This document shows positions 1 to 64,000 of a stretch of 64,000 nt of DNA, one piece after another (position 1 is the stretch's first letter; each line of letters starts with the position of its first letter). The stretch lies in the NCBI RefSeq assembly GCF_030687715.1, contig NZ_CP117445.1:2648501-2712500 (forward strand), given 5' to 3'. The translations under genes were made by a program, and so were the position numbers. Below the pieces are notes generated by a model, which searched no databases, was not told where the DNA came from, and saw only the letters and a program-made list of their open reading frames with translations. The DNA comes from Pseudomonas sp. FP2196 (lineage in GTDB: Bacteria > Pseudomonadota > Gammaproteobacteria > Pseudomonadales > Pseudomonadaceae).

Positions 1-1263
1 GGAGCCGAGATAGCCGCCGTCAGCGTGCATGACCATGCCCAGGGTATTGGGCAGTTCGACCCAATCAAACGCATCCATATAAATGGCCAGGTACCACTCG
101 CAGATCTGGCTCGGCGCGATGCCGGCGAGCAGCGCAAAATTCCCCGTGACCATCAGCCGCTGGATATGGTGAGCATAAGCGTGTTTCAGGCTTTGACCGA
201 TTGCCTGGCGCATGCAGTTCATTTTCGTTTCGCCCGTCCAGTAGAACTCCGGTAAGGGTCGTTGGTTACCGAATGAATTGCCCAGGGCATAGTCAGGCAT
301 CTTCAGCCAGTAAACACCGCGCACGTATTCGCGCCAGCCGATCAGTTGACGAATGAATCCCTCGGCGGCATTCAAGGCGATGCGGCCTGACCAGTAAGCC
401 GAATCAACGTCGCTGCACAGCTGACGTAAATCCAGCAGACCGATATTGAGCGCCGCGCTGATCCGCGCATGGAACAGAAAGGGTTCATCGCTGGCCATGG
501 CGTCCTGGTAATCGCCGAACCCGGCCAGGCCATAATCGAGGAAGTAATTCCACAGCGATTGGGCGTCGGCATGGGTCACGGGATAGTTGAAATCATCCAG
601 GGAACCGTAGTGGTGGCTGAAGCGTTCCTTGACCAGTGCGAGGACTTCGAGGGTGATGGCGTCGTTGGAGAAACCAGTCGGGTAGGGGGCTTTCACCCCT
701 TTGGGCAGGGCTTTGCGGTTGTCGGCGTCAAAGTTCCAGGCGCCGCCCACCGGCGTGCCGTCGCCATTGATCAATAGGCCGCTCTTGCGGCGCATCTCGC
801 GGTAGAAATACTCCATTCGCAGCTGTTTTTTACCCGCCGCCCACGTACTGAATTCGGTGCGACTGCACAGAAAACGCGTATCGGCATGCCAATGAATGGC
901 TAGCTGACAGTCCTTCAGAGACTGCTCCAGACGCCAGTCGCCGCATTCAGTGACGTGCAGTTCTTCCAGTTGCAGGCGTGTCTGCCAGCGACTTAATTCG
1001 CGTGGCACTGATCCGCTATTGAGCGGGTCATCAAGAGTGACGTACTCCACACGCACGCCTCTGGTTTGCAACGCCTTGGCGAAATGACGCATGGCGCTGA
1101 AGATCAGCGCGATTTTTTGCGGGTGATGAGGCACATGGCTGGCTTCTTCCAGCACCTCGACCATCAGTACGGTATCGCGTTTGGGATCGAGCCCCTGCAA
1201 TGAGGCCAGGTCAAACGAAAGCTGATCACCGAGGATCAGGCACAAGCGATTGACCTTGCTCAT
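1..1263 (-). CDS. Cryptochrome/photolyase-related flavoprotein, COG3046 family (3' end beyond window)
   Basis: Flavin photolyase-like protein of the family whose characterised members carry FAD and an iron-sulfur cluster and repair UV photoproducts or act as cryptochromes. The frame is open for 421 codons from the ATG at 1263 to the window edge with no stop. Relatives are about 510 residues, so the C-terminus is missing. The N-terminus MSKVNRLCLILGDQLS is typical of the family, and VELPNTLGM followed by ADGG close to the edge fits the C-terminal FAD domain. It is the last visible gene of a minus-strand operon DUF3833 - SDR - DUF6482 - photolyase. Light-inducible expression is inferred from the boxes at 2911-2940, not shown. 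Confidence 0.9.
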   Translation of the reverse strand, partial: MSKVNRLCLILGDQLSFDLASLQGLDPKRDTVLMVEVLEEASHVPHHPQKIALIFSAMRHFAKALQTRGVRVEYVTLDDPLNSGSVPRELSRWQTRLQLEELHVTECGDWRLEQSLKDCQLAIHWHADTRFLCSRTEFSTWAAGKKQLRMEYFYREMRRKSGLLINGDGTPVGGAWNFDADNRKALPKGVKAPYPTGFSNDAITLEVLALVKERFSHHYGSLDDFNYPVTHADAQSLWNYFLDYGLAGFGDYQDAMASDEPFLFHARISAALNIGLLDLRQLCSDVDSAYWSGRIALNAAEGFIRQLIGWREYVRGVYWLKMPDYALGNSFGNQRPLPEFYWTGETKMNCMRQAIGQSLKHAYAHHIQRLMVTGNFALLAGIAPSQICEWYLAIYMDAFDWVELPNTLGMVMHADGGYLGS

Positions 1264-1291
1264 TGGGTGCAGTCCCGCAGCGTCCGGTTCA

Positions 1292-1594
1292 TCAAGGTGG
1301 TGTCAGCGAAAAAGGCAGCCGAAGCTCCTCGACCGGGCCTGCGTCCCGGCCGCACATTTCGTCGTGGACACATTGCTGCACCAACACACAGGGAAACGCC
1401 GGAACGGTTTGCAGCAAGTCCCGCAGATGGCTGATCGACCGCAGGTGCAGCGGCTTTGCGGCATCGTCGAGCAAGGTGAACTGGCCGCTATCCATGCGGA
1501 TGCGCGCCAGATAAAAACCACCTTCGAGCGACAGCAGTTCCAGTTCACGTATTTCGCTATTGGCGGCGCGTTCGGTGAGGGTTTGCAGATTCAT
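1292..1594 (-). CDS. DUF6482 family protein
   Basis: Cytoplasmic protein of about 100 residues matching the DUF6482 family, function unknown. It has no signal peptide or membrane segment. The ATG at 1594 was chosen over the TTG one codon upstream because AAGGAG lies 6 bases before it. It starts 14 bases after the SDR stop and ends 28 bases before the photolyase start, so it should be on the same transcript as both. The context (photolyase, folE) hints at a role in a light or UV response, which is inference only. Confidence 0.8.
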   Translation of the reverse strand: MNLQTLTERAANSEIRELELLSLEGGFYLARIRMDSGQFTLLDDAAKPLHLRSISHLRDLLQTVPAFPCVLVQQCVHDEMCGRDAGPVEELRLPFSLTPP

Positions 1595-1608
1595 CAATCA
1601 CTCCTTGC

Positions 1609-2319
1609 CTACCAGGGTAGGCGTTCTCCGTCGTAGGCAAAGAAATGGCCGCTGTCTGACGGCGTCAGCCGATCGATCAGGGTCAATAGTTCGTGGCTGG
1701 CAACGCTGGCCGGTCGGGCCGCCGATGCACCGCGAAAAGGTTGCGACAGCGCCGAAACGACCGTGCCGGGATGCAGGCTCAGCAAGCGACTGTGAGGGCG
1801 AGTGCGGGCCAGTTCGATGGCCGCCGTTTTGATCAGCATGTTCAGCGCAGCCTTGGAGGCGCGATAGGCGTACCAGCCACCCAAACGGTTATCGTCGATG
1901 CTGCCGACCTTGGCCGAGAGCATCGCCATCGCGCCTTGGGGATCGAGCAGTGGCAGGAAGTGGCGCAAGACCATCGCCGGCCCCAGCGTGTTTACTTGAA
2001 ACACTGCCTGGAGCGCAGCGTCTTCCAGCGCGCTGTAGCTTTTTTCCGGTTTGATCGCGTCGCGATGGAGCAGGCCGGCGGCGTGCACGATCAACTGATA
2101 CGGCGCTTCTGTCGCCAGTTCGGCGGCGGCGCTGGCGATTGTCTCTGGCCGTTCCAGATCCAGCACGGGATCCGTTTTACGCCCCAGTTCACGAACACCT
2201 GCACAACGGGAGTCCTGCTTCAGCCACTCACAGAACGCAGCGCCGAGTGCGCCACTGGCGCCGATTACCAGGGCGCGGTAGCCGTCACCCAGTGAAGTCA
2301 TCGTGAGCGGGGTGGTCAT
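1609..2319 (-). CDS. Short-chain dehydrogenase/reductase
   Basis: NAD(P)-dependent SDR of 236 residues, the usual length for the family. The nucleotide-binding motif VIGASGALG is near residue 18, a serine lies in MLSAKVGSI, and the catalytic YRASK pair follows. It resembles CsgA/C-factor-like SDRs; the substrate cannot be read from sequence. Its ATG overlaps the stop of the upstream DUF3833 gene by four bases (ATGA), indicating translational coupling. DUF6482 follows after 14 bases. Photolyase-linked SDRs of this type occur in other pseudomonads. Confidence 0.88.
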   Translation of the reverse strand: MTTPLTMTSLGDGYRALVIGASGALGAAFCEWLKQDSRCAGVRELGRKTDPVLDLERPETIASAAAELATEAPYQLIVHAAGLLHRDAIKPEKSYSALEDAALQAVFQVNTLGPAMVLRHFLPLLDPQGAMAMLSAKVGSIDDNRLGGWYAYRASKAALNMLIKTAAIELARTRPHSRLLSLHPGTVVSALSQPFRGASAARPASVASHELLTLIDRLTPSDSGHFFAYDGERLPW

Positions 2320-2858
2320 TGATTGTCTCCCGCACTCTGGCGACGGAAGAACAATGTCACCTGGCCGAGCTCGACACCGAACTTGGACATGGTGGTGCGA
2401 TTGATCAAGGTGTCTTCGTCCATCAAATACATCCAGTCGTCCATGCTCACTTCATAAACGGAGCCATCGACCGGCAGGCTCAGGATGTAGCGCCAACGCA
2501 GCGCGTTGCCGGCGACTTCACCCTTTGCCTCACCGACCACATCGCCGGCGCGGCCGCGCCATTTGCCCGCACCTTCCGGGGTCAGGGTCCAGACGCGGCG
2601 CTCGCGAGTGCCATCGTTGTAGAGGAAGCGCTCGTCGAGAATCAGGTTATTTCCCTCGCGGCGACTCTCGATGTTGACCTCGAAGCGCTTGACGACTTCG
2701 CCAGAGCGTTTTTGAAACATCCCCCAGGCTTTGACGGGTTTGCTGAAAAACTTCTCCAGGTTGAAGGCCGGTTGCTGGTCGGCATAGTGCCCGACCTCGA
2801 CGCTGCCACAGCTCGACAGGCTGAGTACCAGAGCCAGTAAAACCAAAAAACGGGTCAT
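2316..2858 (-). CDS. DUF3833 lipoprotein
   Basis: Predicted lipoprotein of 180 residues. The N-terminus MTRFLVLLALVLSLSSCGS is a signal peptide with a lipobox (LSSC), so cysteine 17 would be the lipidated residue. The rest is a beta-rich domain matching DUF3833, of unknown function; the closing stretch with DDWMYLMDEDTLINR is typical. It is the first gene of the photolyase operon and overlaps the SDR by 4 bases. The 126-base region upstream carries the tandem TTGTACA boxes, so it probably holds the operon promoter. Confidence 0.87.
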   Translation of the reverse strand: MTRFLVLLALVLSLSSCGSVEVGHYADQQPAFNLEKFFSKPVKAWGMFQKRSGEVVKRFEVNIESRREGNNLILDERFLYNDGTRERRVWTLTPEGAGKWRGRAGDVVGEAKGEVAGNALRWRYILSLPVDGSVYEVSMDDWMYLMDEDTLINRTTMSKFGVELGQVTLFFRRQSAGDNQ

Positions 2859-2910
2859 TGTTTTTACTCCCTGAATACACAGGTCAAGGTGGAGGACATG
2901 CCAAAAATGT

Positions 2911-2940
2911 GCTTGTACAGGTATCTATGCTTGTACAGGT
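2911..2940 (-). promoter_or_regulatory. Tandem TTGTACA boxes, candidate LitR/CarH-type operator
   Basis: The 12-mer GCTTGTACAGGT occurs twice, at 2911-2922 and 2929-2940, exactly repeated with an 18-base period. The pair lies between the folE stop and the start of the DUF3833-photolyase operon. MerR-family B12 photoreceptors (LitR/CarH) are known to bind spaced TGTACA-like sites upstream of photolyase-type genes, so I infer such an operator. The regulator gene itself is not in the window. Confidence 0.5.
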
Positions 2941-2983
2941 TTATCGGCGTCTTTGACTCGACAAACCGCCAACGAAATCACTT

Positions 2984-3538
2984 TCATCGGCTGATCAATT
3001 GGAGGAACTCCTGACGCGTGCTAGAGGACTCTCGAAAGGCACCGAGCATGACCGATGACGTCATGACCGAATTCTGCTTTTCCACACCGCGCATCATCAT
3101 GCACATGTGCCTGGCTTCAATGACCACGGCCACACCGGCGGCATCGGTGATTTGCTGGATCGCGTCGGCGATCTGCCTGGTCAGGTTTTCCTGGATCTGC
3201 AAGCGGCGCGCGAACATGTCGACCACTCGGGCCACTTTCGACAGTCCCAACACCCGGCCAGTGGGGATGTAGGCCACATGAGCCTTGCCGATGAAGGGCA
3301 GCATGTGGTGTTCGCACAGTGAATAAAGCTCGATGTCGCGAACGATGACCATTTCATCGTTCTGTGAATCGAACAAAGCGCCATTGATGATGCCTTCCAG
3401 GTTCATCGTGTAGCCGTCGCAGAGGAACTGCATGGCTTTGGCTGCACGCTTGGGCGTGTCCCGCAGTCCTTCGCGGTCGGGGTTTTCACCGACGCCGAGA
3501 AGAATTTCACGGTAATGGTTGGCTAATGATTCAGTCAT
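2984..3538 (-). CDS. folE: GTP cyclohydrolase I FolE
   Basis: Converts GTP to 7,8-dihydroneopterin triphosphate, the first step of folate and pterin synthesis, as a cytoplasmic homodecamer. The 184-residue product has the zinc ligands Cys75, His78 ([12 protein letters not shown]) and Cys146 (RHMCMMMRG), and the QEN-LTRQIA helix. The start is the ATG at 3538; the open frame continues upstream, but that part is the other reading frame of the DCC gene. The ATG overlaps the DCC stop by four bases (ATGA). Pseudomonads carry more than one folE; the neighbours (photolyase, DCC) suggest the light-linked paralogue, perhaps making pterin for a photolyase antenna. That role is inference. Confidence 0.93.
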
Positions 3539-3984
3539 TCGGATTTCTCGCGGCGTTGCGACAGGATAGGAGTGCGGCAACTGCTGTGGCTGTCGTGACA
3601 ACGACGGCTGCCGTCCGGGTGAGGCAGCCAGGCCAAGTGAGGACGCAGGTGGCAGAACAAGCGATAAGCAATGGCAAACAAAGGCCGGGTCAAACGCCAG
3701 CTCAGGGGGGCGACCCAGACGCCAAGCCCTGCGGCTCGCCAGCTCCATAGCGTGGCGTCGAGGCCTTTTACCCAGCGTCCATCGTCGAATCGTGCATGCA
3801 GTGAGGATTGCATTTGCTTAAGCGTGAACCCCAGTGCGGCTGGATCGAAGTCCTCATGGCTAAGGTCAATGAAGCACAGGCGTGTTTCGACGGCGTGTTG
3901 GCGTAACAGCTTGATCTCTCGCGCACAGAGCGGGCATTCACCGTCAAAGTAAAGCGTCAGCGGCCACGGCTCTAAGTTGTACAT
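3535..3984 (-). CDS. DCC family (DUF393) thiol-disulfide oxidoreductase-like protein
   Basis: Protein of 149 residues with the family signature near the N-terminus: YFDGECPLC, giving the CxxC pair of the DCC (DUF393) group. These proteins are predicted to be thiol-disulfide redox proteins, with no known partner. It ends in a short basic tail. The stop overlaps folE by 4 bases, so the two genes are translationally coupled. A second DCC protein of the window is at 40260-40736. Confidence 0.85.
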
Positions 3985-4004
3985 TGCGGCATGCCTTGTA
4001 TAGG
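3977..4004 (-). promoter_or_regulatory. Second pair of TTGTAYA boxes upstream of the DCC-folE operon
   Basis: TTGTACA at 3977-3983 and TTGTATA at 3996-4002 are spaced by 19 bases, and CTTGTATAGGT (3995-4005) matches the exact repeat at 2911-2940 in all but one base. The proximal box overlaps the DCC start codon. Together with 2911-2940 this suggests one regulator for the photolyase and folE operons. Confidence 0.38.
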
Positions 4005-4170
4005 TTTTTTATAAAGATAGGCCGAAAAAATCGAGCTGACAATGGAGCGCGATTCTTTTTGTGAAGATAGGAAGTCGTTACATCAAGGCGCCCCACAGAA
4101 CCGGGAGCGGATTGGGCGGCGTAAAGCAGCGCTCCCGCGAGGGCGGGAGCACTGTTTCGGGTTCTTTGCG

Positions 4171-5295
4171 TCAGGCGAGGTAGGCCGGGTAATCCACATA
4201 CCCTTCGGCATTGCCGCCATACACCGTGGCCGGGTTCAGCGCGTTCAACGGCCAGTCATTGGCGATCCGCGCGGGCAGGTCCGGGTTGGCCATGAACGGG
4301 CGGCCGAAGGCGACAAAGTCTGCCAGGCCAGAGTCGAGCAACTGCGCACCGGATTGCGCGTTGTAGCGTCCGGCGTAAATGATCGCGCCGCTGAAGGTGT
4401 CGCGCACCGCTTGGCGAAAAGACTGCGGCATCGCTGGCGCATTGTCCCAATCGGCTTCGGCGATGGACAGATAAGCAATGCCCACCTCTTCCAGCACTTT
4501 GATCGCGTCGATGTAAGTGGTGTGCGGATCTTCCTCGACCAGGCCCAGGTAAGTCCGCGCTTCATCGGTGGTGCTGAACAGCGGCGCGAAACGTACGCCG
4601 ACTTTCTCCTTGCCGATGCACTCGGCGACACCGGCTACCACTTCGCGCAGAAAACGCAGGCGGTTGTGCAACGAACCACCGTACTGATCAGTGCGCAGAT
4701 TGCTGTGGGCGGAGATGAACTGGTTGACCAGATAGCCGTTGGCGCAGTGCAGTTCGATGCCGTCGAATCCGGCCTCCATCGCGTTGCGCGCGGCCTGAAC
4801 ATAGAGCTGAACCAGTTCCTGCACTTCATCGGTGGTCAACGCGCGAGGAGCGGACGGCGATACCAACTCACCCGCGCCGGGCGCGGTTTCAATGAACACG
4901 CTGACCCGATCTGTGGCCACGGCGGATGCCGAAACCGGCGCCGCACCGTCAGGTTGCAGCGCGGTATGGGACACGCGGCCCACATGCCAGAGCTGGGCGA
5001 AGATCACGCCATCGACGGCATGCACGGCCTCGGTGACTTTGCGCCATCCGGCGATTTGCTCAGGTGTGTGAATGCCCGGTGTCCAGGCGTAACCCTGGCC
5101 GCGCGGTTCGATCTGTGTGCCTTCGGTGACGAGCAAACCGGCGCCGGCACGCTGCTGGTAATACTCGGCCATCAGCTCGTTGGCGATGTTGCCCGGTTGC
5201 GTGCTGCGCTGGCGGGTGAGAGGTGGCAGGACGATGCGGTTTTTCAGGGTGTGAACGCCCAGTTTGGTGGGCTTGAAGAAGCTGCTGTTGTTCAT
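4171..5295 (-). CDS. nemA: Old yellow enzyme-type alkene reductase (N-ethylmaleimide reductase)
   Basis: FMN-dependent NADPH:enone reductase of 374 residues that reduces activated C=C bonds of electrophiles such as maleimides, quinones and nitro compounds. The TIM-barrel features are present: the FMN-binding start (LFKP-like FFKPTKLG), the His183/Asn186 substrate pair in ELHCANGYLVNQF, YGGSLHNRLRF, and the C-terminal FGRPFMANPDLP. The ATG at 5295 starts the conserved N-terminus; an earlier in-frame start would add nine residues. An operator identical in core to those of the DJ-1 and TetR genes lies at 5336-5350, so NemR-like repression is likely. Confidence 0.92.
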   Translation of the reverse strand: MNNSSFFKPTKLGVHTLKNRIVLPPLTRQRSTQPGNIANELMAEYYQQRAGAGLLVTEGTQIEPRGQGYAWTPGIHTPEQIAGWRKVTEAVHAVDGVIFAQLWHVGRVSHTALQPDGAAPVSASAVATDRVSVFIETAPGAGELVSPSAPRALTTDEVQELVQLYVQAARNAMEAGFDGIELHCANGYLVNQFISAHSNLRTDQYGGSLHNRLRFLREVVAGVAECIGKEKVGVRFAPLFSTTDEARTYLGLVEEDPHTTYIDAIKVLEEVGIAYLSIAEADWDNAPAMPQSFRQAVRDTFSGAIIYAGRYNAQSGAQLLDSGLADFVAFGRPFMANPDLPARIANDWPLNALNPATVYGGNAEGYVDYPAYLA

Positions 5296-5335
5296 GGAGG
5301 TGACCTTGATAAATGTCTGCAATCCGGTCGTTTAT

Positions 5336-5350
5336 TAGACCAGTCGACTA
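5336..5350. promoter_or_regulatory. NemR-like operator copy 1
   Basis: TAGACCAGTCGACTA lies 40 bases upstream of the ene-reductase start. It shares TAGACCAGTCG with the copy at 6186-6200 and, on the other strand, with 6262-6276. One site before each of the three genes is what a local TetR repressor would use. Confidence 0.7.
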
Positions 5351-5361
5351 GTTTGTGGGCG

Positions 5362-5394
5362 AAAAAAAAACACCGTGCAACACGCACACGGTGT
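5362..5394 (-). terminator. Terminator of the DJ-1 family gene
   Basis: Read on the minus strand: stem ACACCGTG / CACGGTGT with a 9-base loop, followed by a run of nine T. It lies 18 bases after the DJ-1 gene stop and separates that gene from the ene-reductase, so the two are transcribed from separate promoters. Confidence 0.85.
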
Positions 5395-5411
5395 CTGCAG
5401 TTGTAAAAGAC

Positions 5412-6089
5412 TCAGCCGAGCATTTTCAGCAGTTTCTCGGCAACAGCGGCGGAGCTGGCCGGATTCTGTCCGGTGACCAGTTGCCCGTCAGCCACCACAT
5501 ACACCTGCCAGTCGGCGACTTTGGAGTAGCGCCCACCGAGACGCTGAAACTCGTCTTCGATGAGGAACGGCACCACATCGGTCAAACCGACCGCTGCCTC
5601 TTCGGCGTTGGTGAAACCCGTCACTTCGCGGTTTTGAATCAGCGGTTTGCCGTCGGCATTCAGGACGTGACGCAGCACACCCGGCGCATGGCAGACAAAA
5701 CCGTGAGGCTTGTTGGCGCGGTCGAAGGCTTCGATCAACGCGATCGATTGCTTGTCTTCAGCCAGATCCCACAGCGGGCCGTGGCCACCTGGATAGAACA
5801 CGGCATCGAAATCATCCGCGCTGACATCAGCCAGACGCCCGGTGTTGGCCAGTACCTGTTGCGTCGCCGGGTCATTGCGAAAGCGTTCGGTCTCGGCTGT
5901 TTGCGCACCTGGCTCGTCGCTTTTCGGATCGAGCGGTGGCTGGCCGCCGGCTGGCGAAACCACGGTGATCTGTGCACCGGCATCCTTGAAGGCGTAGTAG
6001 GGCGCGGCGAATTCTTCGAGCCAGAAACCGGTTTTCTTGCCGGTGTTGCCGAGTTGATCGTGGGAAGTCAGAACCATCAGGATTTTCAT
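5412..6089 (-). CDS. DJ-1/PfpI family protein (type 1 glutamine amidotransferase-like, Hsp31-type)
   Basis: 225-residue class I amidotransferase-fold protein. The nucleophile-elbow cysteine is Cys133 followed by His134 (GFVCHAPGVL), and the acidic partner is Glu26 in WLEE. The family includes Hsp31-like glyoxalase III / deglycase proteins that protect against methylglyoxal and other electrophiles. An operator shared with the ene-reductase and the TetR gene lies at 6186-6200. The grouping with NemA and NemR homologues supports a role in reactive carbonyl detoxification; the exact reaction is not shown. Confidence 0.88.
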   Translation of the reverse strand: MKILMVLTSHDQLGNTGKKTGFWLEEFAAPYYAFKDAGAQITVVSPAGGQPPLDPKSDEPGAQTAETERFRNDPATQQVLANTGRLADVSADDFDAVFYPGGHGPLWDLAEDKQSIALIEAFDRANKPHGFVCHAPGVLRHVLNADGKPLIQNREVTGFTNAEEAAVGLTDVVPFLIEDEFQRLGGRYSKVADWQVYVVADGQLVTGQNPASSAAVAEKLLKMLG

Positions 6090-6185
6090 AAAGCACCTTT
6101 ACGTTGATCAGGTGTTATCGAAGCGCGACGGATTCGCACAGTGGACACCCGGTGATGTTTGTCGGGACACAGCATAGATTCCAAT

Positions 6186-6200
6186 TAGACCAGTCGTCTA
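6186..6200. promoter_or_regulatory. NemR-like operator copy 2
   Basis: TAGACCAGTCGTCTA, with perfect 5-base arms TAGAC / GTCTA around CAGTC. It sits between the divergent DJ-1 gene (start 6089) and the TetR gene (start 6298). Best palindrome of the three copies. Confidence 0.75.
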
Positions 6201-6261
6201 GTAATTTTTTTGCTTGTGGGTTTTTAGACCTCGGGTGTGGCAAACTCGCATTTCTTCGAAA

Positions 6262-6276
6262 TATACGACTGGTCTA
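6262..6276. promoter_or_regulatory. NemR-like operator copy 3
   Basis: TATACGACTGGTCTA is the reverse complement of copy 2 with one mismatch. It lies 22 bases before the TetR start codon, a position suited to autorepression. Confidence 0.7.
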
Positions 6277-6297
6277 TTGTTTGGTATTCAGCGCCCC

Positions 6298-6882
6298 ATG
6301 AAAGCGACCTACGACGATACTCGCCAACACTTGCTCGACACGGGTCACCGGATGATGGCCGAGAAGGGCTTCACCAGTGTCGGCCTGAACGAGATCCTGC
6401 AAACCGCCGGTGTGCCCAAAGGCTCGTTCTATCACTACTTCAAATCCAAGGAGCTCTACGGACAGGCTTTGCTTGAGGATTACTTTGTCTGTTACCTCGC
6501 CGACATGGAGCAGCGCCTGACTCTGCCAGGGCTGAACGCCTATGAGCGGCTGATGGATTACTGGCAGGGCTGGCAGAACCGCTGCACCCTCGAAGGGCAT
6601 GGCGACGAGTGTCTGGTGGTCAAGCTGAGTGCCGAAGTGGCCGACTTGTCCGAATCCATGCGCCTCACGTTGCGAGATGGTGCCGAACGAGTGGTGGCTC
6701 GCATTACCCAATGCATCGAGCAAGGCCAGGCTGAAAAAAGCCTGCCTGCGGGAGACGCCCGGCACTTGGCGGAAACCCTTTATCAGCTGTGGCTGGGTGC
6801 CAGCCTGTTGAACAAATTGCAACGCACGGGGCAATCCCTGAACACGTCGATGGCGACTACAAAGCGATTGTTGGCCGTTTGA
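6298..6882 (+). CDS. nemR: TetR/AcrR family repressor, NemR-like
   Basis: 194-residue TetR repressor. The helix-turn-helix spans about residues 25-50 (GLNEILQTAGVPKGSFYHYF). In the ligand domain, CLVVKLSAEVADLSE aligns with the E. coli NemR segment holding its redox-sensing cysteine; here that residue is Cys105. NemR loses DNA binding when this cysteine reacts with hypochlorite, quinones or methylglyoxal. The ATG at 6298 was chosen because the family N-terminus starts there; the open frame upstream covers the operator. It is divergent from the DJ-1 gene, and its operators precede all three genes, so autoregulation and control of 4171-6089 are expected. Confidence 0.9.
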   Translation: MKATYDDTRQHLLDTGHRMMAEKGFTSVGLNEILQTAGVPKGSFYHYFKSKELYGQALLEDYFVCYLADMEQRLTLPGLNAYERLMDYWQGWQNRCTLEGHGDECLVVKLSAEVADLSESMRLTLRDGAERVVARITQCIEQGQAEKSLPAGDARHLAETLYQLWLGASLLNKLQRTGQSLNTSMATTKRLLAV

Positions 6883-6932
6883 AACAGGCTATTTGACGCC
6901 ATTTGATGGCCGTGGAGGTAGACGCATAAGCG

Positions 6933-6952
6933 AATGGGAATAAGTTTCAATT
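6933..6952. promoter_or_regulatory. Possible Fur box upstream of the TonB receptor
   Basis: AATGGGAATAAGTTTCAATT has half-sites AATGGGAA and TTTCAATT matching as an inverted repeat at 6 of 8 positions. It resembles Fur/siderophore-promoter sequences and is 80 bases before the receptor start. The match is imperfect. Confidence 0.35.
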
Positions 6953-7032
6953 GCGGAGTTGCTGGTATACCATGCGCGGCGTTTCACTGGCAGCTTTGCC
7001 TTTTGTTCTGGCCTATTCGTAAGGTTTTCCTC

Positions 7033-9159
7033 ATGCGTCGAACTCTGCTTTCCATTTGTGTGCTGCAGGCGTTGTCCCCTTCTTCATGGGCCGAGCAAGA
7101 AGGTTCGGGCGCCTCAGCGCTTGAGCTGGACGCAACCGACATAGTGGGTAAGGCGGATTACGAACGGGCGGACGGCCCGGTACAGGGTTATCGCGCGACG
7201 CGTTCTGCCAGTGCCACCCGCACCGACACATCGATTCATGAAATACCGCAATCGATCAGCGTTGTATCGAAGGATGCCGTCGAGGACATCGGCGCAACGC
7301 GTCTACAGGATGCGCTGGACTACGCCGGCGGCGTAGGGCGGGCGAACAATTTTGGTGGGCAGGGCCTGACCACGTTTACGGTGCGCGGTTTTACCACCGG
7401 AGAGTTCTATCGCAATGGTTTTCCGATCAATCGTGGCTACCCGAACATGCCGGATGCCAACACCATCGAGCGTCTGGAGGTTCTTCGCGGGCCGGCGACC
7501 ATGTTGTATGGCCGGGGCGATCCTGGCGGTACGTTCAATGTCGTTTCCAAGCAGCCGCTAGCCGAGCCCACGGTGACATTGGGTAGCCAGTTGAACGATC
7601 AAGGCATGCAACGCGGCACGCTGGACGCTTCCGGCCCGCTGGATGAAGAGGGGCGTCTGGCCTATCGACTGAACGTGGTGGGCGAAGGGGGCGATACGTT
7701 TCGTGATCACGTTGAAACCGAACGCTATGGTGTGACGCCGGTTCTGACCTGGCAGGCAACCGATGCGACGCGGGTGATTTTCGAAGGCGATTTCATGCGC
7801 AACAATCATCCTCTGGATCGTGGTGTCACGCGCTACGCCAAACAGATCGGCACCGCATCGCGGGACACGTTCTTTGGAGAGAAAGACGCCGGCAAGTTGC
7901 ACAACGACAACAACATGGCGCAACTGCGTTTCGAACACATCCTGAATGACGACTGGACGCTGGGCGGTGGCTTCCAGTGGCTTGATGGCACGCTGGAGGG
8001 CAATGCGATTGAGGCCAACGGAATTGCAGATGATGGTCGAACCCTTGGACGCAACTTCAACTACCGCAAGCTGGAGTGGACAGACAAGGACACCCAGCTC
8101 AATCTGACCGGCCATTTCACCACCGGCGGCTTGCAGCACACTTTGCTGACCGGCATCGAATATGAAGACTACGACTACAAATCGATCATTCAACGCTCCA
8201 GTGGTGGTGTCGGTGCGTACCCGATCGACATCTTCAATCCGGTGTACGGCCAGCCTCGTCCGGCGCTGACCCGGACACCGACCCACGACAAAGAAAATCT
8301 CAAGACCTACGCTGCCTTCTTGCAGGACCAGGTAGCTGTGACCGAACGCCTCAAAGTGCTGGCCGGTGCGCGTTTCGAACGCTTCGAACACGACTACGAA
8401 ACTTACGTCCCTGGCGGTAAAAACTGGCAGGCCAGTGATAACGCGGTGACCCCGCGAATCGGCGTGACTTATGACCTGACCGATACCCTTGCGATCTACG
8501 CAGACACCGCGCGCTCGTTCAAACCCAACACCGGCGCAAGTCGACAGGGCGGTGGCTTTGAGCCGGAGAAAGGCAAGTCCTATGAGATGGGGCTGAAGTG
8601 GGAGGCACTGGATCAGCAGTTGAGCGTCGATGCGGCGATCTACCAGATCGAGAAGCGCAATGTACTGACCACCGATCCTGTGGACTCGACGTTCAGTGTG
8701 GCAGCGGGGGAAGTGCGCAGCCGTGGGCTTGATTTGAACGTCGCCGGCAACCTGAGCCCCGAGTGGCGGGTGATCGGTGGCTATGCCTACGTTGATGCGC
8801 AGGTGACCAAGGACAACGTGATTCGCTCCGGCACACGACTGGTGAATATCCCGAAAAACAGCTTCAGCCTGCTCAACGTTTATGAGTTCCAGGACGGCGC
8901 TTTCAAAGGGCTGGGTCTGGGGACAGGGCTCAAGTACGTCGATGAGCGCGCCGGACAAACCGCCAACACCGCTTTCTCGATGGACAGCTACACCGTCGTC
9001 GACTTGCTCAGCTACTACAAGGTCAATGACAAGGTGCGCCTCAATCTCGACGTGAAGAACCTCTTTGACCGTGATTACGAGGATGGGGCGTTCGGCAACA
9101 TCTACGCCTACCCGGGGGCGCCACGAACGGTGCAAGTCGGGATTGCCTATACCTTATAG
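7033..9159 (+). CDS. TonB-dependent siderophore receptor
   Basis: Outer-membrane ferric-siderophore receptor of 708 residues. A signal peptide (MRRTLLSICVLQALSPSSWA) is followed by a plug domain: IPQSISVVSKDAVEDIG, RGF, RLEVLRGPATMLYGRGDPGG and NVVSKQP (about residues 70-180). The 22-strand barrel ends in the typical VKNLFDRDYEDG and PRTVQVGIAYTL. There is no N-terminal STN signalling domain, so it is a plain transporter rather than an FpvA-type transducer. The ATG at 7033 follows AAGG at 7021-7024. The ligand cannot be named; the FhuA/FoxA-like class (hydroxamates) is plausible. No siderophore biosynthesis gene is nearby, which fits uptake of foreign siderophores. Confidence 0.93.
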   Translation: MRRTLLSICVLQALSPSSWAEQEGSGASALELDATDIVGKADYERADGPVQGYRATRSASATRTDTSIHEIPQSISVVSKDAVEDIGATRLQDALDYAGGVGRANNFGGQGLTTFTVRGFTTGEFYRNGFPINRGYPNMPDANTIERLEVLRGPATMLYGRGDPGGTFNVVSKQPLAEPTVTLGSQLNDQGMQRGTLDASGPLDEEGRLAYRLNVVGEGGDTFRDHVETERYGVTPVLTWQATDATRVIFEGDFMRNNHPLDRGVTRYAKQIGTASRDTFFGEKDAGKLHNDNNMAQLRFEHILNDDWTLGGGFQWLDGTLEGNAIEANGIADDGRTLGRNFNYRKLEWTDKDTQLNLTGHFTTGGLQHTLLTGIEYEDYDYKSIIQRSSGGVGAYPIDIFNPVYGQPRPALTRTPTHDKENLKTYAAFLQDQVAVTERLKVLAGARFERFEHDYETYVPGGKNWQASDNAVTPRIGVTYDLTDTLAIYADTARSFKPNTGASRQGGGFEPEKGKSYEMGLKWEALDQQLSVDAAIYQIEKRNVLTTDPVDSTFSVAAGEVRSRGLDLNVAGNLSPEWRVIGGYAYVDAQVTKDNVIRSGTRLVNIPKNSFSLLNVYEFQDGAFKGLGLGTGLKYVDERAGQTANTAFSMDSYTVVDLLSYYKVNDKVRLNLDVKNLFDRDYEDGAFGNIYAYPGAPRTVQVGIAYTL

Positions 9160-9301
9160 GTAAGCTTTAGTGGTGGTGGGGGCAGTCCCCCGCCACATTG
9201 CTGCCTCGCCGGTAACGCACTTTGGCGGTATTTACCGGCAAGGCTGTCCACCAGACAACATCCGATCGGCCCCACGGGCGTATGGCTCCATCGGCCAACC
9301 G

Positions 9302-10228
9302 TCACTGAAGTTGCGCCTGTTCGTCCCGACGTTGCAGAAGAAAATCGACGAAGACGCGTACGTGTTGCGGCACATAGCGACCGTGCGGGTAGAGCAGGGT
9401 GTAGGGCCTGGAGCGACCGCCAAATGGCTGAAGCACCTCGACGAGACGGCCGTCGGCCAATTCCTGTTCGACAATGAATTTGTAAGTCTGGAAAAGCCCC
9501 GCACCGTGTTTGGCCAGCGTGACGCCGCCGAGCACATCGTCAGAGCAGGAGTAGCCTCCGTCGGAGAACACCTCGCGATCCTTTCCTTCCTCCTGAAACA
9601 GCCAAGAAATTTTCCGCCCGCTGCTGGGCAACTCGAACTGGATGCACTCGTGCTGATCGAGGTCTTCCAGAGTGTGCGGCGTGCCGGCCTTGTGCAGATA
9701 GTCGGGCGAGGCGACCACCACCAGTTTCGCGTCTTCAAGCAGGCGCGCAATCATGCTGGAGTCCGGTTGTGCCCGCACGCGGATCGCCAGATCGTAGCCT
9801 TCGGCGACGAAGTCGATATTGCGATTACCCAGGTGAATGTCCACGGTAATTTCGGGGTATAGCGCTCGAAATTTTGGCAGCAGCGGCAGAATGCGGTGAT
9901 GCCCGTAAGTGGTCGGAAGACTGATGCGCAAGCGTCCAGAAGGTGTGGTCTGTGCGCCCATGACTTCTTGCTGGGCTTCAACCAATTGCGTCAGTGCCTG
10001 ACTGCATTGCTCGAAAAACTTTCTTCCCGCCTCGGTCAACCGAATGCTGCGCGTCGTTCTGGTAAACAGGCGCGAACCCAGCCTCTGCTCCATGCGCAGA
10101 ATCGACCGGCTCACCGCTGCCGGTGTTACCCCGGCCAGTTGGGCGGCAGCCGTGAAGCTACCGGCCTCGGCGGCGAGGCAAAAGAGCTCGATACTGCCCA
10201 ACTGCAAGTCATCAAAGTGGCGCTTCAT
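9302..10228 (-). CDS. LysR family transcriptional regulator
   Basis: 308-residue LysR protein. The winged helix spans residues 12-70 (FTAAAQLAGVTPAAVSRSILRMEQRLG, TRTTRSIRLTEAG), followed by the periplasmic-binding-like effector domain (SGRLRISLPTTYG onwards). It belongs to the CrgA/DmlR-like group. It lies downstream of the SDR/DsbA/tautomerase operon but is separated from it by the terminator at 10286-10316, so it has its own promoter. That operon is a plausible target. Confidence 0.9.
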   Translation of the reverse strand: MKRHFDDLQLGSIELFCLAAEAGSFTAAAQLAGVTPAAVSRSILRMEQRLGSRLFTRTTRSIRLTEAGRKFFEQCSQALTQLVEAQQEVMGAQTTPSGRLRISLPTTYGHHRILPLLPKFRALYPEITVDIHLGNRNIDFVAEGYDLAIRVRAQPDSSMIARLLEDAKLVVVASPDYLHKAGTPHTLEDLDQHECIQFELPSSGRKISWLFQEEGKDREVFSDGGYSCSDDVLGGVTLAKHGAGLFQTYKFIVEQELADGRLVEVLQPFGGRSRPYTLLYPHGRYVPQHVRVFVDFLLQRRDEQAQLQ

Positions 10229-10285
10229 AATCGATTACACCGAGAATCAACGGACATTTCATTCGGGTGTGTACCACAGGAAAAG

Positions 10286-10316
10286 GCACCGCCGGTATAG
10301 GCCGGCGGTGCTTTTT
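10286..10316. terminator. Bidirectional-looking terminator after the SDR operon
   Basis: Ten-base-pair stem GCACCGCCGG / CCGGCGGTGC (10286-10295 and 10302-10311), loop TATAGG. T-rich on the plus side (TTTTT) and CTTTT on the minus side. On the minus strand it lies 25 bases after the SDR stop. Confidence 0.8.
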
Positions 10317-10340
10317 CATGTCGTAAACAAAACGTCTGGA

Positions 10341-11051
10341 TCAATGACCTGCACTCTGGCCCCCGTCGACGTGAAGGATTTCGCCGGTCACGAAGTTCGC
10401 GGTGTCCAGATAAAGGATCGCTTGAACGATGTCATCAATCTCGCCCATGTGGCCAACCGGGTGCAGGTTGCCCAGCGCTTCGTGAGTCTCAACACCATGC
10501 ATCGGGGTCTTGATGATGCCGGGCGATACGGCGTTTACCCGAATTCCGCGCTTGGCATACTCGATGGCCAGCGATTTGGTCGCAGCGTTGATGCCACCCT
10601 TGGTCAGCGAGGCCAGAACCGACGGTACGCCATCAATCGCATGATCGACCAGACTGGTGGTGACGCTGACGATGTGTCCGCTGTTGTGCTTCTCCATCTC
10701 GGCAATGGCCAGTTGGGAGATGTGGAAGAAGCCGCTCATGTTGGTGGCCACGACCTGAGCGTAATCAGCTTTGCTGTACTCGGTGAACGGCTTCGCCACG
10801 AAGATGCCAGCATTGTTGACCAGCGTATCGATACGACCGAAGCGTGCGACGCCTTCGCGGATAACACGCTCGGCGGTTTCAGGGTCAGCGATGTCGCCAG
10901 CAACGGTCAGAATATCCGGGTCTGTCGACGGTGTGATGGAGCGTGAAGTGGCGACCACCTGATAGCCGCGATCACGAAAACCCTTTACCAGACCTGCGCC
11001 AATGCCTTGGGATGCGCCAGTAATCACTACAACTTTATTGGACGTGCTCAT
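10341..11051 (-). CDS. SDR family protein lacking the catalytic tyrosine
   Basis: 236-residue classical-SDR fold: TGASQGIG at 11-18, NNAG at 79-82, SVTTS near 129-133 and Lys151 in ASLTKGG. At the YxxxK position the tyrosine is replaced by Ala147, while the rest of the core, including SPGIIKTPMH, is intact. So the normal proton-relay residue is missing and the protein may use a different acid, or may bind without classical catalysis. It is the third gene of a tautomerase - DsbA - SDR operon. Confidence 0.85.
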   Translation of the reverse strand: MSTSNKVVVITGASQGIGAGLVKGFRDRGYQVVATSRSITPSTDPDILTVAGDIADPETAERVIREGVARFGRIDTLVNNAGIFVAKPFTEYSKADYAQVVATNMSGFFHISQLAIAEMEKHNSGHIVSVTTSLVDHAIDGVPSVLASLTKGGINAATKSLAIEYAKRGIRVNAVSPGIIKTPMHGVETHEALGNLHPVGHMGEIDDIVQAILYLDTANFVTGEILHVDGGQSAGH

Positions 11052-11101
11052 GATGAATCCTCATTGAATCGAAGTTAATTGAGTAAACAAATTTTCAACT
11101 G

Positions 11102-11758
11102 TCAGACGTGAGCGGCGACCTGCGCTGCCTGACGTAGCGCTTGCTCGTATTCGGCGACCGATTGCGATCCGGACATGAGTTGCCGATCATTCAGAACCAT
11201 CGCCGGAACCGAGTTGATGCCGCGCTGCTGGTAAAACGCTTCAAGTTCGCGCACTTCGCGACTGAACTCATCGGATGCCAGCACGGCTTGCGCACGTTCG
11301 GTATCAAGGCCAACTTCGCCAGCCAGCGTCACCAGCGTTTCACGGTCATTCGAATTCTTTCCGTCCGTGAAGTAAGCCCGTAACAGCACTTTCTTCAGTT
11401 CGCGTTGGAGCCCGTGTGTCGATGCCCAAAGCAACAAGCGATGGGCATCGAACGTGTTGTAAAAATGACTGCGTTTTTCCAGGTCAAAGCGAAAACCGAT
11501 TTGCGCGCCGCGTTCAATGATCATTGCGTTGCGTTCGGCCACTTGCTGAGCCGTGCGGCCGTACTTGCGGATCATGTGGGCGATGGCGTTTTCACCTTCC
11601 GCCGGCATGTCCGGATTCAGCTCGAACGGTTTGTAAGTGAGTTCAACCTCGACCTCACCCGCCAGGTTCGCGATCGCTTGTTCAAGTGCAGTAGCACCCA
11701 GTGCACACCAAGGGCAGACGACATCCGAGACAAAGTCGATTTTTACGGTGCGGCTCAT
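11102..11758 (-). CDS. DsbA family oxidoreductase, FrnE-like
   Basis: 218-residue thioredoxin-fold protein without a signal peptide, hence cytoplasmic. It has the CPWC active site (FVSDVVCPWCALG, residues 9-21) and the cis-proline loop SVPAMVLND. It matches the FrnE/2-hydroxychromene isomerase-like DsbA group, known from polyketide tailoring and stress tolerance. Its ATG overlaps the stop of the upstream tautomerase gene by four bases, so the two are coupled. The SDR follows after 50 bases. Confidence 0.88.
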   Translation of the reverse strand: MSRTVKIDFVSDVVCPWCALGATALEQAIANLAGEVEVELTYKPFELNPDMPAEGENAIAHMIRKYGRTAQQVAERNAMIIERGAQIGFRFDLEKRSHFYNTFDAHRLLLWASTHGLQRELKKVLLRAYFTDGKNSNDRETLVTLAGEVGLDTERAQAVLASDEFSREVRELEAFYQQRGINSVPAMVLNDRQLMSGSQSVAEYEQALRQAAQVAAHV

Positions 11759-11970
11759 GACTGCGAGTCCGACAACTGTTTGCGGTACTCCGTGGTCGTC
11801 ATACCGGCATAACCCCAGTTATCGGTATCAACTTCCTCGATCACGATGTGGGTGAGTTTCGGATCCTTATTCAGAACCCGTTCCATCGTTTCCGTGATTT
11901 CCTTGATCACCTGGGCTTTCTGCTCCCGAGTGACACCGTCACGGGTGATGCGCACGCTGATAAAAGGCAT
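11755..11970 (-). CDS. 4-oxalocrotonate tautomerase family protein
   Basis: 71-residue tautomerase. MPFISVRITRDG leaves Pro1 exposed after methionine removal, the catalytic base of this superfamily. The TREQKAQVIKEITETM helix and the hydrophobic second strand (THIVIEEV) are typical. The ATG at 11970 has GGAG eight bases upstream; an open frame upstream lacks similarity. It is the first gene of the tautomerase - DsbA - SDR operon. Small tautomerases act on keto-enol substrates in aromatic degradation; the substrate here is unknown. Confidence 0.85.
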   Translation of the reverse strand: MPFISVRITRDGVTREQKAQVIKEITETMERVLNKDPKLTHIVIEEVDTDNWGYAGMTTTEYRKQLSDSQS

Positions 11971-12133
11971 TTGGATATCTCCAGTCGCAGGCCTGTCGGA
12001 GTGATGGGCTGCTGTTGGAGAGAACTTTAAGAAGTTGCTGGAGATTGATAAATGGGGCTTGAGGTACATCATTTGTGATGCGGTGTATCAAATGTAAACG
12101 GCGAGATGGCCCCGATTGCGGCACCACCCGGAG

Positions 12134-12841
12134 CTACGGCGCGGCCGGGGCCAACATCTGCTCAATCCACTGTGCCTGTCGCGCGACCTCTTGCACTTTC
12201 GCCTCGGGTAACGCCTGCCGGGCCCGGGAGAAGTGGGTCAGCGTCTTCTGTTTCTGGCGAAGCTTGCGTTGCCATTTGGTCAGGAACGCCGGGCTGCGTG
12301 CCTTCATCTGCAACGGGCCGAAGTACAGCTCCTGGTCGGTATACGTCACTGACGCTGCGCGCTCGGCAACGATGATTTCGTAGTCGAAACGGTTCTCCCG
12401 CAGCACTTCTTCGCTGAGGATGCGGTAGCGGTTATTCATCAGCCATTGGCGCAGTGGCTGCTCGCCGCCGTTGGGTTGCAGGATCAGGCGTTCCTGGCCG
12501 CTCAAACGCGCTTTGCCGCACTCGAGGATGTCCCGAATGGTCTCGCCGCCCATGCCGCAAACAGTGATGGCGGTGACCCCGTCTTCCGGTTTGATAGCTG
12601 CCAGACCATTGGCCAGGCGCACGGTGATTCGGTGGTGCAGGTCGTTCTCGCGCACGGTACGTTCGGCCGACTGGAAAGGCGTCAACGCCACTTCGCCAGC
12701 CACCGCTTTTTCAATCAGGCCTCGGCGCATCAGTGCCACCGGCAAATAGCCGTGATCCGAGCCGATGTCGGCCAGTCGCGCGCCGGCAGGCACATGCGCC
12801 GCCACACGCTCCAGCCGCGTGGACAATGTCTGTTCGTTCAA
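12134..12841 (-). CDS. trmK: tRNA (adenine(22)-N1)-methyltransferase TrmK
   Basis: SAM-dependent methyltransferase of 235 residues for m1A22 of tRNA (COG2384). Motif I is ARLADIGSDHGYLPVALM, the catalytic loop ITVCGMGGETI, followed by LILQPNGGEQPLRQWL, all typical of TrmK. The family N-terminus NEQTLSTRLERV is preceded by TTG with AGGGG six bases upstream, so I place the start at that TTG (12841). A longer version beginning at TTG 12952 is possible but adds unmatched residues. Confidence 0.88.
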   Translation of the reverse strand: MNEQTLSTRLERVAAHVPAGARLADIGSDHGYLPVALMRRGLIEKAVAGEVALTPFQSAERTVRENDLHHRITVRLANGLAAIKPEDGVTAITVCGMGGETIRDILECGKARLSGQERLILQPNGGEQPLRQWLMNNRYRILSEEVLRENRFDYEIIVAERAASVTYTDQELYFGPLQMKARSPAFLTKWQRKLRQKQKTLTHFSRARQALPEAKVQEVARQAQWIEQMLAPAAP

Positions 12842-13044
12842 CGGCAACCCCTGTTCAGCAATAGCCTGCGGCGTCAGCGGCCGCAAAAAGGGTGCGACTC
12901 TGGCGAGCAACGCTTCGCGTGTCAAATTCTGGCGACAAGAGCACACGACCAATAGCTACGCGACTTTCGCCGGGGTTTGCAGGTAATCTGCCGGTTCGCT
13001 GACTAAAAACAACTTACTAAAACAAAACAAAAGCGGAGTCATTG

Positions 13045-13974
13045 ATGCAACCGATCCGTCTCGGCCTGGTGGGCTACGGCAAAATTGCGCAGGATCAACA
13101 CGTCCCGGCGATCCTCGCCAATCCCGGATTCCAGTTGGTATCTGTCGCCACGCAAGGCAAACCCTGCGCCGGTGTAGAGAATTTTCAGTCGTTGAGCGAG
13201 TTGCTCGAAAACGGTCCGCCGGTTGATGCGATCGCGTTCTGCACGCCACCGCAAGGTCGCTTCGCTCTGGTGCAACAGGCACTGGCAGCCGGCAAGCATG
13301 TGTTGGTGGAAAAACCGCCCTGCGCCACGTTGGGTGAAGCGATGGCATTGGTGACTCTGGCTGAACAGCAAGGCGTCAGCGCGTTGTTCGCCTGGCATTC
13401 ACGCTATGCGCCGGGCATTGCAGCCGCCCGCGACTGGCTTGCCACTCGCACCCTGCAAAGCGTGCAGATCGACTGGAAGGAAGACGTGCGCAAGTGGCAT
13501 CCCGGCCAGACCTGGATCTGGCAACCGGGCGGCCTCGGCGTCTTCGATCCGGGCATCAATGCCTTGTCGATCGCAACCCACTTGCTGGCGCTGCCGTTGT
13601 TCGTCGAATCGGCCGAATTGCGCGTGCCGAGCAACTGCCAGTCGCCGATTGCCGCGTCGATCAAAATGTCTGACGCGCGCCACCTCGATGTGCGCGCCGA
13701 GTTCGATTTTGACCATGGTCATGACGAACTCTGGAGCATCGAGATTCGCTGCGCCGAGGGCGTGCTGCGCCTGGATAACGGGGGGGCGGTGTTGAGTATC
13801 GATGGCGTGCGCCAAGCCGTGTCTGAGGAAGGCGAGTACGCGGCGGTGTATCGACATTTCCAGCAATTGATTGACGACAAGGCCAGTGATCTGGACCTGC
13901 AGCCGTTGCGGTTGGTGGCGGATAGTTTCTTTGTGGGGAGTCGGGTGGCGGTTGAGGCGTTTTACGACGCCTGA
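13045..13974 (+). CDS. gal: Gfo/Idh/MocA oxidoreductase, D-galactose 1-dehydrogenase type
   Basis: 309-residue NAD(P)-dependent dehydrogenase. The Rossmann motif is GLVGYGKIAQDQHVPAI (6-22), and VLVEKPPCATLGEA is the EKP motif of the family. It closely resembles, from memory, the P. fluorescens D-galactose 1-dehydrogenase, which oxidises galactose (and arabinose) to the lactone. The ATG at 13045 has GGAG six bases upstream. It is transcribed alone and closed by the terminator at 13993. A lactonase-type protein is far away (61051), so no local pathway is seen. Confidence 0.85.
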   Translation: MQPIRLGLVGYGKIAQDQHVPAILANPGFQLVSVATQGKPCAGVENFQSLSELLENGPPVDAIAFCTPPQGRFALVQQALAAGKHVLVEKPPCATLGEAMALVTLAEQQGVSALFAWHSRYAPGIAAARDWLATRTLQSVQIDWKEDVRKWHPGQTWIWQPGGLGVFDPGINALSIATHLLALPLFVESAELRVPSNCQSPIAASIKMSDARHLDVRAEFDFDHGHDELWSIEIRCAEGVLRLDNGGAVLSIDGVRQAVSEEGEYAAVYRHFQQLIDDKASDLDLQPLRLVADSFFVGSRVAVEAFYDA

Positions 13975-13992
13975 TCCCGACTGACCCCATCG

Positions 13993-14021
13993 AAAGCCTG
14001 CGCTGAGAGCAGGCTTTTTTT
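13993..14021. terminator. Terminator after gal, shared with the convergent FAD gene
   Basis: Stem AAGCCTGC / GCAGGCTT with loop GCTGAGA and seven T on the plus strand. The minus strand shows A/T-rich flanks too, and the FAD oxidoreductase stop is right at its edge. Confidence 0.85.
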
Positions 14022-15286
14022 CAGAAGCGAGACAGCGCGTAAGGCTCGATATTCGGCAAGTCGAGCATTGGGCCTTCCCTGGCTGGCAACACCATCCCCA
14101 CAACCATCTCCGCCGTCACCGCCGCCTGTGTCAGCCCCAAATGCTGATGCCCAAAAGCAAGCAGCACCTTGCCCCCGCACACCTGATCAATCACTGGCAG
14201 CGAATCCGGCAACGACGGCCGAAAGCCCATCCACGGTGTCGCCGCCTCAGCACTCAGCTCCTTGCGAAACAACCCCTTGCTCAACCGGTGCAACTGCCAG
14301 GCACGCTCCATGCTCGGTGGCTGTTCCAGCCCGGCGAACTCAACGGTGCCTGCCAGCCGAAAGCCATCAGACATTGGCGTCATGATGAACTTGCGCTCCA
14401 GCGAGGTGATGGGGAAGGGCAGGCGGTTGTGTTCCTGAGGGAGCATCAAGTGATAGCCGCGTTCGGTGTCCAACGGGACTTTGATGCCGGTGAGTGCGGC
14501 GGTGAGTTTTGCCGAGTGTGCACCGCAGGCGATCAGTACGCGGCGGGCCGTCAAACCTCCCGATCCGGTGACCAGCGCAACTCCGTGTTCCTGAACATAC
14601 CCGCCTTGCACCTGTTGCTTCATAAAGCTCACGCCGCAGGCCTTGGCCGCGTCGACCAATTCGCAAACCACGCGATACGGATCGACGAAATGCCCGGTGC
14701 TCGGAAAGAACAGACCGCCCTGAATCTGTTCGCTAAGTTGCGGCGCGGCCTGCCGTACTGCACCGGCCTGCCAGAAGTCGACGGGTACCTGTTGCTGACG
14801 CAGGCGGGCTTGCAGCGTTTCGATGGTCTGACGCGATTCGGCGCGTTCGAATACCAGCAATGAACCGTCGACTTTCAGCAGTTCGGGGCGCTGGATATCA
14901 GTGAGCAAACGATGCCACGCATCAAGGCTGCTTTCATTCAGCGCACGCAATCCATCGACCGTTTTCCGCAAAGGTCCCGAGCGCAGATTCAGCAATAGTC
15001 GGGTGAACCACGGCAGGGCGCGGGGCAGGTATTTCCAGTCCAGCCGCAGCGGCCCCATCGGGTCCATCATCATCGCCGGCAAGTGCTTGAGAATCGACAC
15101 ATCGGCAATCGGAAATACCTGTTCGGTCGCCAAGTGCCCGGCATTGCCGAACGAGGCGCCGTGGCCGGGCTCCTGTTGATCGATGACGACCACTCGCAAG
15201 CCTTGGCGCGCAAGACGCAGGGCGCAAGCGACGCCGATGATACCGGCGCCGACCACGGCGATGTCGTGCACGGGATTATTCGACAT
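14021..15286 (-). CDS. FAD-dependent D-amino acid dehydrogenase, probable D-hydroxyproline dehydrogenase
   Basis: 421-residue DAO-fold flavoprotein of the DadA type. The FAD motif is VVGAGIIGVACALRLARQG (11-29), and the C-terminal part has WMGFRPSLPDSLPVI and FGHQHLGLTQA. In this gene neighbourhood (4-hydroxyproline epimerase, deaminase, AraC regulator) it should oxidise cis-4-hydroxy-D-proline to pyrroline-4-hydroxy-2-carboxylate. P. aeruginosa uses a multi-subunit enzyme (LhpBEF) for this; here a single-chain enzyme takes the place. Same strand as 15380-17309, so probably the last gene of that operon. Confidence 0.85.
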   Translation of the reverse strand: MSNNPVHDIAVVGAGIIGVACALRLARQGLRVVVIDQQEPGHGASFGNAGHLATEQVFPIADVSILKHLPAMMMDPMGPLRLDWKYLPRALPWFTRLLLNLRSGPLRKTVDGLRALNESSLDAWHRLLTDIQRPELLKVDGSLLVFERAESRQTIETLQARLRQQQVPVDFWQAGAVRQAAPQLSEQIQGGLFFPSTGHFVDPYRVVCELVDAAKACGVSFMKQQVQGGYVQEHGVALVTGSGGLTARRVLIACGAHSAKLTAALTGIKVPLDTERGYHLMLPQEHNRLPFPITSLERKFIMTPMSDGFRLAGTVEFAGLEQPPSMERAWQLHRLSKGLFRKELSAEAATPWMGFRPSLPDSLPVIDQVCGGKVLLAFGHQHLGLTQAAVTAEMVVGMVLPAREGPMLDLPNIEPYALSRF

Positions 15287-15379
15287 GTTTTCGGTTTTCC
15301 CTTTGCCTGTCGAGCAGGCGATCGGCCTTGCGCTCCAGCGTTGGCAGCAACACGAGGGCTAGCTCAAAGTCTTTCAAGA

Positions 15380-16327
15380 TCAGGCGAAGTTCTGCTCTGC
15401 CGACCAGTTCTCGTACCAGTGACGGAACAGCGCGTATTGGGTCTGCGCATAACGACGCTGGGAGTCACTCAACGCATCGGTCTCGTTGAAGTGCAGGGAG
15501 TATTCCTTGTCACCGTTGAGCACCATCAGGTGTTTGTAATACAGCACCAGGTCGCAGCCCTCGTCGAAGGACGACAACACCGCCAGCGCCGATTCCAGCT
15601 CCAGCGCCTGACGTCGGGCTTTGGCGTCACCCTTGGCCGCTTGCTTGCTCAGCGCTACCAGTTGCAGCACTTCGCGAGGCAGGGCGTTGCCGATACCGGT
15701 AATGGCTCCGGTGGCGTTGCAGTTGACGAAGCCGTGCACCACTTGGGTGTCGACACCGACCATGAGGGTCACGTCGTCATCCTTGGAGGTGATGTTTTCC
15801 GCCGCGTAGCGCAAGTCGGCACCGCCGCCGAATTCCTTGAAGCCGATCAGGTTCGGGTGCTCGCGACGCAGGTCGAAGAACAGATCGGCGCGTGTGGCGA
15901 AGCCGTAGTATGGGCTGTTGTAGATAACCGCCGGCAGCCCGGGAGCTGCTTTGAGTATCGCGGCGAAGTGAGCCTTCTGCGCGGCGGCCGAAGCCCCCCG
16001 GGACAGCACTCGTGGAATTACCATCAAACCCTGCGCGCCGACTGTCGCGGCGTGGGCGGCATGGGACACCGCTTCGCGGCTATTCACCGCCCCGGTGCCG
16101 ACGATGGTTGGAATGCCCGCCGCGACTAGCCGCGCCACGCCTTCCTGGCGCTCGGCCTCGGTGAGCAGCGGCCAGTCGCCCATGGAGCCGCAATACACCA
16201 CCGCGCTCATGCCGATATCGATCAGCTCGCGACCCTTGGCCACCAATGCGTCGAAGTCCGGTTTGCGCTGGGCGGTGCACGGGGTCATCAGAGCCGGCAT
16301 GCAACCAGTGAAGACGTTGTCGCTCAT
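15380..16327 (-). CDS. lhpC: Dihydrodipicolinate synthase-family deaminase of the hydroxyproline pathway
   Basis: 315-residue DapA-superfamily aldolase-fold protein. The Schiff-base lysine is Lys164 (IGFKEFGG) and the partner tyrosine Tyr136 (VIYNSPYYG). Neighbouring lhpA and the FAD dehydrogenase identify it as the 1-pyrroline-4-hydroxy-2-carboxylate deaminase, which yields 2,5-dioxopentanoate. The ATG at 16327 has AAGGAG 8 bases upstream. No dehydrogenase for the next step is visible in the window. Confidence 0.87.
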   Translation of the reverse strand: MSDNVFTGCMPALMTPCTAQRKPDFDALVAKGRELIDIGMSAVVYCGSMGDWPLLTEAERQEGVARLVAAGIPTIVGTGAVNSREAVSHAAHAATVGAQGLMVIPRVLSRGASAAAQKAHFAAILKAAPGLPAVIYNSPYYGFATRADLFFDLRREHPNLIGFKEFGGGADLRYAAENITSKDDDVTLMVGVDTQVVHGFVNCNATGAITGIGNALPREVLQLVALSKQAAKGDAKARRQALELESALAVLSSFDEGCDLVLYYKHLMVLNGDKEYSLHFNETDALSDSQRRYAQTQYALFRHWYENWSAEQNFA

Positions 16328-16382
16328 TGTTCTAACTCCTTGGCACATCATTCAGATTGGCTTGAGAAATCAGGCTGGCAGC

Positions 16383-17309
16383 TCAGATGCCCCACGCGAA
16401 CGGATCTTCTTCGTCGATGAGCAACGTGCTGTCGGCGGTCATGTAGGCGCGGCCAGTGATGTACGGGCGAACGCGTTCGCCTGACCATTCGAAGCGGCCT
16501 TCGAACTGGCTGCCCGTGATGCTCGCTTGCACCCAGCGCTCGCCGGGTTGCAGCTTGTCGTCGGCGGCCAGGCAGGCGAGTTTGGCGCTGGTGCCGGTAC
16601 CGCAGGGTGAGCGGTCATAGGCTTTGCCGGGGCACATGACGAAGTTGCGGCTGTCGGCATTGGCGTCGTCAGCGAACAGTTCGATGTGGTCGATCACGGC
16701 ACCGTCTTCGCCATAAATGCCTTGATCTTCGAGAGCCTTGAGCATCGCCCAGGTGTACGCGGTGAGGTGTTCGACGTAATCCATGCTCAGCGTCTGGCCG
16801 TGCTCGGAGACGAGGAAAAACCAGTTGCCGCCATAAGCGATATCGCCGAATACGCGGCCGTGACCCGGAACGTCTACCGGCACCTGTTTGCGATAACGCC
16901 AGGACGGTACGTTGCCCAGGGTCACGCTGCTGTCTTCATGCAATGTTGCGCTGACCGTGCCGACCGGCGTGTCGATCTTGTGCACCCCCGGCGCGATCAG
17001 CCCTTGGTAGTGCAACGAATTGATCAGGCCGATGGTGCCGTGGCCGCACATGCCGAGATACCCGGCATTGTTGAAGAAAATCACTCCGCACGTGGCGCCC
17101 GCCGATACCGGCTCGCAGTACAGCGCACCGACCAACACATCGTTGCCGCGCGGTTCCAGCAGGCAGGCGCGGCGCCATGGGTCATGCTGAGTGCGCAGGG
17201 CATCGCGTTTTTCGGCCATGGTGCCGCCGGGCAGTTCGGGGAAGCCTTTCATCACCAGGCGCGTGGGTTCACCACCGGTGTGGGAATCGATGACGTGTAT
17301 TCGTTTCAT
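16383..17309 (-). CDS. lhpA: 4-hydroxyproline 2-epimerase
   Basis: Proline racemase-fold epimerase of 308 residues converting trans-4-hydroxy-L-proline to cis-4-hydroxy-D-proline, the first step of hydroxyproline use. The two catalytic cysteines are Cys88 (GMCGHGT) and Cys236 (SPCGTGTSA), numbered exactly as in the characterised Pseudomonas enzyme when the ATG at 17309 is used. An ATG two codons upstream (17315) is possible, but GGGG is better spaced from 17309. It leads the operon epimerase - deaminase - FAD dehydrogenase and is divergent from the AraC regulator. Confidence 0.92.
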
Positions 17310-17569
17310 GGACATGCCCCGATGAGTGATTTCATTAGGCGCCGGCAGGGCGTGTGTTCACGGTGCTGGCAGTTGTGTCACTGGCATGGGCAAACTTTGA
17401 ACTGATAGACAGGGCGGTGATTGATGTTTTGCAGCGGGATCGATGACGAAATCGGCACAGTTGCGCCGATGAAACGCGGCCCTCGACACGACTTGAACGA
17501 TGCTGCAATCTGCTCGCAACTGCTGCAGCACGGGCACTTGGCATATCCACGAACAGGGGGGGATCTTCA

Positions 17570-18328
17570 ATGAAGAGCGCGTTTTCGATGCTGTCCCAGA
17601 GCCGTCCGCAAACCCTGGACGAGCTATTGGCCGGCGCCGCGCTGCTGTTGCCGATGCTCGATGTGATCCCCAACGCAGCGATATTCATCAAGGATGTTCA
17701 GGCCCGTTACGTCCTCGCTAACCGCACACTGGTGCAGCGCTGTGGCTTGAAGGACTTGCGTCCGTTGCTCGGCAAAACCAGCGTGCAGGTGTTCCCGGCG
17801 CAATTGGGGTCGGGCTACACCGAACAGGATCGCAAAGTGCTGGAAGACGGCTTTGTGCTGGAGGGTCAGTTAGAACTGCATCTGTACGGCAGTCGCGAAC
17901 CGGGTTGGTGCCTGACCCATAAACAACCGCTGTACAACCGCGAGGGGCAGATCATCGGGTTGGCGGGCATCTCCGTCGATCTGCAATCAGCCAGCGAAAC
18001 TCACCCAGCGTTTGAGCGACTGGCCGCTGTCGACGAACACATCCGCACGCACTTCAATCGCCGTGTCACATTGGGCGAACTGACGCGCATTGCCGGTATT
18101 TCCGTGGCGCAACTGGAACGCTATTGCAAACGGGTGTTCCACCTGACGCCACGGCAGATGATCCAGAAGGTGCGGCTGGAACATGCGCATCGTCTGCTGC
18201 ATACCGATTTACCGATCACCGACGTTGCGCTGCAATGCGGTTACACCGATCACAGTGCGTTTACCCGGCAGTTCAAGGCTTCGACCGGGTTTACGCCCCG
18301 GGAGTATCGTCAGGCGACGGGGCAGTGA
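17570..18328 (+). CDS. lhpR: PAS-AraC transcriptional regulator of the hydroxyproline operon
   Basis: 252-residue regulator with an N-terminal PAS-like domain (about 30-135: NAAIFIKDVQARYVLANRTLV) and a C-terminal AraC DNA-binding domain (165-248: VTLGELTRIAGISVAQLERYCK and CGYTDHSAFTRQFK). It is divergent from lhpA with a 260-base gap, the arrangement of LhpR in other pseudomonads, where it activates the operon with hydroxyproline. The ATG at 17570 has a strong GGGGGG purine run upstream. Confidence 0.88.
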   Translation: MKSAFSMLSQSRPQTLDELLAGAALLLPMLDVIPNAAIFIKDVQARYVLANRTLVQRCGLKDLRPLLGKTSVQVFPAQLGSGYTEQDRKVLEDGFVLEGQLELHLYGSREPGWCLTHKQPLYNREGQIIGLAGISVDLQSASETHPAFERLAAVDEHIRTHFNRRVTLGELTRIAGISVAQLERYCKRVFHLTPRQMIQKVRLEHAHRLLHTDLPITDVALQCGYTDHSAFTRQFKASTGFTPREYRQATGQ

Positions 18329-18392
18329 GAGGCCGCTGCGCATACCGACTAGACTCAACACGTCACGACTCGATTGCGGCAGGAGAAACGCG

Positions 18393-18677
18393 ATGAGGGG
18401 AATACTCAGACGCCGAGGCTCGCTGTGGCTCCTGTCCATCCTGATCGCCCTCAGCCTGGGGCTCAGCGGCTGCTCAAACCGAAAACACTATCCGCCGTCA
18501 GGCGTCGGCGACAGCTGCTATGCCAAGGCGCTGCCGACGGTTGGGGAGGGCGGTCTCGCCTGGGGTTCCAGCCTGAACATGGCTCGGCAAAAATCCATGA
18601 CCAATTGCATGCGCTACGCGGGGCGGTCGGGGGGCACGCCGAATACTTGTCAGGTGGTGTTGGCCAAGTGCAAGTGA
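18393..18677 (+). CDS. Small lipoprotein, function unknown
   Basis: 94-residue predicted lipoprotein. After a basic start (MRGILRRRG) comes a hydrophobic stretch ending in the lipobox LSGC, so the mature protein starts at that cysteine, followed by SNRKHYPP. Four further cysteines (SCY, NCM, TCQ, KCK) could form two disulfide bonds in the periplasm. AGGAG is well placed before the ATG. I recognise no family beyond generic Pseudomonas lipoproteins. Confidence 0.75.
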   Translation: MRGILRRRGSLWLLSILIALSLGLSGCSNRKHYPPSGVGDSCYAKALPTVGEGGLAWGSSLNMARQKSMTNCMRYAGRSGGTPNTCQVVLAKCK

Positions 18678-18943
18678 CTGTCCACGCTGGCAGTTTGTCG
18701 TTTTGATGGGCAAGCAGCATGCGTTTGCGTGTGCGGACGAGCTTTCTGCCAACGTTCACCTGAAATCCGCTGGTGGTGCCACGCTCGATGCGATCACCCT
18801 GGCCCTTTCTTGACGCTATGCATACCGGTACTAGAATTCATTCGATCTGTTTGGCTTTCTATGCCGATGGAGGCAGGGAAGGCTATCTGAAACGTGCGCA
18901 ATAGCGTTGATGTTCGTGTGCGCTCTCAAGGCAAGGACGCGTC

Positions 18944-20494
18944 ATGGCATTCCAGATTGGCAATACAGTCATCACGCCCTATCACCTGATGGCCCAATAC
19001 CGCGTTCAGTTGGGGAATCATAAGGACACGGTACAAAAGTTCATCACGTTTACGGGCTGCATCCGCTTTGCCACGGTCGACGCGGCGAAGGCCGCGCTGG
19101 ATGCGCCCGATACTGCGGTGGCGATGGTGTGGGATGCGGCCAATGCCAACCCCGTGCAGAGTACGCCAACCGTCCAGCGCACCATCAGCCAGTGCCTGTC
19201 AGATGTGGATACGCACGTGGCACAACAGCGTGAGAGGGAAAGGGCGGCAGCCAAGCAGGCGCGAGAGCCGGACAAGGTCAAATACAACGCGCTACGCGAT
19301 ACGGCAAAGGCTTTGGGCGGCGAGCTGATGACAGCTGCAGCGGACAACGACCCCGTGGCATTTGCCAGTCACTACGTTACTTTTTACTTTCAGGCGGCCT
19401 ACATGGGGGGCGATCAGTTCGCGGTGGGGGCTGCTCTGAAGAGCAAACCGACGTCGCGGTTGATCCTGTTCTACAGCGACAATCCTCAGGAGACAGGCAG
19501 TGCCAAAAGTCTGATCTCGTTCTACGGGGTATCTTGCGGCTTGACCCGCGACCGCTTGCTGCCCGTGAAAGTGGCCGATTCCAAAGCGGCCTATAAAGTC
19601 GCTACAGAGGTCGTGGATGCGCGTTTGAACAAGACTGCCAACCCTGCCATGGCCGGACTTGATTTTCTGGGCCACATCCCCAGGATCAGCGGAGCGACGC
19701 TGAACCCGGTGGGCGGCGCGACGACCCATGTCGCCGCTTCAGTCATGGCCGGTGACGGCAAAGGCAATGTGTCCGGCTGGACAGACGTTGACCCGGCCAG
19801 CAATTCCTACTGGGCCTACCGTGTCGATAAATTCCTGGGGCGCAAAGGGATCGTGCGAAGCGCGAAGTACGTCATCGTCTGGACGCGATTCAGTGGGCAG
19901 GACGGTGGCGCTCACCCAGAACTGGACGATACCTGGATGGGGCTTGCCCAAGTCTGTCGCGGTCTGCTCAAAGCCGGCAAAAATATCATTGTGGTGGGCA
20001 AGCCCAAAGGGCACGACAGCCTGCCAGAAACATTGAACGCCAGTATGGATCAACTGGACATCGCCGGTCCGCCAGCCGTATCGCGCAATGGCATGCAGAT
20101 CTGGGGCGAGTATTGGAAAAACGAAAACGAGGAAACCTTCAACGGCAAAATCATTGGCCCTAACCGTGCTGCCGAGTATGCGATTTTCCTGAGAATGTCC
20201 CGTAGCTGGGGCTGTAAACTGGTGCATTTGGGGATGCGCAGTGGTGCGATGGATGCCGCAGCATTGTTGGGTATGCGTGTCAGGTTCATCGAAAACACCG
20301 GCAACGAACAGATCGAACGAACCACGAAATGGACCGGAGGCAGCAACACAAACAAATTGTATCAACGCATTCAGGTCTCCCAGACCACACGGATGGCGGC
20401 TGCGGGAAAACCTAAAGCGCAGCACGAGGCTCAGGGCTATGAGCCTGCCGATCTCAAACTTATCCTCGACAGCGTGACGGCGGCATTGGTCTAG
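18944..20494 (+). CDS. Large orphan protein of 516 residues
   Basis: No family recognised. The ATG has AAGGA five bases upstream, and codon use looks like the rest of the chromosome. There is no signal peptide or transmembrane segment. Residues 100-120 are charged and may be a coiled coil (QQRERERAAAKQAREPDK). The C-terminal half has alternating hydrophobic strands typical of an alpha/beta fold (KYVIVWTRFSGQDGGAHPEL, NIIVVGKPKGHD, KLVHLGMRSGAMDAAALLG), which could be nucleotide- or sugar-binding. It is a single gene between a lipoprotein and the MscS channel. An effector or toxin-like role is possible but unsupported. Confidence 0.78.
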   Translation: MAFQIGNTVITPYHLMAQYRVQLGNHKDTVQKFITFTGCIRFATVDAAKAALDAPDTAVAMVWDAANANPVQSTPTVQRTISQCLSDVDTHVAQQRERERAAAKQAREPDKVKYNALRDTAKALGGELMTAAADNDPVAFASHYVTFYFQAAYMGGDQFAVGAALKSKPTSRLILFYSDNPQETGSAKSLISFYGVSCGLTRDRLLPVKVADSKAAYKVATEVVDARLNKTANPAMAGLDFLGHIPRISGATLNPVGGATTHVAASVMAGDGKGNVSGWTDVDPASNSYWAYRVDKFLGRKGIVRSAKYVIVWTRFSGQDGGAHPELDDTWMGLAQVCRGLLKAGKNIIVVGKPKGHDSLPETLNASMDQLDIAGPPAVSRNGMQIWGEYWKNENEETFNGKIIGPNRAAEYAIFLRMSRSWGCKLVHLGMRSGAMDAAALLGMRVRFIENTGNEQIERTTKWTGGSNTNKLYQRIQVSQTTRMAAAGKPKAQHEAQGYEPADLKLILDSVTAALV

Positions 20495-20612
20495 AGGATC
20501 AATAGTGTTCGATACACGAAGGATGGCTTGCCGGAGGCAAGGCAGACCTCATCGATGTACCGAGCCGGGTCGTTCGTTGACGCCGCAGATGTACCGAGAC
20601 ATAAAAGCCGCT

Positions 20613-22997
20613 TCAGGCACTCGCCGGCGGCTTCGCCAACTCAATTCCCGCCGCCCCCAGGCGCTTGAGAATCTCGAACAACAAATCACTCTTGGTCACC
20701 CCGACAATCCTCGGGCTGCCTACATAACCGGTAATTGTCAGCGTGATCCCGTCCGGCGACAGCTTGCTGAATCGCACAAATGATGCGGGTTTATCGAGGA
20801 TGCTTTCATTCTCCCGATAGGTGCTCAGTAACAGCTCCTTCACCTCCTCAGGGTCAATATCCAGCGGGAACACCAGTTCAAGCGATGCCACGCCCTGGGC
20901 GCTGCCCCCAAGCGTAACGTTGCGCAAGTTCTGCGAGATCAATTGCGAGTTGGGCACGATCACAATCGAGCGGTCGCTGAGCTGGATCTCCGTGGCGCGC
21001 ACGTTGATCCGGCGGATATCACCCTCAACCCCGCTGATGCTGATCAAGTCCCCAACCTTCACCGGACGCTCGGTCAGCAGAATCAGACCCGAAACGAAGT
21101 TCTTCACGATCTCCTGCAAACCAAAACCGATCCCCACCGACAGCGCACTGACGATCCACGCCAGGTTGGTCCACTGCACCCCCAGCGACGACAGCGTCAA
21201 CAGGATCACCAGCGCATAACCGATATTGGAAAACAGCGTGCTCAACGACGCGCACATGCCCGGGTCCATATCGGTCTTGGGCAGGAACTCGTTGTCCAGC
21301 CAGCGGCGCAGGGCGCGAATCAGGTAGATGCCGATCAGCAACGCCAGTACCGCATTGAGCAGATGACCGGGGACGATGTTCAGCTTGCGCAACCCGGCGC
21401 CGCCGAGAATGGCCATGATGTTGCTCAGCAGTTGCCCGAGCGTGGTGCCGATGCCGCCGACAAACAGCGCAATCACCGCCAGCAGCAACAGCCCGGCGCG
21501 GCTGAACCCGGACAATAGAATCGAAATCTGATCCAGCCGCCGATCACCAATCCCCAGCAACTGCTTGAGCGCCTTTCCGCTCGAATGTTTGGGCGAAAAC
21601 ACATATTCGCAACCGTCCTTGATGAATTGGATCAGCAAGTAAAACCCCGACAGTACGATGTACGCCCAGACCACTTCATAAGTAATGAACCGGGCCAGCG
21701 ACACATAACCGATGAGCAGCGCAGCCGTCGACACAAACATCGAAACACTGGCGACGGTGTAAATCACCCCGGCGAACACGTTGCCCGCCGCCGACGTGTC
21801 GTTGTCAGCAATCATTGCCTTGCGCACTTTGCTGACCCGCAACAGCATCGCCACGATGATCACCATTACAGCAATCGCGATCACACCTCGCCCGGCGAGC
21901 ACGATCTGGCTGCTCATACCGGTGGTGTTGCTGACCTGCACCAATGTCACCAGTACCAGCAACGTGCCGGAAAGAATGCGCGGGTAAGGCTTGAGCGCCA
22001 GCGCTACCGGATCGGCAATCGCCGGCAGCCGCCAGGACGGATGTTTGGTCGAGAGTAGCGCGCGGCTCAGCCCGGTGATCAACACGCAGGCGTACACAAC
22101 TTTTTCGAACTCCTCGGAAAACGTATCCAGCACCGGCGGCAAAGGTGCATGGCGGGTGAGGGCGTAGAACAGTAGTTGCAGGGCAATGCCCGTGGTGACA
22201 ATGGTCGCCAACGCCGAAGCGAACGCCAATGCACTGCGGCGCACACGCCCCTCCGGCATGCGATGGATGCACACCCACGTCAGCCCGCGCTCGGCCTGCC
22301 TGCGCCCGAATGTCCAGATCAGCAACGCCAACAACACCAGCACACAGGTATAAATACGCTGCCCCGGCGCCCAGACCCTGGCCCACGTATCGCCCACCCG
22401 ATCTACAAAAAAACTCAAACGCTGCCGATCATCGGGCCGGGGTTTGACCAGTGGCGACCAGAAATCCGGACTCAACACACTGTTGGTGCGCAGCGTCAGC
22501 TCACTCTCCAGCAACGCGCGCCGGATCCCCGCAATCTGCGTGATCAGATCCGCTGCGCTCTGCTTCAACGCCGCCAGATTTTTCAGCGTCGCATCAACCT
22601 TGTTCTTCTGCTCCGCCAGCGAGGCCCGCTGCGCGACGATATCCGCCTGCTCCGACGCCACCCCGGTATCCGGCGCCGCCCCCAACACGCCCAATTGCAC
22701 CGCCAATTGCGCCTGCTGCGGCAACAACGACGCCGACAACCGATCAATATCCAGAATGAACGCCTGCACCCGATCCTGCGGCCCTTCGAGCTGGTTGTAA
22801 TTGTTGGCAGACGAGATTTGCTGCTTGAGCCCGTCGAGGCGTTGTTGCAGGGCTTGCAGATCACTTTGGGAAATCACCGTGGCGGGTGCCGCCGCGTTGA
22901 CCGTCGGCGCCGGCAGATCAGCCGCCCACAGTGTCGAACCGCCCGGCGCGAGCAGCGTGAGCGCGACAAAAAACAGCGACTTCAATGTGTTGCGCAT
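20613..22997 (-). CDS. MscS-family mechanosensitive channel with DUF3772 domain
   Basis: 794-residue inner-membrane protein, a large MscK/YbiO-like member of the family. It has a signal peptide (ending LWAADLPAP), a periplasmic helical part with DUF3772 (roughly 120-190), then about ten membrane segments. The MscS core follows: VGIGFGLQEIVKNFVSGLILLTERPVKVGD and IRRINVRATEIQ, and a cytoplasmic tail to residue 794. It releases solutes upon hypoosmotic shock in characterised relatives. It is transcribed alone. Confidence 0.92.
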   Translation of the reverse strand: MRNTLKSLFFVALTLLAPGGSTLWAADLPAPTVNAAAPATVISQSDLQALQQRLDGLKQQISSANNYNQLEGPQDRVQAFILDIDRLSASLLPQQAQLAVQLGVLGAAPDTGVASEQADIVAQRASLAEQKNKVDATLKNLAALKQSAADLITQIAGIRRALLESELTLRTNSVLSPDFWSPLVKPRPDDRQRLSFFVDRVGDTWARVWAPGQRIYTCVLVLLALLIWTFGRRQAERGLTWVCIHRMPEGRVRRSALAFASALATIVTTGIALQLLFYALTRHAPLPPVLDTFSEEFEKVVYACVLITGLSRALLSTKHPSWRLPAIADPVALALKPYPRILSGTLLVLVTLVQVSNTTGMSSQIVLAGRGVIAIAVMVIIVAMLLRVSKVRKAMIADNDTSAAGNVFAGVIYTVASVSMFVSTAALLIGYVSLARFITYEVVWAYIVLSGFYLLIQFIKDGCEYVFSPKHSSGKALKQLLGIGDRRLDQISILLSGFSRAGLLLLAVIALFVGGIGTTLGQLLSNIMAILGGAGLRKLNIVPGHLLNAVLALLIGIYLIRALRRWLDNEFLPKTDMDPGMCASLSTLFSNIGYALVILLTLSSLGVQWTNLAWIVSALSVGIGFGLQEIVKNFVSGLILLTERPVKVGDLISISGVEGDIRRINVRATEIQLSDRSIVIVPNSQLISQNLRNVTLGGSAQGVASLELVFPLDIDPEEVKELLLSTYRENESILDKPASFVRFSKLSPDGITLTITGYVGSPRIVGVTKSDLLFEILKRLGAAGIELAKPPASA

Positions 22998-23068
22998 GGA
23001 GGAGCAGACCCGAATTGATCACACAGTCTATGAGGTTAGGTGATCGGGGCGAGGGTTGAGGAAAAGTT

Positions 23069-23527
23069 TCAGGGGAGGAGATGGATTAGCTGGGGTTGCA
23101 GGGCGTTCGCGCTTACGTTGAGCAAGGCCAGAGTGACCGGGAGTTTGAAACGACGACGACCGGCGCTGCCGGGATTGAGGTACAGACGATCACCGCGCCA
23201 TTCGATGAGAGGTTTGTGGGAGTGGCCGGTGATGATGAGTTTGATGTGGCTGTCCAGATCGGCGGGGACGTCAGCGATATCGTGGGTTAGCAGGGTTGGC
23301 CAGCCGTTCAGGTTGAGGGTGAGGTGATCGGGGAGGGTGGCGGCCCAGGGGAGGTTCAGGTCGTTGTTGCCGCGCACGGCGTGGGTGGGGGCGATTTGCG
23401 AGAGTTGATCCAGGATTTCGGGGCTGCCGATGTCGCCGGCGTGGAGGATCAGGTCGCAGCCTTGGATCGCGGTCAGGGCTTCGGGGCGGAGGAGGCCGTG
23501 GGTGTCGGAGATGATGGCGGTTTTCAT
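23069..23527 (-). CDS. YfcE/MJ0936-type metallophosphoesterase
   Basis: 152-residue calcineurin-like phosphodiesterase with all metal-binding motifs: ISDTHG, LHAGDIGS, RGNNDLN, LTHD and ITGHSHKP. The ATG at 23527 matches the family start but has no good ribosome site; the alternative ATG at 23569 adds 14 residues and has AAAAGG upstream. The GGCCGATT palindrome at 23558-23594 covers that alternative start, so the short form is preferred. Confidence 0.85.
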   Translation of the reverse strand: MKTAIISDTHGLLRPEALTAIQGCDLILHAGDIGSPEILDQLSQIAPTHAVRGNNDLNLPWAATLPDHLTLNLNGWPTLLTHDIADVPADLDSHIKLIITGHSHKPLIEWRGDRLYLNPGSAGRRRFKLPVTLALLNVSANALQPQLIHLLP

Positions 23528-23557
23528 TGGGGGGAGATCAGCAGGGAATGGAGGACT

Positions 23558-23594
23558 GCAATCGGCCATAGGCGGACGCCTTTTGGCCGATTGC
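23558..23594. repeat. GGCCGATT palindromic repeat
   Basis: GCAATCGGCCA and TTGGCCGATTGC form an inverted repeat around GGCGGACGCC. This is the most complete copy of a family of degenerate repeats (consensus GTCYGCTTNTGGCCGATTGC) seen also near 25617, 40792, 49142, 57854, 59051, 59773 and 60795. It lies between two minus-strand genes. Confidence 0.65.
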
Positions 23595-23616
23595 GCTTTG
23601 AAGAGATTATAAGGGG

Positions 23617-24618
23617 CTATGCACTCACAACCTGGATTACCGTCTTGCCCTTGCCGCGGCCTTCGGCGACTTGGCGAAATGCCTCGTTGACGTCTGGCAG
23701 CGCAAAATGCTGTTGATCCACGCGGATTGTCAGTTGACCAGCATTGGCGAGCGCAGCGGCCTCGCGCAGGATAGCACCGTGGTGTTCGCGTCCTTTGCCG
23801 GTGAGCAGCGGCGCCAAGGTGAAGACGCCCGAGTAGGTTGCACTTTTGAACGACAACGGCGCCAGGCTATGCTGGCCCCAACCGAGGCAACTCAGCACGT
23901 GCCCTGTATAAGCTTTCACCGCTTTGAATGAAGCATCCAGGGTGCTGCCGCCGACAGTGTCGTAGACAATGTCGAATCCTTCGCCAGCCGTGTAATGCTC
24001 GACATAGTCCTCGACGCTCTGTGCCTGATAGTCGATCGCCGTAGCCCCCAGCGAGCGAATGAAGTCCAGACTGCCCGCCGAACCGGTGGCGTAGACATCG
24101 GCACCGCGAGCCTTAGCCAGTTGCACAGCCACTTGGCCAACCCCACCTGCGCCGCCATGAATCAGTACACGCTGACCGGCGCGGACATTGGCGCGATCGA
24201 CCAGACCTTCCCATGCGGTAATGAACACCAAAGGCAATGCAGCCGCCTCACGCATGTTGAGGGTGTGTGGCTTGGCAGCGATCAGCCGGGCATCCACGGC
24301 AATGTACTCGGCCATAGTTCCTTGGGCACCACCGATCCCGCCGGGCATGCCGAAGACTTCCTGGCCTACGGTGAAACCCTCGACCGCTTCACCCAGTTCG
24401 GCGACCGTACCGGCGAGGTCAAGGCCGAGCACTGCCGGCAGCGCTTGGCGGGCGTGAGCCCCAGCGCCGGCGGCAATTTTGGTATCGAGCGGATTGACTC
24501 CTGCGGCGTGAACCTTGACCAGTACTTGCCCCTTACCGGGAACAGGGCGATCGATTTCACTGATGGCCAGAGGGGACTGAGCGGACTCGGCGATAGCGGC
24601 AAGCATGGAGTGTTTCAT
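23617..24618 (-). CDS. Zinc-free MDR quinone oxidoreductase
   Basis: 333-residue medium-chain reductase of the quinone oxidoreductase group: GroES-like N-terminus with NPLDTKI and LDLAGTVAELG, then the NADPH motif [16 protein letters not shown] near residue 155. It lacks the zinc cysteines, as is usual for this group. Likely reduces quinones or enones with NADPH. It is divergent from the LysR gene at 24727 with a 108-base spacer and is probably its target. Confidence 0.9.
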   Translation of the reverse strand: MKHSMLAAIAESAQSPLAISEIDRPVPGKGQVLVKVHAAGVNPLDTKIAAGAGAHARQALPAVLGLDLAGTVAELGEAVEGFTVGQEVFGMPGGIGGAQGTMAEYIAVDARLIAAKPHTLNMREAAALPLVFITAWEGLVDRANVRAGQRVLIHGGAGGVGQVAVQLAKARGADVYATGSAGSLDFIRSLGATAIDYQAQSVEDYVEHYTAGEGFDIVYDTVGGSTLDASFKAVKAYTGHVLSCLGWGQHSLAPLSFKSATYSGVFTLAPLLTGKGREHHGAILREAAALANAGQLTIRVDQQHFALPDVNEAFRQVAEGRGKGKTVIQVVSA

Positions 24619-24726
24619 GACGGGAACCCGTGTTGGAATGGACGCTTACAGATTGCCGCGCTTTAATCATTCCGATAAGAAACGTAGTTTGCATATGACT
24701 TATTCCACAAAGAGAACTAATCGTCG

Positions 24727-25608
24727 ATGGATCTGTTCGACAGCATGCACATCTTTGTTCGGGTCGTGGAGCGCGGGTCGTTTTCGGCGGTCGCTCGTGA
24801 GCTGAACATGGGGCAACCGGCAGTGAGTAAGCAAGTACGCGCGCTGGAGCAGTATCTGGGTGGGCCATTGTTCGCACGCAGCACTCGGCACCTGGCCCTG
24901 ACCGACCAAGGTCAACGCTTCTACGACCACTGCCAGGAAATTCTCGGCCAAGTTGAAACTGCCACGCGTAGCTTTACCAGTGGCCAGGAGCAGATCGCCG
25001 GCCCTTTACGAGTCGCCGCCCCGGTCAGTTATGGACGGTTATGCATCGCGCCGCTCATAGGGACATTCCTGCAACGCCATCCTGATGTCCGGATTGACCT
25101 ACGGCTGAGTGACCACAATGAAGACCTGCTCAAAGAAAACATCGATCTGGCTATCCGCATTGGCGTGGTGAAGAGCGAGGGATTAGTGGCACTGCCATTG
25201 GGCAATAGCCCGCGGCGTGTCTATGCCGCGCCCAGCTACCTGGATCTACACGGCGTGCCACGTGAGCCCAACGAGCTCTCGGATCACAACTGCATCGGCT
25301 TCACTTTGCTGGAGCATTACGACCGTTGGCAATTTACGCACATTGCCCAGGAGCTCGATGTAGGTATTCAGGGCAACGTCACGAGTAACAGCAGCGAGGC
25401 CATCCGCGAGATGGTTCTCTCCGGCTTGGGCATTTCCCTCTCACCAGAATGGCTGTTCACAGCTGACATTGAGCAGGGCAAGGTTCGTACCGTACTCGAC
25501 AATTATAAGACCAGTGCGCTGCCTGTCAGCGCCGTGCTCAGTCGTGAGCGGCGACGCTCGGCGCGGACGATGGCGTTCATCGATTTTCTACGCGAGCATT
25601 TATTGTAG
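24727..25608 (+). CDS. LysR family transcriptional regulator
   Basis: 293-residue LysR protein, CrgA/DmlR-like: HTH at 15-60 (FSAVARELNMGQPAVSKQVRALEQYLG), then the effector domain (GPLRVAAPVSYG, DLAIRIG). It is divergent from the quinone oxidoreductase gene; the gap holds ATAAG and CTTAT half-sites (about 24676 and 24699) that may be a binding site. Expected to activate that gene and repress itself. Confidence 0.9.
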   Translation: MDLFDSMHIFVRVVERGSFSAVARELNMGQPAVSKQVRALEQYLGGPLFARSTRHLALTDQGQRFYDHCQEILGQVETATRSFTSGQEQIAGPLRVAAPVSYGRLCIAPLIGTFLQRHPDVRIDLRLSDHNEDLLKENIDLAIRIGVVKSEGLVALPLGNSPRRVYAAPSYLDLHGVPREPNELSDHNCIGFTLLEHYDRWQFTHIAQELDVGIQGNVTSNSSEAIREMVLSGLGISLSPEWLFTADIEQGKVRTVLDNYKTSALPVSAVLSRERRRSARTMAFIDFLREHLL

Positions 25609-25616
25609 AAGCGCCT

Positions 25617-25641
25617 TGTCCGCTATTGGCCGGTTGCTGCC
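25617..25641 (+). repeat. GGCCGATT repeat, degenerate copy
   Basis: TGTCCGCTATTGGCCGGTTGC with partial inverted partner AACCGGCC at 25669. Same family as 23558-23594, here directly downstream of a LysR gene. Confidence 0.5.
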
Positions 25642-25716
25642 TTTTGTGAAGGGCTTCAATCAGCCATAACCGGCCGTTCGAAAGGCGCCTGAGACATCTT
25701 ATATCCTGCACTTGAT

Positions 25717-26109
25717 CTATTCTGGATCGTGACAACAGACGCAAAGCTTGTTTCCTTCAGGGTCTCGAAAATACGCCCCATAAAAATTCGGGTGGTATTC
25801 GGGTCGCAGGCCCGGAGTGCCTTCGCATGTTCCATCCAAGACCAACGCCAAAGCATGGGCGTTGCGTACGATCTGTCTATTAGGTGCTAGCAGAGCAATC
25901 ATTTGCCCATTCCCTAGCGTCGCAGATTGGCTGTCGAACGGTTTGCCCACCACGAAAAGAGGGCGTGCAGTGTCGGGGTGTTTCCAGCCAGCCCATGAGC
26001 GTTCAAAGTCTGTGAACTTGAGATCAAGTCCGAGTATCTCCATGACCCCTTGATAAAACACAAGTGCTCTATTGAAGTCATTCACTCCGATGAATACATG
26101 TGAAATCAT
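25717..26109 (-). CDS. VOC/glyoxalase family protein
   Basis: 130-residue vicinal-oxygen-chelate fold protein: MISHVFIGVNDFNRALVFYQ at the start and YGAYFRDPEGNKLCVCCHD at the end, the usual metal-ligand and C-terminal strand features. Related proteins include glyoxalase I-like and dioxygenase-like enzymes; the substrate is unknown. Single gene. Confidence 0.87.
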   Translation of the reverse strand: MISHVFIGVNDFNRALVFYQGVMEILGLDLKFTDFERSWAGWKHPDTARPLFVVGKPFDSQSATLGNGQMIALLAPNRQIVRNAHALALVLDGTCEGTPGLRPEYHPNFYGAYFRDPEGNKLCVCCHDPE

Positions 26110-26551
26110 TTTTGTCCTAAAAAGAGGAAGCCTTCTCGCAACATACCAAGAATTTTCAGGCTGTGTTCAACCTCTGGCCTGAAACATACTCAGTCGAACT
26201 TGGAAGATGTTTTTACACTAACGGGGCCGATTGCTGCGTGTGGTGAAGTGCTGCTATCGACCCAGGCTGTGTGAAAGCACAAGCAGCATTTTGAAGTCCT
26301 CGTCTTTACGGAAAATCTGCCAGCGTTCGGTCAGTCGGCGAACTTGGAGTTTGCTCAGAAACGCGATGTCCACTCCGATTACAATCGCCGCCGCTGATCG
26401 AAAGCGTTTTTCGATTGGTACCCTGTACCTATTCCCGAAGCTGCTTGCGTTACATCCGGCCATCGAGAATGGGTTCCAGGCCTGGTTTTTGAAACGAGCC
26501 CGAAACCCTCTCTAAATATAAGCCGCTCTCCACAAACGATAGGTGTGCCGA
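26110..26551. other. Intergenic stretch without a recognisable gene
   Basis: About 440 bases. A 69-codon minus-strand frame at 26254-26463 (contains SKLQVRRLTERWQIFRKDED) looks like a gene remnant but I cannot name it. No RNA or clear regulatory signal seen. Confidence 0.4.
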
Positions 26552-27184
26552 CTACATCGGAGGACGTTGCAATTTGACCCACTCCTGTACGGTTGGTCGT
26601 TGCCATTGGCGCTGCGCGTACTCCACCAGCGCGGGTGGTACGGAGTCGCCATTGAATATCAGCCGGTTGAGCATCAAGGCCAGATCCACATCGGCGATCG
26701 ACCATTGACCGAACAGGTACTCGGGGCTGTCGGCCAGTAGCGTTTGTGCGGCACCGCACAGCTTGCGCGCTGCCGACTCGGCAGCTGGCGACAAGGGGTT
26801 TGATTTGAGTCCATAAAACACAACCAATGTGGATCGTTCCTGCCGAATGGGCAGCAGGTCACTCCGCACCCATGCCTGGACTTGTCGTGCCTTTGCATGC
26901 TGCTTCAGGTCTTGTGGGTAAACCGGCGCCTGGGGGAAAACGTCTTCCAGGTACTCAGTGATCGCCGACGATTCAGATAAGGCGAAGTCGCCGTGCACAA
27001 GTGTGGGTACCCGCTGGGTCTGCGAGAGGCTGGCATAGTCCTCTGACTGGTTTTCGGATGAGTCGAGGTCTAGCGGGATCATTTCAAATTCGATGCCCTT
27101 TTCGCGGAGTACCACGAAAGCCGACATGGCATAGGGGCTGCAAAATTGAGAGTCAACGTACAAGCGCAGGCGGCAATTATTCAC
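26552..27184 (-). CDS. yfcF: Glutathione transferase, YfcF type
   Basis: 210-residue GST. The N-terminal thioredoxin fold has SQFCSPYAMSAFV, QRVPTLVHGDFALSESSAI (cis-Pro and Glu-Ser glutathione site) and TEYLEDVFP. The C-terminal helical domain has FGQWSIADVDLALMLNRL. It matches E. coli YfcF, which has glutathione transferase/peroxidase activity in oxidative stress. Divergent from the cupin gene at 27500. Confidence 0.87.
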   Translation of the reverse strand: MNNCRLRLYVDSQFCSPYAMSAFVVLREKGIEFEMIPLDLDSSENQSEDYASLSQTQRVPTLVHGDFALSESSAITEYLEDVFPQAPVYPQDLKQHAKARQVQAWVRSDLLPIRQERSTLVVFYGLKSNPLSPAAESAARKLCGAAQTLLADSPEYLFGQWSIADVDLALMLNRLIFNGDSVPPALVEYAQRQWQRPTVQEWVKLQRPPM

Positions 27185-27499
27185 AGGTCATCTCCTTATG
27201 CAGAAGGAGGCACGCTACGAGATCCACAGCGATAAATAAAATTCATGATTTTCATGGGCGTATTCCTGACCGGAATACTTTGTTGCCGCCTGCCCTTGTC
27301 TGGCTTGCTTCAGATTGGGCGCGCTCTGTTTTGAAGGTGACCCCGCCACGACAGGTACCCCGGCTTATCATTCAGCGGTCGTGCTGAAGACTAGGCAGTT
27401 TCTCCCACCCTGTATCCTATAAATGCGTGCCGTCTGTGTCTGTCGGCACCATCGCCCGAATGATACGGTCTGCATTTATTGCATATCGATGAGGCAAAA
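27185..27499. other. Divergent promoter region of yfcF and the cupin gene
   Basis: About 315 bases with no convincing gene. It must hold the promoters of the two divergent genes; I see no clear operator. Confidence 0.4.
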
Positions 27500-27829
27500 A
27501 TGGATCTCACTGCAATCCCATTTGGTACCACCGATTGGTCAACGATAGAGCCGGTGGCGCATGCCGGTCAGACAGGCACAGCCTATTGGCGTACCTGCCA
27601 GTTTGGATCAGCTCGTGTGCGGATGGTCGAATACAGCCCTGGATATTTGGCCGATCACTGGTGTTGGAGGGGGCACATCCTGTTGTGCCTGGAGGGTCAA
27701 TTGGATACAGAACTTGAAGATGGTCGTCAGTTCACACTGACGCCAGGCATGAGCTATCAAGTGGGCAATAATGCTGAGGGGCATCGTTCATCCACCACGA
27801 TCGGGGCGAAGTTGTACATTGTGGATTAG
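27500..27829 (+). CDS. DHCW-motif cupin-fold protein
   Basis: 109-residue single-domain cupin with YSPGYLADHWCWRGHILLCLEG, the signature of the small cupin family named after its DHCW motif, here DHWCW, and LTPGMSYQVGNNAEGHRS. The ATG at 27500 is preceded by GAGG. Function unknown; probably binds a metal through the histidines. Confidence 0.8.
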   Translation: MDLTAIPFGTTDWSTIEPVAHAGQTGTAYWRTCQFGSARVRMVEYSPGYLADHWCWRGHILLCLEGQLDTELEDGRQFTLTPGMSYQVGNNAEGHRSSTTIGAKLYIVD

Positions 27830-27996
27830 TCGTGGGGGCGACCTGTAAACGCACCCCACCAATCCGTTGGCAGCGGATGCTCCCGTAATCAGGGATCTGA
27901 AATATACCTCTAGGAATGACTGCTTTTGGCTGTGGATTCAACCGGTGGACTTGAACAGTGGCGACAGGCAAACCAGTCGCCACTGAATGAACGCGA

Positions 27997-28359
27997 CTAC
28001 CCGGCGACATCAACCCTATCCAAAGCCCGATTCACCGCCAACTCCCCAAGCATCACCACCTGTGCAATGCCCAGCAAAGTCTTGCGAATCGACCCATCCA
28101 CATGACCGGCAACATCACCCAGCATGACACTGGCCGAGGCCAACGATTCGCAGGCATTCGCCAGCAACGATTCAACGTCAGTCTCCGGATTGACCGAAAA
28201 CATCATGCTGGGTTTATACGGCGCAGCCATGATCGCCGCCGCAGGTTTTAGGTAGTGGTCGAGCGCGCGTTCTGCCGCGTCGTGGAATTTCTTGGAATCG
28301 GATGATTCGTAAGGGGAGGCCGGGTCTGTTTGCGGCGGGTTTGGCGTTACTTTGCACAT
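27997..28359 (-). CDS. DUF6124 family protein, copy A
   Basis: 120-residue soluble protein of DUF6124, a Pseudomonas family of unknown function. It starts MCKVTPNPPQTDPASPYESS and shares SSDSKKFH, AAERALDHYLKPAAAI and LGIAQVVMLGELAVNRALD with the paralogue at 62338-62700. Both genes follow the same upstream sequence element, which here is interrupted by a composite transposon. Expression of this copy may therefore depend on transposon or residual promoters. Function unknown. Confidence 0.85.
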   Translation of the reverse strand: MCKVTPNPPQTDPASPYESSDSKKFHDAAERALDHYLKPAAAIMAAPYKPSMMFSVNPETDVESLLANACESLASASVMLGDVAGHVDGSIRKTLLGIAQVVMLGELAVNRALDRVDVAG

Positions 28360-28556
28360 TTCTTCTTTTTCCTGTTGTGGGGCCGCCGCTCCGAGCTACT
28401 AAACAGGGGGTGGCAGCTGTGCGCAGGTTAGTAGACCGGGGAAAAGAAGAAAGCCGGCGCGCCCGAGGGCGCCCTACGCACAGCCGCCATTAAGTGCAGG
28501 TATGCAAATACCTGTCTGAGCGACGCTTGTGCACTTTCATTTACCTCGGGCTACTA
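28360..28556 (-). ncRNA. Structured upstream element of DUF6124 copy A, 3' part (cut off by the transposon)
   Basis: Seen: 16-bp stem P1 between 28473-28488 and 28412-28427 (two G-U pairs). Inside it, hairpin GCGCC-CTCG-GGCGC (28459-28472), CCGG...CCGG, and the unpaired strand at 28428-28434 (CUACUAA in RNA sense). Downstream, UUUAGUAG (28396-28403) lies 37 bases before the start codon and is complementary to that strand. The half-hairpin at 28547-28556 is the left part of CGGG-UUUAGUAG-CCCG; its right part is at 31016-31023 beyond the insertion. The paralogous frame is not open here (in-frame TAG), so this is not coding. Structured RNA is inferred from covariation with 62701-63044. Confidence 0.65.
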
Positions 28557-29161
28557 GGCTCTGCACGAAATCATCTGAAACTCATTTGAACCCAGCAAAC
28601 GCCGGGAGTCAGTAAAGTCCGCGCCCATCAACGGCAGGAGCCCACGATGGCCAAACGGTACGAACTCCCCGACGCAGCCTGGGATTTGGTTGCAGACATC
28701 TTCAGTGAACACCGCCGTAACGGACGCCCACGGGCAGATGATCGGCTGATGCTCAATGGCGTGCTCTGGGTACTCTGTTCGGGTGCTGCTTGGCGCGACA
28801 TGCCCGAGCGTTTCGGCCCATGGTCGACGGTCTATCAGCGCTTTCGTGGCTGGCGCAATCGCGGGACGTTCGAGCAAGAGCTATGACTTCGAAGCGTTGC
28901 GTCGCTACTGCGACCGCTATCGGATGCAGCCGATAATTCTGCTACGCACGATGAAGCGCAAACTCAAGCCGGGATTACCGAGACTGTTTGATCGCCCCAA
29001 GTACCGGCAGCGCAACATCATCGAGCGCATGTTCGACTGGCTGGTTGAAAGAGAGGCGGCGCATCGTTACGCGCTTCGACAACCTCGCAAAAAGTTATGC
29101 GGCGATGGTCTCACTGGCTTGTGCCATGGGGTGTTTGAGACAGTACTTTTCGTACAGAGCC
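28557..29161 (+). mobile_element. IS5/IS427-type element, internally deleted, left copy
   Basis: Terminal inverted repeats GGCTCTGCACGAAA / TTTTCGTACAGAGCC. The transposase frame starts MAKRYELPDAAWDLVADIF (28647) with the typical N-terminal DUF4096 domain, then jumps at GTFEQ to the C-terminal EALRRYCDRYRM part and RNIIERMFDWL. The central catalytic region with its DDE aspartates is gone, so it cannot transpose by itself. The same junction is present in the right copy. Confidence 0.85.
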
Positions 29162-29195
29162 TAGGTAGGGTCTGCTGATACCCTTGTCAGGAGGC

Positions 29196-29494
29196 CCCGC
29201 CCTTTAGTCGATGTCTATGAATTCGGTGACAACTGGGAACTGCGAATTAAAGTCGAGAAAACGTTGCATGCGATTATTTTCCCGCAAGGGCCGTGTTACA
29301 TCGATGGAGCCAATGCTCGCCCGCCGGAGGACATCGGTGGCGCGCCGGGGAATGAAGATCTTCTGTCAGCGTTGTCGGATCCGAACCACCTTGAGCACGA
29401 GGCAATGTCGGAGTGGTATGGGGATGATGGGTTTGATCCGACGGCGTTTGACTGCGAGTGGGTCAATCAATGGACGAAGCAAGCGAAGGTCTGA
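29196..29494 (+). pseudogene. pRiA4b ORF-3-like gene, N-terminally truncated
   Basis: Reads VDVYEFGDNWELRIKVEK, then GPCYIDGANARPPEDIGGAPG and EWYGDDGFDPTAF, the C-terminal core of the plasmid pRiA4b ORF-3 family. Intact members are about 180 residues; here about 95 remain and no start codon is in place because the left IS copy cut it off. Confidence 0.75.
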
Positions 29495-29720
29495 TCAGCA
29501 AGAGGGTGTTGGGCTGACGCTTACGATGAAAATGCGAGGGCCAATGGCCCTCACGAATTGCCGAGGTTGTTGGCCTCGACTTCACTATGAATTGACCGAA
29601 TCAATTAAAATCGGAAGCGTACTAAAGGCTACCCAAGGGTTGTTCTTTACTAGGTCAGCGTGCGTTGAGTTGATACTCCTCAACGTATCGCAGACCTGCT
29701 TTAAAGTAACTAACCAATAA

Positions 29721-30026
29721 TCAATGTCCGTTTGATTTGGATGGATTTTCAAGGGACAGTTCAACGTCCCATTGATTCAACTCCGCGGCTACATTATCCT
29801 CTTCCTCATACGTCTCATGATTTTGACCGGAATTATCGGGAGAACAAATTGAATTGATGCTACTGAAGCTGAACTCCCCTTCTGGAGTGGTTACAGAAGT
29901 GTCCCCTATGCGAATGATTGTCCCCGAGTGACATTCTAAGTCGCCATTGTTGAGCCGCCTCCAAAAACGCACAGCTCCGTCAACCCCAATTTGGCTAAGC
30001 TTGGATCGTGCTGTTTGATTATCCAT
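29721..30026 (-). CDS. Hypothetical protein, 101 residues
   Basis: Complete small frame inside the composite insertion, more AT-rich than its surroundings. Contains VRFWRRLNNGDLECHSGTI and FSFSSINSICSP; no known motif, no signal peptide. Acidic C-terminal half (ETYEEEDNVAAELNQWD). Could be a passenger gene, immunity-type protein or remnant; unknown. Confidence 0.4.
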   Translation of the reverse strand: MDNQTARSKLSQIGVDGAVRFWRRLNNGDLECHSGTIIRIGDTSVTTPEGEFSFSSINSICSPDNSGQNHETYEEEDNVAAELNQWDVELSLENPSKSNGH

Positions 30027-30158
30027 GATGAATTTTCCAGTACGGTGAGTGAAGGTTCCACTTTACGGGCGTAGTCTGTTGATTGAACCTGTTAAACCTG
30101 ACAGGTTTTTAGAACTTTTCGAAATTGGAAGGTTATTCGGAAGCACATATAACCAGTT

Positions 30159-30367
30159 TCAGAACACAGGCTTTAATATTCTGCCAGCCCACTCAGCAAC
30201 CTGCCTAACAACGGCGTTTCCGGCACTGAAAGCCTCTGCAAGTTTGCCCGCATCCAGTCCGAGGCAAAGCCCATCATTTTCAGACTTTCGCTGCCGCTCA
30301 ACCCTCTGATCTTTATCTGTTCCAGCAGGTCGATCGAGCCATGCTCGACGAAGATTGGTCGATTCAT
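30159..30367 (-). pseudogene. Possible C-terminal remnant of a C5 cytosine methyltransferase
   Basis: Two overlapping minus-strand frames carry IRGLSGSESLKMMGFASD and, after a frameshift, AGKLAEAFSAGNAVVRQVAEW. Together these resemble the closing part of C5 DNA methyltransferases (MGF...D, then GNAV...VA). Everything upstream is missing. Low confidence, from motif resemblance only. Confidence 0.4.
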
Positions 30368-30411
30368 AAAAAACGGAAGCGTACTGCAGACTACACAAAG
30401 GGATTTTGTTA

Positions 30412-31015
30412 GGCGCTGTACGAAATCATCTGAAACTCATTTGAACCCAGCAAACGCCGGGAGTCAGTAAAGTCCGCGTCCATCAACGACAGGAGCCCAC
30501 GATGGCCAAACGGTACGAACTCCCCGACGCAGCCTGGGATTTGGTTGCAGACATCTTCAGTGAACACCGCCTTAACGGACGCCCACGGGCAGATTATCGG
30601 CTGATGGTCAATGGCGTGCTCTGGGTACTCTGTTCGGGTACTGCTTGGCGCGACATGCCCGAGCGTTTCGGCCCATGGTCGACGGTCTATCAGCGCTTTC
30701 GTGGCTGGCGCAATCGCGGGACGTTCGAGCAAGGGCTATGACTCCGAAGCGTTGCGTCGCTACTGCGACCGCTATCGGATGCAGTCGGTAATCCTGCTAC
30801 GCACGATGAAGTGCAAACCCAAGCCGGGATTACCGAGGCTGTTTGATCGCCCCAGGTACCGGCAGCGCAACATCATCGAGCGCATGTTCGGCTTGCTGGT
30901 TAAAGGGGAGCTGTCGCATCGATATGCGCTTCGACAAACTCGTAAAAGTTATGCGGCGATGGTCTCACTGGCTTGGGCCATGCGGTGTTTGAAACAGTAC
31001 TTTTCGTACAGAGCC
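30412..31015 (+). mobile_element. IS5/IS427-type element, internally deleted, right copy
   Basis: 604 bases, same orientation as the left copy. Left end GGCGCTGTACGAAATC, right end TTTTCGTACAGAGCC, preceded by TA at 30410-30411. The transposase starts at 30502 and has the same internal deletion (GTFEQG then YDSEALRRYC), with a few substitutions. The shared junction shows both copies descend from one deleted ancestor. Confidence 0.85.
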
Positions 31016-31163
31016 TAAACCCGATCACTGGGAATCAGTGACGGGAATCAAGTTACCGATGGCTCTCCAGGCGCACAAGCCGGCGGATTCTGGCGTAGTC
31101 GTAGGCAACGACGCAAGGTGTTGTAGCCTTGATGGCGTAACGCGAGGTGACTTTTAAACGCCG
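31016..31163 (-). ncRNA. Structured upstream element of DUF6124 copy A, 5' part
   Basis: Contains the right half of the CGGG hairpin (31020-31023), hairpin TCACTG-GGAAT-CAGTGA (31025-31041), and a block of about 60 bases (31069-31129) nearly identical to 62954-63014 upstream of copy B. Similarity reaches a TTTAAAC at 31153-31159 (63038-63044 in copy B), a possible promoter part. It is separated from its gene by 2.46 kb of transposon. Confidence 0.6.
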
Positions 31164-31333
31164 GCGTAAATATCCTTAAACACACCGGCTAAACGCCAGC
31201 GAAGCTCACAAAAATCAGCCAGACAGCCACTCCAGATCCGCATTCCCCACAGGAATGCACTACATGAAATCATTGAATTTTTCTTATCCCACAGCACGGC
31301 GTACTTTGCTGCAAAGACAAGGAGAATCGCCCA

Positions 31334-32050
31334 TTGAACTCATCCACCTCCAACTCCGCCGGAAAATTCGACACTTCTCGCGCCAGCGAATATGCCAAAC
31401 AAAGCCGCATTGCACTGGCGGGTTATGACGCCTGCCACGATCTGTCGGCGTGCATGTTGGCCGCCAGCCTCGGCGCCTCGCCCTCGGCCAAAATACTGGT
31501 CGTCGGCGCTGGCGGTACAGCGCAGGAAATCATTGCGATGGCCGCGCTGGAGCAGAGCTGGCGCTTCACGGCGGTAGATCCTTCCGAGCCAATGCTGGAG
31601 GCCGCGACGCAGCATTTGCAGGCCAATGATTTGCTGCACAGAACTCAGATGCATTTAGGGCATGTCGATGACTTGCCGGCTGATGAGTCATTCGACGCGG
31701 CGACGTTGATCGGCGTGCTCCATCATCTGAATGGCGATGAACCGAAACGAGCAATCCTGCAATCGATTCAGGCTCGCCTGAAACCAGGCGCGCCGCTGAT
31801 CATCGCGGGCAACCACTACGCTTATGCCAGCCAACCGTTATTGCTGGCGGCATGGGGGCAGCGGTGGCGGCAGCAGGGTGCCAGTGCTGATGAGGTGCAA
31901 GCCAAGCTTGGCAAGATTCTTCAGGGCGCCGATCCGCCGCATTCGGAGGCGGCGGTTCAGGCGTTGTTGCATGAGGCTGGGTTCGGTGACGCGACGCGGT
32001 TTTTCAGCAGTCTGTTCTGGGGGGCGTGGCTGGCAGGTAAAACGCTTTGA
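31334..32050 (+). CDS. Class I SAM-dependent methyltransferase
   Basis: 238-residue methyltransferase: motif I ILVVGAGGTAQEIIAMAAL near residue 54, acidic motif II FTAVDPSEPM, motif ATLIGVLHHLNGDEP. The start is a TTG at 31334 with GGAG upstream. Substrate unknown; the HL-N loop suggests a small-molecule type. Divergent from the (interrupted) DUF6124 element. Confidence 0.85.
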   Translation: MNSSTSNSAGKFDTSRASEYAKQSRIALAGYDACHDLSACMLAASLGASPSAKILVVGAGGTAQEIIAMAALEQSWRFTAVDPSEPMLEAATQHLQANDLLHRTQMHLGHVDDLPADESFDAATLIGVLHHLNGDEPKRAILQSIQARLKPGAPLIIAGNHYAYASQPLLLAAWGQRWRQQGASADEVQAKLGKILQGADPPHSEAAVQALLHEAGFGDATRFFSSLFWGAWLAGKTL

Positions 32051-32094
32051 GAAAGGACGGAGGCGCTCTCCCAATCCCGGGAGTGGTTCATCAC

Positions 32095-32550
32095 TCAGGC
32101 AAACGCACACTTCATGAACGCTTCCAATGATTTCTCTTCCAGAATTTCAATAGAGAAGTGGCCGAAGCGTTTCGGCAGCCAGATAATCCGTGTCCCGGAC
32201 GGGGATTGCAGGTGTTGGCGGGTCAATGGATTGCCATTTTCATCTTCAGGCCGCACACCGGCGATCAGCAGGTCGTCATAAGCTTTCTCGATGTCCGGTG
32301 TCGTGTAGCAGTGACGGTAAATCATTCCTTCGCCGACGGTATCGAGCAGCGTCTTCAAGTTCCCTTCCAGCGGTTGCACCAGCATGAAACGCTCTTGTCC
32401 GATCATCGCGACCGCGTAGCGCACATGCAGGCCGCCGCGTTGCCATATCTGGGTTTTGGAAATGTTGGCTTTGAGGATCTGCGCGTAGTAGGCACACGCG
32501 TCCTCGAGATGGTTGACCAATACATCGACGTGACTGAACTTCAGATCCAT
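32095..32550 (-). CDS. VOC/glyoxalase family protein
   Basis: 151-residue vicinal-oxygen-chelate protein with FSHVDVLVNHLEDACAYYAQ at the start and a bleomycin-resistance-like C-terminal part (PSGTRIIWLPKRFGHFSIEI). Histidine and glutamate metal ligands are likely His8 and Glu near the end. Substrate unknown. Followed by no operon partner. Confidence 0.83.
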   Translation of the reverse strand: MDLKFSHVDVLVNHLEDACAYYAQILKANISKTQIWQRGGLHVRYAVAMIGQERFMLVQPLEGNLKTLLDTVGEGMIYRHCYTTPDIEKAYDDLLIAGVRPEDENGNPLTRQHLQSPSGTRIIWLPKRFGHFSIEILEEKSLEAFMKCAFA

Positions 32551-32580
32551 TGAATGCCTCCCGCCGATGCGATGTCCGGA

Positions 32581-32742
32581 TTAATCAGTGATCGCGGGGC
32601 TCTCTGTCGAAGCTGCCGCCTCAGCCTCCAGCTTGGCCCGATCAGCCTTGCTGATGTATTTGGGCTTTTTCGGCGCTAGTTTCGCGCTGGCCTTTTTGGC
32701 TTTTTCCTTGAACAACTGCTGCAGTTTTTTCTGACGGTTCAT
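32581..32742 (-). CDS. DUF2986 family protein
   Basis: 53-residue very basic protein, MNRQKKLQQLFKEKAKKASA followed by APKKPKYISKADRAKLEAE, matching DUF2986. Short basic proteins of this kind are found next to housekeeping genes in Gammaproteobacteria; function unknown. It was below the length of most predictors but has the clear family pattern. Confidence 0.75.
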   Translation of the reverse strand: MNRQKKLQQLFKEKAKKASAKLAPKKPKYISKADRAKLEAEAAASTESPAITD

Positions 32743-32945
32743 GTTTTTTCACTCAATTTTTTCGTGCGGGAGGGCAGCGATTCAACGAAACAGCTCAGGT
32801 ATTGATAGCTGGTTTCACGGCGTCCCAGCCGCGGTAATACGAATTGTGCGCATGGTAGGCGGGAATCGGGGCGATGGCTAGAATTCAACGTGACGGGTCG
32901 TCCACTTTCGAAATGCCAGAGCATCGGCGAACGGACATTGATCAC
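32739..32945 (-). CDS. Small open frame, doubtful
   Basis: GTG-started frame of 68 codons overlapping the DUF2986 start by four bases (MINVRSPMLWHFESGRPVTL onward). No family recognised and no ribosome site seen; the frame extends upstream without an ATG, so it may be a remnant of a longer gene. Confidence 0.3.
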   Translation of the reverse strand: MINVRSPMLWHFESGRPVTLNSSHRPDSRLPCAQFVLPRLGRRETSYQYLSCFVESLPSRTKKLSEKT

Positions 32946-33028
32946 CAGCAGACTCTCAGTGTGCTCGGGATAGCGTGCCGCGCCGGCAATCGCCCCGCTT
33001 AGTCACGTGCGCAGCCCGTTTTGGCGCT

Positions 33029-33514
33029 TCACGCCAGGCGCATACCCATCTCGACGGCACGCTCCTCGAAACCAAACTCCGCATACATGCGCGCCGCGCG
33101 TTCGTTGAACGGCCAGACCGTCAGGCGCAAATCCTGTGCGTCATGTTCAATCGCCCAGTCTCTGACGCGCTGAATCAAGGCGCGACCAATGCCTTTGCCG
33201 GAAAACTGTTCGGCCACGCACACCGATCCGATGCGAACGACTTTCTGCGGCTGCATCAGTGGCCCGGCGCTCGCCGACAGATTGGCCGTGATAAAAGCCG
33301 CAGCCTGATCGCTGACGTGGGCGATGAAGACAACCTGATCCGGCTTCTCGAATACCCCTGACCAGTGCGGCAGGTCACGGGAAAAGTCTTCGGTGGCGGC
33401 GGCATAGATATCAGGGCGGGCAGCGTGATGCACCTCGTTGAGCAATTGGCCCAACTCACACATGATCAGTGCATCGGCGGCGGTTGCGACTCGGTAAGTG
33501 ACGGTTTCTTCCAT
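33029..33514 (-). CDS. GNAT family N-acetyltransferase
   Basis: 161-residue acetyltransferase with the acetyl-CoA loop QFSGKGIGRALIQR (Q/RxxGxG/A) and the closing strand YAEFGFEERAVEMGMRL. The ATG at 33514 begins the family domain (ETVTYRVATAADALIM). Substrate unknown. Confidence 0.88.
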   Translation of the reverse strand: MEETVTYRVATAADALIMCELGQLLNEVHHAARPDIYAAATEDFSRDLPHWSGVFEKPDQVVFIAHVSDQAAAFITANLSASAGPLMQPQKVVRIGSVCVAEQFSGKGIGRALIQRVRDWAIEHDAQDLRLTVWPFNERAARMYAEFGFEERAVEMGMRLA

Positions 33515-33803
33515 GATGCGTATTGTCCTTGAGTGTGTTGAGGGGGCGCGAAACTGCGCCAGGTGACTGCGAGCCTCAGGTTGAGCTGACGGACCGCTCA
33601 CCCAAACGCTCTACCAACCTGACAAGATAACCGTCTGGATGCTGGACGATGAATTGTCGAGGAGGTGACGGTACTACAGGTGCGTGCGGGCTTGCTCGCG
33701 AATGTGGTGGGTCAGTCGATGCAGAGGCTGGACGTACCGGACTCTTCGCGAGCACGCGAGCGCCCACAACGGATCGTTGACTGTAGTGAAATTAATGAAA
33801 AAA

Positions 33804-33828
33804 AAGCCCGGCATATTCTGCCGGGCTT
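33804..33828 (-). terminator. Terminator of the hemerythrin gene
   Basis: On the minus strand: stem AAGCCCGGCA / TGCCGGGCTT, loop of five, then eight T. It lies 18 bases after the hemerythrin stop. Confidence 0.88.
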
Positions 33829-33845
33829 CGGGTGCCTTCAGACAT

Positions 33846-34322
33846 TTACGCCGCCATATTTCCGGCCGCCATGTCCTTCTTGTAACGGGCCTTCATGGCT
33901 TCCATCTCGGCACCCAGTTCATCGAGTTTCGCTTTACCCAAAAGTTTTTTCGCCTGAGGAAACATTTCCGTTTCTTCCTCTTCGATGTGGTGTTCCAGCA
34001 GTTCCTTGACCACTTTCACCCGACCGGCAAACTCAGGTGTGCCGGGATCGGTCATTTTCAGATCCGGCAGCACCAGCGAATCCACCGTGCGGTGCTCTTC
34101 TTTGGCTTCGAAGTACATGATGTCCTGTTCTTTACTGCCGGCTTCCTTGAACGCGGGGTAGAGAATTTCTTCTTCGAGGCGGGTGTGGATCGAGATTTCC
34201 ATTTCGAGCCTGGCCAGCAGCTCGCCGCGTTTTTTCAGCGCTCGATCCGTCGATTCGCTCAGTTGGGTCAGGATGCCTTTTACTTTTTCATGGTCGGCTT
34301 TGAGTAGGTCGATCGCGTTCAT
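33846..34322 (-). CDS. Hemerythrin domain-containing protein
   Basis: 158-residue four-helix protein with the iron ligands spread as in hemerythrins: LLKADHEKV, EMEISIHTRLEEEILYPAF, EAKEEHRTVD and KELLEHHIEEEETEMFPQAKK. It would bind a di-iron centre for oxygen or NO/redox sensing. The ATG at 34322 has GAGG at a good distance; the open frame upstream is not part of it. Confidence 0.92.
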   Translation of the reverse strand: MNAIDLLKADHEKVKGILTQLSESTDRALKKRGELLARLEMEISIHTRLEEEILYPAFKEAGSKEQDIMYFEAKEEHRTVDSLVLPDLKMTDPGTPEFAGRVKVVKELLEHHIEEEETEMFPQAKKLLGKAKLDELGAEMEAMKARYKKDMAAGNMAA

Positions 34323-34534
34323 GTGAGTTGCCTCTGCTTTCACGGATAGAACACAGGCCGTTGAGCCACGGTGCTGTGGATTCGCTGAAGCTGTCGCATT
34401 TGGTGTGCCAACTTGCGGCGCGTGGACGAACCGCACTGGAACAAGGGTTTGCGCTGGGCGGGGCAAAAGGCTGTCATGCAGCCTGCATGAACAGAGGCCG
34501 GCGGGCATTGCAGATCACCGTTTGAGCTGAATGA

Positions 34535-34657
34535 CGTGCGTTGCGACGACACGCCGACCGCCAGGCGTTCGAGAAGCACCTGGCGGAATTCGACGGGATG
34601 GGTCCGAAGACTGTAGAAATTTTCATGCGTGAAGCCGAAGCGATACTTTTCCCTTAG
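34535..34657 (+). pseudogene. Remnant with helix-hairpin-helix motif
   Basis: In-frame plus-strand piece ending HLAEFDGMGPKTVEIFMREA before the TAG. The GMGPKT sequence is a helix-hairpin-helix DNA-binding motif as in endonuclease III-like proteins. No start codon and a stop just upstream, so only the C-terminal tip of a gene survives. The rest of 34323-34653 shows nothing else. Confidence 0.35.
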
Positions 34658-34869
34658 CGACCGGGATGCGACGCCGTATTCTGGCTGATGTGTTTTGGGC
34701 CCGCGATCGCCCAGGCGATCAACCCGAACAGCGGCACAAACACGATCAGAACAATCCATACCCCTTTGTTATTCGACTTCCCCTCACTTTTGCGCACCCG
34801 ATTGATGGCCCACAGTTCGATCAGCAGAAGAACTGCCGCCAGTACGATCCACACGGTTTCGATTTGCAT
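34654..34869 (-). CDS. PLDc_N domain small membrane protein
   Basis: 71-residue protein with two membrane helices (WIVLAAVLLLIELWAI and VWIVLIVFVPLFGLIAWAI), the typical size and pattern of the phospholipase D-nuclease N-terminal (PLDc_N) family. Function unknown. Confidence 0.82.
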   Translation of the reverse strand: MQIETVWIVLAAVLLLIELWAINRVRKSEGKSNNKGVWIVLIVFVPLFGLIAWAIAGPKHISQNTASHPGR

Positions 34870-34944
34870 TGGCTACCTCCTGATGGTCTTTCTTAGGCGG
34901 CGCGAGGTGTGACGGGTTCATTTATTTTTTGCTCAGCGCCGGGG

Positions 34945-35835
34945 TTAAACCGGCTGCAGGCCGGCGAACTGACTGTTCAACCAGGTGTAGAGCTGCGATA
35001 TCGCAGGGGAGATCTGCTTGCGATGCGGGCACACCAGACTCAATGGCGAGGCTTCGCCGGGATGGTCCGGCAGCAGTACGATCAGCCGTCCTGCCGCCAC
35101 ATCCGCGCTGACATCCAGCCACGATTTGTAGGCGATACCTTCACCGTCCAGCGCCCAACGCCGCACCACGTCGGCGTCATCGCTGAACAGAGGGCCTGAG
35201 ACTTGAATCGTCTGCGCACCCAGGCACCATTTGTCGTAGACCCGGCCATTCTGCAGATAGAGCAGGCAAGAGTGATCCTGAAGTTCGCCCGGTGTTTTCG
35301 GCTGTCCGTGACGCTGCACATAGTCCGGCGAAGCAACCAGCACTCTGTGATTCCAGGGCGCGAGAGGCAGTGCCACGTAGTTGGCGTCTTCGTTCGAGCC
35401 ATACCGAATGGCGACATCCACCGGATCGCGGAACAGATCGGCCATTTGGTCCGACAGGACAAAGCGCAGGGTAAGTTTCGGATGCTGACGACGGAACGCG
35501 GTCAACCACGGCAGCAAAATATTGCGCCCCAAGTCAGAAGGCGCGGTGACTTGCAGCACGCCGCGTAGCGTGGCGTTTTCACCCCGCAGGTTTTCCTTGC
35601 CTTGCTTCAACGCCTCCAGCACGGCGTGCGCAGTGGGCAGGTATTGCTCGCCCTCAGCGGTCAACCTCAGGCTGCGCGTAGTGCGCGCGAACAGACGAAC
35701 GTCCAGTTCGCGCTCCAGCCGTTTGATGGCAGCAGCGACCTGACCGGGCAACAGATCAGCCTCCAGCGCCGCAGCGGTAAAGCTGCCCAGCGCTGCGCTG
35801 CGGATGAACAAACCGAGATCATCGATGCGGATCAT
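34945..35835 (-). CDS. LysR family transcriptional regulator
   Basis: 296-residue LysR protein: HTH residues 3-60 (FTAAALEADLLPGQVAAAIKRLE, FARTTRSLRLTAEG), effector domain with DVAIRYG and DDADVVRRWALDGEG. The ATG at 35835 was chosen by family start. A perfect 7-base inverted repeat (35836-35854) touches its start codon, suggesting autorepression. Divergent from the MDR gene at 35946 and probably its regulator. Confidence 0.9.
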   Translation of the reverse strand: MIRIDDLGLFIRSAALGSFTAAALEADLLPGQVAAAIKRLERELDVRLFARTTRSLRLTAEGEQYLPTAHAVLEALKQGKENLRGENATLRGVLQVTAPSDLGRNILLPWLTAFRRQHPKLTLRFVLSDQMADLFRDPVDVAIRYGSNEDANYVALPLAPWNHRVLVASPDYVQRHGQPKTPGELQDHSCLLYLQNGRVYDKWCLGAQTIQVSGPLFSDDADVVRRWALDGEGIAYKSWLDVSADVAAGRLIVLLPDHPGEASPLSLVCPHRKQISPAISQLYTWLNSQFAGLQPV

Positions 35836-35854
35836 TTTCACTCCTGTAGTGAAA
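35836..35854. promoter_or_regulatory. Inverted repeat between LysR and MDR genes
   Basis: TTTCACT CCTGT AGTGAAA, perfect arms of seven, adjacent to the LysR ATG. Fits the T-N11-A type of LysR sites (TTCACTCCTGTAGTGAA). Confidence 0.6.
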
Positions 35855-35945
35855 GTGTTGGCGCATTCTGCAGGTTTTTCTTTGTCCGTGGGAAGCCGAA
35901 GATGGCGGCATATCAACGTATCAGCCCTTCAGACAGCGAGTTTTC

Positions 35946-36953
35946 ATGAAAGCCATCACCTTCACCCAGCACGCCCTGCCCATCGAAGATCCACAGTCAT
36001 TGCAGGACATCGAGATGCCTGCGCCAGTGCCCGGCCCACGGGATCTGCTGGTCGAAGTGCGGGCGGTTTCAGTCAATCCGGTCGATACCAAGGTACGTGC
36101 CGGTACTTTCACCAAGGAACCGAAAATCCTCGGCTGGGATGCGGCAGGTATCGTCCGTGAGGTCGGGTCTGAAGTGACACTGTTTCAACCCGGTGATGAC
36201 GTGTTCTACGCAGGCTCGATTGCGCGCACCGGCAGTTACAGCGAATTGCATGTGGTGGATGAGCGGATTGTCGGGCACAAACCACAATCCTTGAGCGCAG
36301 GCGCTGCTGCCGCGTTGCCACTGACCTCGATCACTGCCTGGGAGTTGCTGTTTAACCGGCTCGGCGTCGTAGAGGGTTCAGGGGAGGGCGAGTGCCTGTT
36401 GATCACGGGAGCGGCTGGCGGCGTGGGTTCGATGCTGGTGCAACTGGCCCGGCAGTTGACCCGCCTTACGGTAATTGGCACGGCGTCACGTCCGGAAACG
36501 GCGGATTGGGTGAAGCAATTGGGGGCGCACCACGTCATCGATCATGGCCAGCCGATGTTCAGTCAGTTGCAGGCGCTGGGCATTCGCGAAGTCGACTATG
36601 TCGCCAGTCTGACCCACACCGAGCAACACTTTTTACAGCTGATTGAAGTGCTCAAGCCGCAGGGGCGTCTGGGCGTGATCGACGATCCCGAGCGTCTTGA
36701 TGTGATGCCGCTCAAGCGCAAGTCGTTGTCGCTGCATTGGGAATTGATGTTCACCCGCTCGCTTTACGAAACCGCGGACATGATCGAGCAGCATCACTTG
36801 CTTGACCGGATCTCGGACCTGATTGATCGGGGCGTTCTGCAGACCACCGTGGGCGAGCATTTCGGCGCTATCAACGCAGCAAACATGCGGCGCGCCCATG
36901 CGTTGGTCGAGAGCGGCAAAGCCCGGGGAAAAATCGTCCTTGAAGGGTTCTGA
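35946..36953 (+). CDS. Zinc-binding alcohol dehydrogenase-family quinone reductase
   Basis: 335-residue MDR protein: VNPVDTKVRAG, ILGWDAAGIVREVG, GDDVFYAGS, and the NADP motif LLITGAAGGVGSMLVQLARQ near residue 153. Belongs to the ZADH1/YogA-like group acting as NADPH quinone or enone reductase; no catalytic zinc cysteine set seen. Divergent from the LysR gene. First of a plus-strand run with the royal-jelly-like protein and a monooxygenase. Confidence 0.88.
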   Translation: MKAITFTQHALPIEDPQSLQDIEMPAPVPGPRDLLVEVRAVSVNPVDTKVRAGTFTKEPKILGWDAAGIVREVGSEVTLFQPGDDVFYAGSIARTGSYSELHVVDERIVGHKPQSLSAGAAAALPLTSITAWELLFNRLGVVEGSGEGECLLITGAAGGVGSMLVQLARQLTRLTVIGTASRPETADWVKQLGAHHVIDHGQPMFSQLQALGIREVDYVASLTHTEQHFLQLIEVLKPQGRLGVIDDPERLDVMPLKRKSLSLHWELMFTRSLYETADMIEQHHLLDRISDLIDRGVLQTTVGEHFGAINAANMRRAHALVESGKARGKIVLEGF

Positions 36954-37008
36954 TCAGCGCCGTCCAGACATTCAGAGGGGGCCTTCGAAGCGGCCGCCAG
37001 GAGCACGT

Positions 37009-38193
37009 ATGCGTATGAAAAAACTTCCCGTCCTGTTGGCCATGGTCTCGGCCGCTGTGTTGGCGACGCCGTTCGCTCATGCGATCAGCGTCATTCCTTT
37101 AGCGGCGGATGCACCCGCTGATCGATCCTTCGGCAAACTGGAACAGGTCCATGGGTTTTACGACGCGATGCCAACCGGCGTAACGGTCAGCGAGACCGGG
37201 CGGATCTTCGTCAACTTTCCGCGTTGGGGTGACAACGTACCGTTCACCGTGGGCGAGATCCGCAACGGCCAGGTCGTGGCTTATCCGAATGCCGCGATCA
37301 ACCGGGAAAACCCCAACGATCCGAGCGATGGTCTGATCAGCGTACAGAGTGTGGTTGCTGACGGGCAGGGCCGCGTCTGGCTTCTCGACACGGCCGCGCC
37401 GGGCTTCGCTGAGCCGAAGCCGCTTGGCGCGAAGCTGGTGGCGGTAGACCTTGCCAGCAACAAAGTCGTCAAGCGCCTGGTATTTCCAGAGAACGTCATG
37501 TTGCCCAGTACCTACGTCAACGACATGCGTTTCGACTTTCGCACCGGCGCCGAAGGCACGGTCTATCTCACTGACTCATCCTTGCGCGGCCCCGGGGCGA
37601 TCATCGTCATGGACATTGCCACTGGCCGTGCCATGCGCCGCTTGAGCGGCGTCCCGGCAACCTCGGTTGATCCGGCTTTTGTACCGGTGGTTGAAGGCTT
37701 GGCAGTGACGGTCGAAGGTCCTGACGGCAAACGCAAACCGCTAGGCGTGGCATCCGATGGGATTGCGCTGTCGGCGGATGGCAAGACGCTGTATTTCACG
37801 CCGCTATCGAGCCGGCATTTGTATGCCGTATCCACAGCGCTGCTGCGCGATACCGGCGTAAGTGAACAGCAACTGGCCGCCGCTGTGCAGGATCTGGGCG
37901 AGAAAGGCGCATCCGATGGCATGGCAGCGGATGCCGAAGGCGCTGTCTATGCCGGGGACTACGAGCACAACGCGATCCGCAAGCGCCTGCCGGATGGCCA
38001 ATGGCAGACGTTGGTGCACGACCCGCGTCTGCTCTGGCCCGACACCTTATCGATCGGCCCCGACGGTTACCTGTATTTCATCGCGAACCAGTTACACCGC
38101 CAAGCGGCGTTTCGCGATGGTCAGGATCAGCGGCAAAAACCCTACAGCCTGCTACGCCTGAAAATCGATGCGGCGCCCGCACCTACCCGTTGA
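37009..38193 (+). CDS. Major royal jelly protein-family secreted protein
   Basis: 394-residue exported beta-propeller of the royal-jelly/yellow family. Signal peptide MRMKKLPVLLAMVSAAVLA, cleaved near AHA. Propeller repeats carry VWLLDTA, VYLTDSSLRGPGAIIVMDI, DGIALSADGKTLYFTPL and DTLSIGPDGYLYFIAN. AGGAG lies before the ATG at 37009. Ligand or enzyme activity unknown. It follows the MDR gene by 55 bases and precedes a monooxygenase by 27, so it is likely in one operon. Confidence 0.88.
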   Translation: MRMKKLPVLLAMVSAAVLATPFAHAISVIPLAADAPADRSFGKLEQVHGFYDAMPTGVTVSETGRIFVNFPRWGDNVPFTVGEIRNGQVVAYPNAAINRENPNDPSDGLISVQSVVADGQGRVWLLDTAAPGFAEPKPLGAKLVAVDLASNKVVKRLVFPENVMLPSTYVNDMRFDFRTGAEGTVYLTDSSLRGPGAIIVMDIATGRAMRRLSGVPATSVDPAFVPVVEGLAVTVEGPDGKRKPLGVASDGIALSADGKTLYFTPLSSRHLYAVSTALLRDTGVSEQQLAAAVQDLGEKGASDGMAADAEGAVYAGDYEHNAIRKRLPDGQWQTLVHDPRLLWPDTLSIGPDGYLYFIANQLHRQAAFRDGQDQRQKPYSLLRLKIDAAPAPTR

Positions 38194-38219
38194 TACCTGT
38201 TTCGGATCTTGGAGAATTG

Positions 38220-38531
38220 ATGATGACTGCATCCGCTGAAGTGTTGGTTTCGATTGCCGTGCTCAAGGCCAAAACGGGTCAGGAGCAAGCATTGAAAGAC
38301 GGGTTGTTGGCACTGGTTGACCCCACCCGGGCAGAGCCAGGCAATCTCGACTATGTGTTGTTTGAACTGCGTGACGAGCGCGGCACGTTCTACATGCGTG
38401 AGGCGTTCAAGGACCAAGCGGCGCTGGACGCGCATTTCGCCACGCCGTACTTCCAGCGCTTTGCAGCAGCGGCGAATGATCTGCTCGCTGAGCCGTTGCA
38501 GCTGATCTTTCTTGAGCAAGTCTCGATCTGA
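38220..38531 (+). CDS. Antibiotic biosynthesis monooxygenase-like protein
   Basis: 103-residue ABM-fold protein (VLVSIAVLKAKTGQEQALKDGL, ending LQLIFLEQVSI), similar to YgiN quinol monooxygenases. It has YVLFEL, YMREAFKDQAALDAHFATPYF typical of the fold. Starts ATGATG; the first ATG is used. Last gene of the LysR-controlled run. Confidence 0.83.
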   Translation: MMTASAEVLVSIAVLKAKTGQEQALKDGLLALVDPTRAEPGNLDYVLFELRDERGTFYMREAFKDQAALDAHFATPYFQRFAAAANDLLAEPLQLIFLEQVSI

Positions 38532-38654
38532 CGTGACCGCACAGGCGCCTTGGATTTGTTGAGTGGCTTGCTGGCGCTCGGCTCTATATTCTTAACGCCG
38601 GTAGGTCCGTGTCGGAATTGGCTGAGAACAGCCTGTCATTTAGGGAAGCGTTAA

Positions 38655-39782
38655 ATGCCGTTCAGGGTGATGGTGGTCGGTGGCTACGGCAATTTCGGTA
38701 GCATCGTTTGCAGGCATTTGGCGGTCATGCCGGGTGTGGAACTTTTGCTCTCGGGGCGTGATGCGCAAAAGTTGCAGCGCAAGCTCGATGAGTTGAACCG
38801 CCAGCCCGGCACGGTCGCCCAAGGCTGGTGCGGTGATGCCATGGGAGCGGAGTTCAGCTCGGTTTTGCGTTCATTGAACATCCAGTTGGTGGTTCATACC
38901 GGCGGGCCGTTTCAGGGCCAATCCTATGCAGTCGCCGAAAGCTGCATCGCTGCCGGGGTGAATTATTGCGATCTGGCGGACTGCCGAACCTTCGTCAATG
39001 CCGTGGGCGTTCTCGATGCCCGGGCGAAAGCGGCGGGCGTGGCGATCCTCAGTGGTTGCAGTTCGGTGCCGACACTTTCATCGGCGATCATCGATCAGCA
39101 GCGTCATCGCTTCGCACGGATCGACTCGATCGAACACGGCATTTCTTCTTCGGCGAAGATGCCGGGGCTGTCGACGATTGAAGGTGTTCTGGCCTACGCA
39201 GGCAAACCGATCAAACAACTGAAGGACGGTAAGGTGCATGAGGTATCGGGTTGGCAGGATCTGACCCTGCGCAAGATGCCGCAACTGGGCACCCGTTTGT
39301 TGGCCAACGTCGATGTGCCAGACATGGATATTTTTGCCGGCCGCTATGGCGCGCAAACCCTGAGGTTCAAGGCTGGCGCCGGGTTGAAGCTGGGCGGTAT
39401 CGCCAACGCTCTGTTGGCGCAGGCGCTGAAGACCGGACGGGTTCGCGACCATACCGTTTGGGCCGCAAGACTGCATCGGCTGGGCACCCGCTTCGAACGT
39501 TTCGGCGATGGCAAAAGTGCGATGTACATCGACGTTCAGGGGCTTGGCGTTGAAGGGCAACCGCTATCCATGACTGCGCAACTGACCGCACTCAATGACA
39601 AAGGCCCGGAAATCCCAAGCTGCGCGGCTGTGGCGCTGGTGGCAAAAATGGCCCAAGGCTACGTGCCGCAACCCGGTGCCCGGCCTTGCGTGGGTGAAGT
39701 CAGCGTCGACGAATACCTGGCCGCAATCAATGATCCGGACAATCTGAGTTTGTCCGTGCATTTCTCTGACGGGCAGCACTGA
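38655..39782 (+). CDS. Saccharopine dehydrogenase-like NAD(P)-binding protein
   Basis: 375-residue oxidoreductase with the Rossmann start VMVVGGYGNFGSIVCRHLA and the saccharopine dehydrogenase NADP-domain pattern (SGRDAQKLQRKLDEL, VVHTGGPFQGQ, GVNYCDLADCRTFV). Substrate unknown; it resembles trans-acting enoyl reductases. It is followed after 2 bases by the DUF2269 gene, so the pair is an operon. Confidence 0.87.
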   Translation: MPFRVMVVGGYGNFGSIVCRHLAVMPGVELLLSGRDAQKLQRKLDELNRQPGTVAQGWCGDAMGAEFSSVLRSLNIQLVVHTGGPFQGQSYAVAESCIAAGVNYCDLADCRTFVNAVGVLDARAKAAGVAILSGCSSVPTLSSAIIDQQRHRFARIDSIEHGISSSAKMPGLSTIEGVLAYAGKPIKQLKDGKVHEVSGWQDLTLRKMPQLGTRLLANVDVPDMDIFAGRYGAQTLRFKAGAGLKLGGIANALLAQALKTGRVRDHTVWAARLHRLGTRFERFGDGKSAMYIDVQGLGVEGQPLSMTAQLTALNDKGPEIPSCAAVALVAKMAQGYVPQPGARPCVGEVSVDEYLAAINDPDNLSLSVHFSDGQH

Positions 39783-39784
39783 GC

Positions 39785-40276
39785 ATGCTCTATCTGGGCC
39801 TCAAGTACCTGCACATCATCGCGGCGATTTTCCTGTTCGGTTTCGGCATGGGGTCCTACCTCTATCTGGTCGCCGCGAGCCGCACGGCCAACCCGCAGGT
39901 GATCGCCCATGTCGCGCGTATGGTCGTGCGTTTCGATGCGTGGATCACCACACCGGCAGGCTTTGTACAGATCATCACGGGCTATCTGTTGATGAAGCTC
40001 TCGGGTCTGCCCATGACCACTGAGTGGGTGCTGACCTCGCTGGTCATTTTCCTTTGTGTCGGGTCGCTGTGGCTGCCGGTGTTGCTCTTGCAGAAACGCT
40101 TGTGGGTGATGGCAACGAGTGCGGGGGAGGCCGGGACGGGGCTCAATGAAGATTATCGAGCCGTGTACAGAAAGTGGTTCTGGATGGGTGTCGCCGGCTT
40201 TGCCGGGATGTTTGTGATTGTGTTGATGATGGTGACGAAGATGACGCCGGTTCAACTGGTCAGTTTTCTGCTTTAG
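39785..40276 (+). CDS. DUF2269 integral membrane protein
   Basis: 163-residue protein with four membrane segments (LKYLHIIAAIFLFGFGMGSYL, FVQIITGYLLM, VLTSLVIFLCVGSLWLPVLLL, FWMGVAGFAGMFVIVLMMV). Histidine and arginine residues in the first helices fit the DUF2269/urate-oxidase-like membrane family, which may bind haem. Coupled to the upstream gene. Overlaps tail-to-tail by 17 bases with the DCC gene. Confidence 0.85.
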   Translation: MLYLGLKYLHIIAAIFLFGFGMGSYLYLVAASRTANPQVIAHVARMVVRFDAWITTPAGFVQIITGYLLMKLSGLPMTTEWVLTSLVIFLCVGSLWLPVLLLQKRLWVMATSAGEAGTGLNEDYRAVYRKWFWMGVAGFAGMFVIVLMMVTKMTPVQLVSFLL

Positions 40277-40736
40277 CAGCAGTCGGCACAGTCATTTTCA
40301 AGAAGCGCTGGTGATGATCGGGATTCGGCAGCAGGCACGTATCGTACTTGCCGAACAGCCGATAACGGTTCAGCGCGATGCGGTCATAAGCCCAATCGCG
40401 CAACCTGCGCGGGACGACACGCAGCAATCGCAAGGGCTGCCAACGGGCGGATAACTGGCCGATGACTTTGAAAAAGGCATCGGAACGTTCCCAATAATGC
40501 CGGTCGCGAATCACCGCCATGGTGTCGAACTGATCCACCGGCAACCCCGCCCAGGCCAGCAGCGCCTGGCCTTCGGGTGACTGAACTGCCGCCAAGCGCA
40601 CACGCCGCTGATGATCATGCCGAATCAGAAACCGCGCCCAGCCATTGCACAGCTTGCAAAAGCCGTCGAACAGCACCACGGTCTCGCCTGGCTTGAGCAG
40701 TGGCGCGGGGGTAGGGCGGGTTTTTGAACTGGGCAT
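40260..40736 (-). CDS. DCC family (DUF393) protein
   Basis: 158-residue second DCC protein: VVLFDGFCKLCNGWARFLI with the CxxC pair, then DTMAVI, RYWERS-like motif (HYWERSDAFFKVI) and RLFGKYDTCLLPNPDHHQRF. Thiol-redox role predicted for the family. Convergent with the DUF2269 gene. Confidence 0.85.
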   Translation of the reverse strand: MPSSKTRPTPAPLLKPGETVVLFDGFCKLCNGWARFLIRHDHQRRVRLAAVQSPEGQALLAWAGLPVDQFDTMAVIRDRHYWERSDAFFKVIGQLSARWQPLRLLRVVPRRLRDWAYDRIALNRYRLFGKYDTCLLPNPDHHQRFLKMTVPTAAKAEN

Positions 40737-40830
40737 CAGCGTGAGTCCATGGAGGCCGGATGTTGGAGATCATAACCGCGTGGCAGGTTTGGCGTCCGCT
40801 TTTGGCCGATTGTTGATCGATGGAAGAAGC

Positions 40831-40953
40831 GACATCGTTAAGCCTGGCATTGCGCTTGGCCGTTATGGTCAGTCCACGGAAATTGCCAGTGTGGTGGCGT
40901 TCCTTGCCAACCCAGAAGTGTCTTTTGTCACGGGCGCCGACATCGTTGCCGAC
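40831..40953 (+). pseudogene. C-terminal remnant of a short-chain dehydrogenase
   Basis: Frame reads LGRYGQSTEIASVVAFLANP and FVTGADIVAD, the closing part of SDRs; the following GGF is replaced by VVS. No N-terminal part is present. A GGCCGATT repeat (40792-40815) lies just upstream, perhaps at the break. Confidence 0.65.
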
Positions 40954-41028
40954 GTGGTTTCACTGCCTCATCCGGTTTGCGCCCCCGCAAAAAAACTGAT
41001 GAAGAGTGAGTGCTTTTTTAAAGAGGCG

Positions 41029-41334
41029 CTAGAACTTTGAGCGCAAGCGCTTGAACGACCGCCGTCCCCGCAGAGCACCCCACGAGAAGGCCAGTCCAGC
41101 GCCGCCGGATGCAATGAATAACGCGATGTCGCGCAGCAGATACAAGCTGAAGCGCCATGGCTGCTCGTCGAAAACAAGGTGTTCTTTGATTTTGTGCGGC
41201 CTACGCCCCGTCATTGAATCGAACTGTCCAATATTCAGTGCGTCGTTCAACTGCTCGGCTACCGCCCATGCGCAAAGCAGGCACAACAGGGCGCAGATGA
41301 CACAGTAGATGCGGAGTCGATATTCCGGGATCAC
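41029..41334 (-). CDS. Small membrane protein, unknown
   Basis: 101-residue protein from a GTG at 41334 with AAGGAG upstream. Two membrane segments: YCVICALLCLLCAWAVAEQL and LYLLRDIALFIASGGAGLAF. C-terminus is arginine-rich. No family recognised. Confidence 0.6.
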   Translation of the reverse strand: MIPEYRLRIYCVICALLCLLCAWAVAEQLNDALNIGQFDSMTGRRPHKIKEHLVFDEQPWRFSLYLLRDIALFIASGGAGLAFSWGALRGRRSFKRLRSKF

Positions 41335-41508
41335 ACAAGCTCCTTCTTCTTGATCTGATGATGACGGTATCAGCTGCTCGGCCTGGCATTTCTGAAGTGA
41401 AGGATAGCTGAGCCACATTCGCGCCTTGGCATCGCTCTAGGCAGCGAGGGGCAACAGCAACCATTGGTTTGAACTAGGCTTGAATGAAATAACGCGGGAG
41501 AAAAACCC

Positions 41509-41994
41509 ATGCCCCTCGCTTCCGGAAATCTATTGGCCTTGGCATTGAGCGCCTTCTTTTGCACCGCTGTATGCGCAGAAGGGATAGCAGATGCCGTTTC
41601 CCCACCGGCAATACTGCCATTGGACTCTGAGACTGCGCCCAAACTCATTGCCTACCCGCCGCTTGTCGAGCCACTCGCCCGTGGTGTTGTCATTATTCAA
41701 TATCAAGCGGATCACGCCAGGATCATGCCGGTATTTGGCAAAGCGGCTGCCGATGTTTCACCGCGTCTCGGGCACCTCCATGTGACCGTCGACGACTGGA
41801 AGGGCACATGGGCACATACCAGCGACGGCCCGATTATTCTGGTGGGACTGACGCCCGGCGCTCACAGGGTTCTTCTTGAAGTAGCTGATCCGACTCACAA
41901 AATACTCACCAGCACGACAGTGAGTTTTGTGGTCCCGGAGAAGAAATCAATGGACGTCTCCCACACTGCAGACGCTCACGCCTTAACACCATAA
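41509..41994 (+). CDS. DUF6130 exported protein
   Basis: 161-residue protein with signal peptide (MPLASGNLLALALSAFFCTAVCA). The mature part has RLGHLHVTVDDWKGTWAHTS and GAHRVLLEVADPTHKIL, the DUF6130 pattern, a small periplasmic beta-sandwich of unknown function with possibly metal-binding histidines. Confidence 0.82.
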   Translation: MPLASGNLLALALSAFFCTAVCAEGIADAVSPPAILPLDSETAPKLIAYPPLVEPLARGVVIIQYQADHARIMPVFGKAAADVSPRLGHLHVTVDDWKGTWAHTSDGPIILVGLTPGAHRVLLEVADPTHKILTSTTVSFVVPEKKSMDVSHTADAHALTP

Positions 41995-42015
41995 CGGGTG
42001 AGAATGTTTTTCGTA

Positions 42016-42043
42016 TTGACATATCGAAAAATATCGATATCCT
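42016..42043 (+). promoter_or_regulatory. arsR-type promoter with operator between -35 and -10
   Basis: TTGACA (42016-42021) and TATCCT (42038-42043) are spaced by 16 bases. The spacer is filled by the inverted repeat ATATCGA-6-TCGATAT (42021-42040). Expected start of transcription is about 42050, the first base of the ATG, so the mRNA may be leaderless. Confidence 0.7.
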
Positions 42044-42049
42044 CGCGCC

Positions 42050-42352
42050 ATGGACTTACTCGACATATTTAAAGCACTCTCAAACCGTACCCGTCTTGAA
42101 ATCTTGACCGGTTTGAAGGACCCCGAGAAGAACTTCCCTCCACAGGATGAAGGGGACGTTCACACGGTGGGCGTTTGCGTCAGCAGTATTCAAGAAGGCG
42201 TCGGACTTTCGCAGTCGACGGTGTCGTCTTATCTTGCAACGCTGCAACGAGTAGGACTGGTTGAAGTCACGCGCATCGGACAGTGGACTTACTACAAACG
42301 CAATGAAGCCACCCTCCGTGTGCTTGCCGAGATCATAGGGAAGGACCTGTAG
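42050..42352 (+). CDS. ArsR/SmtB family repressor
   Basis: 100-residue winged-helix repressor: FKALSNRTRLEIL, VGLSQSTVSSYLATLQRVGLVEV, and WTYYKRNEA wing. No CxC metal motif, so a redox, amine or organic ligand sensor is more likely than a metal one; a single Cys (VCVSS) might matter. No ribosome site precedes its ATG, in line with a leaderless transcript. Its 7-6-7 operator is repeated before the MDR gene at 42415. Confidence 0.88.
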   Translation: MDLLDIFKALSNRTRLEILTGLKDPEKNFPPQDEGDVHTVGVCVSSIQEGVGLSQSTVSSYLATLQRVGLVEVTRIGQWTYYKRNEATLRVLAEIIGKDL

Positions 42353-42366
42353 TTTTTTTGCCCAAT

Positions 42367-42388
42367 GATATCGATAAATCTCGATATC
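42367..42388. promoter_or_regulatory. Second ArsR-type operator before the MDR gene
   Basis: Inverted repeat GATATCGA-6-TCGATATC, with the same ATATCGA-6-TCGATAT architecture as 42021-42040, placed 27 bases before the MDR start codon. Confidence 0.72.
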
Positions 42389-42414
42389 CCTTTTTGTCGA
42401 AATGAGGATTTACA

Positions 42415-43377
42415 GTGAAAGCGCTGATACTGAAATCATTTGGCGGTCCGGAATCGTTCGAACTTTGCGATGTGCCCAAACCAGTGCCGCAGGCAGGACA
42501 GGTCTTGGTTCGGGTACATGCAACCTCCATCAATCCGTTGGATTTCCAGGTTAGACGTGGTGATTATCCCGATCTGGTGCCACTGCCGGCCATCACCGGG
42601 CACGACGTGTCCGGGGTTGTTGAAGCTGTCGGTCCGGGGGTGACGGCTTTCGTTCCGGGAGACGAAGTCTGGTACACCCCGCAAATATTTGAAGGCTCAG
42701 GCAGTTATGCCGAATACCACGTTGCGGCCGAAAGCATCATCGGCAAAAAGCCGCCTTCGCTGAGCCATCTTGAGGCTGCGAGCCTGACGCTGGTTGGCGG
42801 GACGGCGTGGGAAGCACTGATTGTGCGAGCGGCGCTCAGAGTGGGGGAAAGCATTCTGGTGCACGGCGGTGCGGGCGGCGTCGGTCATGTCGCGATACAG
42901 CTGGCAAAAGCCATGGGCGCCAAGGTGTTCACTACCGTACGCGAGGCAAACTTCGAGTTTGCACGGGGTTTGGGTGCCGACGTGATTATCGACTACGAAA
43001 AGGAAGATTACGTCGAGGTCATCCTGCGGGAAACGGCTGGCTACGGCGTCGATGTGGTGTTCGACACCATTGGTGGCAACACATTGTCGCGCAGCCCCGA
43101 TGTTCTCGCGCAACTTGGCCGGGTGGTCTCGATTGTGGACATTGCCCAGCCACAAAACCTCGTTCAGGCCTGGGGCAAGAACGCCAGTTATCACTTCGTG
43201 TTTACCCGGCAAAATCGCGGCAAGCTGGATGAGTTGAGCGCATTGGTGGAGCGCGGTCAGCTACGGCCGCATGTTGGTGCTGTGTATTCGCTTGCCGACA
43301 TTCCGCTTGCTCATGCGCGGCTGGAGAGTCGCAACAACGGTCTCCAGGGAAAAATCGCAATTGCCGTCGCGCCATAG
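42415..43377 (+). CDS. NADPH-dependent MDR quinone oxidoreductase
   Basis: 320-residue MDR protein: [40 protein letters not shown], and the NADPH motif [20 protein letters not shown] near residue 150. Zinc-free quinone oxidoreductase group. GTG start with GAGG upstream. An operator shared with the upstream arsR-type gene indicates repression by that protein; the next gene (ABM monooxygenase) may be cotranscribed. Confidence 0.89.
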
Positions 43378-43432
43378 GCTCATCTGCTCAATGCGCATTC
43401 TTGACTGTTGAAGCTCAATGTGGAGAAAAACC

Positions 43433-43744
43433 ATGATTTATGAAATCGCTGTGCTCCCGGTTCACCAGGAGCACATTGAAACCTTCAAGCGTGCATTTGC
43501 CGCAGTCGCTCCTTTGCTCTGCCGCGCAAAGGGGTATATCGGTCACACGCTCGCTCAGGGGATCGAAACCCCCCATCAATTCAACCTGATCGTGCAATGG
43601 CAAACACTGGAAGATCACACCCCAGGGTTTGAAGCGAGCGAAGACCATCGGATATTCATGTTGGGCCTGGAGGAATACTTTTCGCAGGAGCCCACGGTCT
43701 ATCACATTGAGGGGCCGGCTTTTTCTACCGGCGAACAAGGATGA
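43433..43744 (+). CDS. Antibiotic biosynthesis monooxygenase-like protein
   Basis: 103-residue ABM-fold protein: MIYEIAVLPVHQEHIETFKR, AKGYIGHTLAQGIETPHQFN, IVQWQTLEDHTPGFEASEDH. GGAG before the ATG at 43433. 55 bases after the MDR gene; likely part of the same quinone-response unit. Confidence 0.83.
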   Translation: MIYEIAVLPVHQEHIETFKRAFAAVAPLLCRAKGYIGHTLAQGIETPHQFNLIVQWQTLEDHTPGFEASEDHRIFMLGLEEYFSQEPTVYHIEGPAFSTGEQG

Positions 43745-43893
43745 GTCGAACAGCGTCCTGACCTGATTTTTTTTGATTGGCGGTATCATTGACTGTGTCA
43801 ATAACAGCCATTAACTCAATCAGGTTTTCATATCAGATTTGCGGCGTAAGATCGGCTCCATACCCACTCACTGCACTTCTGGAGCACACCGCC

Positions 43894-44112
43894 ATGAAAC
43901 GTCAAACCATCCTCGGCATCGCTTTCTCGATCTTTGCACTGAACGCTTTTGCCGCAACTGAAACCGACCCATTGTTCAGCGATGCCGTTGCGGCAACTGA
44001 AACCGATCCGCTGTTCAGTGACGCCATTGCCGCTGATGGTTCGGATCACCTGAAAGACAATCGGGTAGCCGAAGGTGGTGCTGATCGTTTGCTCGAACGC
44101 CGTGCAGTCTGA
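43894..44112 (+). CDS. Short exported protein with tandem 12-residue repeat
   Basis: 72-residue protein. Signal peptide MKRQTILGIAFSIFALNAFA, then ATETDPLFSDAV repeated as ATETDPLFSDAI (residues 21-32 and 34-45), followed by a short charged tail. Mature form is acidic, about 50 residues, probably periplasmic. GGAG is 11 bases before the ATG. A terminator follows. I recognise no function. Confidence 0.65.
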   Translation: MKRQTILGIAFSIFALNAFAATETDPLFSDAVAATETDPLFSDAIAADGSDHLKDNRVAEGGADRLLERRAV

Positions 44113-44141
44113 ATGCAATGTTTGACCGCAATACAAGGCGA

Positions 44142-44170
44142 AAGCCCGGCCTCAACCGCCGGGCTTTTTT
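44142..44170 (+). terminator. Terminator of the short exported protein gene
   Basis: Stem AGCCCGGC / GCCGGGCT with loop CTCAACC and six T. Confidence 0.88.
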
Positions 44171-44334
44171 GCCACCTGGTTTCGGCGCTGCTGACTGCCA
44201 CTGCGCATTTTCAGGGTATCGTCTCGTAGCGGATCAAGTTCATCGGCCAACATCAGCGCCGGCGGGAAATCGCTGAAGTCGCCGTTAATGGACAGATTGC
44301 GCACCCCATGGCCCAATCGCGCAGCCATTTTCAC
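44152..44334 (-). pseudogene. Remnant of an alpha/beta hydrolase (esterase) C-terminus
   Basis: Minus frame with FPPALMLADELDPLRDD, which resembles the PPALxxxAExDPLRDEG motif of alpha/beta hydrolase fold-3 esterases. Only this tip remains and it runs into the terminator on the other strand. Confidence 0.45.
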
Positions 44335-44413
44335 TCAAACTTAATCTGTCATATTCCTTATCACTTCATTGCACATAGTCACCAGCCCAACGCTTATTCC
44401 ATGAGGCTGCACT

Positions 44414-46333
44414 GTGTTTCAACGTCTTCTGTGTTCGCTGTCCGTTCTGAGCCTGTCCATCGCCGCTGTCCACGCTGCCGAGTCTGTCCCGCTCGACACG
44501 CCGCGCCTGAGCAGCATCGACAATTTTCGTGACATCGCCGGCCTCACCACCGCGTATTCCACCGCCCACGACGGGACGATGCGTAGTGGCGTGTTCTACC
44601 GCTCCAACGCGCTGACCCCGTCGGCAGCGGATCTGGCGACCCTCAACAGCCTCGGCATCAAAGTCGTCTACGACCTGCGCACGCCTAGCGAAATCGCCGC
44701 CACGCCGGACACCATGCTCACCGGCGCGACCTACGAAAACATCGACATCATCGGCAGCACCACTTCCGGCGCAAACATCACTACGGTCTCGTTCAAAAGC
44801 GCCGCCGACGCCATCGCCATGATGGAGCAGACCAACCGCGCGTTCGTCAGCGATGCGGGCATGCGCGGCCAGTTCGGCAAGCTGTTCAACGAACTTGCCA
44901 GTGTCGACGCCGCGCAGTTGTTCCACTGCACTGCCGGCAAGGATCGCACCGGCTGGACCGCCGCCGTGTTGCAGAGCATCGCCGGCGTCGACGATGCAAC
45001 CATCATGGCCAACTACCTGGCGACCAACGACTACACCGCCGCCCGCGTCGCCGCCACGTTGAAAGCAATGCCGGCAAGTATGGCAAGCATCTATGCGCCG
45101 CTGCTCGGCGTGCAGGCCAGCTACTTGCAGGCCGGCCTCGATGAAGTCACCGCCGAATACGGCAGCATGGACAACTACCTCAAACAAGGCCTGGGCCTGT
45201 CGCAGGAAACCATCTACGTCCTGCGCGGAAAACTGGTGGAATACAACAGCCTGCCGGGTCAGGCCGGCCTGATCGGCAACGCCGCTGCCGGCGCCGAGTT
45301 GTTGCGACAGTTGCAGAACACCAGCCTGTCCGGCACCTACAGCGCTTACAATTATTACCTGCAATCGGCCATCGACGCCGGCACCCTCAGCGGAGTCCAA
45401 TCCACGGTCGGCGGCCAGGTCCACGCCGATGCCGCCAGCTACCTGCTGCGCCAGAACGCAATGATCGAACAAGCCACCGCACCTTTCGCCAGCGGCACCG
45501 ACCTCAAAGTCGGCCAATACCGCCTCTGGACCACCGCGCTCGCCGGCTACCTCGGTACCGACGGCTCAGCCCACGCCGACAGCAGCAACGAACACAGCCA
45601 AGGCCTGATGGTTGGCATTACCCAGCGCTTCACCGAGCAACTCAGCGCACGCGGTGGTATCGGTTACAGCAAAGGCACTGTCGGTGGGGCCGGTGGCGAA
45701 ACGGATACCGACTTCACCTTCTTCAACATCGGCGCTCGCTACGGCTTCACCAGCCTGGAACGCGGCCTGTTCGTCGATACCAGCGCCAGCGCCGGTTATG
45801 TCGATTACGACAGCAAACGCGACCTCGGTGGCGGCCTCGGCACAGCGAAGGGCGACACCCACGGCAACCTCACTGGCGCGACATTGGCGCTGGGTTACCG
45901 AGTGCCAGTCAGCGGCATGATTCTGGAACCGAGCCTCGGCCTGCGCGTCAGCCACCTCGATCTGAAAGGCTTCCAAGAGAAGGGCAGCGAACTGTCGTTG
46001 GATGTTGATGACAGCAAACAAACCCGCCGCAGCGCCGTGGCCAATCTCGACGTGTCCTTCGCCCCGATCGTCATGGGTCACTGGCAACTCGTGCCGGGTG
46101 CGCGCGTCGGTTATGAGCATGTGCTTGGCGATCATCAGGTCGACAGCGAAGGTCACTTACTGGGCCTGGATATCGAACAACGCGCCGCTTTCGACAACCG
46201 CGATCAGTTCAGCGGCGGCGTCAACCTTATGGCCAGCCTTGGTCCAGTGAGTGTGGGTGCTGAGGTGGGTGCCAGCGGAGGAGGCGACAGCCACGGCTTT
46301 GCCGGTAGCCTGAAGGCCAGTTACCAGTTCTAA
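44414..46333 (+). CDS. Surface protein: tyrosine phosphatase domain fused to autotransporter beta-barrel
   Basis: 639-residue protein. A signal peptide (about 1-21) is followed by a phosphatase domain with Asp88 in YDLRTPSE and the P-loop HCTAGKDRTG (Cys172, Arg178), the CX5R motif of protein-tyrosine or lipid phosphatases of the PF13350 type. A linker precedes an autotransporter barrel (about 375-639) with alternating aromatic strands and a C-terminal YQF. The phosphatase would therefore be displayed outside. GTG start with GAGG at a good distance. Single gene; upstream a remnant of another gene. Confidence 0.85.
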   Translation: MFQRLLCSLSVLSLSIAAVHAAESVPLDTPRLSSIDNFRDIAGLTTAYSTAHDGTMRSGVFYRSNALTPSAADLATLNSLGIKVVYDLRTPSEIAATPDTMLTGATYENIDIIGSTTSGANITTVSFKSAADAIAMMEQTNRAFVSDAGMRGQFGKLFNELASVDAAQLFHCTAGKDRTGWTAAVLQSIAGVDDATIMANYLATNDYTAARVAATLKAMPASMASIYAPLLGVQASYLQAGLDEVTAEYGSMDNYLKQGLGLSQETIYVLRGKLVEYNSLPGQAGLIGNAAAGAELLRQLQNTSLSGTYSAYNYYLQSAIDAGTLSGVQSTVGGQVHADAASYLLRQNAMIEQATAPFASGTDLKVGQYRLWTTALAGYLGTDGSAHADSSNEHSQGLMVGITQRFTEQLSARGGIGYSKGTVGGAGGETDTDFTFFNIGARYGFTSLERGLFVDTSASAGYVDYDSKRDLGGGLGTAKGDTHGNLTGATLALGYRVPVSGMILEPSLGLRVSHLDLKGFQEKGSELSLDVDDSKQTRRSAVANLDVSFAPIVMGHWQLVPGARVGYEHVLGDHQVDSEGHLLGLDIEQRAAFDNRDQFSGGVNLMASLGPVSVGAEVGASGGGDSHGFAGSLKASYQF

Positions 46334-46345
46334 AAAACGCCGCAT

Positions 46346-47929
46346 TCACAGGCATTCAAGTGCTTGCCCGACTGGCGCTTGGGCATTCGAATGCTTGTGC
46401 AGGAACCCATAAAATTGCGCGACGGGCATCGGTCTGGCAAACAGCCAACCCTGCCCGAAGTGAACGCCATGACCACGCAAATACTCCCGTTGCGCCTCGG
46501 TCTCTATGCCCTCGGCCACCAGTTTCAAGCGCAGACTCTTGGCCATTTCGATGATATGCGCCGTCACCGAAGACGCCGTCGGATCGACGTCGATGCTGTC
46601 TACAAACGACTTGTCGATCTTCAACACATCCAATGGCAACTGTTGCAGATGTTGCAGGCTGGAAAAACCGGTGCCGAAATCGTCGATGGCCGCCATAAAG
46701 CCCAACTCGCGAGCCCGATTAACGGTCTGCCGCGCCGCATCAATCTGCAGAAAACCGCGCTCGGTCGCCTCCAGCCAGATCTGACTCGGCCACACATCAG
46801 CCTTGCGTATTGCTGCTTGCAACCGGGGCAGAAAACGCCCGCTGCTGACATCCGCCGCCGCCAGATTGATCGCCACATGCAGATCACGCTGCTGCACCAG
46901 GAGCGGCCCCAGATCCTCCAGCACATGGTCGATGATCTGATCCGTGATCGGCAGAATCAAACCACTCTGCTCCGCCAATGGAATAAACGCGTCTGGCGGC
47001 ACCAGACTGCCGTCCGGACGCAGCCAGCGTAACAGCGCTTCGGCCCCGACGCAGGCGCCATCGTGCAAATCAATGATCGGCTGATAGTGGACGATGAACT
47101 CGTGATTGCGCACCGCCAGCTCAAGTTCCGCCAGCGGCGTAAAGCGCTGCCGGGTCCGCCTGACGAGCATCAACACCAACATGCCGGCGAGCAGCCCACC
47201 TATCGGCAACAACAGCATCTCCCTGCGGATCAGCCCTTGCAGCAACTCATGGCGTGACACGGCGGCAATCGCCACCCAGTCGCCGCTGTGCACCAGCGTA
47301 TAGAGATAGCCGTCCTCCAGCGCCGTGGCCGAGCCCAAGTGCACCCGACTCATGAACCGTTCCGCCCCAGGCCGCGACACACCGACCAGTTGCCCGGCGG
47401 CCGTGCCGATCATCAGATGCACATCATCCTCGACCATCACCTGCAAAAACTGCTCAGGGTCGACCAGCACATTGAACGCAGCATATTGCAGCGCCATCAT
47501 CGGCTTTGCCGGAACAATCCGCGCCTGAACGCCAAGCGACACACGCACCCCGTCAGCGGTGGTGAAATCTTCCTTCCACGGCGTCACCCGGTGTCCCACC
47601 GTCCCCCACGAACCGCAGGCATAAACCTCTTCCTCAACATAGCCGATCGACTTCACCGAGAACGTGTTGATGGTCAGCAGGCGCATTTCATCGATGCTCT
47701 CCGGGGTGCAAGGGGCGAGCTCGGACGCAGCGATGTTCTTCAGCACGCCTGCCGCCTCATTGAAAGTGTTATTGGCGCGATTCGAGGCCACGACGGCCAG
47801 TGCTTCCAGACGTTGCTGCGCCGCAGCGAGGTTCAATACCCAGGCGACGTAGCCCATCAAAAGTACGGGAAGCAAGACACACGGAAGGCCCAGGAGAATA
47901 CTCCCCCAGACAATGCGTTTTTTGTTCAT
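46346..47929 (-). CDS. Membrane c-di-GMP phosphodiesterase, CSS-EAL type
   Basis: 527-residue protein with two membrane helices (about 8-30 and 230-255) flanking a periplasmic CSS-motif domain with paired cysteines (LAPCTPES, VYACGSWG). The cytoplasmic EAL domain has EALLRWLRPDG, NLAA, IDDFGTGFSSL, DKSFVDSID and VAEGIET, all metal-binding and catalytic residues, so it should be active on c-di-GMP. DSB-controlled regulation of CSS-EAL proteins is known in Enterobacteria. The ATG at 47929 starts the membrane segment. Confidence 0.9.
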   Translation of the reverse strand: MNKKRIVWGSILLGLPCVLLPVLLMGYVAWVLNLAAAQQRLEALAVVASNRANNTFNEAAGVLKNIAASELAPCTPESIDEMRLLTINTFSVKSIGYVEEEVYACGSWGTVGHRVTPWKEDFTTADGVRVSLGVQARIVPAKPMMALQYAAFNVLVDPEQFLQVMVEDDVHLMIGTAAGQLVGVSRPGAERFMSRVHLGSATALEDGYLYTLVHSGDWVAIAAVSRHELLQGLIRREMLLLPIGGLLAGMLVLMLVRRTRQRFTPLAELELAVRNHEFIVHYQPIIDLHDGACVGAEALLRWLRPDGSLVPPDAFIPLAEQSGLILPITDQIIDHVLEDLGPLLVQQRDLHVAINLAAADVSSGRFLPRLQAAIRKADVWPSQIWLEATERGFLQIDAARQTVNRARELGFMAAIDDFGTGFSSLQHLQQLPLDVLKIDKSFVDSIDVDPTASSVTAHIIEMAKSLRLKLVAEGIETEAQREYLRGHGVHFGQGWLFARPMPVAQFYGFLHKHSNAQAPVGQALECL

Positions 47930-48050
47930 TTGACGCCACCTTGGCCCACGGCCCGTGACGTGCGGCTGCACGGCTGATTCTTCAGCAAAAACAGCTTACC
48001 CCCGCCGCCCGCCAGCAAACTTGTCGCAGATCAATATTCCCGAGTAACGC

Positions 48051-49022
48051 TCAACGCCGACCGATCAACTGCGCAGGACTGACCCCATAAGCCTTCTGAA
48101 AATACTGGCAGAACCGCCCCACATTACTAAACCCAAACCGCAACGCCACCTCCGTCACCGACCCCGAATGCCGCTGTGCCAGCGCCGCATAAGCCCGCTC
48201 CAACCGCACCTGCCGCTGATACGCCACAATCGACGTCCCGACAAACCGGCGAAACCCCTCCTGCAACGCCCGCTGACTGACATTACTCAACCGCGCCAGA
48301 TCCACACCACTCACCAACTGCTCCGGATGCGCCTGAATAAACTCCACCGCCAACTTCACATGCCGCGGCGCAACCAACGGAGCAGGGCGGCGCAAGGCCT
48401 CAGTGAAATTGTGCGGCCAGGCCTCCAGCACCGCATCAATCAACATCTCCCGCAGACGCGACGGCATCAACGTGCCGGTGTTGATCAACACATCAAACTC
48501 AGTCCCCGTCGCCAAATCGATCAACGCCTTGATCCCCTGAAACCCCGCCGTGTTCAGATCCACTACCGGCTCAAACACGATCTTCTGCAAAATCGGCTTA
48601 CCCAACAGCGCCGACAAACGCTCGGTGAGCTGACCCCGACCAATCGACATCCCGTGCTGCGCGTGATTGTCGAGAAAGTGCATCGAGCGAATGTCAGCCT
48701 TGTCGATGGCCAAACCGATGTGCGTCATGCCGACGGACTCGGTGGTGTGTTGGAAGATGATCTTGCCCGCAGTGGGGATGACGAAAGTAATTTCGTCCTG
48801 CGGGTCTGGGAAGGTCACGGTGAAATCACCGTGGTAATGCATACGACGAAAACTGACCCCTTCGTGCCGACCGTAGACGCCGCCGATGATGATGTCGGGT
48901 GGTGGGGGCGGGGTGTCGGAATAGCGGTTGCCGAAGAGTTTGGAGAAGAGCACGCCGAAGTCTTCGCAGTGGAGGTTTTCGGAGCGGAGGATGATTTTTT
49001 GGCGGGGTGGGGTTGGGAACAC
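48051..49022 (-). CDS. AraC family transcriptional regulator
   Basis: 323-residue AraC protein. C-terminal HTH pair at about 230-320: VSGVDLARLSNVSQRALQEGFRR and VTEVALRFGFSNVGRFCQYFQKAYG. The N-terminal sensor is a cupin-like domain (VTFPDPQDEITFVIPTAG). I chose the GTG at 49022 (AAGGA nine bases before): an open frame extends to 49307, but the ATG at 49154 lies in a GGCCGAAAG repeat and the added residues are proline-rich. An IS256-type element starts 180 bases upstream and may affect its promoter. Confidence 0.85.
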   Translation of the reverse strand: MFPTPPRQKIILRSENLHCEDFGVLFSKLFGNRYSDTPPPPPDIIIGGVYGRHEGVSFRRMHYHGDFTVTFPDPQDEITFVIPTAGKIIFQHTTESVGMTHIGLAIDKADIRSMHFLDNHAQHGMSIGRGQLTERLSALLGKPILQKIVFEPVVDLNTAGFQGIKALIDLATGTEFDVLINTGTLMPSRLREMLIDAVLEAWPHNFTEALRRPAPLVAPRHVKLAVEFIQAHPEQLVSGVDLARLSNVSQRALQEGFRRFVGTSIVAYQRQVRLERAYAALAQRHSGSVTEVALRFGFSNVGRFCQYFQKAYGVSPAQLIGRR

Positions 49023-49202
49023 TTTGGGTGGTTCCTTGGGTTGGGAGGATTTTGGAGAGGGCGTGTGCGTTTGGGCGGTGTGAGGGTAGCAGTTGGGTGT
49101 GACAGGGCTGTGAAGGGAAAGGGGGTACAAATTGAAGGGGCTGCTTTCGGCCATTAGCAGACGTTGGATCAAATCCGATCTGACAAATTGTGGACAGTTG
49201 CC

Positions 49203-50568
49203 GAGAGTGTCAGATTTTTTGTGTGCGGGCTGGTAATGGCCTGCCGTTAGGCAGGCCTTCATTTCACCAGTTTGACCTGATGAATCGATCTCCGTACAAA
49301 ACCGCAAACTGATTCATAGCGTTTTTCCAGTCATGGGCTGCACTGCCCCAGTTGGCGGTGATGTTTTGCAGTGCCAGCCAGATCAGTTTTGTCGCGGCTT
49401 CATCGGTTGGAAAGTGGCCTCTTGTCTTGATGATCTTGCGCAGCTGCGAGTTGATACTCTCGATGGCATTGGTGGTGTAGATCACCTTTCGTATGGCTGG
49501 CGGGAACACAAAGAACGGGATGACTCGATCCCAGGCGCGTCGCCAGGCTGCAACCACCGTTGGATATTGCTTGCCCCAAGGGCCCGATTCGAAGGCATCC
49601 AGAGCTTGCTCGGCGACGTCAGCGTTGAGTGCTTGATAAATCGGTTTCAGGCCTTGGCCAGCTCACGACGCTTGTCCATGCTGCGTAATCAGGCTGTTGC
49701 GGATCAGGTGCACGATGCTGTCTGCAACGCCGTCTGAGGGAACACTGCACTCAAGGCTTCAGGCATGCCTTTGAGACCGTCCGTTACCGCGATCAGGACA
49801 TCTTCGACCCCCGGGTTTTGAGTCATTGAAGACTTTCATCCAGAATTTGGCGCCCTCTGTGTTCTCAATCCAGATGCCCAGAATATCTCGAGTGCCGTCC
49901 GGTAGTACGCCAGAGCCAGGTAAATCGCCTTGTTGCGAACCACGCCTTCATCACGGATTTTAACCCGCAGCGCATCGAAGAAAATGACCGGGTACATAGG
50001 TTCGAGTGGCCGTTGCTGCCACGTACTGACTTCCTCCAGAACAGCGTCGGTAACGGTGCTGATGAAGTCATGGGAGACGTCTGTTGCGTACTGCTCCGAG
50101 AGAAAGGCACGAATCTCGCGAACGCTCATGCCGCGGGCATACATGGCAATGATCTTGTCATCAAAGCCGGTAAAACGGCGCTCATGTTTGGGGATCAAAA
50201 TCGGAGAAAAACTGCCGTCGCGGTCTCTGGGAATATCCAGGCGCAACGGGCCGTCATCGGTCAGCACGGTTTTTCCGCTCTTGCCGTTACGCTGGTTACT
50301 CGAATCCTCAGGGCGCTCCGCGCCCTGAGGATAGCCAAGATGAAGTCCTAACTCGGCACCAAGGGCACGTTCGATAAGCGCCTTTTTGAACGCCATCGCA
50401 GCATCCTGAATAGCTTCGGCACTCATCGACTCACTGAGGAACTGGTCGATCAGCTCTTTTGGAATGGACGGAAGGTCACGCTTGGCCTCACGGGCCGGTT
50501 TCTTTTTGGTTGGCATACATGCACCTCTGCAGCATGTTATGCCCGAACACAAAATTAATGACACTCCC
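49203..50568 (-). mobile_element. IS256-family insertion sequence with 8-bp target duplication
   Basis: 1366 bases bounded by inverted repeats GAGAGTGTCAGATTTTTTGT and (reverse) GGGAGTGTCATTAATTTTGT. Flanked by the direct repeat CAGTTGCC (49195-49202 and 50569-50576), the 8-bp duplication expected for this family. It inserted between the AraC and MFS genes. The transposase is broken, so it cannot move by itself. Confidence 0.88.
49264..50516 (-). pseudogene. IS256 transposase with frameshifts
   Basis: N-terminal part MPTKKKPAREAKRDLPSIPK from 50516 runs to about 49860 with FFDALRVKIRDEG; the C-terminal part at 49264-49557 holds AAWRRAWDRVIPFFVFPPAIRK and IYTTNAIESINSQLRKIIKT. Between them the frame is lost several times (for example at 49870-49880 and 49660-49820). 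The DDE residues are split across frames. Confidence 0.87.
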
Positions 50569-50600
50569 CAGTTGCCTGCCTTACTCAAATCTGCCTTCTA

Positions 50601-51812
50601 TTAAACCTGGTTTCGCGATGTGAAAAAGGCCGTCACTGCCGCGAGTACCAGCAAGATAGAGCTTGCTAGAAATGTCATGCGATAGCCGCTCCCGTCGAAC
50701 AGCAGCCCGCCGAGGGTGGAGCCCAGCGCAATGGATAGCTGAATGACTGCCACCATCAGGCCGCCACCGGCTTCAGCATCCTTGGGCAACGCCTTGGCCA
50801 TCCACGACCACCACCCCACAGGTGCCGCCGTCGCGATCAGGCCCCACAGCCCAAGCAGTACAAAAGCTGCCACGACTCCGCCGCCAAGGACAATCAAGGA
50901 CAGTGCAATGGCGGCCATCAAGAGTGGAATGCAGACCAGGACGCGGTACATTCCGGTTTTCAGGAAAGTGCCGATCAGAATGGTCCCGACAAAACCCGCC
51001 ACGCCGATGACCAGCAGGATCATCGACAACATGGAGACATCTACACCAGTGACGGTTTCCAGGAACGGGCGCAGATAGGTGAACAATACAAACTGCCCCA
51101 TGAAAAAAATGCCCACACTCAACATGCCGAAACTGACCAATGGGCTCTTAAACAATCGGAAGACATTGCCAGCGCCCGGTTTGCGCGGCGCCGCCGTCAT
51201 GGCTGGCAGGCTGATCCACTGCCAGATCAACGCGATGATCGCTACCGGAATAAGGCAGAAAAAAGCACCCCGCCAACCGATGACACTCCCCAGATAGCTT
51301 CCCAATGGTGCGGCCACTACGGTTGCCAAAGCATTGCCGCCGTTGAAGATTGCCAGAGCCTTGGGCACGCTATGGGCAGGTACCAGGCGCATGGCCATTG
51401 CCGCCGACATCGACCAGAATCCGCCGATCACCACGCCTATCAGCGCACGACCAATCATGTACACCGTATAGTTCGGCGCCAGACCGACCACCAGCCCTGA
51501 CACACACATAATCCCGGTCAGTAGAAGCAACAGCATCTTGCGATCCATTGAACCCGCCAGCCTGGAAATCGAAAGGCTTGTCAGTACCGCGAAGGCGCCG
51601 GAGATGGCGATCCCATACCCGGCCAGTCCCTCACTGATTTGCAGATCCGATGCAATCGGCGTGAGCAAACTGACAGGCATGAACTCCGAGGCGATCAGCG
51701 CGAATACGCACAGTGTCATCGCAAAGATGCCACTCCAGTAAGCCGGCAGTTCCCCAGTCCCCGGCGTGCCGAGGGCCTCACCTGCCGGGGTGTCGAATAC
51801 TTGAGCCGTCAT
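50601..51812 (-). CDS. MFS transporter, AraJ/DHA1-type
   Basis: 403-residue inner-membrane protein with twelve helices. Motif A-like GALIGVVIGGFWSM and RPFLETVTGV fit the sugar/drug efflux subgroup (arabinose efflux permease type). It is 46 bases after the hydrolase gene and on the same strand, so both probably form an operon controlled by the divergent LysR. Confidence 0.88.
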   Translation of the reverse strand: MTAQVFDTPAGEALGTPGTGELPAYWSGIFAMTLCVFALIASEFMPVSLLTPIASDLQISEGLAGYGIAISGAFAVLTSLSISRLAGSMDRKMLLLLLTGIMCVSGLVVGLAPNYTVYMIGRALIGVVIGGFWSMSAAMAMRLVPAHSVPKALAIFNGGNALATVVAAPLGSYLGSVIGWRGAFFCLIPVAIIALIWQWISLPAMTAAPRKPGAGNVFRLFKSPLVSFGMLSVGIFFMGQFVLFTYLRPFLETVTGVDVSMLSMILLVIGVAGFVGTILIGTFLKTGMYRVLVCIPLLMAAIALSLIVLGGGVVAAFVLLGLWGLIATAAPVGWWSWMAKALPKDAEAGGGLMVAVIQLSIALGSTLGGLLFDGSGYRMTFLASSILLVLAAVTAFFTSRNQV

Positions 51813-51857
51813 TCAAAAACCTCTCATCAAACAGTTGTTGGCTGAAGCACTGGCCTT

Positions 51858-53003
51858 TTAGCCAACCACCGTCAGGTGCCGGGTAAAAAAGGCGGTGAGC
51901 TTGGTCCAGGGAATCAAGTTCACGCGGTCGTACAGATCCACGTGACCCGCGCCGGGAACCCAGGCCAGTTCCTTAGGTTCGGCGGCGCGTTGGTAGGCGT
52001 CCTCGCTGAACTCTCTGGAGTGCGCCTGATCGCCAGATATGAACAGCAGCGGACGCGGGGAAATCGTTTCGATATCGTTGAATGGATAGAAATTCACGAA
52101 CCTGACTTCACTGGTCAAGGCGCGGTTTTGCGTCAGTTCCAACGTACTGCCATGAGGGATATGGATGCCGCGTGGCGTGCGATAGAAGTCCCAAAACTCG
52201 CGAGTTACCGGGTCGGTTTCCTTGCCAGGCTGCGCAGGCAGATAGTTCAAAAATTGCAATGTTCCGGTAGAGAACTCGTCATAGCGTTGCTCGGCGGCTT
52301 TGGCGAGCATGGCCTGGCGTTGCTCGACAGTCACTGAGTGCCTCAGACCATGACGGGTGACGGCGCCCATGTCGTACATGCTGACGGTGGCCACGGCTTT
52401 CAAACGCAGATCCATCTTGGCCGCACTGATGGCAAAGCCACCGCTGCCACAGATACCCAGTACGCCGATACGGTTGCGATCGATAAAGTCCCGCGTGCCC
52501 AGGTAGTCAACGGCGGCACTGAATGCGTCTGCATACATTTCGGGGGCAACCTGGTTACGAGGCAGGCCCTCACTCTCTCCCCAGAAAGGCAAGTCAATCG
52601 CCAGCGTGATGAAGCCTTGTTCCGCCAGCTTTTGTGCATAGAGCATGGAGCCTTGCTCTTTGACTGCCCCCATGGGATGACCGACGATAATTGCAGGCGC
52701 TTTAGCGTTTCTAGCCAGATTTTTGGGCGTTACAAGATTGCCCACAATTTGAAGATTGTATGAGTTCTTGAAGGTCACCTTTTGCACGGTGACCTTGTCG
52801 CTTTTGTAAAAATTGTCGGCGCCTTCCGACGGGCTGACAGCGCTTTTCGAGTCAGCTGCCAAGGCAGAACCGCCTGCGACTGAAAGGACGCCCAGAGCCG
52901 CAATGCTGACGCCGGTGGCCTTTACGAATGCGCGCCGATCAAGCCCTGGAGAGTCCAAGGCTTCTGCAGCTTCAAGGAGGGTTACAGGTGTCTCGCTCAT
53001 CAT
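51858..53003 (-). CDS. Tat-exported alpha/beta hydrolase
   Basis: 381-residue hydrolase of the dienelactone-hydrolase-related group. The N-terminus carries DRRAFVKATG, a twin-arginine signal, with hydrophobic stretch and cleavage near ALA. The nucleophile elbow is VLGICGSGGFA, with Cys in place of Ser; the closing histidine is in GAGHVDLYD. Two ATG codons start the frame; GGAG is near. Operon with the MFS gene and divergent from a LysR. Substrate unknown. Confidence 0.87.
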   Translation of the reverse strand: MMSETPVTLLEAAEALDSPGLDRRAFVKATGVSIAALGVLSVAGGSALAADSKSAVSPSEGADNFYKSDKVTVQKVTFKNSYNLQIVGNLVTPKNLARNAKAPAIIVGHPMGAVKEQGSMLYAQKLAEQGFITLAIDLPFWGESEGLPRNQVAPEMYADAFSAAVDYLGTRDFIDRNRIGVLGICGSGGFAISAAKMDLRLKAVATVSMYDMGAVTRHGLRHSVTVEQRQAMLAKAAEQRYDEFSTGTLQFLNYLPAQPGKETDPVTREFWDFYRTPRGIHIPHGSTLELTQNRALTSEVRFVNFYPFNDIETISPRPLLFISGDQAHSREFSEDAYQRAAEPKELAWVPGAGHVDLYDRVNLIPWTKLTAFFTRHLTVVG

Positions 53004-53054
53004 CAGTACTCCGTTCCAGATAGGTGACAGAGCTTGACGGATTAGAGGTATCTT

Positions 53055-53071
53055 GATTAGTAGGCGTAATC
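53055..53071. promoter_or_regulatory. LysR-type site between the hydrolase and LysR genes
   Basis: GATTA GTAGGCG TAATC, a T-N11-A inverted repeat in the 96-base divergent spacer. Confidence 0.45.
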
Positions 53072-53099
53072 TTCATGTAGTTTTGAGAAAAACTCAGCA

Positions 53100-53993
53100 A
53101 TGGCCAATACCAAAGTCAACGATCTCCAAGCTTTTCTGGCGGTGGCGCGAGATCAAAGCTTTACGAAAGCCGCCGCCAAACTGGGCATTACTCCTTCTGC
53201 GCTGAGTCATACGATCCGGGCACTTGAACAAAGACTGGGGATACGACTGCTGGCCCGCACGACACGCAATGTGTCGCCCACAGAGGCGGGAGAAAGATTG
53301 ATGCGCTCGATCGCTCCGCTTTTTGATCAGATCACCGCCGAACTTGAAGCGCTGGGCGAGCTGCGGGACAAGCCCAGTGGCACGATTCGTATTTCCTGTA
53401 CTGATGATCAGATTGAGTTGTGCATTCGGCCGATGCTCGCAAGCTTCCTGAAGAGCTACCCGGATATCACACTGGAGTTCTACGTCGACTATGGATTCAC
53501 CAACGTGGTCGAGGAGCGATTTGATGCTGGCATTCGCTTGGGCGAATCGATCAGCAAAGACATGATCGCCGTTCGCATAGGGCCGGATTGGCGCTTGGCT
53601 GTGGTGGGCTCTCCTGAATATTTCGAACGCAACCCGGCACCAACAACCCCTCATGAGTTGACCGGGCATGACTGCGTGAATATCCGACACAGACCATCAG
53701 GGGCGATCTACGCATGGGAATTTGAAAGGAATGGCCAGGCTTTTACCGTCAAGGCAGATGGACAACTTGTTTTCAACAGCATCATGCATGTACTCAATGC
53801 CGCCGTTGATGGTGTTGGCTTGGCCTACGTACCAGAGGAATTGGTAGCACCATATCTGGCCGACGGCCGACTCAAAGAAGTCTTGGCCGACTGGTGCCCT
53901 GAGTTTCAGGGTTACCATTTGTATTACCCCAACAGACGCCAGGCGTCTCCCGCCTTTTCTGCATTGGTGGAGGCGCTGAAGTATAGAAGCTGA
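53100..53993 (+). CDS. LysR family transcriptional regulator
   Basis: 297-residue LysR protein: FLAVARDQSFTKAAAKLGITPSALSHTIRALEQRLG (HTH), then SGTIRISCTDDQ and DAGIRLGESISKD. Divergent from the hydrolase-MFS operon. DmlR-like group; ligand unknown. Confidence 0.9.
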   Translation: MANTKVNDLQAFLAVARDQSFTKAAAKLGITPSALSHTIRALEQRLGIRLLARTTRNVSPTEAGERLMRSIAPLFDQITAELEALGELRDKPSGTIRISCTDDQIELCIRPMLASFLKSYPDITLEFYVDYGFTNVVEERFDAGIRLGESISKDMIAVRIGPDWRLAVVGSPEYFERNPAPTTPHELTGHDCVNIRHRPSGAIYAWEFERNGQAFTVKADGQLVFNSIMHVLNAAVDGVGLAYVPEELVAPYLADGRLKEVLADWCPEFQGYHLYYPNRRQASPAFSALVEALKYRS

Positions 53994-54243
53994 GCCTTCT
54001 ACATTCGACGCGCGGCAACGTCTGCTATGGGTCGGTTTCAGCCGGTCACGACAGGCAGAAACCAAAAGCGGGCACTCAGTAGCCCTCCATCAAACTAATG
54101 ATATTCCTACATTCTTGTTATTCTTGGTCAGTTCGAACGTAGCGCGGGCCGTGCGAGCGCTTGCATGATGTTGTCATTGAGGCAGGCCATGAACGCAGTT
54201 GCCCCCTCGATTAGGAAGACAGAGAACATATTAGGTGGACACT

Positions 54244-54783
54244 ATGGATAGTCGAAACGAGGAGCGAGTTTCAAGTCCAGCTGCCACCGGGGGCGCAGGC
54301 GTTTACTTCGAGCAGCATGTTCAGGCGTATTGGCTGGCGCAACTGCTCGTCCGCAGCATCCCGCCGATACTGTCTGATAGAGGTGTTGCAGAGGTCCATT
54401 TTTAGACAGAGCATCTCGGCTTCAATACAGATGACTTCCTCGTCGTCTGCGAGCGGGAAGGTGAAACACCTGCAAAACTTGTTGGGCAAGTGAAGCGCAG
54501 CCTCACGATCAGTGCTGCCGACGATGAGTGCAAGTAAGCTGTTGGAGATTTCTGGGAAGACTTCAAGAAAGCCGACCCTTTCAACCCCCAGTACGATCGC
54601 TTTGTCCTAGTCACTCTACGTGGCACGAACACGCGCCTCGAAAACTTCTCTGGGCTGCTCGACTGCGTCATTCAAGGTCGACCAATTGCTTCCGCATATT
54701 TAGCAGCCGGTTTAATCACACAAGACGTGATGCTTGGACCCATGCCTAGAGCGGCTTTTCGATTGATCAGCAAGCCGCCGTGA
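54244..54783 (+). pseudogene. Degraded gene with PD-(D/E)xK-like N-terminal domain of defence proteins
   Basis: A frame starting at ATG 54244 reads GGAGVYFEQHVQAYWLAQLL, then a TAG at 54403, TEHLGFNTDDFLVV and LVGQVKRSLTI, a TAA at 54535, and DFKKADPFNPQYDRFVLVTL. FE-HVQA, TDDFL and QVKRS fit the nuclease-like first domain found in several large anti-phage proteins (Cap4/DUF4297-like), where Asp and QxK are catalytic. The rest of the large protein (ATPase part) is missing; the frame ends 54783 with an unrelated tail. No working product expected. Confidence 0.6.
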
Positions 54784-55504
54784 AAATCTCTTGTTTTTTG
54801 TGAAGCCCGATGTTGGCGGAATACTCGGTGCAGACGAGCCCTTGGCTGAACGCTACATCGCTGACCAGCTGCCGGTTGGACAGGCTGTTGCCAGAGTCTG
54901 CCAGGTAGGCTTGCAGCGCTACCCATTTAGCTTCTTCGATCTCGGCGGTGTCCAGTACGTTGATACGCTGCGTCAAGGCTGTCATTCGGCAGATAAAGTG
55001 AATGTTCGATTTGCCAAATTGGTAGGGGTGTTTGGTGGTAAACGCCACGATGGATTCGCACTTCGATACGATCCCTGTCTCCTCCAGCACCTCGCGCTCG
55101 ATCGAATCCTGAATTCGCTCGGCGGCGTCTACATGCCCCCCCGGTAGCTTGAACCCGGTGGTACCTCGCTCCCTTATGACGAGGAGTTCCCCTGCGTCGT
55201 TAATGACGATGGCGCCCGCCCCTACGGTATGGGTGGGTATGAATGGGACGAATGCCTGCTCGAATGGGCGGCGCACCAGGGTCAGTTGATCGGTCAGACA
55301 GCTATGGAAGGAGAAACCGGCGGCGGTGAAGATCGGAATGCCTTGAGCGTTGCTGATCGGCAGTGTGACCCAGGCCAGAGCCAGGCGCTCGTGCTCGATG
55401 AGGGCGACTAACGCGTCGACGGCGCAACGCAACGCTTGCGGGTCGTCTGGCAGCGAAGCGGCGTTGACAATGACGCCGTTGAATCTGTCCCGTTTGAATT
55501 CCAC
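54767..55504 (-). CDS. Nudix hydrolase with N-terminal NUDT6-like domain
   Basis: 245-residue protein. The Nudix box GGHVDAAERIQDSIEREVLEETGI contains all conserved residues (Gly, Glu, Arg-Glu, Glu-Glu), so it should cleave nucleoside diphosphate-X compounds. The first 90 residues match the GNAT-like domain of the NUDT6 group. GTG start with GGTGA upstream. Overlaps the tail of the pseudogene by 17 bases. Confidence 0.87.
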   Translation of the reverse strand: MEFKRDRFNGVIVNAASLPDDPQALRCAVDALVALIEHERLALAWVTLPISNAQGIPIFTAAGFSFHSCLTDQLTLVRRPFEQAFVPFIPTHTVGAGAIVINDAGELLVIRERGTTGFKLPGGHVDAAERIQDSIEREVLEETGIVSKCESIVAFTTKHPYQFGKSNIHFICRMTALTQRINVLDTAEIEEAKWVALQAYLADSGNSLSNRQLVSDVAFSQGLVCTEYSANIGLHKKQEIFTAAC

Positions 55505-55955
55505 GGCTCACCTTTGGGTTGGTCAATCTGCCGAGATTGTAGTGAGGTGGGTGCTGATTTGCGAATGATGGATGCCAGATGGACACACGTCTTCCTGTGA
55601 CATTACCGAGCTTCCATTACTGCTGCGTAACCGTCTGGGCAGTACATCTTTCTAACGCCATCGCTTAATGCGACGGTGTCCGCCTAATTTTGAATGCAAA
55701 GGATATCTTTGTTCGCAGAGTGGCTAGATGACTTCGCCGGACCGATACTTTTCAACCTGTTACGACAGGCATGAAACGGCTATGCCGCAGGTGTGATCTG
55801 AACCAAATCCATGTTTTATTTCCGTAGGTTATTTTCGATTTCTGGCCATGAAATGGCTGCGAATGCACGATTCTGCATGGTTGTTTCTGGCCGCTAGCAC
55901 GCCGACACGCCACTTTGCACATCTGCGGGCCACAGACTTGCATCCGACCGAACCA
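55505..55955. other. Gene-poor stretch
   Basis: About 450 bases between the Nudix and DUF6228 genes. No convincing coding frame. Weak similarity to the dispersed GGCCGATT repeats near 55740. Confidence 0.35.
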
Positions 55956-56348
55956 TCAAATTGCGGACAGGTCTTTTGCAAAGCGCTCAACCTGGCTAGG
56001 GAGGACCAACAAGGACCCATTTATTTGCCAGTCGCAATCGTCATCTGACGTTGAACCCAAGTAGACGCGCAAGAACACCAAACCCGGGAAATGAGGATCC
56101 AGGCAGGCCGAGAGTGCAAAATCTTCGCTTTCAGAAAGCCACTCTTTAGAGACCCCCTCCTCAAGTTGCCCAACCGATGCTAAGAATCCGTCGAGTCGAG
56201 GCTGATGATCTGCAGAGGAGAACCATTCCGTTGTAATTTCCGCGTGCAGATCAGTGCCCGTGAGTCGAACGACGATGCAGCCCATCCGGCTGCTACACGG
56301 AGTGATGCTCAGCATCAGCCCATCCTGTTGCATTATTTCTGCTGGCAT
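55956..56348 (-). CDS. DUF6228 family protein, immunity-like
   Basis: 130-residue cytoplasmic protein. SEDFALSACLDPHFPGLVFLRVYLG and DWQINGSLLVLPSQVERFAKDL fit the DUF6228 family, which is often seen near polymorphic toxin systems and assumed to include immunity proteins. No toxin gene is next to it, so it could be an orphan. Ribosome site weak. Confidence 0.6.
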   Translation of the reverse strand: MPAEIMQQDGLMLSITPCSSRMGCIVVRLTGTDLHAEITTEWFSSADHQPRLDGFLASVGQLEEGVSKEWLSESEDFALSACLDPHFPGLVFLRVYLGSTSDDDCDWQINGSLLVLPSQVERFAKDLSAI

Positions 56349-56737
56349 TTCTGCACCGATGTCACGAATGAAGTGCCGATATTACTATGTGACCATGCAG
56401 GGAATAAGCAAGTTAGTCTTAGGTTGGAGAATCTGCTTGTGACCGGAAATTGCCCATCACGAATGGCCGTATATGGACTCCTCCTCATTGCAAGCCCCCT
56501 CGCTTTGGCACCCGTGCCGACTGCACACGTATATTCGGCCTCTGGATACAGCATCGTTTCGATGCAGGGCCATGATGGGCTATTCGCGCGCCAGCTCCCA
56601 ATCGCTTCTACGTGCTTTGCGCACCTGGACATTTGAGGGTTTTGCCGACGCCGGTTCGACCGGTTTGCCATCGTTAGGGTTGCTTCGCAATCGTGGTTAA
56701 GAGTTGTTTCTCTCGTAGAGCACGTCGGGTAAATAAA
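56349..56737. other. Gene-poor stretch before the IS110 transposase
   Basis: About 390 bases without a convincing gene; probably includes the downstream end of the IS110-type element and disrupted ancestral sequence. Confidence 0.35.
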
Positions 56738-57769
56738 TCAGGCCGCTGCCTGATCCGGTTGGTAATCAGTGCCGTAACGCAGCATCGCCCAAGCCATGCG
56801 TGCAGTTTTGTTGGCCAGCGCAATAGCGGCCACATTGGGATGCGATCGCTCGGCTAAACGAACGGCCCACTGGCTGAGTCGATCCTCTTTGGATTTGGCT
56901 GTGCGTAGCGCCGAGCGTGCACCATGCACCATCAATGTTCGCAGATACGCATCACCGCGCTTGCTGATACCGAGCAGTCGATCCTTACCACCAGAACTGT
57001 GTTGCCTCGGTGTCAGTCCCAGCGAGGCGGCAAACTGTCGGCCATTGGCAAACTGACGGGCATCACCGAGAGCGACGATGAGCGCTGTGGCGATCATGGG
57101 GCCAACACCGCGTAATTGCTGCAAGCGGACGGCAGGTGGCGCGCTTGCCGCGATTGCGGATAGCTCGTTATTGAGTTCACCCACGCGCTTATCCAGTGTG
57201 CAAAGGTCGCCCCACAAACCATCCAGCAGACAACGAAAGCGAGCCGTCAAACCGTTATCCGCATCTTCCAGCCAGCACGGTATCGCCCGACGCAGCATCA
57301 GTAATTCCTTCGGTGCAACGAGGCCGTACTCGGCGACCAGCCCACGGATCTGATTGGCTTTGGCCGTGCGCTGTTCGATTAAGCCGGCCCGGATGCGATG
57401 CGTTGCCTGGATATCCTGTTGTTCGATCGTCTTGATGGCGACGAAGCGCATGCTGGGACGGCTCATCGCTTCACAGATCGCCTCGGCATCGTTCGCGTCG
57501 TTCTTGTTGCTTTTGACATAAGGTTTAACGAACTGGGGAGCGACTAGCTTGACTCGGAATCCGCGAGCTTCGAGTTGCCGCGCCCAATGATGGGCCCCAC
57601 CGCAACTCTCCATTCCGATCTCACAACCAGGTTCGACTTTTTCCAGCACCGTTTGCAGCCAACGATCACGTGGTAGCCGCTGCCGCCAGACCGGCTTCTC
57701 ATGGCAATCCACACCGTGGATCTGAAACACGTTCTTGGCCAGGTCGACCCCAATTCGCATAAGCTTCAT
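56738..57769 (-). mobile_element. IS110/IS1111-family transposase
   Basis: 343-residue transposase. N-terminal RuvC-like DEDD domain: GVDLAKNVFQIHG, NDANDAEAICEA; C-terminal transposase_20 domain: LRGVGPMIATALIVALGD and FAASLGLTPRQHSSGGKDRLLGISKRGD with the reactive serine. The gene is intact and could be active. Element ends not fixed; TGGACTCC (57773) and GGAGTCCA (57841) form an inverted repeat on the upstream side. Inserted next to the FAD oxidoreductase gene. Confidence 0.88.
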
Positions 57770-57875
57770 GTGTGGACTCCTTCTCGCTGTTGACTGTGGT
57801 TCGCACCTTCAGTCTGGCACTCAAGATGCCGAGGTGAGGAGGAGTCCATCCCATTGCTTCTGGCCGATTTCCGCC

Positions 57876-58964
57876 TCACAAGAGGCCTCCCTCCGCTTGC
57901 AAAAATCGATCAGGCCGGCATGGGCTAAGGGCACTGGACACCTTGTCATCGATGATCTCCTCGCTGGCCAGACGTCCCACTGCCGCCGCCAAAGTAATTC
58001 CAGGATGCATTGCGCAAACGTAGACGCCACCCACTTTGGGTAGATAACCGATGATGGGGATGCCATCGGCAGGCATGGGCCTGAGTCCGACACAAGCCCG
58101 TTCCGGAGCTATAGAAACAACACCATGGAGTTCGTTCTGGATCGTTTTGGCAGTTCGAAGCGCTATCGCTGCCGGCTGATTTTCCATGGCGTCGTCCAGG
58201 TAATCTTCTGCCGCCAGCAACGCATCATCCGAACTTTGCCGCACTTCCATTTCAGGGCTGGAGATGAGGGTGTGCACGAGGTTGGGTTGTGACTTGTAAC
58301 GGATGAAAATGGCAGGAGATGCCTCTATTGGCAGGGACACTCCAAGCATGTCTGCCAGCTTCGTGATGCCTGTGCCGGCTGCCAGTACGACAATATCGGC
58401 ATCGAGGATGCCTATTGTCGTTTCGACTCCAGTCACCGTTGCACTCTGGGTTACAAAACCGAGCACTCGCGTCTGAGTGAGAATCTTCGCCCCATATGCC
58501 TGGGCACCTGCGATCAACGCATGCGTAGCTGCCACTGCGTCCAGCGCTCCTTCTTCAGCCGCATACAGAGCAGACTGGGGAGGGTTCTTGAGATTGGGTT
58601 CCAAGTCGAGAATCTGCGATCGAGACACCAGGTTGGCCGAAGCCTGGTGACCTGAGATTGGCAGCGCCTCAATCGCCATCACGCTGTAAGACAAGGCGCC
58701 TGTCCATCTTATCTCCAGACCTGGCAGCTGCGTTTCGAGTCGGCGGTACTCCTTGATGGCAGAACCGCGCAGTTGCGCGATTGGGTCAGGTTCGGGGTGT
58801 GAGGCATTGAGCCAAGCGAATGAGCTGCCAGTCACTCCCGAAGCTATATCTTCAGCTTCTACCAAAGTGACATTCGCGCCTTTACCTGCCAAGTGATACG
58901 CCAATGACGCGCCAACGATGCCTGCACCAATGACAACGACTCGTTTGTCCTGACCATTTCCCAT
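57876..58964 (-). CDS. FAD-dependent oxidoreductase, glycine/D-amino acid oxidase type
   Basis: 362-residue DAO-fold protein: FAD motif VVVIGAGIVGASLAYHLAGKGA (residues 8-29), GVTGSSFAWLNASHP, and the C-terminal GLRPMPADGIPIIGYLP and GVYVCAMHPGITLAAAVG. CGGAGG before ATG 58964 fixes the start. Substrate unknown, likely an amine or amino acid. The stop touches a GGCCGATT repeat and the IS110 element lies 100 bases downstream. No operon partner. Confidence 0.87.
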   Translation of the reverse strand: MGNGQDKRVVVIGAGIVGASLAYHLAGKGANVTLVEAEDIASGVTGSSFAWLNASHPEPDPIAQLRGSAIKEYRRLETQLPGLEIRWTGALSYSVMAIEALPISGHQASANLVSRSQILDLEPNLKNPPQSALYAAEEGALDAVAATHALIAGAQAYGAKILTQTRVLGFVTQSATVTGVETTIGILDADIVVLAAGTGITKLADMLGVSLPIEASPAIFIRYKSQPNLVHTLISSPEMEVRQSSDDALLAAEDYLDDAMENQPAAIALRTAKTIQNELHGVVSIAPERACVGLRPMPADGIPIIGYLPKVGGVYVCAMHPGITLAAAVGRLASEEIIDDKVSSALSPCRPDRFLQAEGGLL

Positions 58965-59129
58965 ATCAACCTCCGTTTTGTCGATGTGCCGATGGTACGA
59001 CTGCTGGATGATTTCATGACATGAGAACCTGATCGTTGAGCTTTTCAAGTGTCTGCTTCTGGCCGAATCCGACAACGGTGCCGCGCGACTGATCCACCCT
59101 AGTCCTTCACCCGCGTGGAGGGCACCACC

Positions 59130-59739
59130 ATGTACACAATCGCTAAATATCGACATCAGCCATGGAATAAGGGGAAGCTCGTTGGGCAGAAAGCTCCGCT
59201 TCGAGTCAGGGATATCTGGGCCATACGAGTAAGGCACCAGCTTGCTGAGAAGACGAGGGATTTGGCGCTGTTCAATTTGGCTATCGACAGCAAGCTGCGT
59301 GCCTGTGACTTGACCAAGCTACGAGTACGAGACATAGCTCATGGGGAGCACATGTCGTCACGGGCTATCGTGATGCAGCAGAAAACCCGTCATCCTGTGC
59401 AATTTGAAATTGCTGAGCAAACCCGAACTGTTCTGGAGGCCAGGATGCATCTGCAGCGAGGACTTCTTATTTACGAGTCGACTGCACGGATCAGACCATC
59501 TATCCAACGGGCAATATGCTCGGATAGTCAAAGCTTGGGTGACGGCCATTGGCGTAGACCCAACCATGTACGGTACTCACACGCTGAGGCGAACCAAGGC
59601 AACGCTGATCTATTGCAGGACTAAAAATCTGAGAGCTATCCAGCTCCTGCTTGGTCATACGAAGCTTGAAAGCACCGTCAGATACCTGTGAATCGAAGTC
59701 GATGATGCTTTGGAAATGGCAGAACAGACCGAGGTGTGA
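59130..59739 (+). pseudogene. Tyrosine recombinase (integrase), frameshifted
   Basis: Starts MYTIAKYRHQPWNKGKLVGQ and reads well to about 59450 (SKLRACDLTKLRV with catalytic Arg). A frameshift follows, and the remainder (YARIVKAWVTAIG, YGTHTLRRTKATLIY, LLGHTKLESTVRYL) is in another frame. A TGA replaces the residue after VRYL before the true end at 59739. All catalytic residues exist but in two frames. This integrase type is common in Pseudomonas accessory regions. Confidence 0.87.
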
Positions 59740-59845
59740 CCACCGCCGCGACGGGTGATCTAGACCGTCGCTATCCGGCCAAAAGCGGATTTCGATTTGA
59801 TCCGCGTCGAGGCCGAGACTCAGATCGCTAGCGCGCCACTCGCCC

Positions 59846-60601
59846 CTAGAGCTGCATTACGGCGAGCGCCCTGCGTAGGGGTTCATCGGATATCTGAATT
59901 GGACCGTGAAATGGCACGTCCATATCCAAAACAAGGTAAACGGAAGCAGCAATCAGTAATGACGAGATGATGAACATTCCGATCACCACCGAATTACGGG
60001 GAGCGCGGTATCCAAAACTGGCGAAAATGAGCGTCAACCAGGCCACAAGCATCCCGATAAGCGGGCCAGGAATCGCTCCCTCTGACTGCTCGACGATCCT
60101 CCAGCGTTGTTCGATGAGCGAATGATATTGCTGACGAATATCCTGAAGCATCGTTTCATGGTAGCGGTCCGGGGGCTTTATAAGAGCCAAAGACTTGCCT
60201 ATATCATCCAGGTATTTAGCCGCCTCGCTGTTACGATGCTGCAGCGCCTCGTCTCCCCGATACGGGGTCTCGATAGCGCGCTCAAGATAGGTGATCAGAC
60301 GATTTCGCGGGTCTTGTGCCGCATCGCCATAGCCCCGCAGTGTTCGATCAAAAATGATCATGCTGGTTGCATATCCATGGAAGTTTGCATCAATAGACTC
60401 GAAGGTGTTTTTGGCGGAATTGATCATCAAGCCAAAGACCAGCGAAGTCATCACCACAAAAATGTTGGCTACAAGACGAATTACGGAGTTGGTTTCGTCG
60501 TCCCTGTGTTGGGCTGCCAGCTTTGGGTACCAGTGCATCATGAGAAGCGAGGCAGCAACGAGGCACACAAAAATGCCCAGTGCGATCCAGAAAGCGTTCA
60601 T
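59846..60601 (-). CDS. DUF4239 membrane protein
   Basis: 251-residue membrane protein. Membrane segments near 4-22, 42-62, 178-198 and 208-228, with a long loop rich in charged residues (TYLERAIETPYRGDEALQHR). Matches DUF4239 (bestrophin-like size), function unknown. Single gene. Confidence 0.85.
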   Translation of the reverse strand: MNAFWIALGIFVCLVAASLLMMHWYPKLAAQHRDDETNSVIRLVANIFVVMTSLVFGLMINSAKNTFESIDANFHGYATSMIIFDRTLRGYGDAAQDPRNRLITYLERAIETPYRGDEALQHRNSEAAKYLDDIGKSLALIKPPDRYHETMLQDIRQQYHSLIEQRWRIVEQSEGAIPGPLIGMLVAWLTLIFASFGYRAPRNSVVIGMFIISSLLIAASVYLVLDMDVPFHGPIQISDEPLRRALAVMQL

Positions 60602-61050
60602 GCATCAGTGCCCTAATCAATTTGAGTCACGTATTGAAGGATAGACCGTAGACTGCTCTCCGAATTCTGCTCGGACGATACCGCGCTTGCAGTCCGGAAA
60701 TGCCCTCAGCAGATGTTTGAACGTCAGTTCTGATCATAGTTAGAAATTGGTCGAGCTCTGCCAATCGTTGAGGCAATAAATCTCCCTCCATCTACTTATG
60801 GCCGATTGCTGCCGGCTCAAAACAGCCATTATCCGGCGATCGGAAGAGGCTGATAGTGACCCAACATAGCCAATCGTATGAGGTAGAGAACGGGGCCCGC
60901 TCCCAAAAGAGTCGTTCTTTACTATGGCGTACCGCCAAACTCACGAGATCCGGCGAGGCGTGGACACGGGCTTAAGCGCCGCGCATCTTCGGATGCGCGG
61001 CAGGATATTGTTTCGATACTTACGGAACTATCGCCAGTCGACCGTCGTTT
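60602..61050. other. Intergenic stretch with one GGCCGATT repeat
   Basis: About 450 bases, no gene. CTTATGGCCGATTGCTGCC at 60795-60813 belongs to the dispersed repeat family. Confidence 0.45.
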
Positions 61051-62172
61051 TTACAACGCAAACGTAGTCCCGCGAGTGTTCACAAACAGCGAGTAGATCG
61101 AGTGACTACTGGCCATGAACAGCCGATTTCCTTCGCGCCCCCCGAAGCACAAGTTCGGGCAGCGTTCTGGTAGCGAAATGTGCCCGATGGCCTTGCCCTG
61201 CGGATTAAAAACGCGCACACCGTCGAGTTTTTCCAGGTCTGCCCTGGGATCACCATTGCCGCCCCAACCGCACCACAGGTTGCCCGCTTCGTCGCATTTG
61301 ATGCCGTCGATTGCGGCATAGTCCAGCCCCTCAATGTGCTTGCGGCGTTCGCCCAGTGTGCCGTCGTCCTTCACGGCAATCGCCCAGATCAGGCGATTGG
61401 GCTTGGCGCGACCTTCGACGACATATAGGGTTTTTTCATCGGGAGAAAAGCACAGGCCATTGGGGCCGTTGAGGTCGTCGATTACCCGAGTGACTTTCTT
61501 GCTCTCACCGTCGATGCGGTACACGGCGTGGGGTTGGGTCGGGGTGATTTTGTGGCCTTCGTAGTTGTTGCCGGTCTGGAATGGCGGGTCGGTGAACCAG
61601 ATCGATCCGTCACTTTTGCAGACGATGTCGTTGGGCGAGTTAAACGGCTTGCCGTCGAAGCTGTCGGCCAGCACGGTGATCGTGCCATTGTATTCGGTGC
61701 GCGTGATGCGGCGGCCTTCGCTGGTGGTGGTCGAGCCTTCGCAGACAATCAGACGTCCTTGGCGATCGCGGCACATGCCGTTGGAGAAGTTCGAGTGTTC
61801 GCGGTAAACGGTGAACGTGTCGGTGATTTCGTCCCAGCGCATGATGCGATTATTGGGGATGTCGCTGACCAACAGATATCGGCCATCAGCAACCCACACC
61901 GGTCCTTCGGCCCAGCGCATACCGGTGGCAAGTTTTTCAACACTGGCGTTGAAAACACGTAGCTCAAGGAAGCTGTCGTCGAGGATGTGAATCAGTGGAT
62001 CAGGGTAGCGCTGACTCAAGGGTTCGGCGGCCTCGGCGAGTCGGGTCAGTGCGGTGCTGCCGACCGTGGCGAGTGTGGCGGAAACAGCGAGGGATTTTTT
62101 CAGGAAGCTGCGGCGGGTATTGCCTATCGCTCGGTCAAGGCTTTCAGGCTTGGTGGACAGGGATGAGTCCAT
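61051..62172 (-). CDS. SMP-30/gluconolactonase family protein, Tat-exported
   Basis: 373-residue six-bladed propeller lactonase. The N-terminus has [20 protein letters not shown], a twin-arginine signal ending near AEA. Metal-site and family motifs: [69 protein letters not shown]. Hydrolyses sugar lactones in characterised relatives. Transcribed alone. Confidence 0.9.
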
Positions 62173-62337
62173 GTAACGATCTCCGTGGTTTTATTGTTTT
62201 TTGGGGAGACGTAGTAATACCTTGTGGTAAGACATCGTACAAGTGGTTCGGCCTCCGTTATGGGCTGCAGCTATGGCCGAAGTTCACGCATCATCCTTCT
62301 GGGGCAACAACCTGCTGTTGCCCCAAAGGATCACCGC

Positions 62338-62700
62338 TTACTCCACTGGCACGACGTTATCCAACGCCCGATTCACCGCCAGTTCTCCCAGCATCACCAC
62401 CTGCGCAATCCCTTGCAGGGTCTTGCGAGCCGAGCCGTCCACCAGCCCAATCACATTCCCAAGCATGACCGAAGCCGAGCCCAGTGATTCGCTGGCATTC
62501 ACCAACAATTCCTCAGTCGGGGTTTTCGGGTTTGCGGAAAACATGGTGCTGGTTCTGTAGGGCGTGGCGTTGATCGCGGCGGCGGGTTTCAGGTAGTGGT
62601 CGAGGGCGCGTTCGGCGGCTTCGTGGAATTTCTTCGAATCGGATGATTCGTAGGGGGAGGCTGGATCGGTTTCTGGTGGGTTGGGTGTGACTTTGAACAT
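62338..62700 (-). CDS. DUF6124 family protein, copy B
   Basis: 120-residue protein, MFKVTPNPPETDPASPYESS, highly similar to copy A at 27997. The ATG at 62700 has AGGGAG at a good distance; the open frame upstream (to 62904) is the structured element read as protein and is not kept in copy A. Its upstream element 62701-63044 is uninterrupted, so this is the copy most likely under its native control. Function unknown. Confidence 0.85.
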   Translation of the reverse strand: MFKVTPNPPETDPASPYESSDSKKFHEAAERALDHYLKPAAAINATPYRTSTMFSANPKTPTEELLVNASESLGSASVMLGNVIGLVDGSARKTLQGIAQVVMLGELAVNRALDNVVPVE

Positions 62701-63044
62701 GATGTAACTCCCTTGTGCCTCATAAGTAGGAGCCATCACCGTTTCGCTACCAAACGAGTGGGTGGCGGCCATGCACAGGTTGGTAGACCGGGACACAAGG
62801 AGACCGGCGCGCTCGAAAGCGCCCTGCGCATGACCACCATAAAGTCGTGACGAAAAGCTCCGCCAACTGTGGGGACTGCGCACCTTGTATACACGGGCTA
62901 CCAAACCCGATCACTGCTTTTCAGTGACCAGCTCACGATAGAACCCGCACTCAAGGCGCACAAGCCGGCGGATTCTGGCGTAGTCGTAGGCAATGGCGCA
63001 AGGCGTTGTAGCCTGGGATGACGTAACGATGGATGTCTTTAAAC
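62701..63044 (-). ncRNA. Structured upstream element of DUF6124 copy B (intact)
   Basis: In gene sense, from 5': conserved block (63014-62954), hairpin TCACTG-5-CAGTGA (62911-62927), hairpin CGGG-UUUGGUAG-CCCG (62894-62909), 16-bp stem P1 (62823-62838 with 62764-62779), inside it GCGCU-UUCG-AGCGC (62809-62822) and CCGG...CCGG, the single strand CUACCAA (62780-62786), and the second UUUGGUAG (62747-62754) about 47 bases before the ATG. Versus copy A, P1 has two full compensatory changes and several wobble changes, the tetraloop hairpin has one, and CUACYAA covaries with both UUURGUAG strands. RNA nature is inferred. Confidence 0.7.
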
Positions 63045-63112
63045 AGGGTTGGAATTCAGATTAAACACGGTGAAGTTTTGTGATGTGTTTTGGGGGCAGG
63101 AGAGCGGGAGGG

Positions 63113-63772
63113 TTATGCCTCTGCGATGTCCGCTGTGTCTTTTTCAGTCGTTGCCTGCACGCTGGTGGCAGCGATATCCCACGTCAGCATGATCTGAGTG
63201 ATCGCCGCATCAATCACCTCAAGCGGTGTGTCGTCCCGAGCAAGAATGGAAATGCCCTGCAGGAAACTGTCAAACACCGTCGCCATCACCGGCGCCACTG
63301 TATTCTCGAGTAATTCCCCGACAGCAACCCCACGCTCGACACACGCCACAATCCCCGATCGCGTGCGCGCCCGCGACTCAGTCAGCGCTGCCACAACGCC
63401 CACATTCTCCGGACTCGGTGCGCTCATCACGCCAAGCGTCACCATGCAGCCCTTGGGGTGCCCGTCGTCACACTGCATGCGCGCCGACTGGCGCAGCGCG
63501 GTTTCGATGGCTTGGCGCGGTGGCAGGTTTTCGTCCCACAGGCATTCGGTGACTTGGGCGAAAGTGGCCAGGTAACGCTGCACGCACTCGTCGAACAAGG
63601 CTTCCTTGGAGCCGAACGCGGCGTAGAAGCTCGGCGCAGAAATGCCGCCGCCCAGTTCGGCTTTCAACAGGGCGAGGGAAGTGGAGTCGTAGCCGTGTTG
63701 CCAGAACAGTTGCATGGCTTGTTCGACGGCGTCGTCGCGGTCGAAGGTGCGGGGGCGGCCCGTTCTTGCCAT
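63113..63772 (-). CDS. TetR/AcrR family regulator
   Basis: 219-residue repressor: FDRDDAVEQAMQLFWQHGYDSTSLALLKAELG and APSFYAAFGSKEALF form the HTH; the C-terminal domain has CDDGHPKGCMVTLGVM, as in a large group of TetR proteins with conserved glycine-cysteine. Divergent from the MFS gene at 63903, with a long inverted repeat (63794-63876) between them. Probably represses that efflux gene. Confidence 0.9.
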   Translation of the reverse strand: MARTGRPRTFDRDDAVEQAMQLFWQHGYDSTSLALLKAELGGGISAPSFYAAFGSKEALFDECVQRYLATFAQVTECLWDENLPPRQAIETALRQSARMQCDDGHPKGCMVTLGVMSAPSPENVGVVAALTESRARTRSGIVACVERGVAVGELLENTVAPVMATVFDSFLQGISILARDDTPLEVIDAAITQIMLTWDIAATSVQATTEKDTADIAEA

Positions 63773-63793
63773 TTCAGAATTCCTCGGAGAGAT

Positions 63794-63876
63794 GACTTAA
63801 ATACTAGACGATACATAAATCATTGACAACGAGCGGTGCCTGCCGCCAGTATTTTATATCGATCGGTATTTAAGTC
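63794..63876. promoter_or_regulatory. Long inverted repeat between TetR and MFS genes
   Basis: GACTTAAATAC (63794-63804) and GTATTTAAGTC (63866-63876) are exact inverted copies 61 bases apart; similarity continues inward (TAGACGATA versus TATCGATCG). Likely two operators, one per divergent promoter. Confidence 0.6.
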
Positions 63877-63902
63877 TGAAGTTCTCACTCAAGGAATCTC
63901 CC

Positions 63903-64000
63903 GTGACACCCTCAATCACTTTATCGGCTGCACCGAAAAGTCTGCCCATCGGCGCCTTGCTGGCGCTGGCCATGACGGGTTTCATCTGTATCGTCACCGA
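63903..64000 (+). CDS. MFS transporter, start only (runs off the window)
   Basis: GTG at 63903 with AAGGA seven bases before. The first 32 codons read VTPSITLSAAPKSLPIGALL and a membrane helix ALAMTGFICIVT, the start of a DHA1-type MFS permease. Divergent from a TetR gene, as is common for drug-efflux pumps. The rest lies beyond the edge. Confidence 0.7.
   Translation, partial: MTPSITLSAAPKSLPIGALLALAMTGFICIVT

Follow-up and report, generated by a model that had tools for sequence, protein, structure and literature searches.

Chromosomal C4 antisense RNAs with matched targets ahead of DUF6124 genes in a Pseudomonas genome

The window analysed here is a stretch of 64,000 nucleotides from the chromosome of Pseudomonas sp. 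FP2196, and it holds two DUF6124 genes that share an upstream element. This locus raises the question of what kind of RNA the element is, what it recognizes, and how it might act on the gene behind it. A preliminary description saw in it a structured, covarying leader RNA, possibly switching between two states, and knew of no RNA family with this layout. The structured, covarying element is present in the sequence upstream of both genes as described, but the family is a known one, given that the Rfam models C4 (RF01695) and c4-a1b1 both match.

The element in the window and its parts

We refer to the module of the DUF6124 gene at 27997 as copy A and to that of the gene at 62338 as copy B; both lie on the minus strand. 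Searching the whole window with Rfam at curated cut-offs returned only three matches, two to C4 and one to c4-a1b1. The C4 antisense RNA model RF01695 (cut-off 45) scored 83.8 bits in copy B at 62758-62844 (-), over model positions 1-87, and 81.3 bits in copy A at 28406-28494 (-), over the full model. The target family c4-a1b1 (RF03163, cut-off 46.7) scored 49.5 bits at 62890-62941 (-) in copy B, which is the intact copy. No riboswitch aptamer from Rfam reached its cut-off in the window, where the gathering score was attained by C4 and c4-a1b1 only. A new RNA class or riboswitch, also considered as a candidate, was ruled out by the C4 and c4-a1b1 matches.

What was described as one element is three parts, namely an a1-b1 upstream leader, the C4 RNA proper, and an a2-b2 ribosome-binding region, arranged in the order a1-b1-C4-a2-b2-gene. 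The features of copy B are:

62338-62700, minus strand: DUF6124 target gene, 120 aa (PF19619, 59.2 bits, cut-off 27)
62708-62719, minus strand: b2, GGCACAAGGGAG, includes the Shine-Dalgarno sequence (duplex with own b', -15.8 kcal/mol)
62747-62754, minus strand: a2, TTTGGTAG, target of a' (duplex with own a', -9.3 kcal/mol)
62758-62844, minus strand: C4 antisense RNA (RF01695, full model)
62762-62838, minus strand: putative mature 77-nt C4, with the GG cut placed as annotated for phage P1
62780-62786, minus strand: a' segment, CTACCAA (RF01695 alignment)
62792-62803, minus strand: b' hairpin loop, TCTCCTTGTGTC, anti-Shine-Dalgarno (RF01695 alignment and duplex energy)
62881-62888, minus strand: b1, ACAAGGTG (duplex with own b', -11.2 kcal/mol)
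62890-62941, minus strand: c4-a1b1 element (RF03163)
62898-62905, minus strand: a1, TTTGGTAG, within the c4-a1b1 element
62972-63001, minus strand: conserved upstream block of TTGCGC, 18 nt and CAGAAT, a candidate promoter
63039-63044, minus strand: GTTTAA box

The motifs noticed earlier can be named accordingly from the C4 layout. The central CUACYAA is the a' segment of C4, the two UUURGUAG segments are its targets a1 and a2, the stem labelled P1 is the C4 outer stem, and the inner hairpin, whose sequences in both copies were given correctly, is the C4 tetraloop hairpin. Aligned by eye, the outer stem shows the two full compensatory changes (T-A to C-G and G-C to A-T) and the five one-sided, pair-keeping changes that had been listed, although we counted 17 pairs where the stem had been given as 16 bp. 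It was also correctly seen that CUACYAA can pair with either flanking UUURGUAG and that the R/Y change is common to all three sites; copy B combines CTACCAA with TTTGGTAG, and copy A combines CTACTAA with TTTAGTAG, so the changes go together. A second recognition pair, absent from the preliminary description, is formed by b' (62792-62803) with b2 (62708-62719) and b1 (62881-62888). Over a2 and b2, the C4-by-target energies were -20.3 kcal/mol for A on A, -13.4 for A on B, -15.8 for B on A, and -25.1 for B on B.

Copy A has the same parts, divided by an insertion:

27997-28359, minus strand: DUF6124 gene, 120 aa, intact open frame (PF19619, 77.8 bits)
28360-28373, minus strand: b2, with the Shine-Dalgarno sequence (duplex with own b', -13.5 kcal/mol)
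28396-28403, minus strand: a2, TTTAGTAG (duplex with own a', -6.8 kcal/mol)
28406-28494, minus strand: C4 antisense RNA (RF01695)
28551-28556, minus strand: 3' part of the interrupted a1 (from the sequence)
28557-31015, no strand assigned: insertion of ~2.5 kb that splits a1 (from the sequence)
31016-31163, minus strand: detached upstream half with the 5' part of a1, leader and upstream block (by DNA similarity)

The insertion has TA on either side and, judged by eye, is made up of two near-identical insertion-sequence-like stretches and intervening DNA; Pfam gave no match for the four ORFs within it. Positions 31017-31142 of the detached half are 81% identical to window positions 62903-63028. 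The C4, a2, b2, and DUF6124 frame of copy A are all intact, and the insertion cuts the leader and upstream block off from C4 and the gene. A second interrupted module lies elsewhere in the chromosome (G000:C1:3852050-3853630, minus strand), with a C4 of 20.6 bits that has a broken 5' part and its nearest a1-b1 1.4 kb upstream.

C4 loci and their own targets across the chromosome

The host genome, a single contig of 6.24 Mb at completeness 100, carries 41 C4 matches above the cut-off and two weak ones, 39 DUF6124 matches, and 45 c4-a1b1 matches at E <= 1, of which 19 are above the cut-off. We analysed 42 C4 loci, namely the 41 above the cut-off and the weak 3852050- with its broken 5' part, leaving out the weakest match (16.8 bits). 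A DUF6124 gene lies within 1 kb downstream of 34 of these loci, and a1-b1 lies 26-64 nt upstream in 40. The suggestion that the element would recur upstream of other DUF6124 genes is thereby borne out for 34 of the 39 DUF6124 matches. The other five have no paired C4, and a crude search with crude start-codon calls found nothing convincing as a trans C4 for them. The remaining eight C4 loci lead into DUF3077 genes (two), a Bro-N antirepressor-type gene (one), a methyltransferase gene (one), and ORFs without a Pfam match (four). Two host loci, G000:C1 760386-760850 and 847824-848227, have a1-b1 and DUF6124 with no C4 match between them and look like C4 loss; the crude search gave no convincing trans C4 for these either.

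The covariation first noticed between two copies holds in a larger alignment. Among the 41 distinct C4 sequences of the host chromosome, the outer stem was paired in 95.3% of cells, with double-sided changes at 10 of 17 pairs. In the slid control, where partners were shifted by 1-3 bases, 26-48% of cells were paired and 3-7 pairs had double-sided changes; because these controls fall far lower, the outer-stem covariation exceeds chance. Two other genomes gave 94.9% (10/17) and 94.6% (12/17).

To ask how closely each RNA fits its own locus, every C4 was paired with the targets flanking it and with the targets of the remaining loci of that genome, and 20000 permutations were run. Under neutral drift, own pairs would be expected to be no better than foreign pairs. 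At the 42 host loci, the comparison of own against foreign pairs was -9.97 vs -6.76 kcal/mol for a2 (z -11.3), -10.82 vs -7.67 for a1 (z -10.8), -14.49 vs -9.63 for b2 (z -14.2), and -12.99 vs -11.31 for b1 (z -5.1), each with 0 of 20000 permutations. Eight controls, using other parts of C4 or swapped regions, had z values no lower than -2.0 and no higher than +1.2; 488 of 20000 permutations came as low as the most negative of them, in which hairpin 1 was set against the b2 region. The own-target preference was repeated in the genome G010 (35 loci), with 0/20000 for all four targets. In the genome G009 (38 loci), 0/20000 was obtained for a2, b2, and b1, while a1 was without specificity (z -0.7).

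Uninterrupted runs of at least seven Watson-Crick pairs tell the same targets apart. For a2, such runs were found in 34/42 own pairs of the host vs 5.3% of 1722 foreign pairs, in 22/38 vs 9.1% in G009 (where 16 of the 38 C4s have no 7-pair run to their own a2), and in 33/35 vs 6.6% in G010. For b2 in the host, the counts were 29/42 own vs 3.5% of 1722 foreign pairs. Runs of this length to both a2 and b2 were observed in 24/42 own pairs vs 1/1722 foreign pairs in the host, 24/35 vs 5/1190 in G010, and 18/38 vs 1/1406 in G009; at a looser threshold of 6, the host gave 31 own and 28 foreign pairs. The a' 7-mer takes 24 different forms among the 42 host loci, and in 37 of them the b2 duplex overlaps positions -11 to -6 relative to the start codon. 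When targets were ranked by a2+b2, the own target was best for 31/42 C4s, while the own C4 was best for just 14/42 targets; by a1+b1, these counts were 12/42 and 6/42. Cross-talk among modules is therefore possible. Two host C4s stand out as having no good cis target, 238468- (rank 42) and 5631212+ (rank 36). The first (G000:C1:238468-238553, minus strand) is followed by a methyltransferase gene, and its own a2+b2 pairing ranks 42 of 42, which we read as a C4 that lost its cis target or acts elsewhere.

CCAGAATC, from the conserved upstream block, occurs in 20/42 host loci at -117 to -149; a consensus scan of the window found no sigma-70-type site. GTTTAA is found upstream of 24/42 host C4 loci (shuffles gave a mean of 1.6 and a maximum of 6), and its spacing to CCAGAAT is 65-66 nt in 16 of 17 cases. 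It is at that place in 0/35 G010 loci, though 19 of those have CCAGAAT, and it could be a transcription signal particular to the lineage. Just 5' of C4, a hairpin with an energy of -6 kcal/mol or lower and no long T run is present in 23/41 host cases (shuffled 19%), 15/35 in G010 (17%), and 6/38 in G009 (15%). No terminator was found by the window scan, which included the copy B leader; an intrinsic terminator between a1-b1 and C4, which would yield an IsrK-like short RNA, may exist.

Mode of action in the light of known C4 systems

The closest known system is the C4 of phages P1 and P7 (RF01695 and RF03163). The P1 record AF234172 annotates, in order, a1, b1, a 77-nt c4, a2, b2, and icd, and when our duplex script was run on it as a control it recovered the annotated a1, b1, and b2, with the best a2 duplex beside the annotated a2. 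P1 C4 is described as trans-acting and as repressing antirepressor synthesis (PMC8546580), and as released by RNase P (PMC5320573). The modules share with it the fold, the 77-nt core, a' and b', the a1-b1-C4-a2-b2-gene order, and the placement of b' on the ribosome-binding region. Unlike the phage case, the host chromosome has 41 copies above the cut-off, and these lead mostly into DUF6124, not icd/ant. A P1-type immI operon has icd and antirepressor genes downstream, while the window copies lead into DUF6124, and Icd showed no similarity to the DUF6124 profile.

Family membership, layout, the co-variation of a' and b' with their own targets, and the ribosome-binding-site overlap can be read from the sequence itself. 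Transcription and co-transcription, processing, trans action, and repression would follow by analogy with P1. On this basis, we consider it very probable that a processed antisense RNA represses translation of its own gene via a2 and b2, while a1-b1 competes for it as a decoy. Each element would be a chromosomal copy of a P1-type C4 circuit, in which a1-b1, C4, and the gene would be carried on one transcript and C4 would take up a compact fold of 77 nt in which an outer stem encloses two hairpins. Should it behave as P1 C4 does, RNase P would excise it; a GG is present at the expected 5' end, which is compatible with such a release. The freed C4 would then place a' on a2 and b' on b2, so that the Shine-Dalgarno sequence of the DUF6124 gene in its own module would be masked and translation blocked. 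The a1-b1 targets farther upstream would compete for the same C4 and may relieve repression; this decoy role is our own suggestion. Some forty such modules are dispersed in the chromosome, with recognition sequences diverged module by module, and most C4s should therefore act mainly on their own gene.

The two alternative states first proposed amount to a leader switch in cis, where a' of the nascent transcript would choose between a1 and a2 of that transcript, without any need for a separate small RNA. One segment with two targets does exist, and a1, a', and a2 are ordered on one strand and co-vary, although co-variation alone cannot separate cis from trans. There is a partial precedent in the IsrK leader of Salmonella Gifsy-1 (RF01394), whose model matches the a1-b1 region at 36.4 bits, below the cut-off of 50, and which is described as partly using alternative cis structures (PMC4825925). 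Such a switch is possible, yet we judge it unlikely and not the best reading, because the closed outer stem encloses a', so that pairing with a1 or a2 would demand either a pseudoknot in cis or an encounter of two molecules (reasoning from the fold), and because the P1 relative is described as trans-acting (PMC8546580) and processed by RNase P (PMC5320573). C4 is also a self-contained covarying domain, and in G009 there are C4s, some of them close together, apparently without a downstream target. IsrK resembles the modules as a leader RNA ahead of an antirepressor operon; it differs in being terminated and, as described, in acting in trans, where it activates translation of both the antirepressor gene and a short ORF (PMC4825925).

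A further reading adds a purpose to repression by a processed C4 and does not contradict it: DUF6124 and its relatives may inhibit growth, with C4 as the antidote RNA of a type I toxin-antitoxin-like pair. The P1 gene in the same position, icd, is annotated as an inhibitor of cell division, and the proteins here are small and numerous, with a ribosome-binding site that an RNA can mask. We consider this rather unlikely. The DUF6124 profile, as noted, showed no similarity to Icd, and some loci have a1-b1 and DUF6124 without a C4 match in between, a state that a strong toxin would hardly tolerate. A defence-library search with four proteins gave no match, and NCBIfam and PADLOC gave none for DUF6124. 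The predicted DUF6124 fold is a helical hairpin with a less certain N-terminal part (pLDDT 79.5, pTM 0.48), and neither PDB nor the viral models gave a fold match at E <= 0.001; by sequence, no PDB relative was found at E <= 1. In PHROGs, DUF6124 had matches at E 0.024-0.086 only.

Distribution, the phage side and meaning

C4 was found in 137/149 sampled genomes of the genus (up to 27 candidates scored per genome) and in 18/274 genomes of the class (up to 15 candidates scored each), where the highest count outside the host was 6. In 36 genus genomes searched more deeply, the number per genome ranged from 0 to 42. DUF6124 was found in 28 of these 36 and in 1/274 class genomes, the host itself, and the counts of C4 and DUF6124 across the 36 had a Spearman correlation of 0.84. 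The tie is not universal, since G009 has 38 C4s and just 2 DUF6124. Many genes behind C4 in that genome encode other small proteins starting with VPDPP; a profile comparison relates these to DUF6124 (hhalign probability 96.9%, E 2e-10). An N-terminal P-[D/N/H]-P-[P/T] motif was observed behind C4 in 35/42 loci of the host, 24/38 of G009, and 24/35 of G010. In other genera, the best b' duplex lay within 15 nt of an ATG in 14/14 C4 loci examined. G009 also has C4 clusters of two or three (C21 16214-16512, C58 321065-321620, C17 111255-112197); some of these appear to have no gene or target behind them and are candidates for trans-acting or decaying RNAs.

We did not find a mobile unit with a clean empty site. 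The SGL gene beside copy B occurs in G011 without a module, where the other flank was absent from the 7.5 kb examined, and the two best modules examined, from G005 and G011, have the module in common with copy B but not its flanks.

Another reading is that chromosomal C4s form an antiviral store, silencing the antirepressor genes of incoming C4-bearing phages, with DUF6124 incidental. P1 C4 represses antirepressor synthesis by description (PMC8546580), and one host C4, at 6006892+, leads into an antirepressor-type gene (phrog_130, E 5.2e-14). Another leads into an ORF type frequent behind C4 in IMG/VR contigs, and the C4-linked DUF3077 protein has a PHROGs relative (phrog_36471, E 7.5e-10); a single DUF3077 protein and a single VPDPP protein, used as tblastn queries against phages, gave no match. 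We nevertheless consider this very unlikely, as the co-variation of the C4s is with targets at their own chromosomal loci, DUF6124 for the most part, and tblastn with the copy A DUF6124 found the protein in 1/50,697 phage records, at the record edge, and 0/72,556 plasmids.

The ORF type just mentioned has 52 aa (start approximately M-T-A-L-I-P-S-K-I-R-A) and repeatedly comes first after C4 in predicted proviruses (such as IMG/VR L256, L260, L274); a relative lies behind C4 once in the host, at G000:C1:339093 (-). Two DNA patterns located 121 distinct sites in IMG/VR stretches, although some of those listed are clearly not C4, and an ORF matching the DUF6124 profile at E <= 0.01 lies behind 26 of the 121. 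Several of these DUF6124-followed sites are near the end of the stretch and may be host flanks of predicted proviruses, not phage genes. DUF6124 modules also recur near the edges of prophage records or proviruses (EU982300.1 61-405; IMG/VR L252, L259, L271), either through boundary-calling or through real insertion beside modules.

The kind of RNA is known, and many C4-like RNAs per genome have already been reported for Acinetobacter baumannii AB5075, where the Group 1 sRNAs comprise 21 C4-like members, 15 of full length, with a variable a' loop and RNA-seq data that point to processing at a GGW motif (PMC5320573). They are alike in being many chromosomal C4-like RNAs in one genome. The portions of that paper available to us describe no downstream gene family or matched own targets, whereas most host C4 copies here carry a co-varying target gene of their own. 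In the literature searched, going by titles and abstracts and with subscription papers mostly outside reach, nothing emerged on C4 ahead of DUF6124, on targets matched module by module, or on this scale in Pseudomonas, and judged by it these three points are new. No paper on DUF6124 emerged. A DUF3077 gene is named solely as an indel site in a furfural-tolerance paper (PMC9630843).

C4 is known as a phage switch, and here there are 41 copies above the cut-off in one bacterial chromosome. We think it probable that a phage immunity RNA was domesticated and amplified to some forty dispersed, largely orthogonal antisense circuits with co-evolved recognition pairs, which would control a Pseudomonas small-protein superfamily comprising DUF6124 and relatives with an N-terminal P-D/N-P-P. 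The set amounts to a natural experiment on the divergence of antisense specificity that follows duplication, and it gives a handle on DUF6124, given that a control RNA suggests how the gene is silenced. The many matched RNA-target pairs on one scaffold could be used for orthogonality tests and, if the domestication reading is true, would represent a natural library of private RNA channels.
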